In this document: one piece after another, positions 1-59,537 of the stretch
Layout of the letters: the number at the start of each line of letters is the position of its first letter
Numbering within the stretch: position 1 is the stretch's first letter
NCBI GenBank assembly: GCA_002796835.1
Contig: LUGL01000053.1
Span: forward strand, 743-60,279
Length of the DNA: 59,537 nucleotides
Direction of reading: 5' to 3'
Origin: Elainella saxicola E1
GTDB lineage: Bacteria > Cyanobacteriota > Cyanobacteriia > Elainellales > Elainellaceae
Made by a program: the position numbers and the translations under genes
The notes under the pieces: generated by a model
Database searches by the model: none
The model's input: the letters and a program-made list of their open reading frames with translations, nothing else
Told to the model about the DNA's origin: nothing

Positions 1-210
1 TTTGCACCTCGTCAACCTATCTCAGAGATAGCTGATTGAGTCTTTACTACTCGTCGTTGAGTCTCAGAACCTCATCGTTGAGTCTTTGCACCTCGTCAAC
101 CTATCCCAGAGATAGCTGGTTGAGTCTTTACTACTCGTCATCCAGTCTCAGAACCTCGTCGTTGAGTCTTTTTGCTGGGTTGATGGATTCCAGAGGTAGC
201 TGATTGAGTT
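1..210. repeat. 84-bp tandem repeat, about 2.5 copies
   Basis: The unit starting at 1 recurs almost unchanged at 85 (a few substitutions) and in degraded form from 169 to about 210. Sub-motifs such as GTTGAGTC and CTCGTC recur inside each unit. 84 is a multiple of three, and the minus strand can be read in part as Leu-Asn-Asp-Glu-Val heptad-like residues, but every frame is broken by stops. It may be the decayed coding region of a coiled-coil repeat protein lying outside the window; that origin is inference. The left boundary is cut by the window edge. The stretch 211-298 holds nothing recognisable. Confidence 0.85.
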
Positions 211-298
211 TTTGTACCTGATCGGTTGTCTCGACAACACCCTTTATCAGAAACAAAAAATAGCTGAGCAGGTTCGATCGATCGCCTCCCTATCAAAA

Positions 299-631
299 CT
301 AATTGACTGCATATTCTGTAAACTGCCGCATAAATGGTGCATGAAACGCCAGGACAATATCCTGCTTAGGAACACCAAGCGCCACCAGTTGATTGGCAAT
401 TCCTGTTTCAGTGCCATCTTGCTGAATCCAAATCTTGTCATCCTTGATATCGATATGGATTAAGCAACCAAATTCCCGTCGATCGCCCTTCCAACCGACG
501 TAGGTCAACTGATAGTGATCGTGTACTGGATCGAAAAGAGTTTGTATTTCCACTTCATCTGTGGCTGCGACTCGCTGCGCCCGTTCAGTTAATAACTGCA
601 TCACAAATTGACGATAGGTTTCTACAGCCAT
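299..631 (-). CDS. XisI family protein
   Basis: A 110-residue protein of the usual XisI length. It carries the family signatures HYQLTYVGW, a GCLIHIDIKD segment, IWIQQDGTE and the C-terminal DIVLAFHAPFMRQFTEYAV. XisI was named as a control factor for excision of the fdxN element in heterocystous cyanobacteria, but most family members occur away from any excision element as XisH/XisI pairs of unknown role. Here its start overlaps the end of the xisH fragment by 10 bp, the normal arrangement of the pair. Because the upstream xisH is truncated, XisI may be a stranded partner. The family assignment is firm; the function is not. Confidence 0.9.
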   Translation of the reverse strand: MAVETYRQFVMQLLTERAQRVAATDEVEIQTLFDPVHDHYQLTYVGWKGDRREFGCLIHIDIKDDKIWIQQDGTETGIANQLVALGVPKQDIVLAFHAPFMRQFTEYAVN

Positions 632-837
632 TGGACAATTTCCTCCCGTTGCACATCATAGATGACTAACCGAATTTCACTCCGCTGCACGACTGAGGCA
701 ATAAACTGCCGTTGAAAAAATGTATTGTAAACAGTGCTCGGCACAGCCAAGTAAAGTGCTCGATCGGGATCACTCTCTTCCAAGGCAAAGCAATAGTTAA
801 TAAACTGCCCCAGCGCTGTATGAAAGAGCGATGTCAA
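622..837 (-). pseudogene. xisH family gene, 5'-truncated fragment
   Basis: The 71 codons match the C-terminal half of XisH (FHTALGQFINY, LYLAVPSTVYNTFF, IRLVIYDVQREEIVQWL). XisH is normally about 138 residues, so the N-terminal half, which holds the predicted nuclease-like core start, is missing. The only possible start is a TTG at 837, immediately preceded by an in-frame TGA. Just upstream the sequence changes to that of a ParE-like toxin gene, so this is a deletion remnant. It still overlaps xisI by 10 bp at its 3' end. Loss of activity is very likely. Confidence 0.85.
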
Positions 838-880
838 TCAATTCTTGGATGACACCGGCGCGTTTGACCAGGCTAGGCAC
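831..880 (-). pseudogene. ParE/RelE-type toxin gene, 5' fragment only
   Basis: A GTG at 878-880 overlaps the last codons of the upstream parD-like gene, the usual coupling of a toxin-antitoxin pair. It opens a frame reading MPSLVKRAGVIQELIDIA, which resembles the first helix of cyanobacterial ParE/RelE toxins. After about 17 codons the sequence becomes the internal part of xisH, and the toxin frame ends at a TAA about ten codons later (797). The toxin body of about 80 residues is missing. Short length makes the family call moderate; the overlap and position support it. Confidence 0.55.
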
Positions 881-1124
881 GGGGATTTGCTTGGCCGAGG
901 TTTTGACGAACTTGGGCGCGGATGTAGTCCCAGTCATCGTCGGTCATGGGGGTAGCAGGAGAATCAAGCGCTTCGAGTAGTTTGCTTTCGAGTTGGGCTT
1001 TACGGGTGAGGTCTTCGATAACGAGAGCCTGGATGTAGTCGCCAAGGGTGGGGTATTGCGCAGTACCAAGTTGCGCTTGAAAGTATAGGGCAAGGTTTTC
1101 GGGCAGTTCAATGGTGATTTGCAT
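873..1124 (-). CDS. ParD-like antitoxin (CopG/RHH type)
   Basis: An 83-residue protein beginning MQITIELPENLALYFQAQL, a ribbon-helix-helix DNA-binding start. A middle segment (YPTLGDYIQALV) and a C-terminal tail with the ALDSPATPMTDDDWDYIR pattern follow; that tail in ParD antitoxins wraps the ParE toxin. ParD proteins bind and neutralise ParE and repress their own operon. The toxin gene downstream is reduced to a fragment (831-880), so this antitoxin is orphaned here. It could still act in trans against related toxins. No function beyond the family role can be read. Confidence 0.8.
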   Translation of the reverse strand: MQITIELPENLALYFQAQLGTAQYPTLGDYIQALVIEDLTRKAQLESKLLEALDSPATPMTDDDWDYIRAQVRQNLGQANPRA

Positions 1125-1283
1125 GATTTGAAGTCCGCTCAGTTCAACTATTTTATTTCACATCTTTGCTGACCCTTTCGAGATCGATCGCCCTACCCCT
1201 GCCATCCTTATCTCCTTCCTCAGTTCGATCGCCCCTTTTCGCGTCTCTTCAGCGATCGCTTGAAAGGCTATGACTCGATCGAT

Positions 1284-4157
1284 TCAGGGGGCGATGGGTT
1301 GATGTTGGCGATCGATTCGGTCTTGGGGCAGGTTGTGGGCGATCTCGTAGTTGTAATATTTGCAGTGGTTTTGGATAACGGAAATTGTATGCGCTAAGTG
1401 TACTGCGCTTCTTTGCTTTAAAAGCGTTATCAAGTAGGGCAAAAGACTTCCATCTGATTTTTCTAGCATGGATGTGAGCTTTACCGGACTAAGAGCGGTC
1501 TTTGTCGACAAAATTCTGAATAAGTTATTTATGGATTTGCTGTTGTCGCTTTGCTGCTCAATTTGATTGGTAGCATAATGAACTTCATTTAGCTTTGCAA
1601 ATTTATACCAGTCAGCAACATTTATGGGAGTATCTAAAAATATTCCTTTGTTACCTTGCGATTGCATCGAATAAATAGCTGAATTTATCCTATTACCATT
1701 TAGATTATTTGTATTTCTGGCTCTATTCAAAATTTCTGATGCTTCGTTCGAAGATAACTTTAAAAGAGCTTTCACTGCTTCTTGACAAATTAAAAAATCA
1801 TCAACATATAAAGCTTTTTCAAAAATATTAATAGATCTGTCAGGATAAATACTTGCCAGCGCTTTTAGAGCTGATTGACAGACATAAGTATTTGAATGAT
1901 TCACATTTAATTGTAAAGCAGGAATTGCAGATGCTGATTTTGATAACTCCAAAAGTTTAATCTTGACAATTGTTTTGAGGTCATTCAATTCAAGTATTGC
2001 TTTGACAGTTAAGGACTGAAACTCTTGTCGGACTTCTCCTGCCAATCTCGCCCCCAATATCAAATCCACGTTATTCATCGCCAGCTTCACCACCCGCAAT
2101 GCCTGCGCTTCCTCCTCGACCATCGCCAGCATCAAAGCAACCGGTTCAGTCCACTTCAAATGGTTGAGGTAATCCCGCTTCAGTTGTTCATCCCTCAATG
2201 TCGGTAATATTCGCAATAAATATTCTGCCGCATAATATTCCTGAATTAACTGATGGCGAAACTCAATATGCTCCTCAAAGTTCGGTTGAATGACGGATTG
2301 AATCAGGTGATAACTCAACAGATCTTTTAACCAGCGTTCCGCACAATCCCTAGCGTTTGCCCTGCCTTCTTGCTGCAAACAGGCTGTCAACAAATCAACT
2401 GCTTCCTCTCTCGACATCGACAGCCGAAAGTCGGTTGGTTTTCGATCGTGCATCAAGGCAAAGGCCAGATGACGCAACAGTTTAGGCCACTGTTCTCTCG
2501 AATCGGCAGCCGCATCTTGCTGAATGTCAGTGTCATAAAGTTGGGCGAACTCACGAAACGCTAAGCCCAGATTGGCTGGAACGCGATCGTTTTGGGCAAA
2601 AACGCGGCAGAGCATCCACAACAGCAGGGGAGTTTCAGCAAACTTCCGCAGTCTGTCGCCTTTAAGTTGTTGAAATAAACGGTTTCCTTCCTGCCTCAAA
2701 TATCCCTGCACAAACTCCCGCATCTGGGATTCCGTCAGAGGCAGCATTTTCAGCGTTTTGGCGATATTCAAGTTGCCACCAATGCTCAGCTCTCGCGTCG
2801 AGACAATCATGGGTGTGCTGGCGCGATAACGATCGCGAAAGTTAGCCATGTTTGTCCTGAAAGCTTCTGGTAGCTCGTTTAGGCCATCCAGCAACAGCAG
2901 CAGCTTGCCCTGATCGAGTAACGTTTCAATTTCGGCGATCGTGAGAGGCAACTGATGACTGCGGCAAAAATCTTGAATCAATACCTCGATCGTCCCAGTA
3001 CAGCGACGCAACTTCACCAATACCGGGATCTTTACATTTGCAGCTTGTTTCAGCACTTGGTCTGCCTCTTCCCACAGCAGCCATTCCAGAGAGGTCGATT
3101 TACCTGAACCTGGTTTACCTATCAGCAAGACATGATCAGACGCATATTTCCTCAGCCCTGCCAGAACATCCAACTGCTCAATCTGTTCCTGTCGTTCTGT
3201 TATTTCTTCCTGTAGCTCAGATAACTTCACAGTTTCTAGCCGCAGCTTTAGATGGCAAGAAAACTTGCGTTGCGGCGACTTGGCCAGGTTTTCCTCACAA
3301 AGTCGCTTCCGGTCTTCAACAGTCGTCGATGTGTAAACTTCCTGCCACTCGCGATAATCCTCATGATTAAGAATCGATTCCAAATACGGCTGAAAATCGA
3401 TCGCTCTGACACTAATTCCAGCATCGGGCGATGACGAGGAATAGTTGTAAATGTGCGTTTCACCAATGTAGTTGGTGTTATTTGCCCCAGTCTGCGTTTG
3501 ATAATTCTTGCCACCAAAGTTCGTCTGATTCATTCCTTGGGCTTCCGGCAATTGGGCAACCAAATCACTCCACCGCCGATCGTCACTTTCATGAAACTGC
3601 TGCTGAAGCTCTCGTAACTGGGGAAATTGCGCCAGAATCACATCGGTTGAAATCCCACCGCCACCCAAATCAATCGATCGATCGCGCGTAAACTTGACCA
3701 TGCCGCAGACTTTCCCCGTCCGCTGATTCAGCAACGCCGATCCACTCATTCCCGGTCGCACCTGCCCCAGGTTAAACAAAATTCCTCCACTGCCCGTCAC
3801 CCCGTCACAGTTAAACGTGCGCGGCTCACCCTGGCGATCGCCCTCATCCGGATAACCAAACAGATAAAGCGGATCGCGCGATCGAACCTCTGCATCCAAA
3901 TAAACACAAGCAGGATTGACATCCTTGGGTAACGTCACCCGCAGCAAAGCAAGATCATGAGCTTCGACCAACTGTTCTACCGTTGCTTTCAGTTCTCTCT
4001 GCTGCCACCACACTTCGATTGGGCGATCGCCTGCACTTCTCACTACATGAGCACAGGTCAGAATCATCTTTGGGGCCACAAAGAAACCGGTTCCCCAACC
4101 ACCACGCAGGGTAACTTTAACCGTGCATTGCTGGAGCAGATCCTCTAACTGACTCAT
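1284..4157 (-). CDS. Trypsin-like protease / NACHT NTPase with HEAT-like C terminus (conflict system)
   Basis: 957 residues in at least three parts. Residues 1-180 are a chymotrypsin/trypsin-fold protease with the triad His37 (LTCAHVV), Asp68 (AHDLALL) and Ser138 (GMSGSAL). Residues 205-240 form an Asn/Thr/Tyr-rich linker. Residues 340-650 are a NACHT-type STAND NTPase with Walker A GKPGSGKST (about 347) and Walker B LLLLLDGLNELP (about 419). The rest is helical and HEAT-like and probably senses the trigger. Comparative genomics places such proteases fused to STAND NTPases among predicted antiphage or self-killing systems: sensing would drive NTP-dependent oligomerisation and unleash proteolysis. 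The start overlaps the stop of the Trypco1 gene by 4 bp, so the two are translationally coupled. The domains are read directly; the immune role is inferred. Confidence 0.88.
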   Translation of the reverse strand: MSQLEDLLQQCTVKVTLRGGWGTGFFVAPKMILTCAHVVRSAGDRPIEVWWQQRELKATVEQLVEAHDLALLRVTLPKDVNPACVYLDAEVRSRDPLYLFGYPDEGDRQGEPRTFNCDGVTGSGGILFNLGQVRPGMSGSALLNQRTGKVCGMVKFTRDRSIDLGGGGISTDVILAQFPQLRELQQQFHESDDRRWSDLVAQLPEAQGMNQTNFGGKNYQTQTGANNTNYIGETHIYNYSSSSPDAGISVRAIDFQPYLESILNHEDYREWQEVYTSTTVEDRKRLCEENLAKSPQRKFSCHLKLRLETVKLSELQEEITERQEQIEQLDVLAGLRKYASDHVLLIGKPGSGKSTSLEWLLWEEADQVLKQAANVKIPVLVKLRRCTGTIEVLIQDFCRSHQLPLTIAEIETLLDQGKLLLLLDGLNELPEAFRTNMANFRDRYRASTPMIVSTRELSIGGNLNIAKTLKMLPLTESQMREFVQGYLRQEGNRLFQQLKGDRLRKFAETPLLLWMLCRVFAQNDRVPANLGLAFREFAQLYDTDIQQDAAADSREQWPKLLRHLAFALMHDRKPTDFRLSMSREEAVDLLTACLQQEGRANARDCAERWLKDLLSYHLIQSVIQPNFEEHIEFRHQLIQEYYAAEYLLRILPTLRDEQLKRDYLNHLKWTEPVALMLAMVEEEAQALRVVKLAMNNVDLILGARLAGEVRQEFQSLTVKAILELNDLKTIVKIKLLELSKSASAIPALQLNVNHSNTYVCQSALKALASIYPDRSINIFEKALYVDDFLICQEAVKALLKLSSNEASEILNRARNTNNLNGNRINSAIYSMQSQGNKGIFLDTPINVADWYKFAKLNEVHYATNQIEQQSDNSKSINNLFRILSTKTALSPVKLTSMLEKSDGSLLPYLITLLKQRSAVHLAHTISVIQNHCKYYNYEIAHNLPQDRIDRQHQPIAP

Positions 4158-4474
4158 GGCTCAGCCGATCGCTCCCATTCCAACATAATTTCCCGATTCG
4201 CCTTACCCGACCCTTTGACGATCACAGCCGACAGCTGCCCCGATTCGATCGCCAACTCCATGCCAAACTTAACGCTAGCCTTCTTGGGTCTTACCTTATT
4301 CAGCGGCTCCGCAATCATCTGCACCACCCCTTCGATCGCATCCGCCACCGGCTGAAACTGCTTCGGGTCAAAGCTGACATCCTCTCGTCCCGTCTGCGTC
4401 ACCTCAAATTTTACGATCGCCCCATTCGGAAGCTGAACAGGAACAGTATTACGACGAGATTCAGCAAAAGTCAT
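4154..4474 (-). CDS. Trypco1 (trypsin-co-occurring domain 1, CU044_2847-type) protein
   Basis: A 106-residue protein with the family pattern: an N-terminal beta segment (VPVQLPNGAIVKFEV), a helix with repeated hydrophobics (FQPVADAIEGVVQMIAEPL), then VRPKKASVKFGMELA and a final strand ending IMLEW. Small proteins with this domain are known from neighbourhoods encoding trypsin-like proteases fused to STAND NTPases, hence the domain name. That is the situation here, with a 4-bp overlap to the protease-NACHT gene. It may be a regulator, target or adaptor of the protease; the sequence does not say which. It is the first gene of the two-gene operon, and the preceding 230 bp must hold the promoter. 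Confidence 0.75.
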   Translation of the reverse strand: MTFAESRRNTVPVQLPNGAIVKFEVTQTGREDVSFDPKQFQPVADAIEGVVQMIAEPLNKVRPKKASVKFGMELAIESGQLSAVIVKGSGKANREIMLEWERSAEP

Positions 4475-4709
4475 GGGCTGGGATTCCTTGATCGATCGAG
4501 GTTATCTCATCCGTTATACCGTTAGACACCTAATTCCTCAAAATTCTTAAGCTGATTCCTACGATCGGCCCCTGGAATAGCAACAGTGAATAGAGAAAAC
4601 GTTGGATTGAACGTTGCGGCTGCCCTTTCAGTCACAAAGAAAAGCATCATTCACAGCAAACAATGGATGCTTCAAGCTAACGAATCAGTATTTAGAAAAT
4701 AACTCTTGA

Positions 4710-4780
4710 AGCGGGCAGGGGGAATCGAACCCCCATCAACAGTTTGGAAGACTGTAGTTTTACCACTAAACTATGCCCGC
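4710..4780 (-). tRNA. tRNA-Gly(TCC)
   Basis: On the minus strand the 7-bp acceptor stem is GCGGGCA with TGCCCGC. The D arm is GTTT/AAAC, the anticodon stem ACAGT/ACTGT closes the loop CTTCCAA (anticodon TCC), and the T stem GGGGG/CCCCC closes TTCGATT. The cloverleaf is complete in 70 nt plus a discriminator T. CCA is not encoded. The gene stands alone between the conflict system and a DUF3370 gene. Confidence 0.96.
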
Positions 4781-5164
4781 GTTTTTCACGCCTTAACTAG
4801 AGTAGCACAGAGAATCCAAAAATGTCCAAGCGATTTTGAAGTGATGGTATCAATTCTTTCAATGCTCGGAACTCAAAATTTTGCCTGGATGGAAGCAAAT
4901 GCAGAATTTCTTAATGATATGGTAAAGAACGAAGAAATCAGGGCAAACCTAGATTAGGCTGATTAACTGAACCAAATTCCGTCAGCTCTTTCATCTCGGA
5001 CTGATACTCAGCCAGGCATCGTTCTACCTCAGTCCAACATGGATTCAGGGAATGTTGGTTCAGTAGACACAATTGCTGTGTACCATTTGGACTTTTAATC
5101 TGGCAGCTAATTTTTGCTAGATTGTTCAGTTTGTTGATTCCTCTAAGGTTGGTTAAGTTCGTTC
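4781..5164. other. Intergenic region, nothing firm
   Basis: It contains an open frame whose last 37 codons from an ATG at 4844 (stop at 4957) look mildly protein-like, but there is no ribosome binding site and no family match that I recognise. The rest is presumably the upstream region of the DUF3370 gene. Confidence 0.4.
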
Positions 5165-7084
5165 ATGCTCAAAGCTCTGTCCCTGTTGCCGCTTACTTCT
5201 GTTCTATCATCAGTGCCTGCAGCAGATTTTCCAAGACCAGCCACTGTTACCCATCCTGCACCGATCGCAATGACTGCCGCTGCTCCAGAGCAACACAGCT
5301 TGCCCGATGCAGCGTTGGCTTACTTCAACCAACCCTCCTCTAGATCGCTACAGATAACCTCCATTCAGCGATCGGCTGAGACAGGACCGTCGATTTCCAC
5401 TTCAGCTTCCGTCTTGGCAGATGCTGCCCAGCTCACGCCACCTGCTCAAGCTTGGCCACCTGGAGCTTTAATCGCGTTGCCGGATGAGCAAAACCTGCCC
5501 ACCACTTCGCCGCAAAGACTGGATGTCACCCGTCCCCAATCAGTGCGATCGCTGCCTGGGCAACTGGATGACGTTCCGGTATTTAACAGCAACAGTCCAG
5601 AACTGGTTCAAAAATCCGGCATTCTGCTGTCTACCTTTCCCGCAGAAGGAATGCAGGTGCCCTCTGCCCACCTCAACTATTCATTCCAGAATCGGTTTGA
5701 TGTGTTTGCTCACCATGTCGCGAAAGGGCTGTCTTCCAGCGATGTGCGCACTCTGTATATGGGGCTTGTGGTTTACAACCCTGAGAATCGACCGGTTAAG
5801 GTTGATGTGCTGCAAGGCGTTACCTATTTGAGTCAAGAAGCTCCTTTCAATGACTTGCCTTCCTATGTGGCGAATCCGATGGGAACCGTGTTCGCAGGTC
5901 CAGGTAGTCGAGTCACAGGTGAAATCTTGCAGGGTGACAGCCAGCCTCAATGGCCCAAACATGTCAGTATTCCAGCTAAAAGTGCTCAGCTCTTGGTCAA
6001 CGTTCCCATTCCGTTACGCCGTTTAACCGTTGCTGTGGATGGAACATTACCGCCCGGTTCAATCATTCCAGGCTTGCCCGTTGCTGCGGCACGATTGAAT
6101 TTTCCAAATGGCTTGAACCCCATTCCAGGAACGGTCACCCTGGCTTCAACCCGCAATGCGACACTAAATCCAACAGGCTCGTCCCCTGTTTCACCCTCTG
6201 CGATTCCGTCAACGCCTCCTCCGACCAACAATGGTGGTCCTGTTCCAATCAACGGACGGACGATTTTAATGCGGCTATCTAGCAACGGTCCGGTTTATCT
6301 AGCCAGTTTAGCCATGTATGCACCGCTAACGGAGACTGGAGAGGAACGAGTCCCCAGTCTGTCGGAATGGATTCAACTTTTGCGAACAGGTGATGTAGCA
6401 GGGCCGCGCGATCGCCAACCTACCCCGCCGGATAGCCGCTTTGTCCCGCGTTTCTACTATGGCCGAGTAGCAGGAGTCGCCAGAGGGTCTGAGTGGAATG
6501 CTCGCCCAACGGACAAGGAGGGGGAGGACTATCTCAGTATTCCTGAAGCGGGCGATGCCATTTCCTATGTGATCAGCAGTGTCGATCGCAATACGTTTGG
6601 CACTGGGCAAATTCAAAGTGCTCCCATGATAGTGCGCTATCCAGATACAGCCTATCGAGCGCACGGCAACTATGGCGTTTTGTATAACATTACCCTACCA
6701 CTGAAGAATAATACGGATTCGACGCAGCGAGTCGCCATCATGCTGCAAACCCCGCTCCAAGATGAACGGCTGAAAGGTGAAGCGTTGCTGTTCCGCAATC
6801 CACCCTATGATCAGATCTTCTTCCGAGGCACGGTGCGGCTCCGCTATACCGATGATTTAGGCATTCGCCAGACTCGCTATATGCATATTGTGCAGCGACG
6901 CGGCCAGCAGGGCGATCCCTTGATTCGTCTGACTTTGCCCAAAGGCACCCAGCGCAACGTCGAAGTCCAGCTGATTTATCCGCCCGACTCTACCCCGCCA
7001 CAGGTGTTAACGATCGAATCTCAACCCTACAATGGACTGGCAACAGAACCGGGCATCAGCACCCCGGCCCAATCCGGCAGCTAA
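5165..7084 (+). CDS. DUF3370 domain-containing exported protein
   Basis: 639 residues. The N terminus (MLKALSLLPLTSVLSSVPAA) reads as a signal peptide, pointing to the periplasm or cell surface. A Pro/Ser/Thr-rich spacer of about 130 residues follows. The DUF3370 region then begins around 'GILLSTFPAEGMQVPS' and includes TLYMGLVVYNPENRPVKV and a second Pro/Thr/Asn-rich insertion near residues 325-365. The C-terminal part (YGVLYNITLPLKNNT, RVAIMLQTPL) is beta-rich. DUF3370 is almost restricted to cyanobacteria and has no assigned function. The next gene follows after 14 bp and is likely cotranscribed. The start was taken as the ATG that opens the signal peptide; no strong Shine-Dalgarno is visible. 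Confidence 0.85.
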   Translation: MLKALSLLPLTSVLSSVPAADFPRPATVTHPAPIAMTAAAPEQHSLPDAALAYFNQPSSRSLQITSIQRSAETGPSISTSASVLADAAQLTPPAQAWPPGALIALPDEQNLPTTSPQRLDVTRPQSVRSLPGQLDDVPVFNSNSPELVQKSGILLSTFPAEGMQVPSAHLNYSFQNRFDVFAHHVAKGLSSSDVRTLYMGLVVYNPENRPVKVDVLQGVTYLSQEAPFNDLPSYVANPMGTVFAGPGSRVTGEILQGDSQPQWPKHVSIPAKSAQLLVNVPIPLRRLTVAVDGTLPPGSIIPGLPVAAARLNFPNGLNPIPGTVTLASTRNATLNPTGSSPVSPSAIPSTPPPTNNGGPVPINGRTILMRLSSNGPVYLASLAMYAPLTETGEERVPSLSEWIQLLRTGDVAGPRDRQPTPPDSRFVPRFYYGRVAGVARGSEWNARPTDKEGEDYLSIPEAGDAISYVISSVDRNTFGTGQIQSAPMIVRYPDTAYRAHGNYGVLYNITLPLKNNTDSTQRVAIMLQTPLQDERLKGEALLFRNPPYDQIFFRGTVRLRYTDDLGIRQTRYMHIVQRRGQQGDPLIRLTLPKGTQRNVEVQLIYPPDSTPPQVLTIESQPYNGLATEPGISTPAQSGS

Positions 7085-7098
7085 GGAGAAGAACAGGC

Positions 7099-7317
7099 AT
7101 GGCTTTGGACAAACAGGAAGCAAAACGGCTGCTAGAACGCATTGTGTTTGTGGACGATCGGCCAGAGGACTGGGCACAGGATGTTTGGGATCTCAGCCCC
7201 ACCCTGGGCGAAACTGCCGCCAAACTGCTAGAAATCTTCGATGGTTTAGTGGAATGCTGCTCGGAAGAGAAGTTGGAAAACTTCCTCCACGGGCTGTATC
7301 AAGACATGATGGAGTGA
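7099..7317 (+). CDS. Conserved small hypothetical protein
   Basis: 72 residues, acidic and probably all-helical, with a WAQDVWDLSPTLGETAAKLL segment and paired cysteines (ECC). AAGGAGAAG lies just before the ATG, a good ribosome binding site. It lies 14 bp downstream of the DUF3370 gene on the same strand. I do not recognise a family; similar small proteins occur in cyanobacteria. A soluble cytoplasmic protein is likely, with no signal peptide or membrane segment. Confidence 0.75.
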   Translation: MALDKQEAKRLLERIVFVDDRPEDWAQDVWDLSPTLGETAAKLLEIFDGLVECCSEEKLENFLHGLYQDMME

Positions 7318-7342
7318 ATGTTGAAGGACAGGCATCGCCACT

Positions 7343-8107
7343 CTACCCCTCTGGATCAATACCCAACTCTCGCAACTTAGCTGCCAGTCGATCGGCCCGT
7401 TGTTTTTCTCGATCGGCCCGTTGTTCTTCCTGATCGGCCCGTTCATCTCCAGTTAGCAGCAAATTGCCATCCAGATCCCACCAGCGCAACCAGGGTAACT
7501 TTTGGTTATATTGTTCGCCCTGCCAAATCCCCAGTTCCACGGCCATTGGTTCGATCGGATAGTGACCGCGTTGATTGGGAGAGAGTCGCTGATAGCGATT
7601 TGCCACTAGTTCATAAACTTCGACAGCGGCCTTTTCCACTTCGTAAATGGCATAGAACGGAATCCGGATCGCTTGCTCATACACCCAAAATTTCCCTGCG
7701 CTTGAGCCATTGCCACCAAAGGGAGACGTCTTGTCCCGTTCCTCCGAGCCATCACCTGAGACAAACTCGATCGCAATCAGCGGAGCCACAATTTCCTGCC
7801 ACATCACATAGGAGCGCCGCACAACCCCATTCAGCAACGGCGGCACATTCGGCACATAAAACCAATCGGGCGCTTCTGCCCCACGTTCTGGCGGATCGGT
7901 CAATCGCCAATAGATGCCGCAATCCTGGCCGATGCAATATTGCCCATCAGGATGCAGTCGATCGAACACTGGACGGATCGAGCTAGTCAGCAGCAGGCTC
8001 TGGGGATGTTCCTGAAAATTTTTCACAAACGTACCGTCCGACTCAGGCAGTTGCATATGATCGGGCAGCGTTAATGGCAGAGAGGATGGGGCGATCGTCA
8101 TCGGCAT
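7343..8107 (-). CDS. Uma2 family (DUF820) restriction-endonuclease-like protein
   Basis: 254 residues. The Uma2 core includes the PDWFYVPNVPP strand, the acidic IAIEFVSGDGSEERD segment and FYAIYEVEKAAVEVYEL, a PD-(D/E)XK-like layout. Family members are very numerous in cyanobacteria and their substrate is unknown. The C terminus is a charged coiled coil built from 7-residue repeats (RADQEEQ / RADREKQ / RADRLAA), encoded by 21-bp DNA repeats. It is closely related in sequence and layout to the protein at 9624-10439, suggesting local duplication around dapL. The start is the ATG preceding PMTIAPSS; an ATG two codons in is equally possible. Confidence 0.88.
   Translation of the reverse strand: MPMTIAPSSLPLTLPDHMQLPESDGTFVKNFQEHPQSLLLTSSIRPVFDRLHPDGQYCIGQDCGIYWRLTDPPERGAEAPDWFYVPNVPPLLNGVVRRSYVMWQEIVAPLIAIEFVSGDGSEERDKTSPFGGNGSSAGKFWVYEQAIRIPFYAIYEVEKAAVEVYELVANRYQRLSPNQRGHYPIEPMAVELGIWQGEQYNQKLPWLRWWDLDGNLLLTGDERADQEEQRADREKQRADRLAAKLRELGIDPEG
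7390..7442 (-). repeat. 21-bp tandem repeats encoding heptads
   Basis: Units start at 7390, 7411 and 7432, each beginning GATCGGCCCGTTG on the plus strand. They encode successive RAD-type heptads at the C terminus of the Uma2 protein. Slippage in this array could change coiled-coil length in 7-residue steps. Confidence 0.85.
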
Positions 8108-8271
8108 GTTCCAGTGCGAGAACTTATGTTTTATTCTAAACAGCCGCGTTTTATTCTAAACAGCCAAGGCTTTACCCAATCCAAACCCCTGAGAGTGCGA
8201 GCATTTTGCTTGCGATCGCTTTAACCGCAAGGTCAGCAATGCTCAGCACCCCACTCTTTCCTTTGCTTCGC

Positions 8272-9510
8272 CTAAGCAACCTTGAAGTTTTCGGTAATGC
8301 GCCGCATCGCCTCCGTCACGTTTTCGCGGCTGTTGAAGGCAGAGATGCGGAAGTAACCTTCTCCTGCGGCCCCAAATCCAGCGCCGGGAGTGCCAACCAC
8401 GTTTACCGTTTGCAGCAGTTTATCGAAAAAGTCCCAGCTCGATAGACCATAGGGCGTTTTCACCCAGACATAGGGCGCATTCTCGCCGCCATAGACCTGA
8501 ATACCAGCTGCCGTTAACTGTTCGCGGATGATGCGGGCATTTTCCATGTAGAAGTCAATTAACGCCTTGGTTTGGGCTTTGCCTACCTCGGAATAAACCG
8601 CCTCCGCGCCGCGCTGCACGATATAAGAAACGCCGTTAAATTTAGTGGACTGCCGCCGATTCCACAATTGCCAGAGCTGCACATCTGACCCATCTTTTGC
8701 CTTTGCAGTCAGCGTTTTGGGCACAACTGTGAAAGCGCAGCGGGTGCCAGTAAAACCAGCATTTTTCGAGAAAGAGCGAAATTCGATCGCACAATCGCGT
8801 GCTCCTTCGATCTCATAAATCGAGTGTGGCAGGGCTGGATCGGTAATGAAGGCTTCGTAGGCAGCATCAAAGAAGATGATCGAGCCGTGCATTTTGGCAT
8901 AGTTTACCCAGTCCTGCAAATGCTCTCTGGTGGCAGTGGCACCCGTGGGATTATTGGGGAAGCACAGGTAGATTAGATCTACTTTTTGGCTAGGAATTTC
9001 TGCCGTGAAGTTGTTTTCGGCAGTAATCGGCAGATACACTAACCCGCCATATTCACCCCGATCGTTGATTTCGCCTGTATGCCCAGCCATCACATTCGTA
9101 TCAACATAAACGGGATACACCGGATCGGTGACAGCGATCGTATTGCTATCCCCAAAAATGTCGAGAATATTGCCGCAATCACACTTCGATCCATCTGAAA
9201 TAAAAATTTCGGAGGCATCGACCTCACAGTCCCGCGCCTGAAAATCATGGGCTGCAATCTTTTCCCGCAACCACCCATAGCCTTGCTCAGGCCCATAGCC
9301 TTTAAAGCCAGCCCGATCGCCCATTTCCTCAACGGCTTGAATCATGGCGGTGCGGCAAGCTTCCGGTAAGGGTTCGGTGACATCGCCAATGCCCAAACGG
9401 ATGATCGGCGCATCGGGATTGGCTTCTGCAAACGCAGTTACGCGTCGGCCAATTTCGGGAAACAGATAGCCCGCCTTTAATTTGAGGTAATTGTCGTTAA
9501 CAGTTGCCAT
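8272..9510 (-). CDS. dapL: LL-diaminopimelate aminotransferase
   Basis: 412 residues from the start [11 protein letters not shown]. Class I/II PLP aminotransferase converting tetrahydrodipicolinate to LL-diaminopimelate in one step, the lysine and peptidoglycan route used by cyanobacteria, plants and chlamydiae. Visible signatures are [13 protein letters not shown], the tyrosine/PLP pocket [30 protein letters not shown], and the Schiff-base lysine in [12 protein letters not shown]. The frame is open for 29 more codons upstream to 9597, but the start at 9510 matches the conserved N terminus. It sits between two Uma2 paralogues on the same strand. Confidence 0.96.
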
Positions 9511-9623
9511 AGGGTGGATTGTTAGAGATTGCAATAGAGAACGATCAGCTAGTTTACCGCTTTCGATCGCCCTAGTTTTAGAAATGATGCACTGCAAACT
9601 TCAGTCAAAGCCGAGGGCAGAAA

Positions 9624-10439
9624 CTATAGCAAATTAGGGTCAATGCCCATCGATCGCAACTGCTCTGCCAGTCTGGCCGCCTTTTGTTCAGCAGATTCAG
9701 CTCTCAGCTCAGCAGATTTGGCTCTCAGCTCAGCAGATTCGGCTCTCAGCTCAGCCAATGTAGCTCGCTCAGTGCCAGTTAACAGCAAGTTGCCTTCCAG
9801 ATCCCACCAGCGTAGCCAGGATTGGGTTTGATTCTGATAAGATCCCTGCCAAACACCAATTTCAATTCCCATGGGTTCGATTGGATAGTGTCCTCTAACA
9901 TTTGGCAACATCCGCTGATAGCTAGCACCCACTAGCTCATACATTTCCAGTTCCCCCTGGCTGATCAAGAAAATGCCGTAATAGGGAATGTGGATAATTC
10001 GCTCATACACCCAAAATTTTCCGGGCCGCGTCGATCTATCTGTTGTCGCCAGAAGTGGGGTTTGATCACGCTCCTCACTGCCGTCACCTGAAGCAAATTC
10101 CACGGCGATCGTTGGCGCAATATATTCTCGCCACAGCACATAAGAACGACGAATTTGACCATCCAGATTTGGCGGCACATCTGGTACATAAAACCAATCC
10201 GGAGCCTCTGCCCCTTTTTCGGGCGGATCGACTTCTCGCCAGTAAATGCCACAATCTTGACCGATCGCATAGTCCCCATTCGGATGAAGTCTTTCTAAAA
10301 CAGGACCGATCGAATCTGTTAGCAGCAAGCTCTGGGGATGTTCTTGAAAGTTTTTCACAAACGAACCGTCTGATTCAGGGAGCTGTGTATGGTCGGGGAA
10401 GGGAGGGGGTAAATAGTCCTGCTCTTGAATTTCAGCCAT
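9624..10439 (-). CDS. Uma2 family (DUF820) restriction-endonuclease-like protein
   Basis: 271 residues, parallel along its whole length to the Uma2 protein at 7343-8107 (shared VKNFQEHPQSLLLT, IGQDCGIYWR, GHYPIEPM). The acidic core IAVEFASGDGSEERDQ is present. The C-terminal coiled coil consists of heptads of the type AELRAES and AELRAKS, encoded by near-identical 21-bp repeats. The heptads differ from those of the paralogue, so the tails expanded independently after duplication. DNA substrate and role are unknown. Confidence 0.88.
   Translation of the reverse strand: MAEIQEQDYLPPPFPDHTQLPESDGSFVKNFQEHPQSLLLTDSIGPVLERLHPNGDYAIGQDCGIYWREVDPPEKGAEAPDWFYVPDVPPNLDGQIRRSYVLWREYIAPTIAVEFASGDGSEERDQTPLLATTDRSTRPGKFWVYERIIHIPYYGIFLISQGELEMYELVGASYQRMLPNVRGHYPIEPMGIEIGVWQGSYQNQTQSWLRWWDLEGNLLLTGTERATLAELRAESAELRAKSAELRAESAEQKAARLAEQLRSMGIDPNLL
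9686..9758 (-). repeat. 21-bp tandem repeats encoding heptads
   Basis: Three near-identical 21-bp units start at 9686, 9707 and 9728, with a fourth partial unit at 9749. The common core on the plus strand is CTCAGCAGATT. They encode the AELRAES-type heptads of the Uma2 protein tail. Confidence 0.85.
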
Positions 10440-10478
10440 AGGGTTTAAGGTGTGAGTATTAAATTCAATTGGAGACTG

Positions 10479-11969
10479 CTATTCTTCGATCGTTGCTTTT
10501 CCTCCGCCTGCGACTAAACCAACCGCGATCGCGTCCATCACTCTGGCAACCGGGATAATCTCTAACTCTGTACCTGTAATCGCCTGACTGGCAGGAACGA
10601 TCGCCCGTTTAAAGCCAAGTTTGGCTGCTTCTTTGAGGCGCAACTCCATTTGGGAAACCGATCGCACCTGACCACCCAACCCCACTTCGCCGATAATCAC
10701 CGTAGCTGGATCGACGACTCGATCGCGAAAACTGGCAGCAACCGCTAGAGCCACTCCCAAATCAGCAGCGGGTTCCGCAACGTTTAGACCGCCCGAAGCG
10801 GCCACATAGGCATCGAGTTTAGACAGGGGAATGCCGACTCGCTTTTCTAGAACCGCCAGGATTTGCAGCAGCCGGTTGTATTCAATTCCAGTCGTGGAGC
10901 GCCGTGGGGAGGGATAGCTAGTTGGGCTGACCAACGCTTGCAGTTCGACGACTAAGGGTCGAGTGCCCTCGCAGGCGACGATCGTCGCAGTTCCAGGCGA
11001 ATGCTCATCGCGATTGCTGAGAAATAGCTCCGAAGGATTCAGTACTTCAGCTAAGCCACCATCCGCCATTTCAAACACGCCCAGCTCATGGGTAGCTCCA
11101 AATCGATTTTTTACCGATCGCAGCAACCGATGGCTGGCAAACCGATCGCCTTCAAAATACAGCACTGTATCAACTAAATGCTCCAGCACTTTTGGTCCAG
11201 CGATCGCCCCTTCCTTGGTGACATGCCCCACGATAAATAAGGTAATGTGCTCTCGTTTTGCCACCTGCATCAAAGCCGCCGTACATTCCCGCACCTGAGC
11301 TACTGAACCGGGGGCCGAGTTGAGTGTCGCAAAATACAGGGCTTGAATACTGTCAATCACTGCCACTTGGGGCCGCAGGGCGGTCAGCTCATGCAAAACG
11401 GTTTCCAGGTCGGTTTCTGGCAGCAAGTACAACTCAGGCTCACTGGGAGTACTTTTTTCTTCTTGTTGCTTCTCCGCTTCTCCATTCCTCTGCTGCTTGC
11501 CAATTCCCAAACGCTGCGATCGCAGTTTCACCTGCTGCCCCGACTCTTCGGCACAGACGTAAAGAACTCGATAGCGACTGGCAATCTGGTTTGCCACCTG
11601 AAGCAGCAGGGTAGATTTGCCGATGCCTGGATCGCCGCCAATCAGCACCAGCGAACCGGGAACAATGCCGCCGCCTAAAACGCGATCGAGTTCGGTGTAG
11701 CCAGAAGACAGGCGGGCCTGGGGATGATCGGAGATTTGTGGCAGCGTTAGGGAGGCAATGGGCTGGGGTGCTTGACGAGGTGTACTTTGCGCCTTGCTAT
11801 GGGTTGATCGGGCCACGGAAAGAGCAGGAATCCGGTTGGAATGGGCGACCGGCGTCACAATCTGCTCAACTAATGAATTCCATTCGCTACAGCTTGGGCA
11901 TTTTCCAAAAAACTGCGGAAATTCTGCGCCGCATTGATTACAAACGTAGAGCGATCGTTGTTTCGGCAT
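10479..11969 (-). CDS. radA: DNA repair protein RadA (Sms)
   Basis: 496 residues. The N-terminal zinc finger is CNQCG...CPSC (residues 10-30). The RecA-like ATPase has Walker A GGDPGIGKST and the RadA-specific KNRFG motif (VKNRFGATHE). The C terminus is Lon-protease-like (AYVAASGGLNVAEPAADLGVALAVAAS, VIIGEVGLGGQVRSV). RadA is a hexameric branch-migration helicase acting in recombination and fork repair. Insertions such as the Glu/Gln-rich stretch near residues 155-175 are lineage variation. It is transcribed divergently from rpaB. Confidence 0.97.
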   Translation of the reverse strand: MPKQRSLYVCNQCGAEFPQFFGKCPSCSEWNSLVEQIVTPVAHSNRIPALSVARSTHSKAQSTPRQAPQPIASLTLPQISDHPQARLSSGYTELDRVLGGGIVPGSLVLIGGDPGIGKSTLLLQVANQIASRYRVLYVCAEESGQQVKLRSQRLGIGKQQRNGEAEKQQEEKSTPSEPELYLLPETDLETVLHELTALRPQVAVIDSIQALYFATLNSAPGSVAQVRECTAALMQVAKREHITLFIVGHVTKEGAIAGPKVLEHLVDTVLYFEGDRFASHRLLRSVKNRFGATHELGVFEMADGGLAEVLNPSELFLSNRDEHSPGTATIVACEGTRPLVVELQALVSPTSYPSPRRSTTGIEYNRLLQILAVLEKRVGIPLSKLDAYVAASGGLNVAEPAADLGVALAVAASFRDRVVDPATVIIGEVGLGGQVRSVSQMELRLKEAAKLGFKRAIVPASQAITGTELEIIPVARVMDAIAVGLVAGGGKATIEE

Positions 11970-12161
11970 TGGAGAATTACGTCACGAAATTGTTGAACTG
12001 CGTAAGATTTCTTGTTGCTTGAGCTGAATCTTAAGAAACTTTGAAATGTAGCTACAATCGGGAGTTCAGCATTCTACTTGGATTGAAGTAAGCTAATATC
12101 TTTAATGATAAAGTGACGAAAATTAACTAAAAAAAATCAACTTTAAGGAGTGTAAAGTAAG
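11970..12161. promoter_or_regulatory. Divergent radA/rpaB promoter region
   Basis: This 192-bp interval must carry both promoters. A candidate -10 element TACAAT lies near 12052-12057, with TTAAGA about 16 bp upstream on the rpaB strand. An AAGGAG ribosome binding site ends at 12150, 11 bp before the rpaB TTG start. The promoter elements are a visual guess. Confidence 0.4.
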
Positions 12162-12893
12162 TTGGAAAGCCATAAAGAAAAAATTCTGGTCGTTGATGAT
12201 GAAGCCAGCATCCGACGCATTTTAGAGACCCGCCTTTCCATGATCGGCTATGACGTAGTTACGGCAGCGGATGGCGAAGAAGCGCTCGAAACATTTCGCA
12301 ATGCTAATCCTGATTTAGTCGTGCTGGATGTGATGATGCCCAAGCTGGATGGGTATGGGGTTTGTCAGGAGCTTCGCAAAGAATCGGATGTGCCCATCAT
12401 CATGCTAACGGCATTGGGAGATGTGGCCGATCGCATCACAGGCCTGGAACTCGGTGCTGATGACTATGTGGTAAAGCCTTTCTCGCCAAAAGAGTTGGAA
12501 GCTCGGATTCGTTCGGTTCTGCGTCGCGTCGAAAAAGTCGGAACCTCTGGAATCCCCAGCTCAGGTGTCATTCATATCAACAGCATCCGCATTGATACTA
12601 ATAAGCGGCAAGTCTATAAAGGAGATGAGCGGATTCGGCTCACAGGCATGGAATTTAGTCTATTGGAACTGCTGGTGGGGCGATCGGGCGAACCGTTCTC
12701 ACGATCTGAAATCCTGCAAGAGGTTTGGGGCTACACGCCAGAGCGGCATGTAGATACGCGAGTGGTAGATGTCCATATCTCCCGGCTGCGGGCCAAACTC
12801 GAGGATGATCCGAGCAATCCGGAATTAATTTTGACTGCACGCGGCACAGGCTACCTATTTCAGCGGATTGTGCCACCTGGCGAAACAGAGTAA
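12162..12893 (+). CDS. rpaB: OmpR-family response regulator RpaB (Ycf27)
   Basis: 243 residues from a TTG start; cyanobacterial RpaB proteins use the same (M/L)E-HKEKILVVDDEASIRR beginning. The receiver domain has the acidic pocket (DDE at 12-14), phosphoacceptor Asp56 in VVLDVMMPK and Lys in VVKPFSPKEL. The C-terminal winged helix includes EVWGYTPERHVDTRVVDVHI and GTGYLF. RpaB is the essential partner of the NblS (Hik33) kinase and controls high-light genes through HLR1 sites, and is also linked to phycobilisome-photosystem coupling. It is followed 80 bp later by plsX on the same strand, so lipid synthesis genes may be partly read from its promoter. Confidence 0.96.
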   Translation: MESHKEKILVVDDEASIRRILETRLSMIGYDVVTAADGEEALETFRNANPDLVVLDVMMPKLDGYGVCQELRKESDVPIIMLTALGDVADRITGLELGADDYVVKPFSPKELEARIRSVLRRVEKVGTSGIPSSGVIHINSIRIDTNKRQVYKGDERIRLTGMEFSLLELLVGRSGEPFSRSEILQEVWGYTPERHVDTRVVDVHISRLRAKLEDDPSNPELILTARGTGYLFQRIVPPGETE

Positions 12894-12973
12894 TTCAGTT
12901 TTTAGGGTAATTCTCTCCACCTATCGGTAGAAACCATCTGATAAAATTTGTGAGGTTTCTATCAATTTGATCA

Positions 12974-14008
12974 ATGGGATCGACTCAGGCACGAATTGCA
13001 ATCGATGCAATGGGGGGAGACTACGCCCCGGCTGAAGTAGTTGCTGGCGCAATCAGGGCACAGGCAGAATTAGGGGTAAAAGTCCTCTTAGTTGGGGATG
13101 TGCCTCAAATTGAAGCCTTGATGAAGCATCATCGCTCATCTTTCCAACCGGAAATTGTTCCGTCGGAAGGGGTGATTGAGATGCACGAGGAGCCGTTAAC
13201 GGGCATTCGGCGCAAACCAAAAGCTTCCATCAATGTGGCAATGGATTTGGTGAAGCAAGGGCGTGCGGATGCAGTTGTTTCGGCTGGGCACTCAGGGGCA
13301 GCAATGGCCTCGGCGCTTCTGCGATTGGGACGGCTACCCGGAATCGATCGTCCTGCGATTGGAACTGTCTTGCCCACGCTGGAGGCGAGTAAATCAGTGC
13401 TGATTCTTGACGTTGGAGCCAATGTCGATTGTCGTCCAAAGTTTTTGGAACAGTTTGCCGTAATGGGCTCTGCCTATTCTCAATGTGTGTTGGGCATTGC
13501 AGAACCCAAAGTCGGGCTGCTAAATATCGGAGAAGAAGATTCCAAAGGCAACGAGTTGGCGCTTCGCACGAATCAACTCTTGCGGGAAAATTCTCAAATT
13601 TCTTTTGTTGGCAACGCCGAAGGTCGAGATGTGCTTTCGGGCCGCTTTGATGTGATTGTTTGCGACGGTTTTGTGGGCAATGTGCTGCTCAAGTTTGCAG
13701 AGGCGATCGGCGAAGTTTTGCTAAATATCATGCGGGAAGAGCTACCCCAAGGCTGGCGAGGACGGCTGGGAACCCTGTTGCTCAAACCCAACCTGCGTCG
13801 CATCAAGCAGCGAATCGATCATGCTGAACATGGCGGTGGCTTGTTGTTAGGTGTAAATGGGATCTGCATTATTAGTCATGGCAGCTCTCAGGCTCCTTCG
13901 ATTTTTAATGCAGTGCGGCTGGCTAAAGAAGCCGTAGATAATCGAGTATTAGAACGCATCCATTCGCAATATCAGCAGGCAAAGGCAACCGCCACAGACG
14001 GAGAGTAA
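12974..14008 (+). CDS. plsX: Phosphate acyltransferase PlsX
   Basis: 344 residues starting MGSTQARIAIDAMGGDYAPAEVV, the canonical PlsX N terminus. PlsX makes acyl-phosphate from acyl-ACP at the membrane surface, the donor for PlsY in phosphatidic acid synthesis. Other family blocks visible are SAGHSGAAMASALLRLGRLPGIDRPAI, LDVGANVDCRP, NIGEEDSKGNEL and DGFVGNVLLKFAE. Its stop overlaps the fabH start by one base (TAATG), so the two are translationally coupled. Confidence 0.97.
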   Translation: MGSTQARIAIDAMGGDYAPAEVVAGAIRAQAELGVKVLLVGDVPQIEALMKHHRSSFQPEIVPSEGVIEMHEEPLTGIRRKPKASINVAMDLVKQGRADAVVSAGHSGAAMASALLRLGRLPGIDRPAIGTVLPTLEASKSVLILDVGANVDCRPKFLEQFAVMGSAYSQCVLGIAEPKVGLLNIGEEDSKGNELALRTNQLLRENSQISFVGNAEGRDVLSGRFDVIVCDGFVGNVLLKFAEAIGEVLLNIMREELPQGWRGRLGTLLLKPNLRRIKQRIDHAEHGGGLLLGVNGICIISHGSSQAPSIFNAVRLAKEAVDNRVLERIHSQYQQAKATATDGE

Positions 14009-15006
14009 TGCTACATCAATCGGGAATCGCCATTACGGGGAGCGGCTCTGCTGTTCCGGCAGCTTGTTTAGACAATGAAGGCATGAGCCGTCTTGTTGAA
14101 ACCTCTGATGAGTGGATTGCCAGTCGCACGGGCATCCGACAGCGACGTCTAGCCTCACCTGAAGCAGGAATTCGCACGATCGCCGCTCAGGCAGGCCGCA
14201 ATGCCTTAGAGATGGCAGGTCTGACGCCGATGGATGTAGATCTGATTATTCTGGCCTCTTCTTCTGCGGATGATCTGTTTGGCAGCGCCAGTCAAGTTCA
14301 GGCAGAGTTGGGGGCTTCGAAATCAGTTGCGTTTGATCTGACGGCAGCTTGTTCTGGCTTTGTGTTTGGCATGGTCACTGCGGCTCAGTTTATTCGTACA
14401 GGCACTTACCAAACCGTATTGCTGATCGGTGCTGATATTCTGTCTCGTTGGACCGATTGGACCGATCGCCGCACCTGTGTCTTATTTGGTGACGGGGCCG
14501 GAGCCATTGTGATGCAAGCCAGTCCAACGGACGATCGATTCTTAGGATTTGAAATTCGCAGCGATGGCAGCCAAAATAGCTGTTTGACTTTAGCTTTTCA
14601 GCCTCAATCTAAAGAATTGGTAGACGATATTACTGTGGGGCAGGGCAACTTCCAGCCTATTTTCATGAATGGCCAGGAAGTCTATCGCTTTGCCGTTAAG
14701 AAAGTGCCGGAGGTCATCGAAAAAGCGCTGTTCCGGGCTAATTTGACCGTTGAGCAAGTCGATTGGCTGGTGCTGCATCAGGCGAATCAGCGCATTCTTG
14801 ATGCCGTGGCGCAGCGGTTAGGCATTCCGGGCGAAAAAGTTGTCAGCAATATGGCCCGATATGGCAATACTTCTGCCGCATCGATTCCGATCGCGTTAGA
14901 TGAAGTGGTGCGATCGGGCCAGGTGAAAGTGGGGGATACGATCGTGACGGCAGGATTCGGCGCAGGGTTGACCTGGGGATCCGCCATCTTTCAGTGGGGC
15001 AAATAG
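14008..15006 (+). CDS. fabH: Beta-ketoacyl-ACP synthase III (FabH)
   Basis: 332 residues. The thiolase-fold enzyme condenses acetyl-CoA with malonyl-ACP to start each fatty acid. The catalytic triad is visible: Cys115 in LTAACSGF, His in LVLHQANQRI and Asn in YGNTSAAS. The TSDEWIASRTGI block is also typical. It sits between plsX and fabD, the classic bacterial fatty-acid cluster order, overlapping plsX by one base. Confidence 0.97.
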   Translation: MLHQSGIAITGSGSAVPAACLDNEGMSRLVETSDEWIASRTGIRQRRLASPEAGIRTIAAQAGRNALEMAGLTPMDVDLIILASSSADDLFGSASQVQAELGASKSVAFDLTAACSGFVFGMVTAAQFIRTGTYQTVLLIGADILSRWTDWTDRRTCVLFGDGAGAIVMQASPTDDRFLGFEIRSDGSQNSCLTLAFQPQSKELVDDITVGQGNFQPIFMNGQEVYRFAVKKVPEVIEKALFRANLTVEQVDWLVLHQANQRILDAVAQRLGIPGEKVVSNMARYGNTSAASIPIALDEVVRSGQVKVGDTIVTAGFGAGLTWGSAIFQWGK

Positions 15007-15052
15007 ATCCCAGCCAGACGCAGTTATCACGCAGTGAGGAGTTCACAAAAAT

Positions 15053-15949
15053 ATGACGAAGACCGCATGGGTGTTTCCAGGCCAAGGTTCGCAATCGATC
15101 GGGATGGGGGCTGATTTGTATGCATTGCCAGCCGCACAGCAGAAGTTTGAGCAGGCGGCTCAGATTTTAGGCTGGTCTGTCACAGAGCTTTGTCAGGATC
15201 TAGAAGATAAAGTGGCACGTACGCTTTACACCCAGCCCTGCCTGTACGTGATCGAAAGCATCCTGGTGGATCTGATGCGCGATCGTGGCCAACAGCCCGA
15301 TCTGGTGGCAGGTCACAGCCTGGGAGAATATGTAGCGCTCTATGCGGCAGGAGTATTTGATTTTGAGGCAGGTCTGCGCCTGGTGAAGCGACGGGCTGAA
15401 CTGATGGATGCGGCCTCTGAAGGCATCATGGCGGCATTGCTGGGTTTCGATCGCACTCAGCTAGAAACCCAAATTGCTCAAACGGAAGGCGTGGTCTTAG
15501 CCAATGATAATAATGCTGGCCAGGTGGTGATTTCTGGCACGGTTGAAGCCGTTGAGGCAATCATGACCAATGTTAAATCGAAGCGAGCGGTCAAGCTGAA
15601 TGTCAGCGGGGCATTCCACTCGCCTTTAATGGCGGCAGCGGCGGCTGAGTTTCAGCAAGTTCTAGATGAAGTGGAATTTCGATCGGCCCAAGTGCCTGTG
15701 CTCTCAAATGTAGACCCAACGCCAACCATCGATCCGCTGGTTCTGAAGGAGCGCTTGACCCAGCAAATGACAGGTTCCGTGCGCTGGCGTGAAATTACGC
15801 TGCAATTGCCAGAAGTGGGAATCGAGAAAGTGGTTGAAATTGGTCCCGGCAAGGTGCTGACTGGCATCATGAAGCGAACGATCGCCAATGTTGCCCTAGA
15901 AAATGTCAGCAGTCTTGCAGAACTTCCGGCTGTGGCAGTCTCGGTTTAA
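15053..15949 (+). CDS. fabD: Malonyl-CoA:ACP transacylase (FabD)
   Basis: 298 residues. It charges ACP with malonate for chain elongation. The active-site Ser89 lies in AGHSLGEYVALYAAG, the N-terminal GQGSQ oxyanion motif is in VFPGQGSQSIGMG, and the catalytic His is in SGAFHSPLM. It begins 46 bp after fabH, behind GTGAGGAG (ribosome binding site near 15032). In many cyanobacteria plsC follows; here the next gene is convergent and no plsC is seen in the window. Confidence 0.97.
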   Translation: MTKTAWVFPGQGSQSIGMGADLYALPAAQQKFEQAAQILGWSVTELCQDLEDKVARTLYTQPCLYVIESILVDLMRDRGQQPDLVAGHSLGEYVALYAAGVFDFEAGLRLVKRRAELMDAASEGIMAALLGFDRTQLETQIAQTEGVVLANDNNAGQVVISGTVEAVEAIMTNVKSKRAVKLNVSGAFHSPLMAAAAAEFQQVLDEVEFRSAQVPVLSNVDPTPTIDPLVLKERLTQQMTGSVRWREITLQLPEVGIEKVVEIGPGKVLTGIMKRTIANVALENVSSLAELPAVAVSV

Positions 15950-15999
15950 CGTAGTCCAGTTTAAAACAGTCCGGTTTAAAGCTGAGCGATCGGCTGGAT

Positions 16000-17340
16000 T
16001 TAACTGGGAACTGCATCGAATTGCAGGGCTTTGCCACGCACGTTGGGATTGAGCTGACCATGATCATAGGCGACCTGCCCCCCAACGATCGTCATCACGG
16101 CCCACCCGGTTAAATTCCAGCCTTCAAATGAATTCCAGCCGCATTTGGAAACCACTTCTTCCCGTTTCACCGGGTGATAAGTGTCCAGATCGACCAATAC
16201 CAGATCCGCATCATAGCCCGGTTGAATCGCCCCTTTATTGGGAATGCGGTAGGTCTTAGCCACAGCACTAGACATCCAGTGAGCTACTTGAGGCACAGTG
16301 CAGCGCCCTTGCATGGCCTGGGTTAACATCAGTGCCATCGAAGTTTCGACTCCCGGCATGCCGGAGGGTGTATTGGGATAGCCTTGGGCTTTTTCTTCTA
16401 AGGTATGGGGTGCATGATCGGTGGCAATAAAGTCAATGACTCCATCGCGCAAGGCCTGCCACAACACTTCGTTATCATGGGCCGATCGCAAAGGTGGATT
16501 CATCTGGGCTAGCGTGCCAATCTGAGCATAGGCATCGGTGGTTAATAGCAAGTGTTGAGGTGTGACTTCTGCCGTCACCCAGGCCGGTTTGTCTTGCCGC
16601 AATAATTCCGCTTCTTCGGCAGTAGACATGTGCAGGATATGCAGCCGCCGCTGGTATTTTTTCGAAAGTTTCAAAGCTAACTGAGTCGCCATCAAAGCGG
16701 CCTGATTGTCTTGGATCTGAGAATGAACTGCCACATCTGTGCAGCCAGCAAACTCTTGCCGTCGCTGCAAAATGCGGGCCTGATCTTCAGCATGAACAGC
16801 AATCAGGCGATCGCCATGGGCAAAGATTTTTTCCAGCAGGGCTTCCTGATCGATCAGCAGGGCTCCATGCATCGATCCCATAAAAATCTTGATGCCGCAG
16901 ACGGGTTCCACCTGAAGCAGTGACTCCAAATTATCCGCAGTGGCTCCAATAAAAAAGCCATAATTCACCAGAGACTTTTCAGAAGCTCGTCGCAGTTTGT
17001 CGTCTAGAGTTGCCTGATCGGTGGTCAAAGGCCGAGTATTGGGCATTTCTAGAAAAGAAGTGATGCCGCCTCGGGCACAGGCACAGCTGGCCGTAAACAG
17101 ATCTTCTTTATGCTCCAGTCCTGGTTCTCGAAAATGGACTTGTGGATCGATCATTCCAGGCAACAAAGTTAGGCCATTCGCGTCGATGATGGTTGTCGCC
17201 GGATCAAGATCGTCTGCGGTAATCTCAGGGGCAACTTGAGCAATCTTGCCATTTTGAGTCAACAGATCTCCTAAGAGGAACGTGCCATCGGGCAGCAAGA
17301 TTCTGGCGTGACGAATGAGCAAAGCATCAGAAATTGGCAT
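16000..17340 (-). CDS. pyrC: Dihydroorotase-type amidohydrolase
   Basis: 446 residues, with the overall layout of class I dihydroorotase. This is the amidohydrolase that cyclises carbamoyl-aspartate to dihydroorotate in pyrimidine synthesis. Visible parts are LPGMIDPQVHFREPG (residues 60-74), SFLEMPNTRPL, GIKIFMGSMHG, IAVHAEDQ, LHILHMST and FIATDHAPHT. The metal-binding HxH motif is altered: Gln67-Val-His69 instead of His-x-His. The remaining ligands (Lys, two His, Asp) appear intact. From memory the same substitution is common in cyanobacterial homologues, so it may still be the pathway enzyme or a non-catalytic partner. It is convergent with fabD. Confidence 0.85.
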   Translation of the reverse strand: MPISDALLIRHARILLPDGTFLLGDLLTQNGKIAQVAPEITADDLDPATTIIDANGLTLLPGMIDPQVHFREPGLEHKEDLFTASCACARGGITSFLEMPNTRPLTTDQATLDDKLRRASEKSLVNYGFFIGATADNLESLLQVEPVCGIKIFMGSMHGALLIDQEALLEKIFAHGDRLIAVHAEDQARILQRRQEFAGCTDVAVHSQIQDNQAALMATQLALKLSKKYQRRLHILHMSTAEEAELLRQDKPAWVTAEVTPQHLLLTTDAYAQIGTLAQMNPPLRSAHDNEVLWQALRDGVIDFIATDHAPHTLEEKAQGYPNTPSGMPGVETSMALMLTQAMQGRCTVPQVAHWMSSAVAKTYRIPNKGAIQPGYDADLVLVDLDTYHPVKREEVVSKCGWNSFEGWNLTGWAVMTIVGGQVAYDHGQLNPNVRGKALQFDAVPS

Positions 17341-17534
17341 GACAGCAGGAAAAAAGGTTGATTTCGATCATTTGCTAGGGCAACGATGCGCCCAAATTAT
17401 AGTTGAAGCTATGATTAAAGCTTGCGTATCTCTACATGAGAATTCATCCAGCTTAGTGCTGAGCAGAGCTGAGTGAATCCAATCTATCCAGTCCGATTTC
17501 ACTATCCAGATTAAAGGGTATTTGTTCCGAACCC

Positions 17535-18350
17535 ATGCCAACCAATCCAGATTTTCCTTCCGAAACCGATCGCAGTTCAAAATCTTCTGGGGATCACCCC
17601 TCCAAAACCACAGGACGACCACCTCATAAGGAATCCGAAGGGGGCTGGAAAGAAATCGCAAAGACGATCGGACTGAGTCTTGTCTTGGCGCTGGGCATTC
17701 GCCAATTTGTCGCTGAGGCCCGCTATATTCCCTCTGAATCGATGGTGCCAACGCTGTTAGTCAACGATCGGTTAATTGTCGAAAAAATTAGCTATCGCTT
17801 CCATCCGCCTGAACGGGGCGACATCATTGTCTTCATCCCACCTGATTCTGCCAGTCAATATTGCTTAGGACCCCAGGCCGCTAACGTCAAAATTAAAGAT
17901 GCGTTTATCAAACGGGTGGTGGCATTGCCTGGTGAAAAAGTAGAAGTGCGAGATGGCACGGTTTTCATTAACGATAAACCGCTTGAAGAGAACTATATCG
18001 CTGCCAAACCGGAATATCAGCTGCTGCCAGAGGTAATTCCCCCCGATACCTTCCTCGTCTTAGGCGATAACCGCAACAATAGCTGCGATGGTCATTTTTG
18101 GGGACCGGTGCCGCGCCAAAATATTATTGGACGTGCGGCCTTCCGCTTCTGGCCCCCTAACCGGATTGGCGACATCAACTCCCAGACAGCGCCCCTTCCT
18201 CAACCGATGTTCGATCCGAATGCGCCTGCTGGTCAACCGATCCAACCCGCACCAGAATCCGTTCAGCCACCGATCGAATCTCCCGCTGCTGTTACCCCCT
18301 CCCCGACGGCTGAGTCTCCCGTCGCCCAACCCCAGCCAGCTCAACCTTAA
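17535..18350 (+). CDS. lepB: Signal peptidase I
   Basis: 271 residues. After a polar N terminus comes one membrane segment (TIGLSLVLALGIRQFVA, about 44-60), then the nucleophile Ser69 in PSESMVPTL and the general-base Lys126 in DAFIKRVVALPGE. The box GDNRNNSCDGHFWGPV is followed by IGRAAFRFWP. It removes signal peptides at the cytoplasmic or thylakoid membrane surface. A Pro/Gln-rich tail of about 60 residues follows the catalytic domain and is unusual in length. The gene is followed by psbQ, whose product is itself exported, though as a lipoprotein cleaved by signal peptidase II. Confidence 0.96.
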   Translation: MPTNPDFPSETDRSSKSSGDHPSKTTGRPPHKESEGGWKEIAKTIGLSLVLALGIRQFVAEARYIPSESMVPTLLVNDRLIVEKISYRFHPPERGDIIVFIPPDSASQYCLGPQAANVKIKDAFIKRVVALPGEKVEVRDGTVFINDKPLEENYIAAKPEYQLLPEVIPPDTFLVLGDNRNNSCDGHFWGPVPRQNIIGRAAFRFWPPNRIGDINSQTAPLPQPMFDPNAPAGQPIQPAPESVQPPIESPAAVTPSPTAESPVAQPQPAQP

Positions 18351-18474
18351 GCGCAGATCACAGGAAACCTAGACAGGAAAGCCGCCGAAGCCCCTTCATT
18401 CCAAGCCAGCTTCTGATAAGGTCAAGGTAGAGCAAAAGCTCTATGTTGTACGGTGAGCAAATCAAAAGATAGAC

Positions 18475-18918
18475 ATGGCACGATATCGATCGATTCTCGG
18501 CTTCATTTTGGTGATCATCACCACTTTCCTCGTTAGCTGTGGTGGTCCAGCCCCAACGGCAAAAGGCCCACTGTACAGCGCAGCCCAACTGGAGCAAATT
18601 CAGCACTATACAGAAGATGTGCAGGTTTTGCGCGATCGAATGCTGGAGCTACCGCCTTTGGTGCAACAGCAAAAATGGACGGATGTCGAGTCTTTCATCC
18701 ATGGCCCGCTAGGTGAGCTACGAGTCCGGATGAGCCGTTTAGCTCGCACATTGGTCCCGAAAGAGCAGCCTAAAGCATTGGCAGCATCAAAAGAGGTGTT
18801 TGAACATCTGATTCTGTTGGATGAAGCGGCTCAAGCGCGTGACACAACCAAGGCGTTTCGTAACTATAATGAGGCCCTGCGTGACTTCGATTCTTTCTTG
18901 GAACTGATCCCTAGCTAA
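18475..18918 (+). CDS. psbQ: Photosystem II protein PsbQ (CyanoQ), lipoprotein
   Basis: 147 residues. The N terminus has a hydrophobic signal (GFILVIITTFLVSC) with a lipobox ending at Cys22, as in cyanobacterial PsbQ, which is lipid-anchored at the lumenal thylakoid face. The remainder is a four-helix bundle pattern with IHGPLGELRVRMSRLARTL and a helix-rich C terminus ending FDSFLELIPS. PsbQ stabilises the oxygen-evolving complex with PsbO, PsbU and PsbV. A short inverted repeat (GAGC/GCTC) precedes the gene. Length and motifs fit the family. Confidence 0.92.
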   Translation: MARYRSILGFILVIITTFLVSCGGPAPTAKGPLYSAAQLEQIQHYTEDVQVLRDRMLELPPLVQQQKWTDVESFIHGPLGELRVRMSRLARTLVPKEQPKALAASKEVFEHLILLDEAAQARDTTKAFRNYNEALRDFDSFLELIPS

Positions 18919-19036
18919 TTGTTGGGTCAGCATCAATCTTAGATGTAGAGCGTGGGTGAGAGGGTCAGACCACTGTTTGATTGCCCATCTGCTGCTCTAC
19001 TTCCTTTCCCGTCGAACCGGTTACAGAATATTGGCT

Positions 19037-20143
19037 ATGAAACAGGTTGTGATCATTGGCTGCGGCGTAGTTGGCGCAATGATCGCCTATGAATTGAGTG
19101 AATTACCAGGCTGGCAGGTTACCGTCGTCGATCGCCAAATGCCTGCTCAAGGAGCCACCCAGGCAGCTTTAGGGGTGTTAATGGGCATCATCAGTCAGAA
19201 AGTTAAAGGCCGCGCTTGGGCAATGCGGCAAAGCAGTATTCAACGCTATGCAACTTTGTTGCCCGAACTGGAAGCAGCGATCGGCACATCCTTGCCCTGG
19301 AACCAGCAGGGAATTCTCAAGTTCTGCTTTCCTGAAGATGATTTGCAGCGATGGCAAGACTTAGCAGAATTGCGGCATAACCAGAACTGGCAGCTTGAAA
19401 TTTGGGATCGAGCACAGGTCCAGACTCGCTGCCCTCAAGTTCAGCATCCCGACTTCACTGCTGCAATCTATTCACCGCAAGATTATCAGATCGATCCCAC
19501 GGTGTTGACTCAGGCACTCGTCAAAGCTGCGGAGCAACGAGGAGTACACTTCCACTTTGATGTCCAAGTTGAAGCATTTGATCCGATCGCTCAAACGGGT
19601 CAACATTGCGATCGGTTGCATACTTCCATCGGAGACATTGCGGCAGATTGGATTGTGATTGCGGCTGGGCTGGGTTCCACTCCACTGACTCAATCGCTCA
19701 ACACTGCCGTTCAAGTAGGTCCGGTATTAGGTCAGGCGATGCAAATCCGCTTAGATCAACCTTTAGGCCATCCGGATTTTCAGCCTGTGATTACGGGCCG
19801 AGACATTCATATTGTGCCGATCGGCCAGCAAGATTCCCAGCAAGACTATTGGGTGGGCGCAACCGTTGAATTTCCTGGCAATGAAGCCAGCTTGCAGCCT
19901 GAAGCAGCAGCATTGGAAACTGTGTGGCAAGGAGCCATTACCCTTTGTCCTGATCTGGCAAAGGCAACCGTCCTCAAAACCTGGTCAGGATTGCGGCCAA
20001 GACCAGTGAATCGACCTGCACCGATCGTCGAACCCCTGGCCGGATATGACAATGTGTTTTTGGCGACTGGACATTACCGCAACGGCATTTTACTCGCTCC
20101 AGCTACAGCTCAACTCGTGCGATCGGCCTTGACTGCTGCTTAG
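19037..20143 (+). CDS. FAD-dependent amino-acid oxidoreductase (ThiO/DadA type)
   Basis: 368 residues from MKQVVIIGCGVVGAMIAYEL, a Rossmann FAD-binding start (GxGxxG). The frame is open 27 codons further upstream, but this ATG gives the normal family N terminus. The DAO fold continues through VVDRQMPAQGATQAALG, and ends with LKTWSGLRPRPVNRPAPIV and the FAD-contacting GHYRNGILLAPATAQL. The last block is typical of glycine oxidase ThiO, which makes iminoacetate for the thiazole of thiamine. No other thiamine genes are nearby, so D-amino-acid or glycine oxidase activity cannot be told apart here. Confidence 0.85.
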   Translation: MKQVVIIGCGVVGAMIAYELSELPGWQVTVVDRQMPAQGATQAALGVLMGIISQKVKGRAWAMRQSSIQRYATLLPELEAAIGTSLPWNQQGILKFCFPEDDLQRWQDLAELRHNQNWQLEIWDRAQVQTRCPQVQHPDFTAAIYSPQDYQIDPTVLTQALVKAAEQRGVHFHFDVQVEAFDPIAQTGQHCDRLHTSIGDIAADWIVIAAGLGSTPLTQSLNTAVQVGPVLGQAMQIRLDQPLGHPDFQPVITGRDIHIVPIGQQDSQQDYWVGATVEFPGNEASLQPEAAALETVWQGAITLCPDLAKATVLKTWSGLRPRPVNRPAPIVEPLAGYDNVFLATGHYRNGILLAPATAQLVRSALTAA

Positions 20144-20263
20144 CGGTTGAGCAAAACAGTTAAGCAAAGTAACTGAGTAAAGCGAGCGGTTAAGCAGAAC
20201 AGATAGAACGCAGAAGTTAAGATTGTCGCCTCCTGCGTCCATCGTTGATCTTCATGGCTTCTC

Positions 20264-21031
20264 TCAGCAACCGCTCGTTCCAGGAGTGCAAGTCGAAGTG
20301 GTCGAACTTACTGTATCCGGTGCATTATCGTCTTCTTCGTAGCGCTGGAAGTAATCGACTCGTGCATCAAAGCCATAGCCGCGTAAACGACCAGCCACTT
20401 CACGCGCACTCGAATAGTTAGGATAGCCACCTGCATTGATAAAAGTGCCTTGTGGAGCACCATCTAACACAGCATCTGGGACAATTTGCTGCACTGCCAC
20501 CAGTCTCTGTGCATCGCCACCGGGAACCACAACGACATAGGGACCGACGACGGCAGGGGGCAGCACATTGGAGGGTGGTTCGATCCCAGGAACGAGAATA
20601 TTATTGCCGACTGCCCCATCACTCACTACACCATCACTAACTGGGGTGTAACCCGAATCCACTACAGGAACAGCAACTCCTCCACCAAATAGGGCTGTCC
20701 AGGTTTCTGGGCCGACAACACCATCGACTTGCAAACAGTTTTGTATCTGAAAATTCCGCACGGCGATTTCTGTTTGCCAACCAAACAAGCCATCTGCTGG
20801 AATACCAAGGGCCGACTGAACCTGGGCAACGGCAGGTCCGAAAGCACCCCGTCGCATATAGGCGTAGGCATCGGACGTAATTCCTAAAACGCCAAGAATG
20901 ACTGCCAACCCTAAAAATCCCTTTAGAGTAGACCTTGACAATTTCTCAGTCAGCGCCTTAAATTGCTTCAGTTTAGGAGGTGTACCTGAGCTGTTGTCAG
21001 CAAAGGCAGAGTAATTCGATAGCGATTTCAT
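20264..21031 (-). CDS. Exported peptidoglycan-binding protein with SPOR-like C terminus
   Basis: 255 residues from MKSLSNYSAF; GAGGAAACC directly precedes this ATG, so it is preferred over one 24 codons upstream. A membrane segment (LKGFLGLAVILGVLGITSDAYA, about 41-62) acts as signal or anchor. Residues 63-115 are a PG_binding_1 domain (GPAVAQVQSALGIPADGLFGWQTEIAVRNFQ and VDGVVGPETW, here quoted in pieces). The C-terminal 90 residues (RLVAVQQIVPDA, FINAGGYPNYSSAREVAGRLRGYGFDARV) resemble a SPOR domain. It probably works at the cell wall. A long structured leader precedes it (21083-21214). Confidence 0.82.
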   Translation of the reverse strand: MKSLSNYSAFADNSSGTPPKLKQFKALTEKLSRSTLKGFLGLAVILGVLGITSDAYAYMRRGAFGPAVAQVQSALGIPADGLFGWQTEIAVRNFQIQNCLQVDGVVGPETWTALFGGGVAVPVVDSGYTPVSDGVVSDGAVGNNILVPGIEPPSNVLPPAVVGPYVVVVPGGDAQRLVAVQQIVPDAVLDGAPQGTFINAGGYPNYSSAREVAGRLRGYGFDARVDYFQRYEEDDNAPDTVSSTTSTCTPGTSGC

Positions 21032-21082
21032 GGTTTCCTCGCTCAACTTTGTTGTTGTCTGTACAAACTCAGGTCGCTTTTT

Positions 21083-21214
21083 GGCCGAGGCTCGATCCGG
21101 CAATCGGGCCTAGCCGTTTTAGAGATGGCTAGAAATTTAGGAGAGAGGTAGGCTGCTCTAGTCCCGGCAGACTAAAGCAAATTCTTTCCTCTTCAGCACC
21201 TAATTTTTCTAGCC
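21083..21214 (-). promoter_or_regulatory. Structured 5' leader: long hairpin plus second hairpin with the same TGCCGG loop
   Basis: Read on the minus strand, upstream of the peptidoglycan-binding gene. Hairpin A: arms TGCTTTAGTC (21170-21179) and GACTAGAGCA (21154-21163) close the loop TGCCGG. It tops an irregular stem whose base pairs GGCTAGAAA (21206-21214) with TTTCTAGCC (21127-21135), with TTAGG/CCTAA next. Hairpin B: arms AGGCCCGAT (21103-21111) and ATCGAGCCT (21088-21096) also close TGCCGG. The ATG lies 52 nt further on. No U-run follows hairpin B on this strand, so it is not an ordinary terminator. Known riboswitch classes were not recognised; strand and function are inferred. Confidence 0.55.
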
Positions 21215-21715
21215 TTCTGTTTTTCAGCCAGATCGTGACTTTGCAAGATAGGTTTCTAGCCTGATGCGTTAATCTGACCTCCCAGCTTCCCCTGAATTAT
21301 CTTTTGCTAATATTTATTCTCGCTCGAAAATTGCTAGAACGCTAGATGGTAGAAGCGCTTCAGCCGATCGCCTATTTGTTCCTTCAACTAAATGTGTGGC
21401 AATTATCGAAATGTATTGGATAGATAACGCTACAATTAGCGTCATTTAATTTTTTTGCGATGAGATTAATTTTTTTGGGATTACAGCTATTTTTCTGTAT
21501 ATAGCGTGTTTGTAGCGCTCTTTTCGCCAGTCCGGCAGCAATCATGACCAGCTCTGCCTAGGCTGCCGACCCAATTTAGCTTATTTTACTTCAGCTACAG
21601 AAAAACAAATCAACTAATATTCTGTAGCAAAAGAAAATTCGGTTGCTAGTCCGCACCCATTTTCATATCCAATTTTCAGGGCTAATTCAGTCAAGCATGA
21701 CTGGCCAGAAATTTG
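21215..21715. other. Long intergenic region
   Basis: AT-rich in its second half. The only structure noted is a perfect 6-bp inverted repeat ACGCTA/TAGCGT with loop CAAT at 21427-21442, followed seven bases later by a run of Ts on the plus strand. The nearest plus-strand gene upstream ends more than 1.2 kb away. No open frame of interest is seen. It probably contains the promoter of the leader and gene at 20264-21214. Confidence 0.5.
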
Positions 21716-23788
21716 CTAGACCAGCGGCTCAATACCTAAAACTTTGACGAGAAACCCGAATCGATCGGCCACCTCTTCAATCACCTTAGCGGTGGGTTTG
21801 CCCGCCCCATGTCCTGCCTTAGTTTCGATCCGAATTAGCACTGGCGCTTCCCCCGCATGAGCAGCCTGTAAAGCCGCCGCAAACTTAAAACTATGGGCAG
21901 GGACAACCCGATCGTCATGATCGGCGGTTGTGATCAGCGTGGCTGGATAAGCGGTTTCTGGTTTGAGGTTGTGCAGCGGGGAATAGGCATAGAGCGCCGC
22001 AAACTCTTCCGGATTTTCGGATGACCCATATTCGGAGCACCAAGCCCAGCCGATCGTAAATTTGTGGAAGCGCAGCATATCCATCACCCCCACTGCCGGT
22101 AGTGCCGCCGCAAACAGATCAGGGCGTTGCGCCATACAGGCCCCCACTAATAAGCCGCCGTTGCTGCCACCCGAAATGGCCAGCTTTTGAGCTGAGGTGT
22201 AGCCCTGAGCAATCAGCCATTCTGCCGCAGCAATAAAGTCATCAAAAACAGTCTGCTTGTTCAGCTTCATGCCTGCCTGATGCCACTCTTCCCCATACTC
22301 ACCGCCACCCCGCAGGTTTGGCACTGCATAAACACCCCCCAAGTCCATCCAAACAATGTTGCTGGGCGAGAAAGCGGGCGTGAGCGAAACATTAAACCCC
22401 CCATAGCCATAAAGCAGGGTCGGATTATTGCCATCCAGCACCAACCCTTTCTTACAGGTGATGAACATGGGAATTTTGATGCCGTCCTTGCTGGTGTAGA
22501 AAACCTGCTGCGTTTCGTAGTCTGCTGGATTAAAAGCAACCTGAGGCTGGCGGTAAATGGTGCTCTCATCCGTCACCATGTTGTAGCGATAGATCGTGGT
22601 TGGCGTGTTGTAACCTGTAAAGCTATAAAAGGTTTCTGTGTCATAACGCTTGCCGCCAAATCCGCCTGCCGATCCGACTCCTGGCAAAGCTACCTCTCGC
22701 ACAAAGCTGCCGTCTAAATTAAAAATCTTGATCTGCGTGCGGGCATCTTTCAAATAAGCCGCCACAAACTGGTTGTTGAGTAGCCCAACGCCTTCCAAGG
22801 TTTCCTCGGCCTCTGGAATTAGCTCTTGCCAGTTCGATCGATCAGGTTGAGTAATATCGATCGCAATCACCCGACCTCTGGGCGCATCATAATCAGTCTG
22901 GAACCAGAATAGCGGCCCATCATTATCGATCAGGCTATAGTTGGCTTCAAAGTCATGGATTAGCTCAACCACAGGACTATCCGGCTGAGTCAGGTCTTTG
23001 TAGAACACCAAATTTTTCGGATCGGTGCCCCGCCAGACCGAAATGATCAAATAATTGCCATCCTCAGTAACGCCTCCCCCAAACCCCCATTCTTTTTGAT
23101 CGGGCCGTTCATAAATCAGCCAATCCTCCGACTGGGGGGTGCCAAGCCGATGATAGTAAAGCTTCTGGAAATAATTGACATCCTCTAGCTTTTTCGTCTC
23201 GTCTGGTTCGTCATAGCGAGAGTAAAAGAAGCCGAGTTGATCATGGCTCCAACTTGCCCCTGAAAATTTGATCCACTTAAGGTGATCGGGCAAATCTTCT
23301 CCTGACTCAACATCCCGCACCTTCCACTCTTGCCAGTCCGATCCTGAGCTGGAGAGTCCATAGGCCATCAGTCGCCCGTCTTCACTTACCGATAAACCCG
23401 ATAGGGCAACCGTGCCATCTTCAGAAAGCGTATTGGGGTCGAGCAGCACTCTCGGCTCAGCATCCAGGCTAGGCAGCGTATAGAGAACGCTTTGATTTTG
23501 CAGTCCGTCATTTTTGAAGTAGAAATAGTGATCGGCCTGTTTGAAGGGAATGCCGAACTTTTCATAGTCCCAAAGCTGGGTCAGGCGTTGCTGTAACTGC
23601 TGGCGGATCGGAATCCCATTTAAGTAATCAAATGTTACCTGATTCTGGGCCTCAATCCAGGTCTGGGTTGCTTCAGAATGCGGATCTTCCAGCCAACGAT
23701 AAGGATCGGGGACGATCGTTCCATGATATTCGTCAGTTTGGTCGTCTTTCCGACTAATGGGGTAGGTGAAGGGGTGAGACTGAGACAT
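21716..23788 (-). CDS. Prolyl oligopeptidase (S9A family)
   Basis: 690 residues, the usual length of cytosolic prolyl endopeptidase. The N terminus (DPYRWLEDPHSEATQTWIEAQN) is diagnostic. A seven-bladed propeller region covers about residues 75-400. The alpha/beta-hydrolase domain carries the nucleophile in SGGSNGGLLVGA, Asp in TADHDDRVVPAHSFKF and His in ETKAGHGAGKPT. It cleaves short peptides after proline. No signal peptide is present. It stands alone, with more than 400 bp of non-coding sequence downstream. Confidence 0.96.
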   Translation of the reverse strand: MSQSHPFTYPISRKDDQTDEYHGTIVPDPYRWLEDPHSEATQTWIEAQNQVTFDYLNGIPIRQQLQQRLTQLWDYEKFGIPFKQADHYFYFKNDGLQNQSVLYTLPSLDAEPRVLLDPNTLSEDGTVALSGLSVSEDGRLMAYGLSSSGSDWQEWKVRDVESGEDLPDHLKWIKFSGASWSHDQLGFFYSRYDEPDETKKLEDVNYFQKLYYHRLGTPQSEDWLIYERPDQKEWGFGGGVTEDGNYLIISVWRGTDPKNLVFYKDLTQPDSPVVELIHDFEANYSLIDNDGPLFWFQTDYDAPRGRVIAIDITQPDRSNWQELIPEAEETLEGVGLLNNQFVAAYLKDARTQIKIFNLDGSFVREVALPGVGSAGGFGGKRYDTETFYSFTGYNTPTTIYRYNMVTDESTIYRQPQVAFNPADYETQQVFYTSKDGIKIPMFITCKKGLVLDGNNPTLLYGYGGFNVSLTPAFSPSNIVWMDLGGVYAVPNLRGGGEYGEEWHQAGMKLNKQTVFDDFIAAAEWLIAQGYTSAQKLAISGGSNGGLLVGACMAQRPDLFAAALPAVGVMDMLRFHKFTIGWAWCSEYGSSENPEEFAALYAYSPLHNLKPETAYPATLITTADHDDRVVPAHSFKFAAALQAAHAGEAPVLIRIETKAGHGAGKPTAKVIEEVADRFGFLVKVLGIEPLV

Positions 23789-23998
23789 GACGATAGAAAT
23801 TGAACGACATTTCCCACTTTATACGGACAGCCACTTTTTCGCTGCCCCTGGTTCATCGCTGTCCCTTATTTACAGTTGAGATCGCGAAAAACAAGTCCTC
23901 GCTTAAAGAGAGTATTAAACAATCCCTGCTGAACAGTAGGGGTGAGCTAGATTTAAGAATATGAGCCATGCTTTAAAAACTCACTCTCTGTTGCGCCT

Positions 23999-24406
23999 GT
24001 GCATTCTCAAAAACTTCAGAAAATTGATTTGAATAGTGACTATCCCTGTCCCTGCCGTCGGCGTGGGCGGTTAGTGCCAATTGCCCTGACTGAAGCCTTC
24101 GGATGTAATCGCTGTCAGCAAATTTTTGTGCTGCAAGAAAATGGCTATGTGATTGAGCAACTTTCTACCACCTATCCCTATAAGCGGGCATGGCGTTGGA
24201 ACGGCCATCAGTGGAATGTGGCCCATTCTTCCCTGGCTAGAGGATATTTCCCGCTCACCCTGGCCATCATTTTTGGCTTGCTCTTTTTGCTGCTCTTAAC
24301 AACATTGAACTCACCGCTCAGCGCCAGCGTTACGTTTCGAGTGATTGCAGCATTGGTGCTGTCTATGATGCTAGTCTTGATGCTATGGCTGGCCTGTAGA
24401 CGTTGA
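23999..24406 (+). CDS. Small membrane protein with zinc-ribbon-like N terminus
   Basis: 135 residues from a GTG start. The N-terminal cytoplasmic part has two cysteine pairs (CPC near residue 17 and CNRC near 36), suggesting a zinc ribbon. A Trp-rich stretch (RAWRWNGHQWNVAH) and two membrane helices (about 84-103 and 113-132) follow. The family is unrecognised beyond conserved cyanobacterial hypotheticals. Its stop overlaps the start of the ProA-like gene by 4 bp (TTGA), so they form a coupled pair. Confidence 0.75.
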   Translation: MHSQKLQKIDLNSDYPCPCRRRGRLVPIALTEAFGCNRCQQIFVLQENGYVIEQLSTTYPYKRAWRWNGHQWNVAHSSLARGYFPLTLAIIFGLLFLLLLTTLNSPLSASVTFRVIAALVLSMMLVLMLWLACRR

Positions 24407-25683
24407 AGCAAGACCTCAGTTCCTTGAACGCATCCCTTGATCTCACCCTAGTTGCTTATCAAGCTCAACAGTCCTCCCTAGCGCTAGCGGCGTTACGAGG
24501 GACCGCTCGGAGTCGAGCATTGCAGTTGATGGCCGAGTCCTTACTGGCTCGTCAGAACGATATTTTAGAAGCCAACACGCTGGATCTGGAAGAAAGCCGA
24601 GAAATGGCGATTCCAGATTTAGTACTGGATTGGCTGAAGCTAACGCCAGAAAGATTGCAAACGGCAGGACAAGTCTTGCAGCGATTAGCAGAACTTTCTG
24701 ATCCGATTCAGCAGGTATTGAATACACCGCCCTATCGGGTGGATCAGTGCCAGACCTATTGTCAATTGATGCCGCTTGGCGTGATTGCCCTGATTTATGA
24801 AGCGCTGCCAGAATTGGGGGCCATTGCTGCCGGACTTTGTCTCAGAGCCGGAGACAGCCTAATTCTGCGAGGTGGCACCGAGGCCAGTCATTCGAATCAG
24901 ATCATCGTTGAAACGCTGCAGATGGCGATCGAAGATGCTGGACTGCCATCGGCCTGTTTGCAGCTTCTGCCCTCCGATCAAGGCGATTTGATTCGTGAGC
25001 TAATCACGCTCGATCGCTATGTCAATTTAGTCATTCCCTACGGTCGCGCCAGTTTAGTGCAGCAGGTAGTAAAGCAGGCGACTGCCCCTGTATTACGTAC
25101 GGCGATCGGCAATTGCTACCTCTACTGGTCGCCTTCTGGTAGTTTAGACATTGCCCGCTGGATGATTTTAGATAGCCATCAGAGCGAACCCGATCCAATT
25201 AATGCGATCGAGAAAGTTTTAGTTCATCGCCATCACAGTTCTACTGCGTTAACCATGCTGTGGAATAGCCTGAAGGAAAAGGGGTTCAAGTTACGGGGCG
25301 ACCAGGAATTGGCTACCGAATTTCCCGATCTATTCACCTCCGTAGCCGATCCTTCGGAATGGAACCAGCCTTATCTAAATGACACGATCGCCTTCAAAGT
25401 GGTAGATGGCTTAGAAACTGCGATTGATTGGATCAACGATCACAGCAGTGGCCATGCAGACTGTTTAGCCACCGAGTCCTATCAGGAAAGCCGTCTGTTT
25501 GCCACCGGAATCAATAGCGCTATGACCTACATCAACGCTTCTCCCCGGTTTTATCGAAATCCTAAACGGGGTAGTCCAATCGCGCTTGGCATGTCGAATC
25601 AGAAGGGCTATCGACGCGGGTTAATCAGCCTGGAAACCCTGACAACGGTGAAATATATTGTGCAGGGCAATGGCATTGTTTAA
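24403..25683 (+). CDS. ProA-like (glutamate-5-semialdehyde dehydrogenase family) protein lacking catalytic residues
   Basis: 426 residues from a TTG overlapping the previous stop. Similarity to ProA (gamma-glutamyl phosphate reductase, proline synthesis) runs end to end: LGVIALIYEALPE, SLILRGGTEASHSN, YVNLVIPYGRASLV, YINASPRFY and GLISLETLTTVKYI. However, the catalytic cysteine of the C-N-x-x-E block is Ile266 (DPINAIEKVLV), and the conserved Asn of the EARPN oxyanion motif is Glu137 (EALPE). ProA activity by the known mechanism is therefore unlikely. Cyanobacteria usually carry a second, intact proA elsewhere. A regulatory or structural role with the membrane partner is possible but unproven. 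Confidence 0.85.
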   Translation: MKQDLSSLNASLDLTLVAYQAQQSSLALAALRGTARSRALQLMAESLLARQNDILEANTLDLEESREMAIPDLVLDWLKLTPERLQTAGQVLQRLAELSDPIQQVLNTPPYRVDQCQTYCQLMPLGVIALIYEALPELGAIAAGLCLRAGDSLILRGGTEASHSNQIIVETLQMAIEDAGLPSACLQLLPSDQGDLIRELITLDRYVNLVIPYGRASLVQQVVKQATAPVLRTAIGNCYLYWSPSGSLDIARWMILDSHQSEPDPINAIEKVLVHRHHSSTALTMLWNSLKEKGFKLRGDQELATEFPDLFTSVADPSEWNQPYLNDTIAFKVVDGLETAIDWINDHSSGHADCLATESYQESRLFATGINSAMTYINASPRFYRNPKRGSPIALGMSNQKGYRRGLISLETLTTVKYIVQGNGIV

Positions 25684-25709
25684 TATGGCATTTTTAATTT
25701 GGTTGCACA

Positions 25710-25815
25710 AAAGGGCGCATCACAACGATGCACCCTAGTAAGGATTGTGGATGAGATTCATTTGACATTGTCTGCTTGATCGATTTGGGGGACAGGATGT
25801 CCACCCCCACAAGCA
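25710..25815. repeat. Two palindromic intergenic repeats
   Basis: At about 25711-25733, GGGCGCATC and GATGCACCC form an 8-of-9-bp hairpin with loop ACAAC just after the ProA-like gene. It may help transcription termination, though no clear T-run follows. At about 25787-25813, the sequence GGGGGACAGGATGTCC leading into CCCCCACAAG resembles the dispersed element at 31971-32023. The stretch up to 25861 is otherwise empty. Confidence 0.5.
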
Positions 25816-25861
25816 ATTCTGTTTTATTTAACTTCCGTTCCCAAACAGAAAAGCAGCCTAC

Positions 25862-26578
25862 CTACACCGGGAAAATGGCGTTGACAATTTGTGATGACAG
25901 GAAGGCAATGCCAATGCCACAAATCACCAGACCGATCGATCGAAATGGCGCAACAAGCTGTTCAACTGACACCTCCATTGACTGGTGAGAGCGGCGCAGC
26001 AATCGTTTTGCAATCCAGAAAGCTGCTCCACTAATCACCAACTGAATGACCGTGAACCCAACTAGATAAGCCAGCATCGGCGTCATTTCTGCCCCCAAAA
26101 TGGATTCTCCGTAGGCATAGCCATGAAATAGACCAGATACAGCAGCAAGCCCAATAATCACTGCTGAGGATAACCTTTCTGGCGTTGCCAAAAGAATGCC
26201 AAATAAGAGGATTGAACTAGCAACAAAGATTTCAACGGCTGGTAGGCTAAGCCCCAATAAGTGCAGGCCTGTTCCTGCCATGGCAGTCAGCACAAAAGCA
26301 ATTGGAATCAGTACGCCTTGTCGCTTCGAGGCAGCGAGAAAGCCAACCGCCACAATAAACGCGAAGTGATCAAACCCAATGATGGGGTGTGCTAACCCAG
26401 ACAGAAATCCTTCGAAGAAGTTGGCAGGCAATCTGCCCCCCATCGCGTGATGAGCGAACACCGGAGTTGCAGCCAGTAATGTAGCAATTCCACTGAAGCT
26501 GATCAGCCAGTTGCGTCGAATCCATTGACTGAATGGAAAACGAGTCATGGTCGATTGTGAACCTGAAAAACGTTTCAT
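25862..26578 (-). CDS. hupE: HupE/UreJ family metal transporter (probably cobalt)
   Basis: 238 residues behind GAGGTACGG. A signal-like first segment ends near FAHHAMGG, followed by about six membrane helices. The family signature HPIIGFDHFAFIVAVG and the second conserved block LFHGYAYGES are both present; their histidines bind Ni2+ or Co2+. HupE/UreJ proteins import nickel for hydrogenase or urease, or cobalt for B12. The cobalamin riboswitch immediately upstream argues for cobalt uptake repressed by B12, even though a ureD gene is 2 kb away. Location is the cytoplasmic membrane. Confidence 0.93.
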   Translation of the reverse strand: MKRFSGSQSTMTRFPFSQWIRRNWLISFSGIATLLAATPVFAHHAMGGRLPANFFEGFLSGLAHPIIGFDHFAFIVAVGFLAASKRQGVLIPIAFVLTAMAGTGLHLLGLSLPAVEIFVASSILLFGILLATPERLSSAVIIGLAAVSGLFHGYAYGESILGAEMTPMLAYLVGFTVIQLVISGAAFWIAKRLLRRSHQSMEVSVEQLVAPFRSIGLVICGIGIAFLSSQIVNAIFPV

Positions 26579-26594
26579 CCGTACCTCGCAGATG

Positions 26595-26760
26595 CATAAA
26601 CAACGTGGCGATCGGTGGGTGTTCTGACTTTCAAAGTTTTGAGTTTTGAGTTGTGAGAGTCGAATGACTCAACATGCAACCCTCAAAATTCACTTACAGT
26701 TGCGGGACAGCGGCAGACTCTCACTGCACTTTCCCCGTTACCTCTGATGGTTGATCTCCA
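26595..26760 (-). promoter_or_regulatory. Cobalamin (B12) riboswitch
   Basis: On the minus strand, the hallmark B12-box region CTGTCCCGCAACTGTAAG is present near 26690-26716. The 5' side has AGAGGTAACGGGGAAAGTG (about 26729-26748). The 3' side has AGTCAGAACACCCACC (about 26615-26630), the expected return strand. It ends less than 20 bp before the hupE start, consistent with B12 blocking translation or elongation. A variable AT-rich arm (about 26635-26685) lies between. Boundaries are approximate. Confidence 0.9.
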
Positions 26761-26842
26761 CCAGAACCGATCGAGACTTCCGACTATACCACTTCAGTCC
26801 AGTGCGGCTGCAAAAAGTTGTGAAATTTATCGTGGAGGAAGT

Positions 26843-27868
26843 TTAGAACCAACTTTCGATCGGCCTATCCGATCGCACCAATTTCATGCCAGCCTCTGCA
26901 AAGCGTTGATAGGCGGCATCGGCAGTATCAGTGAAGTCTACAACTCCCGGCACGACTACTGGAGAACTGCAATCTTCGAGCAGGTACACTTTGCCAGCGA
27001 GTGAGGGATCGATGGCTTGAATCTCGGTCAGCAAATCATCGATCGTCCAGGCCACACAGTGACTCTTGGCCTGACCTGCAATCACAACTGCGTCAAACTG
27101 CAGCAGCTTCTCCAAAAAGAAACTATTTTTATGGGCGATCGGCTTTTGGTTATGGTCAATCAGCACTTCTGGCTGCAAGACGGAATAGTTTTCAGTGAGG
27201 GGATTGCTGCCCTTCAGCTCAAACACTGTCTGGCTTTGCCGCGCCAAGTTGTGAAAGAAACAGGCTTCCTCAACAGCTGAGACAATTGCATGACCAATGC
27301 CACCCAGAATCGAGTGATAGGGCCAGATGGTTAGCAGGTATTTGCCGTCCTGACTCAGTTGGCTGACATAGTGCAAAGCATAGGCTTGGAGTTGTTCCAA
27401 GCTTTGGCCTAGATTGCCTACCATGCGTGGATTTACCTGCCAAATGCCTTGCTCCACATCTTCCGCTGAAATCATTGTCATGGGTGCAGGGTTTTCTCCG
27501 GTTGCATTCACCCAAAATACCGAATGGAAAATTTGGGCGGTAGTGTGGGTATCCATCGTCAGGGCAATTTCGCTAATTTGGCCTAGATTGCGATAAATAA
27601 ATTCACACAATCGAATATTGTCTTCTACCGCGCCCATGCCCGATCGTCCACCTACAAATAGTTCGAAATCGGGAATGCAGAAAGTGTTTTGCACATCGAT
27701 AGCCAGCAAGCAAATGCGAGTTTGGTCTTGAGCTGCGGCAGTTAACTGATGCTGTTTGGCCCAAGCCAGCGCTTCATCAGCACGAGCCTGATAGGGAACC
27801 CGCCACACTTCACCAACGCTAGAAGGATTGAAATGGGCAGGAATTGGCAGTTGGGTCACGGTATTCAT
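26843..27868 (-). CDS. Isochorismatase-family cysteine hydrolase (nicotinamidase-like)
   Basis: 341 residues, longer than typical 200-residue members. The catalytic triad is visible: Asp in [11 protein letters not shown], Lys in [13 protein letters not shown] and Cys in [17 protein letters not shown]. Metal-binding type residues occur at [11 protein letters not shown], the D-x-H arrangement of nicotinamidases. Nicotinamidases hydrolyse nicotinamide to nicotinate for NAD salvage; other members act on N-carbamoyl amides. A perfect palindrome 43 bp upstream suggests a dedicated repressor. Substrate is not settled by the sequence. Confidence 0.85.
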
Positions 27869-27910
27869 CAGTTTCTCCTAGCGTGAAGGCTTGATCCCTC
27901 TATCCTTTTA

Positions 27911-27931
27911 TTATGGTAAAAATTACCATAA
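27911..27931. promoter_or_regulatory. Perfect palindromic operator candidate
   Basis: Arms TTATGGTAA (27911-27919) and TTACCATAA (27923-27931) are perfectly complementary around AAA. The centre lies about 50 bp upstream of the hydrolase start and about 245 bp from the divergent gene. An AT-rich dyad of this size is typical of a dimeric repressor site. NrtR-type Nudix regulators of NAD genes use comparable dyads, but that link is inference. The rest of 27869-28165 shows nothing else clear. Confidence 0.6.
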
Positions 27932-28165
27932 ATGACAAGAGTGTGTTGTTTGTTCGATCGCGCAGATTTAGTAGATTTGGAGAAAATATCTGGGAAAATA
28001 ACTCCCTCACCTCATGGTTATTCCCGCTGGTTTGCAGCCTACTTGCTTACTTTTTTGAATTTTTTTGACTAAAAATAAATGTTTCCTGACAAATGCTGTG
28101 AATCTCGCTAACCTCAGTGCATAAAGTTTACGCATTCAAGTCACTTATTCCCCTAACACCTAACA

Positions 28166-28573
28166 ATGAACGGCTGGCTATTTTCTAATCTGTTAAGCAT
28201 CTCGGTTTTGGCGCAGGTTACGGCTGAAGTTGAAGCACCCGCTTCAAATCCATTGGTTAGTCTCCTGGCCATTATCAGCTACATCTTTGGTGCGTTTTGT
28301 TTATGGAAAATCTTTGAAAAACTTGGAGAAAGCAATGCCTGGTTCGCCTGGGTGCCTTTATTAAGTCAATGGAAAACGTATCAGGCAGGTGGACAGTCTC
28401 CCTGGTGGGTGATTGGTTTGTTTATTCCGATCGTGAATATTGTCGCATTGGTCTTCTTGGTGATTGCCTTTGTGAAAATTGTTAAACGGCTCGGCAAAAA
28501 TCCCTGGCTGCTTTTGCTGATGCTCATTCCGCTGGCAAACCTGTGGTTGTTCTATCACCTTGCCTTCCAGTAA
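28166..28573 (+). CDS. DUF5684-type small membrane protein
   Basis: 135 residues. An N-terminal signal-like or first membrane segment is followed by PLVSLLAIISYIFGAFCLWKIF. The remaining pattern is SNAWFAWVPLLSQWKTYQAGGQSPWWVIGLFIPIVNIVALVFLV (quoted in outline) and NPWLLLLMLIPLANLWLFY. The repeated 'W-W/L-x-P-x-x-N' blocks are characteristic of DUF5684-like proteins. Four membrane helices are likely. Function is unknown. It ends 9 bp before the convergent ureD stop. Confidence 0.75.
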   Translation: MNGWLFSNLLSISVLAQVTAEVEAPASNPLVSLLAIISYIFGAFCLWKIFEKLGESNAWFAWVPLLSQWKTYQAGGQSPWWVIGLFIPIVNIVALVFLVIAFVKIVKRLGKNPWLLLLMLIPLANLWLFYHLAFQ

Positions 28574-28582
28574 GCAACGCAA

Positions 28583-29449
28583 TCAAAGCTGCCAAACTCT
28601 GGGAACGCAGGCCGATCGCCCCAAATATTCCCGCCGCAGCAGATGCCAAAGGTGAACCAGTTCGCGTCTGGCTTCAGTGGTGGAATTACCGCGATAGCGA
28701 CAAAGTAGCCCTGTCTGCAAGCGAGTCACACTCATCTGCGACAGGGTGATTTGCGATCGGATGGTTTCGATCATGCTTTTGGTCACTTCAGGCCCAATTA
28801 GGGCAAAGGTGCCGATGACTGGGCAGGTCGCCAGTCCATGCAAACTGGTGATCATTTTGCTGCCGCCTTGAATCCACTGCGGATCGATCCAGATGAGACG
28901 ATCGTTCTGCCAGATTTCTGTGCGGGAACGCCACTCACCGCCATCAAACTGCTCTCCTCTGGCGCTGCGTCCCAATCTCGTCAGATCCCAGCCCATCCAG
29001 GTCGCTCCTGTTGCTAGCTCAATTTTGAATTGCTGCCGATACAACGCCCCATCAAACACGATCGTCTCTTGGGGTAACCATTCCAAGCAAGCTCCTTCAG
29101 CCACTTGAATCTGCACTTGCTGTTGGGCTTCTAATCCATTCGTGCGATAAACCTTTGTAGCTGCCGCACTGGTTACTAATGCTTGCGCACCTGGTTGAAG
29201 TTGCACCGAGATTGAAAGCCGATCGCCCCCAACAATCCCACCTGCCGTATGCAGCATGACGGTATGACAGGCACAGTCATCTGCTGGATAGAAAGGCCGC
29301 TGCACCTTTAAGGGAGCCTGCACCTGACTGCGACTCAAAATGGTCCTAGCCGATCGTTGCGCAAACTCCAGGGAAAGATGACCCTGCCACGATCGAGCGG
29401 ATGAAGCAAGCGGAGTTGAGGGAGTCTCTAAGGATGGTTCGATCGCCAA
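28583..29449 (-). CDS. ureD: Urease accessory protein UreD (UreH)
   Basis: 288 residues. Family blocks visible: RPFYPADD, HTVMLHTAGGIVGGDRLSI (quoted as two halves around GGI), ALVTSAAATKVYR, CLEWLPQETIVFDGA and WMGWDLTRLGRSARGE. UreD is the scaffold of the UreD-UreF-UreG complex that delivers nickel into urease. No ureA, ureB, ureC, ureE, ureF or ureG gene lies in the window, and the gene downstream is convergent, so ureD is separated from the structural genes on this side. It is probably active with urease encoded elsewhere. Confidence 0.95.
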   Translation of the reverse strand: MAIEPSLETPSTPLASSARSWQGHLSLEFAQRSARTILSRSQVQAPLKVQRPFYPADDCACHTVMLHTAGGIVGGDRLSISVQLQPGAQALVTSAAATKVYRTNGLEAQQQVQIQVAEGACLEWLPQETIVFDGALYRQQFKIELATGATWMGWDLTRLGRSARGEQFDGGEWRSRTEIWQNDRLIWIDPQWIQGGSKMITSLHGLATCPVIGTFALIGPEVTKSMIETIRSQITLSQMSVTRLQTGLLCRYRGNSTTEARRELVHLWHLLRREYLGRSACVPRVWQL

Positions 29450-29498
29450 TTTATCGCCTCAAAAGTTTCCCCCTATCGTATCGAATCCCCTGTTCAAT

Positions 29499-30263
29499 TC
29501 ATTCTGGCAGCAAGGGTTGATTGGCAACTTGCTCTAATCCTACCGATTGCAGCAGAGTTTGCCATGCGTTTAGCAGAGCAACGTTATTAGGTTCCTGCTC
29601 CCGTAATTTAGCCAGGGTGGCAACCGCTTCATACCAAAGGCCAGCTTCGGCGTAAATGCGGGCCTGTTGTTCTGGTGTTGCAGCGGCTAAAGCCTGTGTT
29701 AGCTCAGCATCGGGAGCGATTCGCTCAATCAAACCTGAGGTGAAAGGATTAGCCGATCCATCAAGCGGATCGCAAATTAACGAAAAATACCATTGATAGG
29801 TCTTCCCGACTTCCAATGCTGGAACACTTTGGTCGGTTGGCAAACTAAGACGAATCACCCCCGATTTTTGGGAAACAGGCAGCAGGGTTTTATAAATTTC
29901 TTGGTTCGCACTATCCAGCAAGACAAACTCTGCCATCGTTGCAGGATTTTCCGGAAGATACCAAAAAAAAGTTGGATAGGCCGCTAAGGTAGAACCCTTG
30001 TTATTAGTGGGCATCAACGCAATCATGGGCTGCGTTAAGCATCCTCTAGTGCCCGCTGTAGTGTCTCCTCTGGTGTCTCCTCTAGTGCCTCCTCCTTCCC
30101 GGCGTCCTGGTAAACCACGATCCGGTGGCTCGAACTCCTGCGCCAAGCTGGGCAATGCCATCATCTGAACAATTGCACTTGTCAGCCACAGTATGAAAAA
30201 AAGCAGCAAAGCTTGAGGGCGGAGTCGCTTAAGCGATCGAATATTTGTAATGTGACGGTTCAT
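29499..30263 (-). CDS. DUF928 domain-containing exported protein
   Basis: 254 residues. A signal segment (ALLLFFILWLTSAIVQMMALPSLAQ, about 19-42) precedes a Gly/Arg/Thr-rich stretch with near-repeats (GGTRGDTRGDTTAGTRG). The DUF928 domain follows (LIALMPTNN-type start, YPTFFWYLPENPA, EFVLLDSANQEIYKT, YQWYFSLICD) and ends with a helical TPR-like tail (EQQARIYAEAGLWYEAVATLAKL). In cyanobacteria DUF928 proteins often neighbour CHASE2-domain proteins; none is seen here. Role unknown, periplasmic or surface location likely. Confidence 0.85.
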   Translation of the reverse strand: MNRHITNIRSLKRLRPQALLLFFILWLTSAIVQMMALPSLAQEFEPPDRGLPGRREGGGTRGDTRGDTTAGTRGCLTQPMIALMPTNNKGSTLAAYPTFFWYLPENPATMAEFVLLDSANQEIYKTLLPVSQKSGVIRLSLPTDQSVPALEVGKTYQWYFSLICDPLDGSANPFTSGLIERIAPDAELTQALAAATPEQQARIYAEAGLWYEAVATLAKLREQEPNNVALLNAWQTLLQSVGLEQVANQPLLPE

Positions 30264-30571
30264 AGTAGCTGCACACGGGGGAATTCGTACCGTAGGATCT
30301 ACACGACAGCAAGCGTTGATTACTGGTTGTTGCTCCGTAATCCTGCTGAAAATATTTTAAGCCTGTCAAACGTGACAATTTTCAGATCGTCCCTGAATTG
30401 AAATCCGTTGAACGGGTTCTACACAACTTTATTGTGTCTCCATGCTTGCGCCATCCCGCCTCTGCGCCATTGTTCAGTTTAGCCACCTGACGAGACTGTC
30501 CTCTGCTCCCTTTCAATCCCCCAAACACCCACTATTTTGGTGGATACCTATTCTTGATTTGCGAATTCGCC
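30264..30571. other. Divergent intergenic region
   Basis: About 300 bp between the DUF928 gene and the DUF2157 gene. It should hold both promoters; no operator, RNA structure or repeat was recognised. Confidence 0.4.
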
Positions 30572-31960
30572 ATGCTGCCTGAGAAATTTCGTCGTCAGTT
30601 GCGTCAAGAAGCTGAACAGTGGTGGCAAGAAGGCTTGATTGATGCCAAGTTTTATGAACAACTTAACGATCGCTATCAGTTCCGATCGCTCGAACAGGAT
30701 GCCAGCAATCGTTTTATCGCCATTTTGATGGGGCTGGGCAGCATTCTCCTTGGTCTTGCCGCTATTACCTTTGTAGCAGCGAACTGGCAGGACTGGTCCC
30801 GCTTAACGAAACTAGTCCTATTACTCAGTCTCTTTTTAGGAGCCAATGCGACCGGCTTCTATTTGTGGCGACGACCGACTTCTCTCAAAGGCCAACAGCG
30901 CTTAGGTCTTGGCTTGCTGCTGCTGGGTGCCTTGCTGCTGGGTGCCAATCTAGCCCTGCTCTCCCAGATGTTTCATCAGAGCGGCAACAGCTATGAGTTA
31001 TTCCTGGTTTGGGGTCTGGGCGTGATTGTCATGGCCTATAGCCTGCGCTTGGTGCCGTTAGGCGTGTTGGCCTGGATTCTGATGCAGATTGGCTATTGGG
31101 TTGGCGCGATCGATCGCCTCTCTGGAAATACTTGGAGCTTCGGCCAGTTCTGGGTGATGCACATGCCATTAGTTGCAGCAGGACTGTTTATTCCCCTGGC
31201 CTACCTTTGCCGATCGAAAGTGCTGTTCGCGCTGGGTGGTATTGCCGTTGCGACTTCTCTCTTTGCCAATTTCCTCTCGCTCGCAGACAAAATTGTACTG
31301 CCGTTAGGCTGGATCATTGCGATCGCGTTTGTGCTGCCTCCGGCCTTACTTTGGAGCTACAGCAGCCACATTTGGCGATCGACCCGCACTCCAGATCCGT
31401 TTCAGCCAATCGCCCGCAGTTTGGCCCTTTGGGGCATGAGCCTCACCTTCTTCACGCTCTCATTTTTGGGTTGGTGGGGAATTACCGACAGCGATTTTTC
31501 TGGACAGGCAAACAACTGGCAACCGTTAATTGACGGCGTGATTTTAGCAGGCGTGACGGGATTAGGCTGGCTGCACCTGCGGCGCGACTGGCGCTGGCGA
31601 CAACCTCACCTGATTCATAGCGGCACGATCGCCCTATTTTTGCTGGTGACTGCAATTCTGTTGATTTGGCATATTGATGTGAGTCCGATCGCAACGCTGG
31701 CGGTGTTCCTATCAAACCTCATGCTGTTTTTGCTGGCGGCTGGACTGTTGCGAGATGGCCTGGCCCAAGGCGATCGCGGCATGTTTTGGGGCGGCATGGT
31801 GCTATTGGTCATTGGCATCATCAGTCGCATGTTGGAATATGACACGGGCTTATTGTTGAAGTCGATCGTTTTTGCGCTTTGTGGAGCAGGCATCATTGCT
31901 GCCGGCCTCTGGTTTGAACGCACTACCCAACCCCGATCCCTAGAAACAGGAATTAAATAA
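30572..31960 (+). CDS. DUF2157 multi-pass membrane protein
   Basis: 462 residues from MLPEKFRRQLRQEAEQWW; a TTG six codons upstream is possible but less typical. The first 50 residues are the soluble DUF2157 part (WWQEGLIDAKFYEQLNDRY). About twelve hydrophobic helices follow, beginning RFIAILMGLGSILLGLAAITFVAANWQ (outline). DUF2157 proteins commonly pair with GDYXXLXY-domain proteins, and such a gene follows 107 bp downstream. The pair's function is unknown. Cytoplasmic membrane. Confidence 0.88.
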   Translation: MLPEKFRRQLRQEAEQWWQEGLIDAKFYEQLNDRYQFRSLEQDASNRFIAILMGLGSILLGLAAITFVAANWQDWSRLTKLVLLLSLFLGANATGFYLWRRPTSLKGQQRLGLGLLLLGALLLGANLALLSQMFHQSGNSYELFLVWGLGVIVMAYSLRLVPLGVLAWILMQIGYWVGAIDRLSGNTWSFGQFWVMHMPLVAAGLFIPLAYLCRSKVLFALGGIAVATSLFANFLSLADKIVLPLGWIIAIAFVLPPALLWSYSSHIWRSTRTPDPFQPIARSLALWGMSLTFFTLSFLGWWGITDSDFSGQANNWQPLIDGVILAGVTGLGWLHLRRDWRWRQPHLIHSGTIALFLLVTAILLIWHIDVSPIATLAVFLSNLMLFLLAAGLLRDGLAQGDRGMFWGGMVLLVIGIISRMLEYDTGLLLKSIVFALCGAGIIAAGLWFERTTQPRSLETGIK

Positions 31961-31970
31961 AGCGTATTTC

Positions 31971-32023
31971 TTGTGGGATGGGCATCTTGCCCGTCCGGGC
32001 GGGTGAGGACACCCACCCCACAA
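31971..32023. repeat. Dispersed inverted repeat
   Basis: Outer arms TTGTGGG (31971-31977) and CCCACAA (32017-32023) enclose nested GC-rich inversions (GGGCATCTTGCCC, GTCCGGGCGGGTGAGGAC). The same vocabulary recurs near 25787-25813. This is a common short palindromic element class in cyanobacterial intergenic DNA. It lies between the DUF2157 and GDYXXLXY genes. Confidence 0.7.
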
Positions 32024-32067
32024 TCTTATTTAACCTTGATCCTTCGCTATTCCTTGGAGAAACCATT

Positions 32068-32727
32068 ATGACTGCTCAGCCCGATCGCCAACCCGAACTT
32101 CAGCCCCAAACTCAACCTGAACTTCAGCCCGATATTCAGAAGACAACAAGTTCGTCGAAACGCTTACCCGGCTGGCGGCTCTGGGTGCCCTTGCTGTTTC
32201 AAACGGCGCTGATTTTAGGGGTGCCTGCCCAAGATGCCTATACCTATGTGGCCGGACGGGAAATCACACTGCAAACCGCTCCAGTCGATCCGTACGATCT
32301 ACTGCGCGGCCATTACCAGACTTTGGGGTATGAGATTGCCCAGGTGGATCAGTTGCGATCGTTGCCGGGTGGTGACTGGTTTGCCCAGCATGAATATCAG
32401 GCGGGACAGTTTTATGTGGTTCTGGAAGCACCAAATTCTACAACCGCAACTCCACCTAAACCCTGGAAACCCGTTCGAGTCAGCGCCGATCGACCGCAAA
32501 ATTTAGCAGACAATCAGGTCGCGATTCAGGGTCAAACCAACGACTTTGGGCAAATTACCTATGGCATTGAAACCTATTACATGCCGGAAGCCCAGCGGAA
32601 TCAGCTCAATCAGGAAATTGGCCAACAGACCGATCGACAAGCCTTTGTCGTGGATGTGAAGGTGGATGGCAGCGGCAATGCAGTGCCGATTAGTCTGTGG
32701 GTGAAGCAGAACAACTATCGGTTCTGA
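32068..32727 (+). CDS. GDYXXLXY domain-containing membrane protein
   Basis: 219 residues from MTAQPDRQPE, preceded by TTGGAGAAACC. The frame extends 30 codons upstream, but those lie in the palindromic repeat. A Gln/Pro-rich N terminus is followed by one membrane helix (LWVPLLFQTALILGVPAQDAY, about 44-63) and the signature at DPYDLLRGHYQTLGYEI. Here the Asp of GDYxxLxY is His (GHYQTLGY). The domain is extracytoplasmic. It partners the upstream DUF2157 gene, the usual arrangement. Confidence 0.85.
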   Translation: MTAQPDRQPELQPQTQPELQPDIQKTTSSSKRLPGWRLWVPLLFQTALILGVPAQDAYTYVAGREITLQTAPVDPYDLLRGHYQTLGYEIAQVDQLRSLPGGDWFAQHEYQAGQFYVVLEAPNSTTATPPKPWKPVRVSADRPQNLADNQVAIQGQTNDFGQITYGIETYYMPEAQRNQLNQEIGQQTDRQAFVVDVKVDGSGNAVPISLWVKQNNYRF

Positions 32728-32780
32728 GGCAGTTCCAGAGCGTTTTATGAGAAATCAGGCATCTGCGAATAATGGGGTTC

Positions 32781-32797
32781 GCGAGCGAGACGCTCGC
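32781..32797. repeat. Short perfect palindrome
   Basis: GCGAGCG and CGCTCGC are perfectly complementary around AGA, in the gap between convergent genes ending at 32727 and 32813. This GC-rich element recurs widely in cyanobacterial intergenic DNA and may also terminate transcription weakly. Confidence 0.7.
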
Positions 32798-32812
32798 ACT
32801 ATCAACGATAAT

Positions 32813-33232
32813 TTACGGCACGATCATAACGGGACAAGGCGACAGGTTGATCACGCGATTGGTCACGCTTTCTGCCACGCCTTCATCGGTGAGACCTAAG
32901 CCGCGACAGCCCATGATAATTAGGCCCGCATTAACCTCATCGGCCACATCACAGATAGTAAAGGCGGGTTTGCCTTCTCGCTCAATCACTTCGGCCTCGA
33001 TTCCCTGAGCTAGAAACAGGGCTTTAGCTTCTTCCAATAGTTCAGCGATCGCTTCTGGTGAGGTCATCGTGCGATCGGCAGCAGAAGTTGGCGGATTTTC
33101 AGGATCGGTCGGCTCCACAACCGACAGCAAAATCAGCTTGCTCTGGTAGGTTTTCACCACGTTAGCGACAGTATCAGCCGCTTCGCGAGATTCACGGCTG
33201 CGATCGATCGGAAACAAAACAGTTTTGAACAT
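32813..33232 (-). CDS. Universal stress protein (UspA family)
   Basis: 139 residues from MFKTVLFPIDRSRESREAAD, the standard Usp start; an ATG three codons upstream (33241) is possible. The ATP-type motif appears as LIIMGCRGLGLTDEGVAESVTNRVI followed by PCPVMIVP. A central loop (PENPPTSAADRTMTSPEA) is longer than in minimal Usp. Usp proteins bind nucleotide and respond to stress by unclear means. It is divergent from pgk. Confidence 0.92.
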   Translation of the reverse strand: MFKTVLFPIDRSRESREAADTVANVVKTYQSKLILLSVVEPTDPENPPTSAADRTMTSPEAIAELLEEAKALFLAQGIEAEVIEREGKPAFTICDVADEVNAGLIIMGCRGLGLTDEGVAESVTNRVINLSPCPVMIVP

Positions 33233-33414
33233 GGCATGCAATGCCCGTACAGAATTGAATGGATGCTTCTATTGTCGTCCTTTCGGTTTTGTTCGCGTGT
33301 TAGGCTACAGAATTTTTTCAAAAATCTCGATCAGGACACGCAGATGGGCTTCTATGATGATCCCCTCTCCTTTACAATAACCAATAGGTAAAAAGACTCA
33401 TCCTGGGGGTTCTT

Positions 33415-34617
33415 GTGGCGAAGAAATCTGTAGCGAATTTATCGGCAAGCGATTTATCGGGTAAGCGTGTTCTGGTGCGGGTTGACTTTAACGTCCCCCT
33501 CGACGAGCAGGGCAACATTACCGACGATACCCGCATTCGCGCTGCGCTGCCGACGATTCAAGATTTAACTTCTAAAGGCGCAAAGGTGATTTTAAGCAGT
33601 CACTTCGGTCGGCCAAAAGGTAAGGTCGTAGACAGCATGCGTTTAACGCCGGTTGCAGCACGCCTTTCTGAGTTGCTGGGTCAGCCCGTTGTGAAGTGCG
33701 ATGACTGCATCGGCGATGAGGTGGCCAGCAAAGTGGCAGGTCTAGCAGATGGTCAAGTTGCCCTGCTGGAGAACGTGCGCTTCTATGCTGAAGAAGAAAA
33801 GAACGATCCTGAATTTTCTAAAAAGCTGGCTTCGGTGGCCGATCTCTATGTCAACGATGCATTTGGCACCGCTCACCGTGCCCATGCCTCCACAGAAGGC
33901 GTCACGCATTATTTGCCCTCGGTTGCAGGCTACCTGATCGAGAAAGAACTGAAGTATCTGCAAAGTGCGATTGAAGATCCTCAGCGGCCTTTGGCAGCGA
34001 TCATTGGCGGTTCTAAGGTTTCTAGCAAAATCACCGTGATTGAAACGCTATTAGAAAAAGTAGACAAGCTGCTGATCGGCGGCGGTATGATCTTCACTTT
34101 CTACAAAGCGCGCGGCCTCAGCGTTGGGAAGTCGCTGGTGGAAGATGAATTCCTGGAACTGGCAACCAAGTTGGAAGCCAAAGCGAAAGAAAAAGGCGTT
34201 CAGCTCTTGCTGCCGACTGATGTGGTCGTAGCTGACAAATTCGACAAAGATGCCGAAGCGCAAACCGTTAGCGTTGAAAATATCCCCGATGGCTGGATGG
34301 GGCTTGATATCGGTCCCGATTCTGTGAAAGTCTTCCAGGAAGCACTTGCAGATTGCAAAACCGTGATCTGGAATGGTCCCATGGGCGTGTTCGAATTCGA
34401 CAAATTTGCCAAAGGCACTGAAGCGATCGCCTACAGCTTGGCAGAGATCACCAAAACAGGTGCTACCACAATCATTGGTGGCGGTGACTCCGTTGCAGCC
34501 GTTGAGAAAGTGGGCGTGGCAGAACAAATGAGCCACATTTCCACGGGTGGTGGTGCCAGCCTGGAATTGCTGGAAGGCAAAGTGCTGCCCGGTATCGCGG
34601 CCCTGAACGAAGCGTAA
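33415..34617 (+). CDS. pgk: Phosphoglycerate kinase
   Basis: 400 residues from a GTG start (MAKKSVANL). Blocks seen: [57 protein letters not shown]-type segment (here [16 protein letters not shown]), [37 protein letters not shown] and the nucleotide-binding [11 protein letters not shown]. It interconverts 3-phosphoglycerate and 1,3-bisphosphoglycerate in glycolysis and the Calvin cycle. A terminator-like hairpin follows. Confidence 0.98.
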
Positions 34618-34664
34618 TTTCTAGGCGCGCAGTACCTCAAATCGATTATTGAAACCTCATAACG

Positions 34665-34712
34665 CCACAGGGTTGCAGCAGATTTGCTCAGCGGCTCTGT
34701 GGTTTATTTTTG
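34665..34712 (+). terminator. Probable pgk terminator
   Basis: Arms CCACAG (34665-34670) and CTGTGG (34697-34702) close a GC-containing stem-loop, followed directly by TTTATTTTTG. It sits 48 bp after the pgk stop. Confidence 0.7.
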
Positions 34713-34754
34713 TTGAAAGGAATGATAACTTTTCTATGTTGCTATGGTCTGCCG

Positions 34755-35348
34755 CTAAGGGTCATCCGTGAACCGATCGACCTCCAATACAAATCCTGGC
34801 AAGACGACCTCGCCCGACAGTTGAGTCGGTAACGATCGCACCTCAGGTTCGCTGCCCAAACGATAAATTTCTACCTGCTGATCCTGCAGATTAAACAACC
34901 AGCCCAGGCGAACTCCACTCTCCAGATATTCCTGCATTTTTTCCTGTAGCGTCTCCAGATCATCTGTCCGGGATCGCAACTCCATGACAAAATCGGGAGC
35001 GATCGGCGGGAAGCGTTGGCGTTGGTCTGGGGTGAGGGCTTGCCAGCGCGATCGTTCTACCCAGGCTGCATCGGGAGATCGATCGCCTCCATCCGGTAGC
35101 TTGAATAATGTTGAGGAACTAAATACTTTTCCCAGATTCGTCTGCTTGTTCCATAGATACAACTCTCCCCCCAGGTTCATCTCGCGATTACCGCTATCGC
35201 CGCCCACAGATGACATCAGGATCAAAACTCCTTGAGCGCTCCGCTCAATGTGCAAATTGGGGTTGTTGATACAGAGTTGGTAAAATTGCTCATCGGTGAG
35301 ATGAACTTGTTTGAGATCGAGCTTGAGGGGTTCGGGCAGTGGGATCAT
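34755..35348 (-). CDS. Uma2 family (DUF820) restriction-endonuclease-like protein
   Basis: 197 residues, typical minimal length. The core includes FYQLCINNPNLHIERSAQG, PDAAWVERSRWQALTP, IAPDFVMELRSRTDDLETLQEKMQEYLESGVRLGWL (outline) and VEIYRLG. The acidic PDFVMELRS strand with downstream Lys/Gln fits the PD-(D/E)XK pattern. Unlike the two paralogues near dapL it lacks a coiled-coil tail and belongs to a different subgroup. Function unknown. Confidence 0.9.
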   Translation of the reverse strand: MIPLPEPLKLDLKQVHLTDEQFYQLCINNPNLHIERSAQGVLILMSSVGGDSGNREMNLGGELYLWNKQTNLGKVFSSSTLFKLPDGGDRSPDAAWVERSRWQALTPDQRQRFPPIAPDFVMELRSRTDDLETLQEKMQEYLESGVRLGWLFNLQDQQVEIYRLGSEPEVRSLPTQLSGEVVLPGFVLEVDRFTDDP

Positions 35349-35626
35349 TGCTCCGGTCTCCCAGACAAATAAGGTATGGTGGCGATCGTACTATCAAAGC
35401 AAGCCACAGATCGCCCCTCAACTTTAACTGAGGTCGGCTAACACATGCTGTTTCCGCACAGCATATTCAATTGCGCAAGTCATTTAATTTTCATTCCTCA
35501 GGCAAAGTTATCAATGAAAATTGGTGATTTCTGGCTTCAGCGTTTTGTCGGACGATCGCCCTGCAACTTCCCTAAGGAATACCTTATGCTAGTCAAGATC
35601 TAAGTGAGTAAATAGAGTTTTGTGCT

Positions 35627-35899
35627 ATGGCATTTCTTCGAATCAACGAACACATGACGGTCAACACGCAATACATCGTCAAAGTGAAGTGGAAGGTTAG
35701 TGGTGATGAAGACGAACTGTCCGCATCGGTTTTTATGACGGGCAACGACAAAAATGAAGTTGTTGCTATCAAAGGGGAAGATGCATACAAGCTCTGGGAT
35801 ATTCTCCATGCCAACGAAGAGTATCCCCATAGTGCACTCCATGATAAACGTGATGTTCTTCCCCCATCGGTGCGGCGGCAGTTACGGAAGGAATGGTAG
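35627..35899 (+). CDS. Small hypothetical protein
   Basis: 90 residues: MAFLRINEHMTVNTQYIVKV at the start, an acidic central strand region and a basic C terminus (PPSVRRQLRKEW). It looks like a small beta-alpha domain. No family is recognised. The ORF ends 2 bp from the convergent NACHT gene stop. Coding is supported by an ATG, balanced composition and absence of a better overlapping frame. Confidence 0.6.
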   Translation: MAFLRINEHMTVNTQYIVKVKWKVSGDEDELSASVFMTGNDKNEVVAIKGEDAYKLWDILHANEEYPHSALHDKRDVLPPSVRRQLRKEW

Positions 35900-35900
35900 G

Positions 35901-38858
35901 TTAAGTCGGGTTGCTCTCAAAGCCAGTAGGCTCCTGCCATGCCTGCTGAAATTGGGAATAGGGTAGTTGCTCAGCGCAATACCAGAGTAGTTTGTAACAC
36001 TCTAGCGCCTGTTGCGATCGATCGCCCTGTTCCATCGCCTGTCCAAAGTGCCGCAATCGGGCAGTCAGTAGCGGCAACTGCTCATCCAGAATGACAGCTT
36101 TCAAATATTCGGCAGTGCGTTTGTAAAAAGAAGGTGGGTGATCAGTCAATAACAACTGCATCAAAGTCTTGATTGCCTGAGCATGTCCGGGCTGCAGTTT
36201 GCCCAACTGATAGGCCAATCGCCGCTGAGCCTCACTGCTTTGGGCCGCAGCCAAACGTTGACTAAGATTCTCAATCGCCCGATCGAGTGCAAGACCTGTT
36301 GGGGATTGATGAAGGCGTTTGCGGGAGCGGCGAGAGATCTGTTGTTGCTGGAGTATCACCTGAGCTTGAGAAGATTGCTCCAGGGTTGAGTCAGGACAGA
36401 ATTGCAGTAGATTCTTGGCAGCCTGCTGGCGGAGATGGGGATCTTCAGCCGTTTCGGCTAGCTGAGTTAATGTTGCAATGGCGATCAAATTATTGGCATC
36501 AATCTTGCCCAAACTATAGGCCGCCTTACGCCGCAGTGCTTCTGATTCCAGCGTTTGGCTGAGTTTTTCTAATCTAGCAATCGCGATCGCATTTCCCGGA
36601 TCGACTTTGCCCAATGACTCGCTAACTTGGATTTGAAAGATTTCTTGCTCGATCTGTTCTAACAATTCGGTGAGGGTAGCGATCGCGATCGGATTGCCTG
36701 GATCCATGATTTTGCCCAGACTATAGGCTGACGTCCAGCAAGCAAATAGATTTTGAGCTGTACTGACAAACTCTTCTAAGGTTGAGATGGCTAACGGGCG
36801 ATCGGTTTGCAGCAAAGCTACTCTGGCTCCTTCTTGAATCGGCAGCGGATAAATTTTCCAGCTTTTTAGCTTGGTATCCCATTCACCAAATCGCCAGTGA
36901 ACCAGTCGCCGCACAATTTCTTTGGCTTGCACACAATCCGGACATTCCGCTAACCCAGCCGCTGCCAGAAAAACTGCCTGGTAGCCATAAAAGCCGCCAC
37001 AGTCATCTTCAAACTGAGTCAATTCGACAATGAAATCCTGCTTATCGGTAGCCGAAATGTTCGATCGCCCCAACCACAATAGAATCGTTTGTCGCCAGTG
37101 CGTCGTCAGGACAGGCGGTGCAGTGCCACTCGTGAAAAAATGCCAATCTGTGATCGCCTGCGCCGCAAAATATTCTTGAAAAGTCGGGTGATAGAAGGCG
37201 TAGATTTTATCGCCTGTTTTAGAAACACCCACCTGATTCAACCAGCCCAACTGCAACGCCAGCGATAGCTGATCGAGGTTTTCAGGTCCCAAGGCTTGCA
37301 CGGCAAAAAGATGCGGCAATCGAAATTTAATTTCTTCCTGTTGCAAAGCTTTCAGAGCCAACGTTCCAAGTGCCTGATTAAGCTGGTGTCGTTGAGCAAA
37401 TGTGGTCGGAAACCGATCCTGCTTCCATTCATAAATCCGATCGATAAACTGCTGATACAGAGCTGCTCTGGTTTGGGGTAAATTTCCCTGTGCTAACGAC
37501 CAGGAGCGACAGAGCAAGGCTAAGCGCAAAGGATTTCTGACCGCATCTTTCAGGCGTTTGCGTTTGAGCTGATCCAGTTCGGCACGGAGTTGATCGCCTA
37601 AGGTTGGATTGGTTTGGAACCAGCGTTGAATGAATTGGCTGACTTGATCGGCAGAATCGGAGCAGGGGAGTGAGGGAGCAGGGGAGGAAGCATTCACGCT
37701 AAAGCTGAGATTGCGATAAACCGAAAATGTCTCTAACGTATTTTTGCCTGCATCCCACAGGTTTGATCGGCAGGTGAGCACCACATGGGCATCGGCAATC
37801 CAGCCTCGGAGCTGGCGGCTAATCATCGACAGGGCCAAACTAGCATCAATCGCCATTTCATCAACCGCATCCAGTAGCAGCCAAACGCGGCCCTGGTTGA
37901 ATTGCTGGCCGAATTCAAGCTGCAATTCAGTTGAAACGACAATCTGCCGCGTCGCAGTTTTCAGCCAGTCATTCAGTAAATATTGCTCCAGCGTTTGTCC
38001 TTGCAGATCGGCGAGTGAGATCCAGATTGGCAGCAATTGTCGATCGAGCAAATAGGCCGCAACTTTTTGCAGCAGCGTGGTTTTGCCCGATCCCGGTTCA
38101 CCGACGATCGCAATTCGCTGCGCCTCCGATCCTGACTGCAACAGAAAAGCCAAAAACTGATCGATCGCGATCGTCTGTTGCGCCTCACTTTCTTCTACGT
38201 CATCCAATGTGGCATCTTTGGTTGAAAGCTCAGATCGATCGCTTGACCGACGTTCCACTTCCAGCGGCACATAGACCTGCGCTAACTCAAAGGCAACACC
38301 ATCGCCGATCGTCAAGGGATTTGTAGTGAGCCGCTCATATTGTTGATCTTTCAAGCTGGATTGGCAGAGTTGTAGCCAGAAATCAGGAGAAGCAGGAGCA
38401 GGGGAGATGGGGGGAGCGGGAGCGACCTGTTTAGATTTTTGGGGACGACGTTGTTCCCATTCAGTGTCGAAGCACTGCAGATTGGCCGATCGATCGTTGC
38501 GAGAGTGCCACAGATTCAGGGTGAAGTGCCAAACTTCGGAGCCGCTACGGTGAGGGCGGTTGTCTTCCAGGATGCTGATAAAGTCTTCCAGACGTTTGAG
38601 GGCTTCTTTAATCTGATCGATCGTCAAAGGCTGGTTAGCCAGTTTCATCAAGGCTTCCAGAAATCGCACTTTGGTCCGCACCACCAAACGGCGATCGCTT
38701 TGCCAGTGAGTTTGAATTTGCGATCGTAAATTGTCTAATGCCTTTTCATCACAGCCCAATGCCTCACAGTCCAATTCATTGCTGGCAAAGTCGATCAGAA
38801 CGGCAAGAAATTGCTGGGTACGTTTTTTGGCTTCAGGACCGTAGTTGGGACGCGGCAT
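35901..38858 (-). CDS. NACHT NTPase with HEAT-like repeats (STAND protein)
   Basis: 985 residues. Residues 1-140 are a helical domain found at the front of many cyanobacterial signalling proteins (VVRTKVRFLEALMKLA, WHFTLNLWHSR). A Pro-rich linker (145-158) follows. The NACHT core runs from about 225, with Walker A GEPGSGKTT (253-261) and Walker B RVWLLLDAVDEM (about 324-335). From about 640 the chain has repeated units like SLGKIDANNLIAIATLTQL and SLGKVDPGNAIAIARLEKL, a HEAT-like superhelix. Such STAND proteins act as signal-sensing switches, and several bacterial NACHT proteins defend against phage. No effector domain or partner gene is evident beyond the N-terminal helical domain. Confidence 0.88.
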   Translation of the reverse strand: MPRPNYGPEAKKRTQQFLAVLIDFASNELDCEALGCDEKALDNLRSQIQTHWQSDRRLVVRTKVRFLEALMKLANQPLTIDQIKEALKRLEDFISILEDNRPHRSGSEVWHFTLNLWHSRNDRSANLQCFDTEWEQRRPQKSKQVAPAPPISPAPASPDFWLQLCQSSLKDQQYERLTTNPLTIGDGVAFELAQVYVPLEVERRSSDRSELSTKDATLDDVEESEAQQTIAIDQFLAFLLQSGSEAQRIAIVGEPGSGKTTLLQKVAAYLLDRQLLPIWISLADLQGQTLEQYLLNDWLKTATRQIVVSTELQLEFGQQFNQGRVWLLLDAVDEMAIDASLALSMISRQLRGWIADAHVVLTCRSNLWDAGKNTLETFSVYRNLSFSVNASSPAPSLPCSDSADQVSQFIQRWFQTNPTLGDQLRAELDQLKRKRLKDAVRNPLRLALLCRSWSLAQGNLPQTRAALYQQFIDRIYEWKQDRFPTTFAQRHQLNQALGTLALKALQQEEIKFRLPHLFAVQALGPENLDQLSLALQLGWLNQVGVSKTGDKIYAFYHPTFQEYFAAQAITDWHFFTSGTAPPVLTTHWRQTILLWLGRSNISATDKQDFIVELTQFEDDCGGFYGYQAVFLAAAGLAECPDCVQAKEIVRRLVHWRFGEWDTKLKSWKIYPLPIQEGARVALLQTDRPLAISTLEEFVSTAQNLFACWTSAYSLGKIMDPGNPIAIATLTELLEQIEQEIFQIQVSESLGKVDPGNAIAIARLEKLSQTLESEALRRKAAYSLGKIDANNLIAIATLTQLAETAEDPHLRQQAAKNLLQFCPDSTLEQSSQAQVILQQQQISRRSRKRLHQSPTGLALDRAIENLSQRLAAAQSSEAQRRLAYQLGKLQPGHAQAIKTLMQLLLTDHPPSFYKRTAEYLKAVILDEQLPLLTARLRHFGQAMEQGDRSQQALECYKLLWYCAEQLPYSQFQQAWQEPTGFESNPT

Positions 38859-39122
38859 TGGATCGCTAGGTTACAAAGTTGCTCACAGCAAATGATGCAC
38901 TTTTCAAAGTCCCCCAAAATTGGGGGATTTAGAGGGCTAACCAACAAATCAAGTTAGGGGAATCCCCTGGGTCTTCCTCTGCCCCTCACTCGGAAAGATT
39001 TACAGTGACTGCATCTTAGCCTTTTTATCAGCAATTCGCCTGAGGGAAGTTGGACTGCCTAATCTAGAGTCATCAAACGCAAGGAACCCCAAAGGAACCG
39101 CAAAGAGAACGTTAACTGACAT
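38859..39122. other. Intergenic region with palindromic repeat upstream of the tRNA-like RNAs
   Basis: CCCCCAA and TTGGGGG form a 7-bp palindrome around AA at 38911-38926, part of a very common cyanobacterial intergenic repeat. AGGGGAATCCCCT lies at about 38956-38968. The promoter of the RNA genes at 39123 onward must lie in the last 100 bp, but no convincing -10/-35 pair was seen. Confidence 0.5.
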
Positions 39123-39249
39123 GTGGCGGCTCGCTTAATGGTAAAGCACCACTTTTGCCTACTGGGACGAATGATCGAGGGTTATCGCTTTAACGATCCT
39201 CCCCCTTGATCGCCGGAGATGCGGGTTCGACTCCCGCGCTGCTACACCA
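39123..39249 (+). ncRNA. tRNA-like RNA 1, anticodon arm replaced (putative Y-RNA-like)
   Basis: The tRNA parts are clear: acceptor GTGGCGGC (39123-39130) pairs with GCTGCTAC (39238-39245). The discriminator A and an encoded CCA follow (39246-39249). The D arm is GCTT/AAGC with AATGGTA, and the T arm is GCGGG/CCCGC closing TTCGACT. Between D and T arms lie 73 nt instead of about 22. This region contains TTTTGCCT, GGACGA and GAGGGTTATCGCTTT in the same order as RNA 2, plus a 9-bp stem GATCGAGGG/CCCTTGATC. No normal anticodon stem-loop can be drawn. Position directly before a TROVE (Ro60) gene suggests a Y-RNA relative; YrlA-type bacterial Y RNAs are known tRNA mimics. Confidence 0.65.
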
Positions 39250-39254
39250 AACAC

Positions 39255-39378
39255 TGACAGATAGTTCAATCGGTAGAACGCCTAAAACATCCTTATTCAC
39301 TTTTTGCCTTTTAGGACGATGAATGAGGGTTATCGCTTTGGATGCGGGAGGTTGTGGGTTCGAATCCCACTCTGTCAA
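39255..39378 (+). ncRNA. tRNA-like RNA 2, anticodon arm replaced (putative Y-RNA-like)
   Basis: The acceptor TGACAGA (39255-39261) pairs perfectly with TCTGTCA (39371-39377). The D arm is GTTC/GAAC, and the T arm GTGGG/CCCAC closes TTCGAAT. CCA is not encoded. The anticodon arm is replaced by 74 nt. A coherent fold stacks CCT/AGG, CATCC/GGATG and TTATTCA/TGAATGA, with a large one-sided bulge holding GGGTTATCGCTTT and an apical loop holding TTTTGCCT and GGACGA. CCTAAAA/TTTTAGG could pair instead. The shared core with RNA 1 lies at 39302-39339. It starts 5 nt after RNA 1 and ends 66 bp before the TROVE gene on the same strand. Confidence 0.65.
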
Positions 39379-39444
39379 CTTTCACACTTGTGAATCGATT
39401 GATTTAACTTTGCACGATCGCCCGTAAGGGCCGAAGGAGATGTT

Positions 39445-41049
39445 ATGGTGAACTATCAATTTTTTCTGAACCGCCAGCAAACGCCGCAAACTCAGCCAAT
39501 TCCAGACCGAGAAGCTGAAATGATCCAGGGTCGATCGGGTGGCTATATGTTCAAAGCAGACCTGTGGCAGACCTTGCGTCGATGTCTGTTGATCGGAACT
39601 GCAAACAGCACTTATTACGCTGGAAAGCATGAGCTAACGAATGACTTCGTCAATGTTCTAGAAAAGGCGATTCAGGCCGATCCGCAGCGAGTTGCTTCTG
39701 AGATTCTCTATGCCTCGGATGGTCGATCGATCAATAACAGTGCGCCAATTTTTGCGCTGGTGATTTTGTCGATGGGCGATGCCCCAGAAGCCAAGCGAGC
39801 CTTTCAGGAAATCTTTTCGCAAGTGGTGCGAACCGGAAGCCACTTCTATGAATGGATGAGCTATACCAAGTCGGTACGCGGTTTCGGCAAGATTGTGCGG
39901 GAAGCAGGGCAAAACTGGTTGGCGCGTCAGGATATCAAAGGGTTGGCCTATCAGTTGTTGAAGTATCAGCAGCGGCAAGGATTTTCTCATCGTGATGCTT
40001 TACGGCTATTCCATGTGAAGCCACCCACCGATGAGCATAACCAACTTTTCCAATGGGTGTTAAACGGCTGGTCCGAATTGCCACCCCAAATTCCATCAGA
40101 AGCGCTGTCGCAAATCTGGTGGTATGAGTGGCTGAAGCGACACCCAGAGCAAACCCATCAGGCGATCGCTCAAGGTCGTTTGACTCACGAAATGGCGGCT
40201 CCCGTCGGCAAGATGGATCGGCAAGCTTGGCAGCTCTTGTTTAACGAAATGCCGAGCGGTGCTTTACTGCGGAATCTGGGGTCTTTAACTGAATTGGGAG
40301 TTTTGCGAGCCGATGCCCGTAAAAATCTCGATCGGGTTCAGGCAGTGTTGAATAGCCGCAATCATCTGCGCAAGGGACGCATTCATCCGATCGATGTGTT
40401 GAAGGCGTTGAAGACCTATCAGTCGGGCGGTCAGTTAGGCCGCAGTCAAAAGACCTGGACGCCGGTACCGCGTGTTATTGACATTTTGGAAAAAGCCTTG
40501 GAACTATCCTTCGATGTGTTGCAGCCAACCGGCAAGACTTTTCTACATGCGGTCGATGTGTCGGGTTCGATGTCCTATTACTCGGTGAGTTCGATCGGTC
40601 TAAGCTGCTGTGAAATTGCCACCACAATGGCACTCGCCACCGCAAAGGCTGAAAAGAACTACAGGATTCTTGGATTCGCGGATGATTTCCGTGATCTGGG
40701 AATTTCCAAGCGAGATTCTTTCAACTCGGCAATTCAGAAGGCCAGCAACCAAAACTTTGGTGGCACAGATGCCTCCGTGGCTTACCGTTGGGCGATCGAT
40801 CAGCGCTTTCATGCCGATGTGTTTTGCTTCTGGACCGACTGCGAAAGTTGGGCAGGCTATCAGCATCCCAGCCAAGCATTGGTGGAATATCGCCGCAGGG
40901 TGAATCCCAACGCCAAAGCGGTTTATGTGACGCTGGCTCCCTACAACATCTCGCTGGTGGATCCACAAGATGCCAACTCCTGGGATCTGGCTGGCTTCGA
41001 TCCGAGTTCACCTCGCCTGATCCAAATGCTGGCAATGGGTGAGTTGTAG
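39445..41049 (+). CDS. rsr: TROVE domain protein, Ro60/Rsr orthologue
   Basis: 534 residues, ATG preceded by GAAGGAG. The TROVE HEAT-like ring covers about residues 20-350 (GGYMFKADLWQTLRRCLLIG near the start, EWMSYTKSVRGFGK, MPSGALLRNLGSLTELGV). The C terminus is a vWA-like domain with the metal-site motif DVSGSMS (about residues 372-378) and a threonine/aspartate set in FGGTDAS and FWTDCES. Ro60 proteins bind the ends of misfolded RNAs in the ring and Y RNAs on the outer surface, and with PNPase form an RNA-degrading machine in Deinococcus. The two tRNA-like RNAs upstream are its likely partners. No rtcB or rtcA is nearby. A strong terminator follows. Confidence 0.93.
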   Translation: MVNYQFFLNRQQTPQTQPIPDREAEMIQGRSGGYMFKADLWQTLRRCLLIGTANSTYYAGKHELTNDFVNVLEKAIQADPQRVASEILYASDGRSINNSAPIFALVILSMGDAPEAKRAFQEIFSQVVRTGSHFYEWMSYTKSVRGFGKIVREAGQNWLARQDIKGLAYQLLKYQQRQGFSHRDALRLFHVKPPTDEHNQLFQWVLNGWSELPPQIPSEALSQIWWYEWLKRHPEQTHQAIAQGRLTHEMAAPVGKMDRQAWQLLFNEMPSGALLRNLGSLTELGVLRADARKNLDRVQAVLNSRNHLRKGRIHPIDVLKALKTYQSGGQLGRSQKTWTPVPRVIDILEKALELSFDVLQPTGKTFLHAVDVSGSMSYYSVSSIGLSCCEIATTMALATAKAEKNYRILGFADDFRDLGISKRDSFNSAIQKASNQNFGGTDASVAYRWAIDQRFHADVFCFWTDCESWAGYQHPSQALVEYRRRVNPNAKAVYVTLAPYNISLVDPQDANSWDLAGFDPSSPRLIQMLAMGEL

Positions 41050-41066
41050 CCATGTCAATCTAACAG

Positions 41067-41105
41067 CCTGTCCGATCGCAATTTGCTCTATCGGACAGGT
41101 TTTGC
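41067..41105 (+). terminator. Rho-independent terminator of the TROVE gene
   Basis: CCTGTCCGAT (41067-41076) pairs with ATCGGACAGG (41090-41099), a 10-bp stem with a 13-nt loop, followed by TTTTGCTTTATT. Confidence 0.9.
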
Positions 41106-41134
41106 TTTATTAATTAAAAAAATATTAAGCGCAG

Positions 41135-41164
41135 CAAAAAACCTGCCCCATAATGAGACAGGTT
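41135..41164 (-). terminator. Rho-independent terminator of sigA
   Basis: On the minus strand ACCTGTCTCAT and the GGGGCAGGT side form a stem at 41141-41164, followed by a run of six Ts (41135-41140). It lies 23 bp after the sigA stop. Confidence 0.85.
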
Positions 41165-41186
41165 GATTGAACAGCAATGAAATCGT

Positions 41187-42332
41187 TTATCGAATGTATT
41201 CTTTCAAAACGCTATTCCGGTTAGGATGACGCAGTTTTCGCAGCGCTTTTGCTTCGATCTGACGAATCCTTTCGCGAGTCACGTTAAAAATCTGGCCGAT
41301 TTCTTCCAACGTTTTCATCCGACCATCATCTAAGCCATAGCGAAGGCGTAAAACATCCCGTTCCCGTGGGCTGAGGGTTCCCAACACGTTTTCCAAATCT
41401 TCCCGCAGCAAGTTCTTAGAAACCTGATCTTCTGGTGTTTCACCATCGGATTCGATGAAGTCTCCCAGGCGTGAATCTTCCTCTTTACCGATCGGCGTTT
41501 CCAGCGAGATAGGAAGCTGAGCTGATTTGGCAATAAATCGGAGTTTCTCGATCGTCATTTCCATGCGAGTTGCAATCTCTTCTTCAGTGGGTTTGCGGCC
41601 CATTTCTTGAGACAGCAGTTTCGTGGTTTTCTTGATGCGAGAGATTGTTTCGTAGAGGTGAACCGGCAAACGAATCGTCCGAGATTGATCGGCGATCGCA
41701 CGAGTAATGGCCTGACGAATCCACCAGGTTGCATAGGTGGAAAACTTGTAGCCTTTTTCGTGATCGAACTTCTCAGCTGCCCGAATCAGACCTAAACTGC
41801 CTTCCTGAATCAAATCCTGGAAAGACAGGCCCCGATTCATATATTTTTTGGCAATGGAGACGACTAATCGCAGGTTAGATTGCACCATCTTTTCTTTGGC
41901 TCGCCGTCCTTCATGCAGACGACGCCGGAACTTAGGCAGGGGCTGATTCACTTCATTTGCCCATATCTCTAAATTCCTTTCGAAATCCTGAGGCGTTCGA
42001 TCGAGCCGTTCACACAATTTATCGCGAATTCGCTCTAGCTCCAGCAAATCAGCAATTTTACGCGCCAACTCAATTTCTTCATCCGCTCTCAGCAGACGAA
42101 TCCGACCAATCTCTTGCAGGTAGAGGCGGATCGAATCCTCTGTATAGTGCTTCTTTTTGGCTTGGGTTCGGCGGCGAGCACCTCCTTTCACCGCTTTGCC
42201 ATCGCCATCCTCCTCGTCGTCAGGCTGGGCATCAAACAAATCGTCTCGATCATCTCCTTCGTCGATCAAGAGTTCTTCAAAATTACTCTCGGTCGGATCA
42301 AGGGTTACGAGTACGTCATTAGCCTGGGTCAT
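41187..42332 (-). CDS. sigA: Principal RNA polymerase sigma factor SigA (RpoD)
   Basis: 381 residues. An acidic N terminus ([22 protein letters not shown]) is followed by region 1.2 ([16 protein letters not shown]), region 2 ([54 protein letters not shown]; both in outline), region 3 and region 4 ([39 protein letters not shown]). This is the group 1 housekeeping sigma factor, reading -10 and -35 promoter elements. GGAGCATGAGGAG precedes the ATG. It is convergent with the TROVE gene. Confidence 0.97.
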
Positions 42333-43002
42333 GCCGCGCTCCTCATGCTCCTTATTTCAAGTAAAAAGGTTAATCAAAAAACCAAGGAATATCACGACCT
42401 GGTCATTGAGCTGGTCTGCAATTTAGTCAGGTACTTCAAAGTACAAGACCAATTCAGTTCATTCATGTTAGCCGGTAGCTACTCCAGAAGGCACTATGCT
42501 CAAGCCCAGCAAAGGCCGGGTAACAGCACCAAAACGGGAATCATTGCCTGCGGATTTCGCCGAAACCTCTCCGATTGTAACTTTTCTCACAAAAGATGCA
42601 CGTTTTTTCATATTCTCACCTTGAGAAATCGAAATGCGAATGCTTTGAGACCACCTTGGAGTTGAAAGTTACAGAATAACTTTGTGTGAAACAAAGCCCT
42701 TCAAACCAGTTAGATGAATCGCTCGAAAACTGCCAGAGAATCTTCCCTGCTGGATCGAGATGCAAGGGTTGATGGGAAATTTGTTATGAATTCAGCATAA
42801 CCGAACATTTGAGAACTGGAAGCAAAAAACAGAGCTAAATTGCACTGAATTTCCACTTTTTATTCCAGTTATTTTTTGTTACAAAATGAGGACGGCCCAC
42901 TTCAATTCCTCTTTCTGCTTAAGCCTTCTCAAAGAACCTGTCTAAACTGAACAAGTTCATTGAAGTCTTCTATGTAGTTCCCTACACTTTCTTCCGGTTC
43001 TT
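42333..43002. other. Long divergent region upstream of sigA
   Basis: 670 bp between sigA and the TIGR02450 gene. A 183-codon open frame crossing it on the plus strand is antisense to sigA and is not considered coding. A 6-bp inverted repeat GTTATG/CATAAC sits at 42783-42801. The length suggests several sigA promoters or a long leader, but none was identified with confidence. Confidence 0.5.
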
Positions 43003-43251
43003 ATGGCTAAGAAACAAAAGTTTCCTCATCTAGTGGGTTCCAAATGGACCTCTCAACAAACCACTTGGGGCTGGCGACATTTTCAGGTGGTGAATCGTAA
43101 AAATGAAGGGCAATGGATATTTGCTGAGATGGTGGCCGCTTGCGATCCAACCGTTCGGTTTTGGCTCAATGCCAAACAACTCAAGGAGCGATCGCTCTGG
43201 CAAGCGGGCTGGCAATCGTTACAAGAACAAGCTGACCTGCAAGAGCTATGA
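43003..43251 (+). CDS. TIGR02450 family Trp-rich protein
   Basis: 82 residues. It matches the short Trp-rich family: HLVGSKWTS, GWRHFQVVNR, QWIFAEMVAACDPTVRFWL and WRSL-like C terminus (WQAGWQSLQEQ). Seven Trp residues in 82 is exceptional. Family members are found in cyanobacteria and some gammaproteobacteria; the function is unknown. Soluble and cytoplasmic by appearance. It ends 28 bp before the convergent aldehyde dehydrogenase stop. Confidence 0.88.
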   Translation: MAKKQKFPHLVGSKWTSQQTTWGWRHFQVVNRKNEGQWIFAEMVAACDPTVRFWLNAKQLKERSLWQAGWQSLQEQADLQEL

Positions 43252-43278
43252 AATTCGCAAGATTTTAGGTAAATCCCA

Positions 43279-44751
43279 TCAAGCATCAAAGACAACTGAA
43301 TGCCATGCCTTTTTCTGATCTCCTGTGATATCAAACATGACATGTTTGACGATCGTGTATTCTTCGAGGGCGTAATAAGACATATCCTTGCCAATGCCGC
43401 TTTGCTTGAAGCCACCATGGGGCTGTTCGCTGGCGATCGGTAGATGGTCATTTACCCAGACGGTGCCACATTCTAATGCTGCGGCCATTCGCATGGCTCG
43501 TTGTACATTGAGTGTCCAGACACTACCCGCTAACCCATAGGGAACGCCATTGGCCAACTGAAGTGCTTCGGCTTCGTCTGAAAAGCGATTGACTACAACC
43601 ACTGGACCAAAAATTTCCTCTTGAACACAGCTAGCAGCTTCAGGTGCTTCCGCCAGAATGGTGGGGGGGTAGTAATAGCCTTCGCCTTCTGGCATGACTC
43701 CACCAGTTGCCACTTTGATGCCTTGCTGACGGGCTTCTTCCACAAAGCCATGCACTTTCAACCGCTGGGTCTCGCTGGAGAGGGGGCCAATATCTGTACC
43801 TTCTGCAAACGGATGTCCGACTCGAATGGTTTCGGTTAATTCAGTAAAGCGGGCCAGGAACTGATCAAAGACTTCAGTTTGGACATAAATTCGAGTCGCT
43901 GCCGTGCAGTCCTGACCAGAATTCATGTAGGCCGCTGGAATTGCTCCTCGTGCAGCCGCCTCAATATCCGCATCTGCAAACACAATGAAAGGGGCTTTAC
44001 CGCCTAGCTCCAGCGTGACTCGTTTGACCATCGGACCAGCCAGTTCAGCGATCCGTTTGCCAGTGCGGGTGCTACCCGTAAAGCTAATCATCCGAATATC
44101 GGGATGGGTACAAAGCGCTTCACCGACTTCTGCGCCGCCCGTCACCACATTGATTAATCCAGCAGGCAACTCAGCTTCTAGGGCAATTTTGGCCAGCTCG
44201 ATCGTCGTTGCAGGTGTATTGGGAGCCGGTTTGATCACGACTGCGTTGCCTGCCGCGAGCGCTGGGCCCAATTTCCAAATCGCCATCATGAAGGGATAGT
44301 TCCAGGGTGTAATCGCTCCCACTACACCGATCGGTTCCCGTCGAGTCATGCTGGTATAGCCACCTACATATTCTCCGGCTGCCGATCCTTCTTGACGACG
44401 AACAACCGAGGCAAAATAGCGCAAGTTGTCGATCGCAAAGGGAATATCGCCTCCAGTCGTTAATTTCAAGGGTTTACCCGCATTTTGACTTTCCAAATGA
44501 GCCAGGGTTTCACTTTTCGCTTCCAAGGCATCTGCCCACTTCAGCAATGCAGCACTGCGTTCCCCATAGGAAAGTGCTGCCCATCCAACTTGAGCCTCTT
44601 TCGCCGCAGCAACGGCCCGATCGACCTCTGCTTTCGATCCTAAAGCGACCGTCGCGAAAGGTTGACCAGTAGCTGGATCAATTAAATCTCCACTGCCTGT
44701 TTCAACGAGTTCACTGCCAATCACCATGGGGTAATGAATCAGCTTATCCAT
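43279..44751 (-). CDS. NAD(P)-dependent aldehyde dehydrogenase (aminobutyraldehyde/betaine-aldehyde type)
   Basis: 490 residues. ALDH signatures: TPWNYPFMMAIWKLGPALAAGN (in part, oxyanion Asn), FTGSTRTGKRIAE, catalytic Glu in VTLELGGKAPFIV and catalytic Cys in NSGQDCTAATRIYV, then EEIFGPVVVV. The block YGLAGSVWTLNVQRAMRMA and VNDHLPIASEQPHGG are closest to gamma-aminobutyraldehyde dehydrogenases (PatD-like), which feed putrescine breakdown to GABA. Exact substrate is not provable from the sequence. No polyamine genes adjoin. Confidence 0.88.
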   Translation of the reverse strand: MDKLIHYPMVIGSELVETGSGDLIDPATGQPFATVALGSKAEVDRAVAAAKEAQVGWAALSYGERSAALLKWADALEAKSETLAHLESQNAGKPLKLTTGGDIPFAIDNLRYFASVVRRQEGSAAGEYVGGYTSMTRREPIGVVGAITPWNYPFMMAIWKLGPALAAGNAVVIKPAPNTPATTIELAKIALEAELPAGLINVVTGGAEVGEALCTHPDIRMISFTGSTRTGKRIAELAGPMVKRVTLELGGKAPFIVFADADIEAAARGAIPAAYMNSGQDCTAATRIYVQTEVFDQFLARFTELTETIRVGHPFAEGTDIGPLSSETQRLKVHGFVEEARQQGIKVATGGVMPEGEGYYYPPTILAEAPEAASCVQEEIFGPVVVVNRFSDEAEALQLANGVPYGLAGSVWTLNVQRAMRMAAALECGTVWVNDHLPIASEQPHGGFKQSGIGKDMSYYALEEYTIVKHVMFDITGDQKKAWHSVVFDA

Positions 44752-45338
44752 AAAAAATGCCTCTTGAGGAATCTATAAAAGAAAGGGGGATTCAGGCTTA
44801 TCCAGGTCTTGCCCGTTGTCTACAGCAGTAACCCAATTCCCTCTTATGATGAAGACTGCTTAAAGTAGCTATTGCAAAGCTTTACTTTATTTTTAGATTC
44901 CTTTATAAAACTGTACAAACTAAGCATTTGCTCAGAATCAGGGAAAAACGCTGGAATCGATCGTCATGCTTCAGTCCAGAATTGTTCTCTGGCCAAGCCG
45001 TGGCATTCTACATCTGTCATAAAACTTCATGAGATGCTTCTCAGCGCCATGGGTTCTGCTATGCTTTCGCAGATGGAACCATTGATACTTCAGGAACGTC
45101 CATGTTTGAGGTACTCAGGCTTGAAAATGACCAGAATCGAAGCTTCAAAACAGCATTTGCCAAACCGCTAATATTCAGGTGCTAAATTCAATTGTCGAAT
45201 CAAGGTTTTAGCGTCCATAATTCAGAGACTGTTGTTGAAAGAGACAGTTGTTAAAGCCTTGATCCTAAGGTTCGGTGAATTTATCGATAGCCCCAACGTA
45301 ATGTGCTGAGATTAGGTTTTGTGAGGAGAAAGACTCAA
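44752..45338. other. Long intergenic region
   Basis: About 590 bp between divergent genes. A 99-codon plus-strand frame (44872-45171) has poor coding character and no ribosome binding site. No repeat, RNA or operator was recognised. Confidence 0.45.
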
Positions 45339-47180
45339 GTGAATGCTGATCACACAACTCTTGCCCCAACGTTGTCTGGTCATCCTATGTCTAGACATCT
45401 GCTGAGCCATTCGAAAGGGTTACTTTGGTTCAGTGCGATTGTTGCTGCTAGCGGAGTGATGACAATCCAGACAGCTCAGGCTCAGGAAGCTCCACTTAAC
45501 CCAACACTTGATGTAGGGATTGTGCAGCGCTTTGGTTCAGAGCCTAAGGATGAAATGGTGCTGAAACCGACGGCGGGTGACCAATTAACGTTGAAATTCA
45601 AAGTAGCTGACCAACCTCAGACCATCACCACAACGGGGGACGTTAAAGTCCAGGTAGAAATGCAGCCCCTACCTCAACCCAAAGTAACTGAACAGGTCGT
45701 GCTGAGCACCCATCGCAGCTTTGAAAGTGCAGAAGATAGTGCTACCCAATGGAAGGCTCAAGGGATTGAAGTAGAACTTGCCCAGCCTCGGCAATGGCAA
45801 GTTTGGGCAAAGCGAGAAACTTACAAAACTCCCTTACTGCGCCGTCTGCTGATGCAAAATTTGCAGTCCCATGGTGCAAAAACAGCATTTATTGATAGCC
45901 AAACTCAACAACAAGAACCGAAAGCAGGCATCACAATCAACGGAACACGCTATCAACAAGATGAAGTAGAGTTTGATTCAACCGCCGATCGAATTGAAGT
46001 CACTTTTAATCGTAACGATCACGGCACCCGCCTCTATGCTGGTGATTTAAGGCTACAGCCAAACGCTTACGGAACTTACACGCTAGTGAATCAGGTGCCG
46101 TTAGAAACCTATCTGCGAGGCGTCGTTCCTCATGAAATTGGTTTAGGAGCTCCCCAGACAGCGATCGAAGCTCAAGCCGTTTTAGCTAGAACTTACGTGC
46201 TGAGAAATCTGCGCCGTTTTGCCATCGATAACTATCAAATCTGTGCCGATACGCAATGTCAGGTTTATTGGGGCTTGGCAGGTACGGCCCCAGAGTCCGA
46301 CCGCGCCATTGCCACAACGAGAGGCTTAGTCCTCACCTATCAAAACGAGCTGGTGGATGCGCTCTACTCTTCAACGACGGGTGGAGTTACTGCTCCCTTT
46401 AGTAACGTTTGGAATGGACCCGATCGCCCTTACTTAAAGGCAGTGATCGATTCGGTTAACAATACTTGGGATCTGAACCAGCAGAGCTTAGCCGACGAAA
46501 CCAATTTCCGAGCGTTCATCAGCCGCAAGCAGGGCTTCAATGAAGTCGGTTGGGATATGTTCCGCTGGCGTGTCGAGAGTCCGTTGACCGACATTGCCAA
46601 GGATTTACGAAGCTATTTACAAACCAAGCAGCATCCACTGGCCAATTTCACCCAAATTAACGATCTGCGCGTAGTGGAGCGATCGTCCGCTGGCCGAGTC
46701 CAAAAGATGGCGATTACGACCGATCGAGGCGTGGTGGAACTAGAAAAAGATGAAATTTTGCGAGCTTTATATGCTCCCAATAGCACGTTGTTTTATCTAG
46801 ACCCCATTTATGAAACTCCTCGACCTCAAGCTAGCCCTCAAGCTTCGGCGAATGCTGCTTCTCCAACGGGACCAGTGAGTCCAACTGCTCAGGCGACCAC
46901 ACCCGTTCCCAGTCCGGAGACCAGCCCACCAGCTAAGGTGCTGAAGGGCTATGCATTTGTGGGCGGTGGTTTAGGACATGGGGTAGGTATGAGTCAAACG
47001 GGGGCTTACCACCTGGGTGAACTGGGCTGGTCGAACCAGAAAATTCTCAGCTTCTATTACCCTGGTACAGAATTAAAGCCCCTTGATTCAACCGTTACTT
47101 ACTGGCGGGAACCTCAGCAATCTACAGATCAGCAGCTAACAAAATCGACTGAAACCACGCCTCAATTCGATCGCCCATAG
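45339..47180 (+). CDS. SpoIID/LytB domain protein (exported)
   Basis: About 613 residues. The GTG at 45339 is preferred because GAGGAG lies 10 bp before it; a GTG at 45303 and an ATG at 45387 are alternatives. A signal peptide ends near TIQTAQAQEA. An SPOR-like segment (HRSFESAEDSATQWKAQGIEVELA) precedes the SpoIID domain: VPLETYLRGVVPHEIGLGAP with the putative catalytic Glu, AIEAQAVLARTYVLRNL, YSSTTGGVT and the C-terminal GGGLGHGVGMSQTGAYHLG. SpoIID of Bacillus is a lytic transglycosylase; in cyanobacteria the role is probably wall remodelling. A Pro/Ser/Thr linker (about 510-545) interrupts the domain. It overlaps the convergent glycosyltransferase gene by 59 bp. Confidence 0.9.
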   Translation: MNADHTTLAPTLSGHPMSRHLLSHSKGLLWFSAIVAASGVMTIQTAQAQEAPLNPTLDVGIVQRFGSEPKDEMVLKPTAGDQLTLKFKVADQPQTITTTGDVKVQVEMQPLPQPKVTEQVVLSTHRSFESAEDSATQWKAQGIEVELAQPRQWQVWAKRETYKTPLLRRLLMQNLQSHGAKTAFIDSQTQQQEPKAGITINGTRYQQDEVEFDSTADRIEVTFNRNDHGTRLYAGDLRLQPNAYGTYTLVNQVPLETYLRGVVPHEIGLGAPQTAIEAQAVLARTYVLRNLRRFAIDNYQICADTQCQVYWGLAGTAPESDRAIATTRGLVLTYQNELVDALYSSTTGGVTAPFSNVWNGPDRPYLKAVIDSVNNTWDLNQQSLADETNFRAFISRKQGFNEVGWDMFRWRVESPLTDIAKDLRSYLQTKQHPLANFTQINDLRVVERSSAGRVQKMAITTDRGVVELEKDEILRALYAPNSTLFYLDPIYETPRPQASPQASANAASPTGPVSPTAQATTPVPSPETSPPAKVLKGYAFVGGGLGHGVGMSQTGAYHLGELGWSNQKILSFYYPGTELKPLDSTVTYWREPQQSTDQQLTKSTETTPQFDRP

Positions 47181-48216
47181 CTTGCAAAGAAAACCGAGCT
47201 TCGGCCTGGTGGCGACAAGCCTGTCGATCGATCTGATCCAAACGGTCGATCGCCCAAATGAGTTCGTCAACGTTATCCGGTTCAACCAACCAACCTGTTT
47301 TGCCAGATTCAACAATTTCCGCAGGACCACCCCGACGATAGGCAATTACAGGCACACCGCAAGCCAGAGCTTCGATCGCCACATTGCCAAACGCCTCGAT
47401 CCACTTTGGCGTCATCAAGAGTCCCGTACAGTGGCCAAGCGCATGCTGCAAATCTTGCGTGGACAGAAAGCCCTCATAGTGGAAGGACCTGTCGGAATAT
47501 TGCTGACAAACCGTCTGCCAATAATCAGGATCAGGCATCGCCCCCCAAATTTTTAACGGCAACCCAGCTTTTGCGGCAGCGGCGATCGCATCTTCAATTC
47601 CCTTTTCAGGGGCAATCCGTCCTACCCAGCCCAAATAAGAATCCGCTTGAGGCTGAAATTGATAAAGCGCTAAGTCAAGCCCATTTTCTAAGCACCGACA
47701 GCGATCGCCAAAAGCAAAGGTTGCTGCCTGCGCCTGACTGTGGACTCCAATTGTGCCTGGAAAGCGATTGGTCACTTGGCCAATCACCTGATCCATCGCA
47801 TCGGTCAATGAACCCATGCTGACAAGATGGGCGATCGGACGCCTGAAAAAAGGAGTGAGATAGAAAGGTAGCCAATCATAGGCAAAATTGCAGATCAAGT
47901 CATATTCGTCTTGCAGGTCATAAGCCTGTTCCCAAAGGTTGGCCAGTACGGCATTTTCGGGCAGGCAGATGGGTGATTGCCGCCCCTGAGTTTGAGCAGT
48001 GGGCTGAAGTTGCCCAGCAACTTGAATCACTTCAATGTTCGCGAGGTCTGATGAGGCGGGTGCCACGACGGTAACTCGATGTCCTCGCTGCTGCATTGCC
48101 AGAGCAATGTTGTGTAAAGTGAGTTCAACTCCCCCTCCTAGTCCAGAACCGATCGGTCCCACAGGCGTGGAAGTAAACAGTAGATTTAATGAGGTTCGGT
48201 TTACTGTACTTGGCAT
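47122..48216 (-). CDS. Glycosyltransferase family 4 protein
   Basis: 364 residues, GT-B fold. The N-terminal glycine loop is VGPIGSGLGGGVELTLHNIA, and GHRVTVVAP follows. The C-terminal nucleotide-sugar domain has YLGWVGRIAPEKGIEDAI, FLSTQDLQHALGHC and the EX7E-type block WIEAFGNVAIEALACGVPVIAYRRGGPAEIV (outline), with LVEPDNVDELIWAI. Donor and acceptor are unknown; such enzymes build exopolysaccharide, glycolipid or sucrose-like glycosides. Its last 59 bp overlap the SpoIID gene end to end, so the 3' ends are antisense to each other. Confidence 0.9.
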   Translation of the reverse strand: MPSTVNRTSLNLLFTSTPVGPIGSGLGGGVELTLHNIALAMQQRGHRVTVVAPASSDLANIEVIQVAGQLQPTAQTQGRQSPICLPENAVLANLWEQAYDLQDEYDLICNFAYDWLPFYLTPFFRRPIAHLVSMGSLTDAMDQVIGQVTNRFPGTIGVHSQAQAATFAFGDRCRCLENGLDLALYQFQPQADSYLGWVGRIAPEKGIEDAIAAAAKAGLPLKIWGAMPDPDYWQTVCQQYSDRSFHYEGFLSTQDLQHALGHCTGLLMTPKWIEAFGNVAIEALACGVPVIAYRRGGPAEIVESGKTGWLVEPDNVDELIWAIDRLDQIDRQACRHQAEARFSLQAMGDRIEAWFQSILLAADL

Positions 48217-48434
48217 GATGGCAGGAATAACAGACGATGCAAATCAGGAAGGCTACAATCAAAATTGACTGTTCCATCCGTATTTATTCTCATCCCTAAT
48301 GCAGTTTTAGCCTGTTTATCTTCATCAAGCTGCGAATGAAGTAGTAGGTATGGCCTGAACTTAGGGCAGAATAATGAGTTATGGATGAAGGGAGGTCACA
48401 ATCATTTCTTCAAGGGCTAGTTCCTAGAAGAGTA

Positions 48435-49166
48435 ATGGTGACAGTTCCCGCAATTGTTGAGCAAGTGGAAAGTGAGCCAATGTCTGCTGAAACCAATCTA
48501 CCGACTGATCCGGAGGCAACGTTAGAAAACGCTCCTGTCGAAGTGACTGAAGAGCCTATCGAAGAATTTACCCTCGATCCAGATGAATCATTTGACCTTG
48601 CTTCAGAGGAAGCGACAGCGGAAACCGAAACGGATAAACAGTCCGATCTACAGTCAACAGTCAGTGCATTAACGCAAGATATTGAATCCCTCAAGGCACA
48701 ACTCGAGGATCGGACGAGTCAATACATGCGAATTGCGGCAGATTTTGAGAACTTCCGAAAGCGGACCCAAAAAGAAAAAGAAGAACAAGAACAGCAGGTG
48801 AAGACTGCCACGCTGAAGGAGCTGCTGCCGATCGTTGACAACTTCGAACGGGCTCGATCGCAAATCAAACCGCAAACGGACTCTGAAATGAACATCCACA
48901 AAAGTTATCAGGGTGTTTACAAACAGATGGTCGAGTCGCTGAAACGGATCGGGGTAGCCCCGATGCGGTCGGAAGGCAAAGAGTTTGATCCCAATCTGCA
49001 TGAAGCCGTCATGCGGGAAGCGACTGCCGAGCATCCAGAGGGAACGGTTTTAGAAGAGCTGGTCCGAGGTTATATGCTAGGTGAGCGGGTGTTGCGTCAT
49101 GCCATGGTGAAAGTTGCTGCAGCGCCAGAGTTAGAATCGGTATCTTCTGAAGAGTCTGCCGGTTAG
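48435..49166 (+). CDS. grpE: Nucleotide exchange factor GrpE
   Basis: 243 residues from [10 protein letters not shown], preceded by AGAAGAG; an ATG 18 codons upstream (48381) is an alternative. An acidic disordered N terminus leads into the long coiled coil ([39 protein letters not shown], outline). The C-terminal beta domain includes [22 protein letters not shown] and [17 protein letters not shown]. GrpE releases ADP from DnaK. It heads the chaperone run grpE-dnaK-dnaJ. Confidence 0.95.
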
Positions 49167-49383
49167 TTCCTTTTGCCAGTTAAGGGTAAGCCAGCAAATC
49201 AGGGCGAACAGACTACCCAGGATGCATCGTCTACGTGGATTACAGGTTCCCTTACGAACATTCTTAGGTGCAGCTGATCATATTCCCGAAAAATTGCGGA
49301 ATACTGAGCTAGAAGTGAAAAAAGAGTTTAATTCACCACAGTTGCGCAGTCATTCACTGAATACATGTACGTAACCGCTAGAT

Positions 49384-51360
49384 ATGGGAAAAGTCATTGG
49401 CATCGACCTGGGTACAACAAATAGCTGTGTTGCCGTTCTAGAAGGCGGCAAGCCTGTTGTTATCTCCAATTCTGAGGGGGGACGCACAACCCCAAGCATC
49501 GTCGGTTTTGGTAAAACGGGTGAACGTTTAATTGGGCAGTTGGCCAAACGGCAGGCTGTCACCAATGCAGAAAATACGGTTTTCAGCATTAAGCGCTTCA
49601 TTGGCCGTCGTTGGAACGATACTGAAGCTGAACGGACTCGCGTCCCCTACAGCTGTATTCGTGGCAAAGACGATACTGTCGATGTGCAAATTCGTGGTAA
49701 AGCCTATACTCCCCAGGAAGTTTCAGCCATGATTCTGCAAAAGTTAAAGCAGGATGCTGAGAATTACTTGGGCGAGCCAGTCACTCAAGCGGTTATTACG
49801 GTTCCTGCTTACTTCACAGATGCCCAGCGTCAGGCGACCAAAGATGCCGGAACGATCGCTGGCTTGGAAGTGATGCGGATCATTAACGAGCCTACGGCAG
49901 CAGCCCTATCCTATGGGCTCGAAAAGCAAGATCAGGACCAAAGTGTTCTTGTGTTTGACTTGGGCGGCGGTACGTTTGATGTGTCTGTGTTGCAGCTAGG
50001 GGATGGGGTATTTGAAGTCAAAGCGACTTCTGGCAACAATCACCTGGGCGGCGATGACTTTGATAATGTGCTAGTGCGGTGGATGATGGACAAATTCCGG
50101 GAGCAGGAAGGCGTCGATCTATCAACCGATAAAATGGCTCTTCAGCGGTTACGGGAAGCGGCAGAAAAAGCAAAAATTGAGCTTTCCAGCATGTTGTCCA
50201 CCACAATTAACCTGCCTTTCATTACGGCAGATGACACGGGTCCAAAGCATTTAGAGATGGAGCTCACTCGTGCCAAATTTGAAGAGTTAGTTGGGCATCT
50301 GGTGCAGGCTACGATCGAGCCAGTGACGCAGGCCTTGAAAGACTGTGACCTCAGCCCTGATCAAATCGATCGGATTATTTTAGTGGGTGGCTCAACCCGG
50401 ATTCCAGCCGTTCAGGATGCCATTGCAACCCATTTTGGTGGCAAAACGCCCGATCGATCGGTGAATCCAGATGAAGCGGTGGCGCTAGGGGCCGCAATTC
50501 AAGCAGGCGTGTTAGGCGGCGAAGTTAAAGATTTACTGCTGCTGGATGTCACTCCTTTGTCTCTTGGGATTGAGACCTTGGGCGAAGTGTTTACGAAAAT
50601 TATTGAGCGTAACACAACGATCCCAACTAGCAAGTCCCAAGTGTTTTCAACGGCTACCGATGGCCAGACCTCAGTAGAAATTCATGTCCTGCAAGGTGAG
50701 CGTGCCATGGTGCGGGATAACAAGAGCCTGGGCAAATTCCAACTAACCGGCATTCCTCCTGCACCCAGAGGGGTTCCCCAGATTGAAGTCGCCTTTGAAA
50801 TTGACGCGAACGGCATTTTGCGGGTTGCAGCACGGGATAAGGGAACTGGACGGGAGCAAAGTATTCAAATCTCAAATACTGGAGGTTTGAGTGATGCTGA
50901 AGTCGAACGGATGCGTCAAGAAGCCGATCTCTATGCTGAAGATGATCAGCGCCGTAGGGAATTAAGCGCCCTCCGTAATCAAGCAGATACATTGCTTTAT
51001 AGTTATGAAACAACCCTGCGAGACAACGGGGAGTTTATCTCGGATGAGTTGAGAAACTTGGCCACCCAAAGGGTTGCAGAGCTGCGGGCTTCTATCTCCA
51101 ATCGCGCCATTAGTGTTGAGGAGATGCGGATGCGTTTGGATGCGCTTCAGCAAACCTTGCTGTCGATTGGAGAAGAAGTTTATAAGCAGGCTCAGCAGAT
51201 GAATCCTGCAGAGGCGTCCTATTATGATGCGCCGACGCAGGCAGCGCCTTGGGCAAATGGCCATGTTGCGGCTGAAGGAGCTGCCCCATTTGTTGAAAAC
51301 TATAATGAAGAGTTTATCGACGATGAAACCATTACAGCTGACTACGAAGCGGTAGATTAG
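49384..51360 (+). CDS. dnaK: Chaperone DnaK (Hsp70)
   Basis: 658 residues. The ATPase domain has [50 protein letters not shown] and [13 protein letters not shown]. The substrate domain has [16 protein letters not shown] and [20 protein letters not shown], then a helical lid and an acidic tail ending ADYEAVD. Cyanobacteria have several dnaK genes; linkage with grpE and dnaJ suits the principal heat-shock copy (DnaK2-like). No CIRCE element was found upstream. The gap to grpE is 217 bp, so it probably has its own promoter. Confidence 0.97.
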
Positions 51361-51499
51361 AAGCTGTTGATCGGTTGGTTAGTTTAGGATGGAGTAGTGA
51401 GTTGAGTTCTCTGGCGATCAGCTATGATAGCCATGAGCCGATTCTTTTCTACTCCTTTTTGTTGTCCCCCATCATTCCCCCTTTCTGAAATAGCGCTCT

Positions 51500-52633
51500 A
51501 TGGCAAGTGATTACTACGACATCCTTGGCGTTTCGCGGAATGCTGACAAAGAGGAAATTAAGCGAGCATATCGACGACTAGCCCGGAAATACCATCCGGA
51601 TGTCAACAAAGATCCGGGAGCTGAAGAGCGTTTTAAAGAGATTAACCGAGCCTACGAAGTGCTTTCTGATCCAGAAGTCAAGGCTCGTTATGACCGCTTT
51701 GGTGAAGCGGGCGTTGGCTCAGCGGCAGGGGCGGGCTTCCAGGATTTTAGCGACTTGGGCGGCTTTGCTGATATCTTTGAGAGCTTTTTCAGCGGCTTCT
51801 CTACCGGAATGGGCGGTCAGCAAACTCGCCGTCGTTCTGGCCCCATGCGAGGCGACGATCTGCGATTGGACCTGAAGCTCGATTTCCGGGAAGCTGTATT
51901 TGGTGGCGAAAAAGAGATTCGCATTAGCCATCTTGAAACCTGTACGGTTTGTAAAGGTATTGGTGCAAAACCAGGAACCCAACCTCGCGTTTGTCCTACC
52001 TGTAATGGGGCTGGCCAGGTTCGTCGTGCCACCCGCACGCCCTTTGGCAGCTTTACCCAGGTTTCAGTCTGTCCCACTTGCAATGGCAATGGCCAGGTTA
52101 TTGAAGACAAGTGCGAGTCTTGCGGCGGCAGTGGCCAAAAACAAGAGGCTAAAAAGCTGAAAATTACCATCCCTGCAGGGGTCGATAATGGCACTCGTTT
52201 ACGGGTTTCTGGGGAAGGGGATGCCGGCCAGCGCAGCGGCCCTCCGGGCGATTTGTATGTTTATTTGTTCGTCAACGAGGATCCGAAGTTCCATCGGGAT
52301 GGAATTAATATCCTCTCGGAAGTCAAGATCAGCTATTTGCAAGCAATTTTAGGCGATCGGATAGAAATTGAAACGGTAGATGGTCCCGTCGAAGTGACAA
52401 TCAATCCAGGCACCCAGCCCAATACCGTATTGACCCTGGAGCATCGTGGCGTTCCTCGCTTGGGCAACTCTGCCAGCCGAGGCGATCATCTGCTCACCAT
52501 TCAAATTGATATCCCGACGAAAGTGACGACTGAAGAACGGGAACTGCTGGACAAACTTGTCAAAATTCGAGGCGATCGCCTTAGTAAGAGTGGCGGAATC
52601 GAAGGCTTTCTCGGAGGATTATTTCGAGGATGA
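51500..52633 (+). CDS. dnaJ: Chaperone DnaJ (type I Hsp40)
   Basis: 377 residues. The J domain with the HPD loop (KYHPDVNKD) is followed by a Gly/Phe-rich region. The zinc domain has four CxxCxGxG-type repeats ([32 protein letters not shown]), and a C-terminal substrate domain follows. DnaJ delivers clients to DnaK and stimulates its ATPase. Its stop overlaps the tusA-like start by 4 bp (ATGA). Confidence 0.97.
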
Positions 52634-52887
52634 GCAGCATACAGCCTGATGTTCAGCTTGATTTGCGCGGCACACCTTGTCCGTTGAACTTTGTGCGCAC
52701 CAAACTGCGGTTAGAAAAAATGCCGCCCGGTTCGCTGCTCGAAGTTTGGTTAGACCCTGGAGAACCGATCGAACAGGTACCTGATAGTCTGCGTATAGCA
52801 GGGTATGGCGTGGAGCAGATTGAAGATCGCACTGATTTTTTTGCATTAAGCGTTCGCCGTCCGGAGTTAGAACCTGCGGAATGCTGA
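52630..52887 (+). CDS. TusA family sulfurtransferase-like protein
   Basis: 85 residues with the N-terminal block [22 protein letters not shown]. The catalytic Cys lies in CPLN, a variant of the usual CPxP. TusA proteins carry persulfide sulfur for tRNA thiolation, molybdenum cofactor and other routes. It overlaps dnaJ by 4 bp and precedes rsgA by 18 bp, so it is inside the chaperone-ribosome run. The sulfur acceptor cannot be identified. Confidence 0.88.
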
Positions 52888-52905
52888 GGAATGGAATGCT
52901 GAACT

Positions 52906-54048
52906 ATGAGTGATGCGTTCTCCGATCGACCCAATGCTCAACCTCCAGCCTCAGCATCGATTCTTGGAACCGTCTTGGCAGTTCAAGCCAACTATTACTG
53001 GAGCAAATTAGATCAGCCTGTCCAGCTTGAGACCAGTTCTGAACCCATTGCTTTCCTGTTATGCACTCGCCGCACCCGTCTTAAAAAGATTGGGCAGCAG
53101 GTTATGGTGGGTGATCGCGTTCAGATTGAAGAACCCGATTGGATTGGTGGTCGAGGGGCGATCGCTCAGGTTTTTCCACGCGATACGGAACTGGATCGGC
53201 CACCCATCGCCAATGTTGACCAAATTTTGCTCGTATTTGCAATGGCGGAACCAGCTCTTGATCCAATTCAGCTCAGCCGATTTTTGGTGAAGGCAGAATC
53301 AACCGGGATCGAAATTACGCTCTGCCTCAATAAAAGTGATTTGATTAATGCCGAAATACAGCAGTTTTGGCGCGATCGGTTGCAGCAGTGGGGATATCAG
53401 CCCTTGCTCATGAGCCTGCGGAAATATCAAGGGATAGAGGTTTTACAGGCGGCTCTCAATCACAAAATAACCGTGATTTCAGGCCCTTCAGGAGTCGGCA
53501 AGTCCAGTTTGATTAATCGGCTAATTCCCAAAGCAGACTTACGAACGGGGGCGGTTTCCGGTAAGCTAGGTCGCGGTCGTCATACCACCCGCCATGTCGA
53601 ATTGTTTGAGTTGCCAACGGGTGGATTGTTAGCCGACACCCCCGGATTTAATCAGCCTGATCTGACCTGTGCGCCGATCGAATTGGCTCACTATTTCCCA
53701 GAAGCGCGTCAGCGGTTAACAGAACAAAGCTGTCAGTTTAGTGATTGCTTGCATCGAGATGAACCCAACTGTGCCGTCCGGGGTGACTGGGAGCGCTACG
53801 AGCATTATTTAACTTTTCTGGAAGAAGTAGTGGCCCATCAGCAGGCGATCGATCGACGCAGTGACGAAGAAGCCAGCGTGAAAGTCAAATCAAGAGGAGA
53901 AGGCCAAGTTCAAACCGAGCCGAAATTGGCAGCCAAGAAATATCGGCGTCCTTCTCGCCGGACTGAAAAGCAAACGTTGCGGAACTTATATTCCGATGTA
54001 GATGACCTCAGTGATGACCTCAGCGGCGACAGCGAAGATTTGGCTTGA
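52906..54048 (+). CDS. rsgA: Ribosome small-subunit-dependent GTPase A (RsgA)
   Basis: 380 residues. An N-terminal OB fold (ILGTVLAVQANYYW, VMVGDRVQIEE) is followed by a circularly permuted GTPase: NKSD (G4) comes before GPSGVGKSSLIN (G1) and DTPGF (G3). A zinc-knuckle with CQFSDCLHRDEPNC follows. RsgA checks late 30S maturation. The C-terminal 60 residues are basic then acidic and low-complexity (SRRTEKQTLRNLYSD, DDLSDDLSGD), an extension beyond the E. coli protein. It is the last gene of the run. Confidence 0.96.
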   Translation: MSDAFSDRPNAQPPASASILGTVLAVQANYYWSKLDQPVQLETSSEPIAFLLCTRRTRLKKIGQQVMVGDRVQIEEPDWIGGRGAIAQVFPRDTELDRPPIANVDQILLVFAMAEPALDPIQLSRFLVKAESTGIEITLCLNKSDLINAEIQQFWRDRLQQWGYQPLLMSLRKYQGIEVLQAALNHKITVISGPSGVGKSSLINRLIPKADLRTGAVSGKLGRGRHTTRHVELFELPTGGLLADTPGFNQPDLTCAPIELAHYFPEARQRLTEQSCQFSDCLHRDEPNCAVRGDWERYEHYLTFLEEVVAHQQAIDRRSDEEASVKVKSRGEGQVQTEPKLAAKKYRRPSRRTEKQTLRNLYSDVDDLSDDLSGDSEDLA

Positions 54049-54085
54049 TCCCTGGCATAGATGATTTAGATGGATGATTGATCGG

Positions 54086-55159
54086 CTACTGATAATCTGT
54101 CACAAACCGGCTTACACCCGTGCTGGGATAATAGGTTGCCAGAATTTGCAGATAGCTATAACCCTGTTCTGCCAGATTGAGCGCCCCCAGCTGGCTCATG
54201 CCGCGACCTTGGAACGCCTCTGCCACGATATCATCTGAAGCTGCGTAGAGAGATTCCACAATGCCCCCTCGATAGCTGACAAATTCTCCAGCCGTATCAT
54301 CTACCGCTTTACTGGTTTCTGGGGCTTCTCGATCAATGCCGCTATAGACCTGATAGTATTCCGTGGCTCCAAGCTGAAACAGAGAACTCATCGGTTTGAA
54401 ATAATAGGTCAGCGCATAGGAACGGGCAGCCACCGCTTGAGCCTTCAACGCTTCAGGAGCCCAACTGGGGGAAACTTCACTGGCCACCACGCTATGTAAG
54501 TAGCTGCGCAGGTTCACCAAATTGACCGCCCAGAGTTTGCCGCCATCATTCACCAGCAAGAGCCGCCCCCGATAGGTTCGATCGCCTAAGTTGAAAGTAT
54601 CCCCTGCTGGCTCCAATAGCACAATTGCCGGAAGTTGGGTGCCATTAAGGGTGATGCCACTTGCATTCGGTTGGGCCGTATAGCTTGCTCCTGCCTGAAG
54701 GGCAGTAATGCCATTGCGGTTTTGGTCCATCAGCTGCAATCCACCTGCACCGCCGACGGTAACGCTAGGAACGCCTTCTGCGATCGCCACGCGCATTTCA
54801 ATTAACGAATCGACAGAGACGGCTGAACTGGAAAACGAGGCTTTATATTGCTGATTCATTGCCTGTTGTTCTGCTGTCAGCGATGGCTTGGGTTGAGGAG
54901 AGGCAGGCCGCGTTGCCGCTGGTGGCGAAGACTTTGTAGCAGTTTTAGCAGGGGGAGAAGGCCGTAAAACAGGTGCAGTGGGGGAAGGTGAAATTGAGGG
55001 GGAAGGACTGGCAACCGAAGGCACAGATTGATTAGCGATCGAAGACGCCGACTGACGGTTGAGAAAAAGCAATACTCCTGCAAGTTGCAAGGCGGCCAAA
55101 CAGAGGAGTAACAGCAGAGGATTGCGTTTTAAAAACTGAACAATCTGCGATTTCATCAT
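54086..55159 (-). CDS. SpoIID/LytB domain protein (membrane-anchored)
   Basis: About 357 residues from MMKSQIVQFLKR; the frame extends 31 codons further upstream without typical features. A signal anchor (NPLLLLLCLAALQLAGVLLFL) precedes a Pro/Ser/Thr-rich stalk (about 40-95). The SpoIID domain contains LRSYLHSVVASEVSPSWAPEALKAQAVAARSYALTYYF (outline, with the putative catalytic Glu in ASEVSP), ESLYAASDD, and GRGMSQLGALNLAEQGYSYLQIL. It is a second, shorter paralogue of the protein at 45.3-47.2 kb, without the SPOR-like segment. A cell-wall lytic or scaffold role is inferred. Confidence 0.9.
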   Translation of the reverse strand: MMKSQIVQFLKRNPLLLLLCLAALQLAGVLLFLNRQSASSIANQSVPSVASPSPSISPSPTAPVLRPSPPAKTATKSSPPAATRPASPQPKPSLTAEQQAMNQQYKASFSSSAVSVDSLIEMRVAIAEGVPSVTVGGAGGLQLMDQNRNGITALQAGASYTAQPNASGITLNGTQLPAIVLLEPAGDTFNLGDRTYRGRLLLVNDGGKLWAVNLVNLRSYLHSVVASEVSPSWAPEALKAQAVAARSYALTYYFKPMSSLFQLGATEYYQVYSGIDREAPETSKAVDDTAGEFVSYRGGIVESLYAASDDIVAEAFQGRGMSQLGALNLAEQGYSYLQILATYYPSTGVSRFVTDYQ

Positions 55160-55372
55160 AGGGTGCTGGTCAAGGATTGGCGCAAAATCAAAATTGCTGG
55201 TTAATGCCGAAAACACAAACTCTAGCGAAGAAATCTGTATTGAGCCTATCAATGTTTCCCATCAGTTTACGTTTTTTATATTTCCTACAGATTCTCATTA
55301 GGAATAGGTCGAAACGTAACACTTTGCAACATATAATATGAGAGTCAACAAGGCACAAATCACCGAAGGTAG

Positions 55373-56803
<1,431 letters not shown>

Positions 56804-56945
56804 GCCAAATTGGACAATGAGCACGATCGATCGATTGTAAATAGCCACTGTGAATTGCTGCTTTGATTGCACCTTCATAGGAGAATAGCTGATAGCCCAT
56901 TGCTCCAACTCACTTGTTCTTCGTCAACCTTCAGCTTGCGATGTA

Positions 56946-57869
56946 ATGCTGCAACTGCCTGAATCTCCCCGCATCACGACTTTGGCTCCTCTGGAGGATG
57001 CCTACGAACTCTGTCGGCAAATTACGGCAGAGTACTCCAAAACGTTCTATCTAGGCACATTATTGATGCCAGAGGAAAAACGCCGTGCAATCTGGGCCAT
57101 TTATGTCTGGTGTCGGCGCACGGATGAACTTGTCGATGGTCCCCATGCAGAATTTACGACAGATGCCACTCTAGATGAATGGGAACAACACCTGGAATCG
57201 GTGTTCTCAGGTCATCCCGTTGAAGATGCAGATGTGGCGCTGGTCGATACACTGGAACGGTTTCCCATTAACATCCAGCCCTTTCGTGACATGATTGCGG
57301 GTCAGCGCATGGATTTATACCGCAGTCGTTATGAAACATTCGAGGAATTAGAGCTGTATTGTTATCGTGTGGCTGGAACCGTTGGCTTAATGACTACACC
57401 TGTCATGGGCGTTGATTTGAACCACCAGACCACCCCTTGGCCGCAGTCTTGTCAAAGTCCAGAACCGGAAGCGGTTGCGCTGGGGATTGCCAACCAGCTC
57501 ACCAATATCCTGCGGGATGTGGGAGAAGATGCTCGGCGGGGTCGAATCTATCTTCCCCTTGAAGATCTGGAACGCTTCAACTATAGCGAGAAGGATTTGC
57601 TGAATGGCGTGGTAGATGATCGCTGGCATGCTTTAATGCAGTTTCAAATTGCACGAGCCCGCCGCTTTTTTGCAGAAGCAGAACAGGGGATCAGTGCACT
57701 GAGCCTAGATGCTCGATTTCCGGTTTGGGCAGCCCTCATGCTTTATCGGGGCATTTTAGACGTGATTGAAAGAAATCAATATGATGTCTTTCGACAACGG
57801 GCTTATGTACCTGGATGGCGCAAGCTGCTCTATTTGCCCCAAGCAAAACTGAAGGCAGAAGTCCTTTAA
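56946..57869 (+). CDS. crtB: Phytoene synthase
   Basis: 307 residues. Trans-prenyltransferase fold with the first aspartate motif in CRRTDELVDGPHA and the second in NILRDVGEDARRGRIYLP. Other conserved parts are YSKTFYLGTLLMPEEKRRAIWAIYVWCR (outline) and YCYRVAGTVGLM. It condenses two geranylgeranyl diphosphates to phytoene, the step before crtP. The product of the pair feeds all carotenoids needed by the photosystems. Confidence 0.97.
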   Translation: MLQLPESPRITTLAPLEDAYELCRQITAEYSKTFYLGTLLMPEEKRRAIWAIYVWCRRTDELVDGPHAEFTTDATLDEWEQHLESVFSGHPVEDADVALVDTLERFPINIQPFRDMIAGQRMDLYRSRYETFEELELYCYRVAGTVGLMTTPVMGVDLNHQTTPWPQSCQSPEPEAVALGIANQLTNILRDVGEDARRGRIYLPLEDLERFNYSEKDLLNGVVDDRWHALMQFQIARARRFFAEAEQGISALSLDARFPVWAALMLYRGILDVIERNQYDVFRQRAYVPGWRKLLYLPQAKLKAEVL

Positions 57870-57933
57870 GGCTACTGAAGATTACATCCTGAAAACTCAA
57901 GGTGCCGAAAATGGCGACAAAGGACAGACATTC

Positions 57934-58836
57934 ATGCAAATTTGTCAGCCGCCAAGGCCACTGAAACTGGGCGACAGACTGACAGTCGTTGCACCGAGCG
58001 GAACCCTGCGGGAACGAGAGACATTCATGCAGGGCATGCAAATTTGGCAAGCGCGTGGCTATCAGCTCAACTTCAGCTCAGGCTATGACGATCGCTGGGG
58101 TTACCTAGCAGGCAAGGACGAAACTCGTCGATCGCAATTAGCAACCGCTTGGCAAGATCCAGATTGTCGGGGCATTCTTTGTTTGCGCGGGGGCTATGGC
58201 GGGGCGAGATTACTGGAAGATTGGCACTGGCCCTCAGATTCTTCAATCGATGCTAAGTGGCTGATCGGCTTCTCCGATATCACGAGTTTGCTGTGGAGCT
58301 TGAGTGGCCAGGGCATTTCAGGAGTCCATGCACCCTTACTGACCACGATCGCTGCAGAACCCGACTGGTCTTTGCAGCGCCTATTCGATTGGGTGGAAGG
58401 TCGATCGATCGAGCCTTTACAAGGGACAGGTTGGGGAGGTGGCCAGACCAACGGTATTTTGTTGCCTGCCAACTTGACCGTGGCCACTCATCTGTTAGGT
58501 ACGCCCGTGCAGCCTGCTTTAGAGAATGTAATCCTGGCTTTTGAAGATGTCTCAGAAGCGCCTTACCGAATCGATCGGATGTTAACCCAATGGCGGATGA
58601 TGGGCTTGTTTAAAGCAGTGAAAGGTATTGCCCTGGGCCGATTTAGCCAATGTGACCCTGTGCCAAACTTGCCTAGCTTTACTGTTGCTGAAGTCCTGCG
58701 AGAGCGTTTGGCTGATCTGGAAATTCCGATCGTGGCGGAGTTGCCGTTTGGGCATGATGGCGTAAATGCAGCCTTGCCGGTAGGAGTTTTGGCTGAGTTA
58801 GATGGCGATCGAGGGATTTTGCAAATTGTCCAGTAG
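57934..58836 (+). CDS. LD-carboxypeptidase (muramoyltetrapeptide carboxypeptidase, S66)
   Basis: 300 residues. Family blocks: LKLGDRLTVVAPSG at the start, RGILCLRGGYGGARLLEDWHW, the nucleophile serine in LIGFSDITSLLWSL, a later Glu in ILAFEDVSEAPYRIDRMLTQW, and the His in ELPFGHDGVNAALPVGV. It trims the terminal D-Ala from tetrapeptides during murein recycling, in the cytoplasm. It follows crtB by 64 bp on the same strand but is functionally unrelated; it adds a third wall-related gene to the 45-59 kb stretch. Confidence 0.93.
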   Translation: MQICQPPRPLKLGDRLTVVAPSGTLRERETFMQGMQIWQARGYQLNFSSGYDDRWGYLAGKDETRRSQLATAWQDPDCRGILCLRGGYGGARLLEDWHWPSDSSIDAKWLIGFSDITSLLWSLSGQGISGVHAPLLTTIAAEPDWSLQRLFDWVEGRSIEPLQGTGWGGGQTNGILLPANLTVATHLLGTPVQPALENVILAFEDVSEAPYRIDRMLTQWRMMGLFKAVKGIALGRFSQCDPVPNLPSFTVAEVLRERLADLEIPIVAELPFGHDGVNAALPVGVLAELDGDRGILQIVQ

Positions 58837-58961
58837 CTGCAACCTGGTAGCTGCAATGGGGTTAGCCTGAATCTCAAAAATCAAAATTGCGAAATCTTGT
58901 GAAATCTCAATGCTTCGTCAAACAGGTTTCTAGCGTGACTAGCAATTCTTTATCTAAATAA

Positions 58962-59073
58962 ACGTGAGTTCGACAGGTCAAAAGATCGCTTCAGGCAAGG
59001 CAGGTAAACCCTCTTAACAAGGACGTGAGTTCGACAGGTCAAAAGATCGCTTCAGGCAAGGCAGGTAAACCCT
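58962..59073. repeat. 51-bp direct repeat at the IS end
   Basis: 58962-59012 and 59023-59073 are identical over 51 bp, with a period of 61 bp. Each copy begins ACGTGAGTTCGACAGG and includes the last eleven codons and stop of the transposase. The outer copy is thus a duplicated IS end. Confidence 0.92.
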
Positions 59074-59537
59074 TGGGTTGAAGATCGAGGGAGGGTCTGG
59101 AGTCTTGGTAGGTGTATGCCACCAGTCCAGCAATCAAATTGACCATGAAATTCAGAGGACTGCGATGACGAGAATGTTCAATTTGAGCAATGTTCTTGAG
59201 TTGGTCATTGACCGACTCGATGATCGCTCGCTTCCGCAACAGGATCTTGTCAAGCAGAGGCACCAAGCGGTTTTTCATATTCTTCTTAATCTTGGTGACC
59301 AGCTGAAGCCCTTGTTGCCATAACTGCTCGAATAAGGCTTGGGAAATATAACCCCGGTCGCCAAAGAGCTTGCCGATAATGCCTTTCGTTAACTCTGGGA
59401 CTGGAGTGCGGTCGTCCACATTGGCAGCAGTCAACTGAAACGACAACAACTCTCCATGTTCATTGATGAGCAGGTGTAGCTTGAAGCCGTAGTACCAGCC
59501 CATCGAACTCTTGCCCCAAGCTGCATAAGTTGCAAAC
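59039..59537 (-). CDS. IS982 family transposase, 3' part (partial)
   Basis: About 165 C-terminal residues are visible, and the frame continues past the window edge. IS982 features: ATYAAWGKSSMGWYYGFKLHLL, QLTAANVDDRTPVPEL, the catalytic Asp in LFGDRGYIS and the Glu in KRAIIESVNDQLKNI, followed by HSRHRSPLNFMVNLIAGLVAYTY (outline). These are the second and third acidic residues of the DDE triad; the first would lie beyond the edge. No frameshift is visible in the part present, so it may be intact. Confidence 0.88.
   Translation of the reverse strand, partial: FATYAAWGKSSMGWYYGFKLHLLINEHGELLSFQLTAANVDDRTPVPELTKGIIGKLFGDRGYISQALFEQLWQQGLQLVTKIKKNMKNRLVPLLDKILLRKRAIIESVNDQLKNIAQIEHSRHRSPLNFMVNLIAGLVAYTYQDSRPSLDLQPKGLPALPEAIF

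Follow-up and report, generated by a model that had tools for sequence, protein, structure and literature searches.

Tandem RNAs upstream of a cyanobacterial Ro60 gene as probable Y RNAs with open, tRNA-like acceptor ends

Directly upstream of a Ro60 (TROVE) gene in the cyanobacterium Elainella saxicola E1 lie two RNAs with tRNA-like ends, and the locus raises the question of whether these are the Y RNAs of the neighbouring protein and, if so, how a Ro-binding module is joined to a tRNA body. We analysed a stretch of 59,537 nt from this organism (hereafter the window), whose genome of 8.7 Mb also contains RtcB matches elsewhere; other loci are labelled L and genomes G. The layout given in the original prediction, which had been made from the letters alone, was confirmed on the sequence, namely a tandem pair with a 5-nt spacer (39250–39254) and a distance of 66 nt from the second RNA to the start codon of a full-length TROVE gene on the same strand. 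By Pfam this gene encodes an Rsr/Ro60 protein with TROVE and vWA_Ro60 domains; its product matched 2NVO (Ro sixty-related protein) with an E value of 8.9e-78 and 1YVP and 9NEN (60-kDa Ro) with E values below 1e-65 in a PDB sequence search, and its nearest relatives were cyanobacterial Ro60 proteins. A search of the + strand from 38860 to 41190 gave no promoter-like site, and promoter and terminator matches there were no more frequent than in shuffled sequences. The features of the locus are as follows.

39123–39249, + strand: RNA 1, type A, class 1 (sequence; match to model R1 at 55.2 bits; type-A helix test)
39255–39378, + strand: RNA 2, type B (match to R1 at 124.6 bits, as a training row; covariation of 28 units)
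39420–39439, + strand: hairpin in the mRNA leader, GCCC-GUAA-GGGC followed by CGAAGGAG (pattern count across loci)
39445–41049, + strand: Ro60/Rsr gene, TROVE and vWA_Ro60 domains, 534 aa (Pfam; PDB sequence search; tree)

Both RNAs have a tRNA-like acceptor stem, D arm and T arm, as their sequences and the stem covariation of type-B units (below) confirmed. Also as first proposed, the distance from D arm to T arm is 73 and 74 nt, respectively, and CCA is encoded on RNA 1.

39123–39130 with 39238–39245, + strand: acceptor stem of RNA 1, 8 bp
39125 with 39243, + strand: third acceptor pair of RNA 1, G.U (sequence)
39133–39147, + strand: D arm of RNA 1
39173–39180 with 39204–39211, + strand: Ro helix of RNA 1
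39182–39186, + strand: UUAUC of RNA 1
39221–39237, + strand: T arm of RNA 1
39246 and 39247–39249, + strand: A73 and CCA of RNA 1
39255–39261 with 39371–39377, + strand: acceptor stem of RNA 2, 7 bp
39264–39279, + strand: D arm of RNA 2
39291–39298 with 39321–39328, + strand: Ro helix of RNA 2
39307–39309 with 39313–39315, + strand: short capping stem of RNA 2
39330–39334, + strand: UUAUC of RNA 2
39334–39346, + strand: mini anticodon hairpin of RNA 2
39354–39370, + strand: T arm of RNA 2
39378, + strand: A73 of RNA 2, CCA not encoded

Between the D and T arms both RNAs carry a Y-RNA core, ACGA..GAGG-GUUAUC. In RNA 2 the D arm is followed by the 3′ strand of the Ro helix (CCUUAUUC), the capping stem, the 5′ strand (AGGACGAUGAAUGAGG), GUUAUC, the mini hairpin and the T arm, whereas RNA 1 differs in fold in that the partner strand of its Ro helix (CCCUUGAUC, 39203–39211) lies downstream rather than upstream. 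The proposal that a Ro module occupies the anticodon region of a tRNA-like body is supported, as far as sequence can indicate, but the idea that the anticodon arm had been replaced needs correcting for RNA 2, which retains a hairpin of 3 bp with a 7-nt loop after UUAUC. A unit would consist of a tRNA body (acceptor stem, D arm and T arm) with a Ro60-binding Y helix inserted after the D arm. A short stem, in most units ending in a GNRA loop, would close this helix; UUAUC comes next and, in type B, the mini anticodon-like hairpin.

Standard searches gave a divided answer. A covariance search with the Rfam tRNA model, one of the checks suggested with the original prediction, was run on 451 bases and placed RNA 1 above the cut-off of 29 (34.8 bits) and RNA 2 below it (21.9 bits, in a different alignment covering 39320–39378). 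Neither RNA was reported when the whole window was scanned with Rfam at gathering scores, and ARAGORN reported no unit in the window and 27 further loci, and no tmRNA in the array, although it reports tmRNA too. Folding z-scores were −3.3 for RNA 1 and −2.5 for RNA 2. With R1, a covariance model that we built from 28 units including RNA 2, the window's ordinary tRNA-Gly scored 44.5 bits; of the two scores listed above, that of RNA 1 is for a sequence outside the training set.

The conservation of the RNAs was examined in 81 loci, comprising the window and L033–L112, the best 80 of 115 cyanobacterial Ro60 loci from a search of genome contigs. A purpose-written parser gave 204 rows with the core, in 78 of the 81 loci and with up to 10 units per locus; three rows were dropped by eye as chance matches, and the remaining 201 units are not independent events, because the rows are related and many come from Nostoc. 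They divide into 160 of type B (many of the Nostoc calls having a small margin), 18 of type A and 23 undecided. By eye, one unit missed by the parser was found in L087 and only a 3′ half in L077, and in L106 no unit was seen by eye or by parser. The original prediction had depended on the RNAs recurring at homologous loci, which they do, and on compensatory changes in the stems of relatives. For the latter, we used 28 of 30 non-redundant rows drawn from 90 type-B units of normal length, two badly aligning rows being omitted. In this set 93.3% of cells were paired, against 38.8–52.0% when the partners were slid by 1–3 columns, and both sides had changed in 21 of 32 pairs, against 11.0 in shuffles (none of 500 as high). 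These changes were spread over the acceptor (7/8), D stem (3/4), T stem (4/5), capping stem (4/4) and mini hairpin (1/3). The Ro helix, with changes on both sides in two of its eight pairs, is mostly conserved in sequence, as expected for a protein site. RNAalifold, unaided, gave nearly the same fold for the 28-unit alignment. The helix of type A was tested on 15 units (L089, L056 and L078 were left out and L131, L045 and L082 added, the L082 row starting 4 nt late) and had 7.6 of 8 pairs, against 6.9 with partners dealt anew; none of 2000 such trials reached the observed value.

Two further elements recur. The capping stem fitted a GNRA-loop pattern in 147 of the 201 units. Of the 157 type-B units examined for the mini hairpin, 81 have exactly 3 bp (CGN/NCG) with a 7-nt loop and 76 depart from this strict pattern. 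The position of U33 is occupied by U in 80 of the 81 strict loops, the ‘anticodons’ are variable, and type-B units lack the normal 5-bp anticodon stem of a tRNA.

Linkage to Ro60 was then assessed over 386 genomes of the phylum, for which about eight candidates per genome were scored with R1 and matches were listed to near E 5e-10. Building a model from these RNAs and searching with it had been part of the original proposal, and among the matches listed those of at least 105 nt came from at least 33 genomes. All 33 belong to the 42 genomes with a vWA_Ro60 match and none to the other 344 (matches listed, compared by eye), and in each of the 33 the long matches share a contig with Ro60, at a distance of no more than about 3 kb. 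The model also gave many short matches, up to about 57 bits, that resemble ordinary tRNAs of ~75 nt. Nine genomes with vWA_Ro60 had no long match among those listed (G004, G018, G021, G032, G041, G120, G127, G224 and G360); several of the nine have weak or partial vWA_Ro60 protein matches. Locus conservation and compensatory changes support the view that these are tRNA-like partners of Ro with a complete acceptor end, and RNA 1 and RNA 2 are very probably tRNA-ended Y RNAs of the neighbouring Ro60.

Other readings of the array were weighed against this one. It could be an ordinary permuted YrlA read one step out of phase, in which the T arm of unit 1, an acceptor hairpin formed across the spacer and the D arm of unit 2 would make up an RNA that ends in the Ro helix. 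The Rfam YrlA model (RF02553) indeed has a match in the window across both RNAs (39218–39279, 22.8 bits), and weak matches occur in 53 of the 386 genomes; none of the 386 passes the gathering score of 69 bits, a cut-off that by itself separates nothing, because the permuted RNAs of phages and Nonomuraea also fall below it (best 52.1 bits). Against the shifted register, the acceptor strand pairs better within its own unit: over 123 neighbour pairs its own pairing averaged 6.92 of 7, against 5.61 with the strand of the next unit, and the cross pairing was worse in 93, equal in 27 and better in three, although acceptor-pairing counts partly follow from the parser, which requires such pairing, the covariation being less affected. 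The median spacing between units is 67 nt; the parser gave a single unit at 12 loci, among them at least L082 and (by motifs) L051, where there are signs of another, and L061 and L098, whose starts are near a contig end; CCA is encoded; and a short loop closes the Ro helix, where the RNA would have no ends. On pairing, spacing and CCA we reject the permuted register, which is very unlikely to be correct. It has also to be asked whether the units are simply tRNA genes or pseudogenes with small introns. Introns of 22–49 nt are far too short for group I. ‘Group I introns’ of just this length are described for cyanobacterial tRNAs in PMC5733544, and two of them, those of Nostoc PCC 7107 (tRNA-Gly) and Gloeocapsa PCC 73106 (tRNA-Lys), have the motifs TTxxC, CTTGxCT, AAGxC, GAAGAAT and GG. 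This is the motif order of the type-B core, and 16 of the 201 units match the pattern with short gaps. Linkage to Ro60, the Y core, a paired helix inside the ‘intron’ and an anticodon-like stem of 3 bp all count against introns, an explanation that we consider extremely improbable; from the motif order we think instead that the two published tRNAs are misread Y RNAs.

The tRNA-like folds might, alternatively, act only in cis, as control elements of the 5′ UTR that are never released. Their position on the same strand 66 nt upstream, together with the conserved leader hairpin at the ribosome site, would suit such a role; several similar units per locus, an encoded CCA and full acceptor pairing are easier to reconcile with release, and the leader hairpin is a separate element that persists in L106, where no unit was seen. 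A purely cis-acting leader is judged very unlikely, and we retain tRNA-ended Y RNAs as the reading of RNA 1 and RNA 2.

The leader hairpin itself recurs widely. In the window its Shine-Dalgarno sequence is at 39435–39439, and in 76 of 82 loci (the 81 and Picosynechococcus sp. PCC 7002) a 4-bp hairpin followed by a Shine-Dalgarno-like purine motif lies no more than 45 nt from the Ro60 start. The same pattern was found in 73 of 4100 shuffled leaders, a contrast that overstates the surprise because the pattern was written after the leaders had been seen. The better evidence is the fixed position together with compensated changes in the stem (GCCC/GGGC, GCCU/AGGC, CUCC/GGAG). Most stems are GCCC/GGGC or GCCU/AGGC, and the loop is GNRA in 58 of the 76. 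The pattern is absent from L034, L088, L097, L098, L100 and L111, the last four of which have the hairpin and lack the required purine motif. The Y-RNA core has a similar arrangement in its capping stem and 5′ strand, and the location of the leader hairpin at the ribosome site suggests a candidate autoregulation of Ro60.

The acceptor ends fall into two main classes, class 1 being the 69 units with an acceptor of 8 bp and encoded N-CCA and class 2 comprising 68 units. A G3.U70 pair with A73 marks substrates of alanyl-tRNA synthetase (AlaRS), including tRNA-Ala and tmRNA. The third acceptor pair of class 1 is G.U in 51 units, all 51 with A73, G-C in 12 and A-U in six, and it is G.U in none of the 68 units of class 2; the stronger statement that all class 1 units have G.U proved wrong. 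Each of the other acceptor pairs of class 1 has at most one G.U, except the pair beside the T stem (33 G.U and one U.G). All 13 type-A units of class 1 have the G.U pair, including RNA 1 and the shortened unit of L078. Altogether G3.U70, A73 and CCA occur together in 51 of the 201 units, RNA 1 among them, which are not 51 events, many being close Nostoc relatives. One of the three units that precede the plasmid-borne Ro60 gene of PCC 7002, a laboratory strain, has G3.U70 and A73 with an acceptor stem of 7 bp, and CCCA stands there in place of CCA. Tails also depend on position: 68 of the 69 units with 8 bp and N-CCA are upstream units, and 55 of 70 units with an ‘N73-C’ tail are the last of their array. 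Given an encoded CCA, and a G3.U70 pair with A73 that is specific to one class, processing or charging by tRNA enzymes is plausible.

Units of both topologies were found outside this sample. The parser identified permuted, YrlA-like units at actinophage, Nonomuraea and Rhizobium loci and on other viral contigs, and Rfam one in Bosea, all with Rfam scores below the cut-off. Three open units are present on the viral contig L169, two on L191 and one on L187, and no match to Photo_RC or Phage_lysozyme was seen in the records of these contigs; for phage L154 the parser also gives an open reading, of a T arm that fits a permuted hairpin better. In the basal genome G044, whose contamination is estimated at 7%, reading by eye placed one open unit (10294–10419, 74.3 bits with R1) and one permuted unit (12419–12520, 38.4 bits with Rfam) near Ro60, so that both forms appear to share a Ro60 contig; the parser found neither form there (L162). 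In G127, which belongs to the same class as the window, Ro60 is distant and the parser finds a permuted unit near it (L165). Topology seems to go with the lineage of Ro60 and not with the host. A tree of 45 Ro60 rows places the cyanobacterial open rows together with L169 on one side with support of 100/100, and the open label requires two changes, against 15.3 in shuffles, with L165 labelled ‘none’ where it should read permuted, and L167 and L168, where the parser finds neither form, labelled from scans of shorter pieces. A single origin may be compatible with this tree. CCA in the acceptor loops of YrlA was considered as a trace of an open ancestor and set aside, as it occurs in too few of the distinct permuted units (5/35: L156, L158, L160, L161 and L194).

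Among the founding studies of bacterial Y RNAs, that of Chen from 2014 is said to deal with more than 250 species, which may include cyanobacteria. Our literature search returned no report of cyanobacterial Y RNAs among the matches listed, the founding papers (Chen 2014, Wang 2018, Sim and Wolin 2018) being outside its reach. Hints of expression come from Chlorogloeopsis PCC 9212, for which two papers state that a TROVE transcript rises ‘dramatically’ with erythromycin (PMC6424891) and that in far-red coculture TROVE rises by log2 4.5, with an RtcB family gene at 3.5 (PMC11423583). We infer the orthology of this TROVE gene to that of the window from another strain of that species, PCC 6912 (L093), and these accounts would mean that such a locus responds to stress.

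From these observations a sequence of events can be proposed. The strand and spacing suggest that the array and the Ro60 mRNA would be transcribed together. RNase P, 3′ processing and, where it is unencoded, addition of CCA would release mature RNAs with tRNA ends. The Y helix would bind Ro60/Rsr, as the shared core and the gene linkage suggest, and the tRNA body would form the effector side, a tether or mimic by analogy with YrlA/Y RNA and PNPase, which here would carry a real 3′ end. Class 1 units such as RNA 1 might be alanylated by AlaRS, which could protect the 3′ end, a step that we hold to be possible and somewhat doubtful; with similar reserve, free Ro60 might attach to the leader hairpin of its own mRNA and keep the ribosome site closed for as long as too little Y RNA has been made. 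Joined together, these steps would describe working tRNA-type Y RNAs, excised by RNase P and finished with CCA, of which class 1 receives alanine from AlaRS by virtue of G3.U70, in the manner of tmRNA, with the charging state or binding of EF-Tu controlling the access of PNPase to the Ro particle, Ro60 using a leader hairpin that resembles the Y RNA to repress its own mRNA, and tandem open arrays offering a natural route to permuted YrlA; as a whole this scheme is unlikely to hold. A widespread unpermuted counterpart of YrlA makes the origin of the permuted form testable, since tandem duplication would give the permuted form directly, and it makes the purpose of tRNA mimicry testable as well, through CCA, charging and EF-Tu binding, since the effector side would here carry a free 3′ acceptor.

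Vertebrate Y RNA has a core resembling the Ro60-binding strand and is not known to have a tRNA-like domain. The acceptor of tRNA-Ala has 7 bp, unlike the 8 bp of class 1 units. With tmRNA the cyanobacterial units share a tRNA-like domain that lacks a normal anticodon arm, and those of class 1 also resemble it in G3.U70, A73 and CCA. The closest likeness is to YrlA (RF02553; Salmonella YrlA, PDB 6CU1), which has the same modules, including a CUAAA-like linker, and is likewise linked to Ro60, as read on actinophage and Nonomuraea loci; the core ACGA..GGUUAUC resembles GGGUCGA..CGGUUAUC of the putative Y RNAs there. Known Y RNAs are described as PNPase tethers and as tRNA mimics (PMC7790460, PMC8394870), and the stem formed by the 5′ and 3′ ends of YrlA as holding Rsr (PMC8394870); the 6CU1 Y RNA is said to align with tRNA once it is circularly permuted (PMC11472068). 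Of the features of a bacterial Y RNA, the cyanobacterial units appear to have the position beside a Ro60/Rsr gene, the shared Ro-helix core and the tRNA-like D arm, T arm and acceptor, but not the permuted topology, a difference known from sequence alone. YrlA runs from the 5′ strand through mini hairpin, T arm, acceptor hairpin and D arm to the 3′ strand, so that the RNA ends in the Ro helix and its acceptor is a closed hairpin, whereas here the acceptor is predicted to be open and the Ro helix capped. Opening YrlA at its acceptor and sealing it at the Ro helix would give the order of elements seen here, by all indications a circular permutation. It is thus well supported that these RNAs share their modules, and would share their mode of working, with YrlA but do not fit its defining topology, and we provisionally regard the tRNA-ended form as new among known bacterial Y RNAs.

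Upstream of the Ro60 gene, the number and length of the tRNA-ended Y RNA units varied between loci. In Prochloron (L097) the parser found 10 units spread across ~3 kb, a count that includes one doubtful unit, the one farthest from Ro60. The Ro60 gene of PCC 7002 lies on a plasmid (pAQ7) and is preceded by three units, the third of which is type A, with the partner strand of the Ro helix downstream. Some units, at L045, L092, L036, L043 and other loci, were 133-140 nt long, and L045 and L092 each had one of 173 nt. Several of the longer units, judged by eye, seem to carry an additional variable hairpin between the D arm and the Ro helix.

Two other features of the window were recorded:

35901-38858, minus strand: 985-aa protein with EAD4, NACHT, HEAT-repeat and NCC-H domains
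26597-26786, minus strand: cobalamin riboswitch (52.3 bits, Rfam scan of the window)

The protein gene lies immediately upstream of the RNA array in divergent orientation, and its product is a STAND-type conflict protein. Elsewhere in this genome, RtcB matches fell in two open frames on the same strand, ~1.1 kb apart (G000:C40:28738-30889), and this RtcB gene may be interrupted.

Related units were also found beside phage and phage-like Ro genes:

L158 1143-1351: Y-RNA-like unit before the Ro gene of Rhodococcus phage Trina
L165, T arm at 2315, minus strand: permuted Y-RNA unit with a GCAA-closed acceptor hairpin, cyanobacterial genome G127

The latter lies near a phage-like Ro60, and at the site of the former the Trina record annotates a pseudo 'tRNA-OTHER'.
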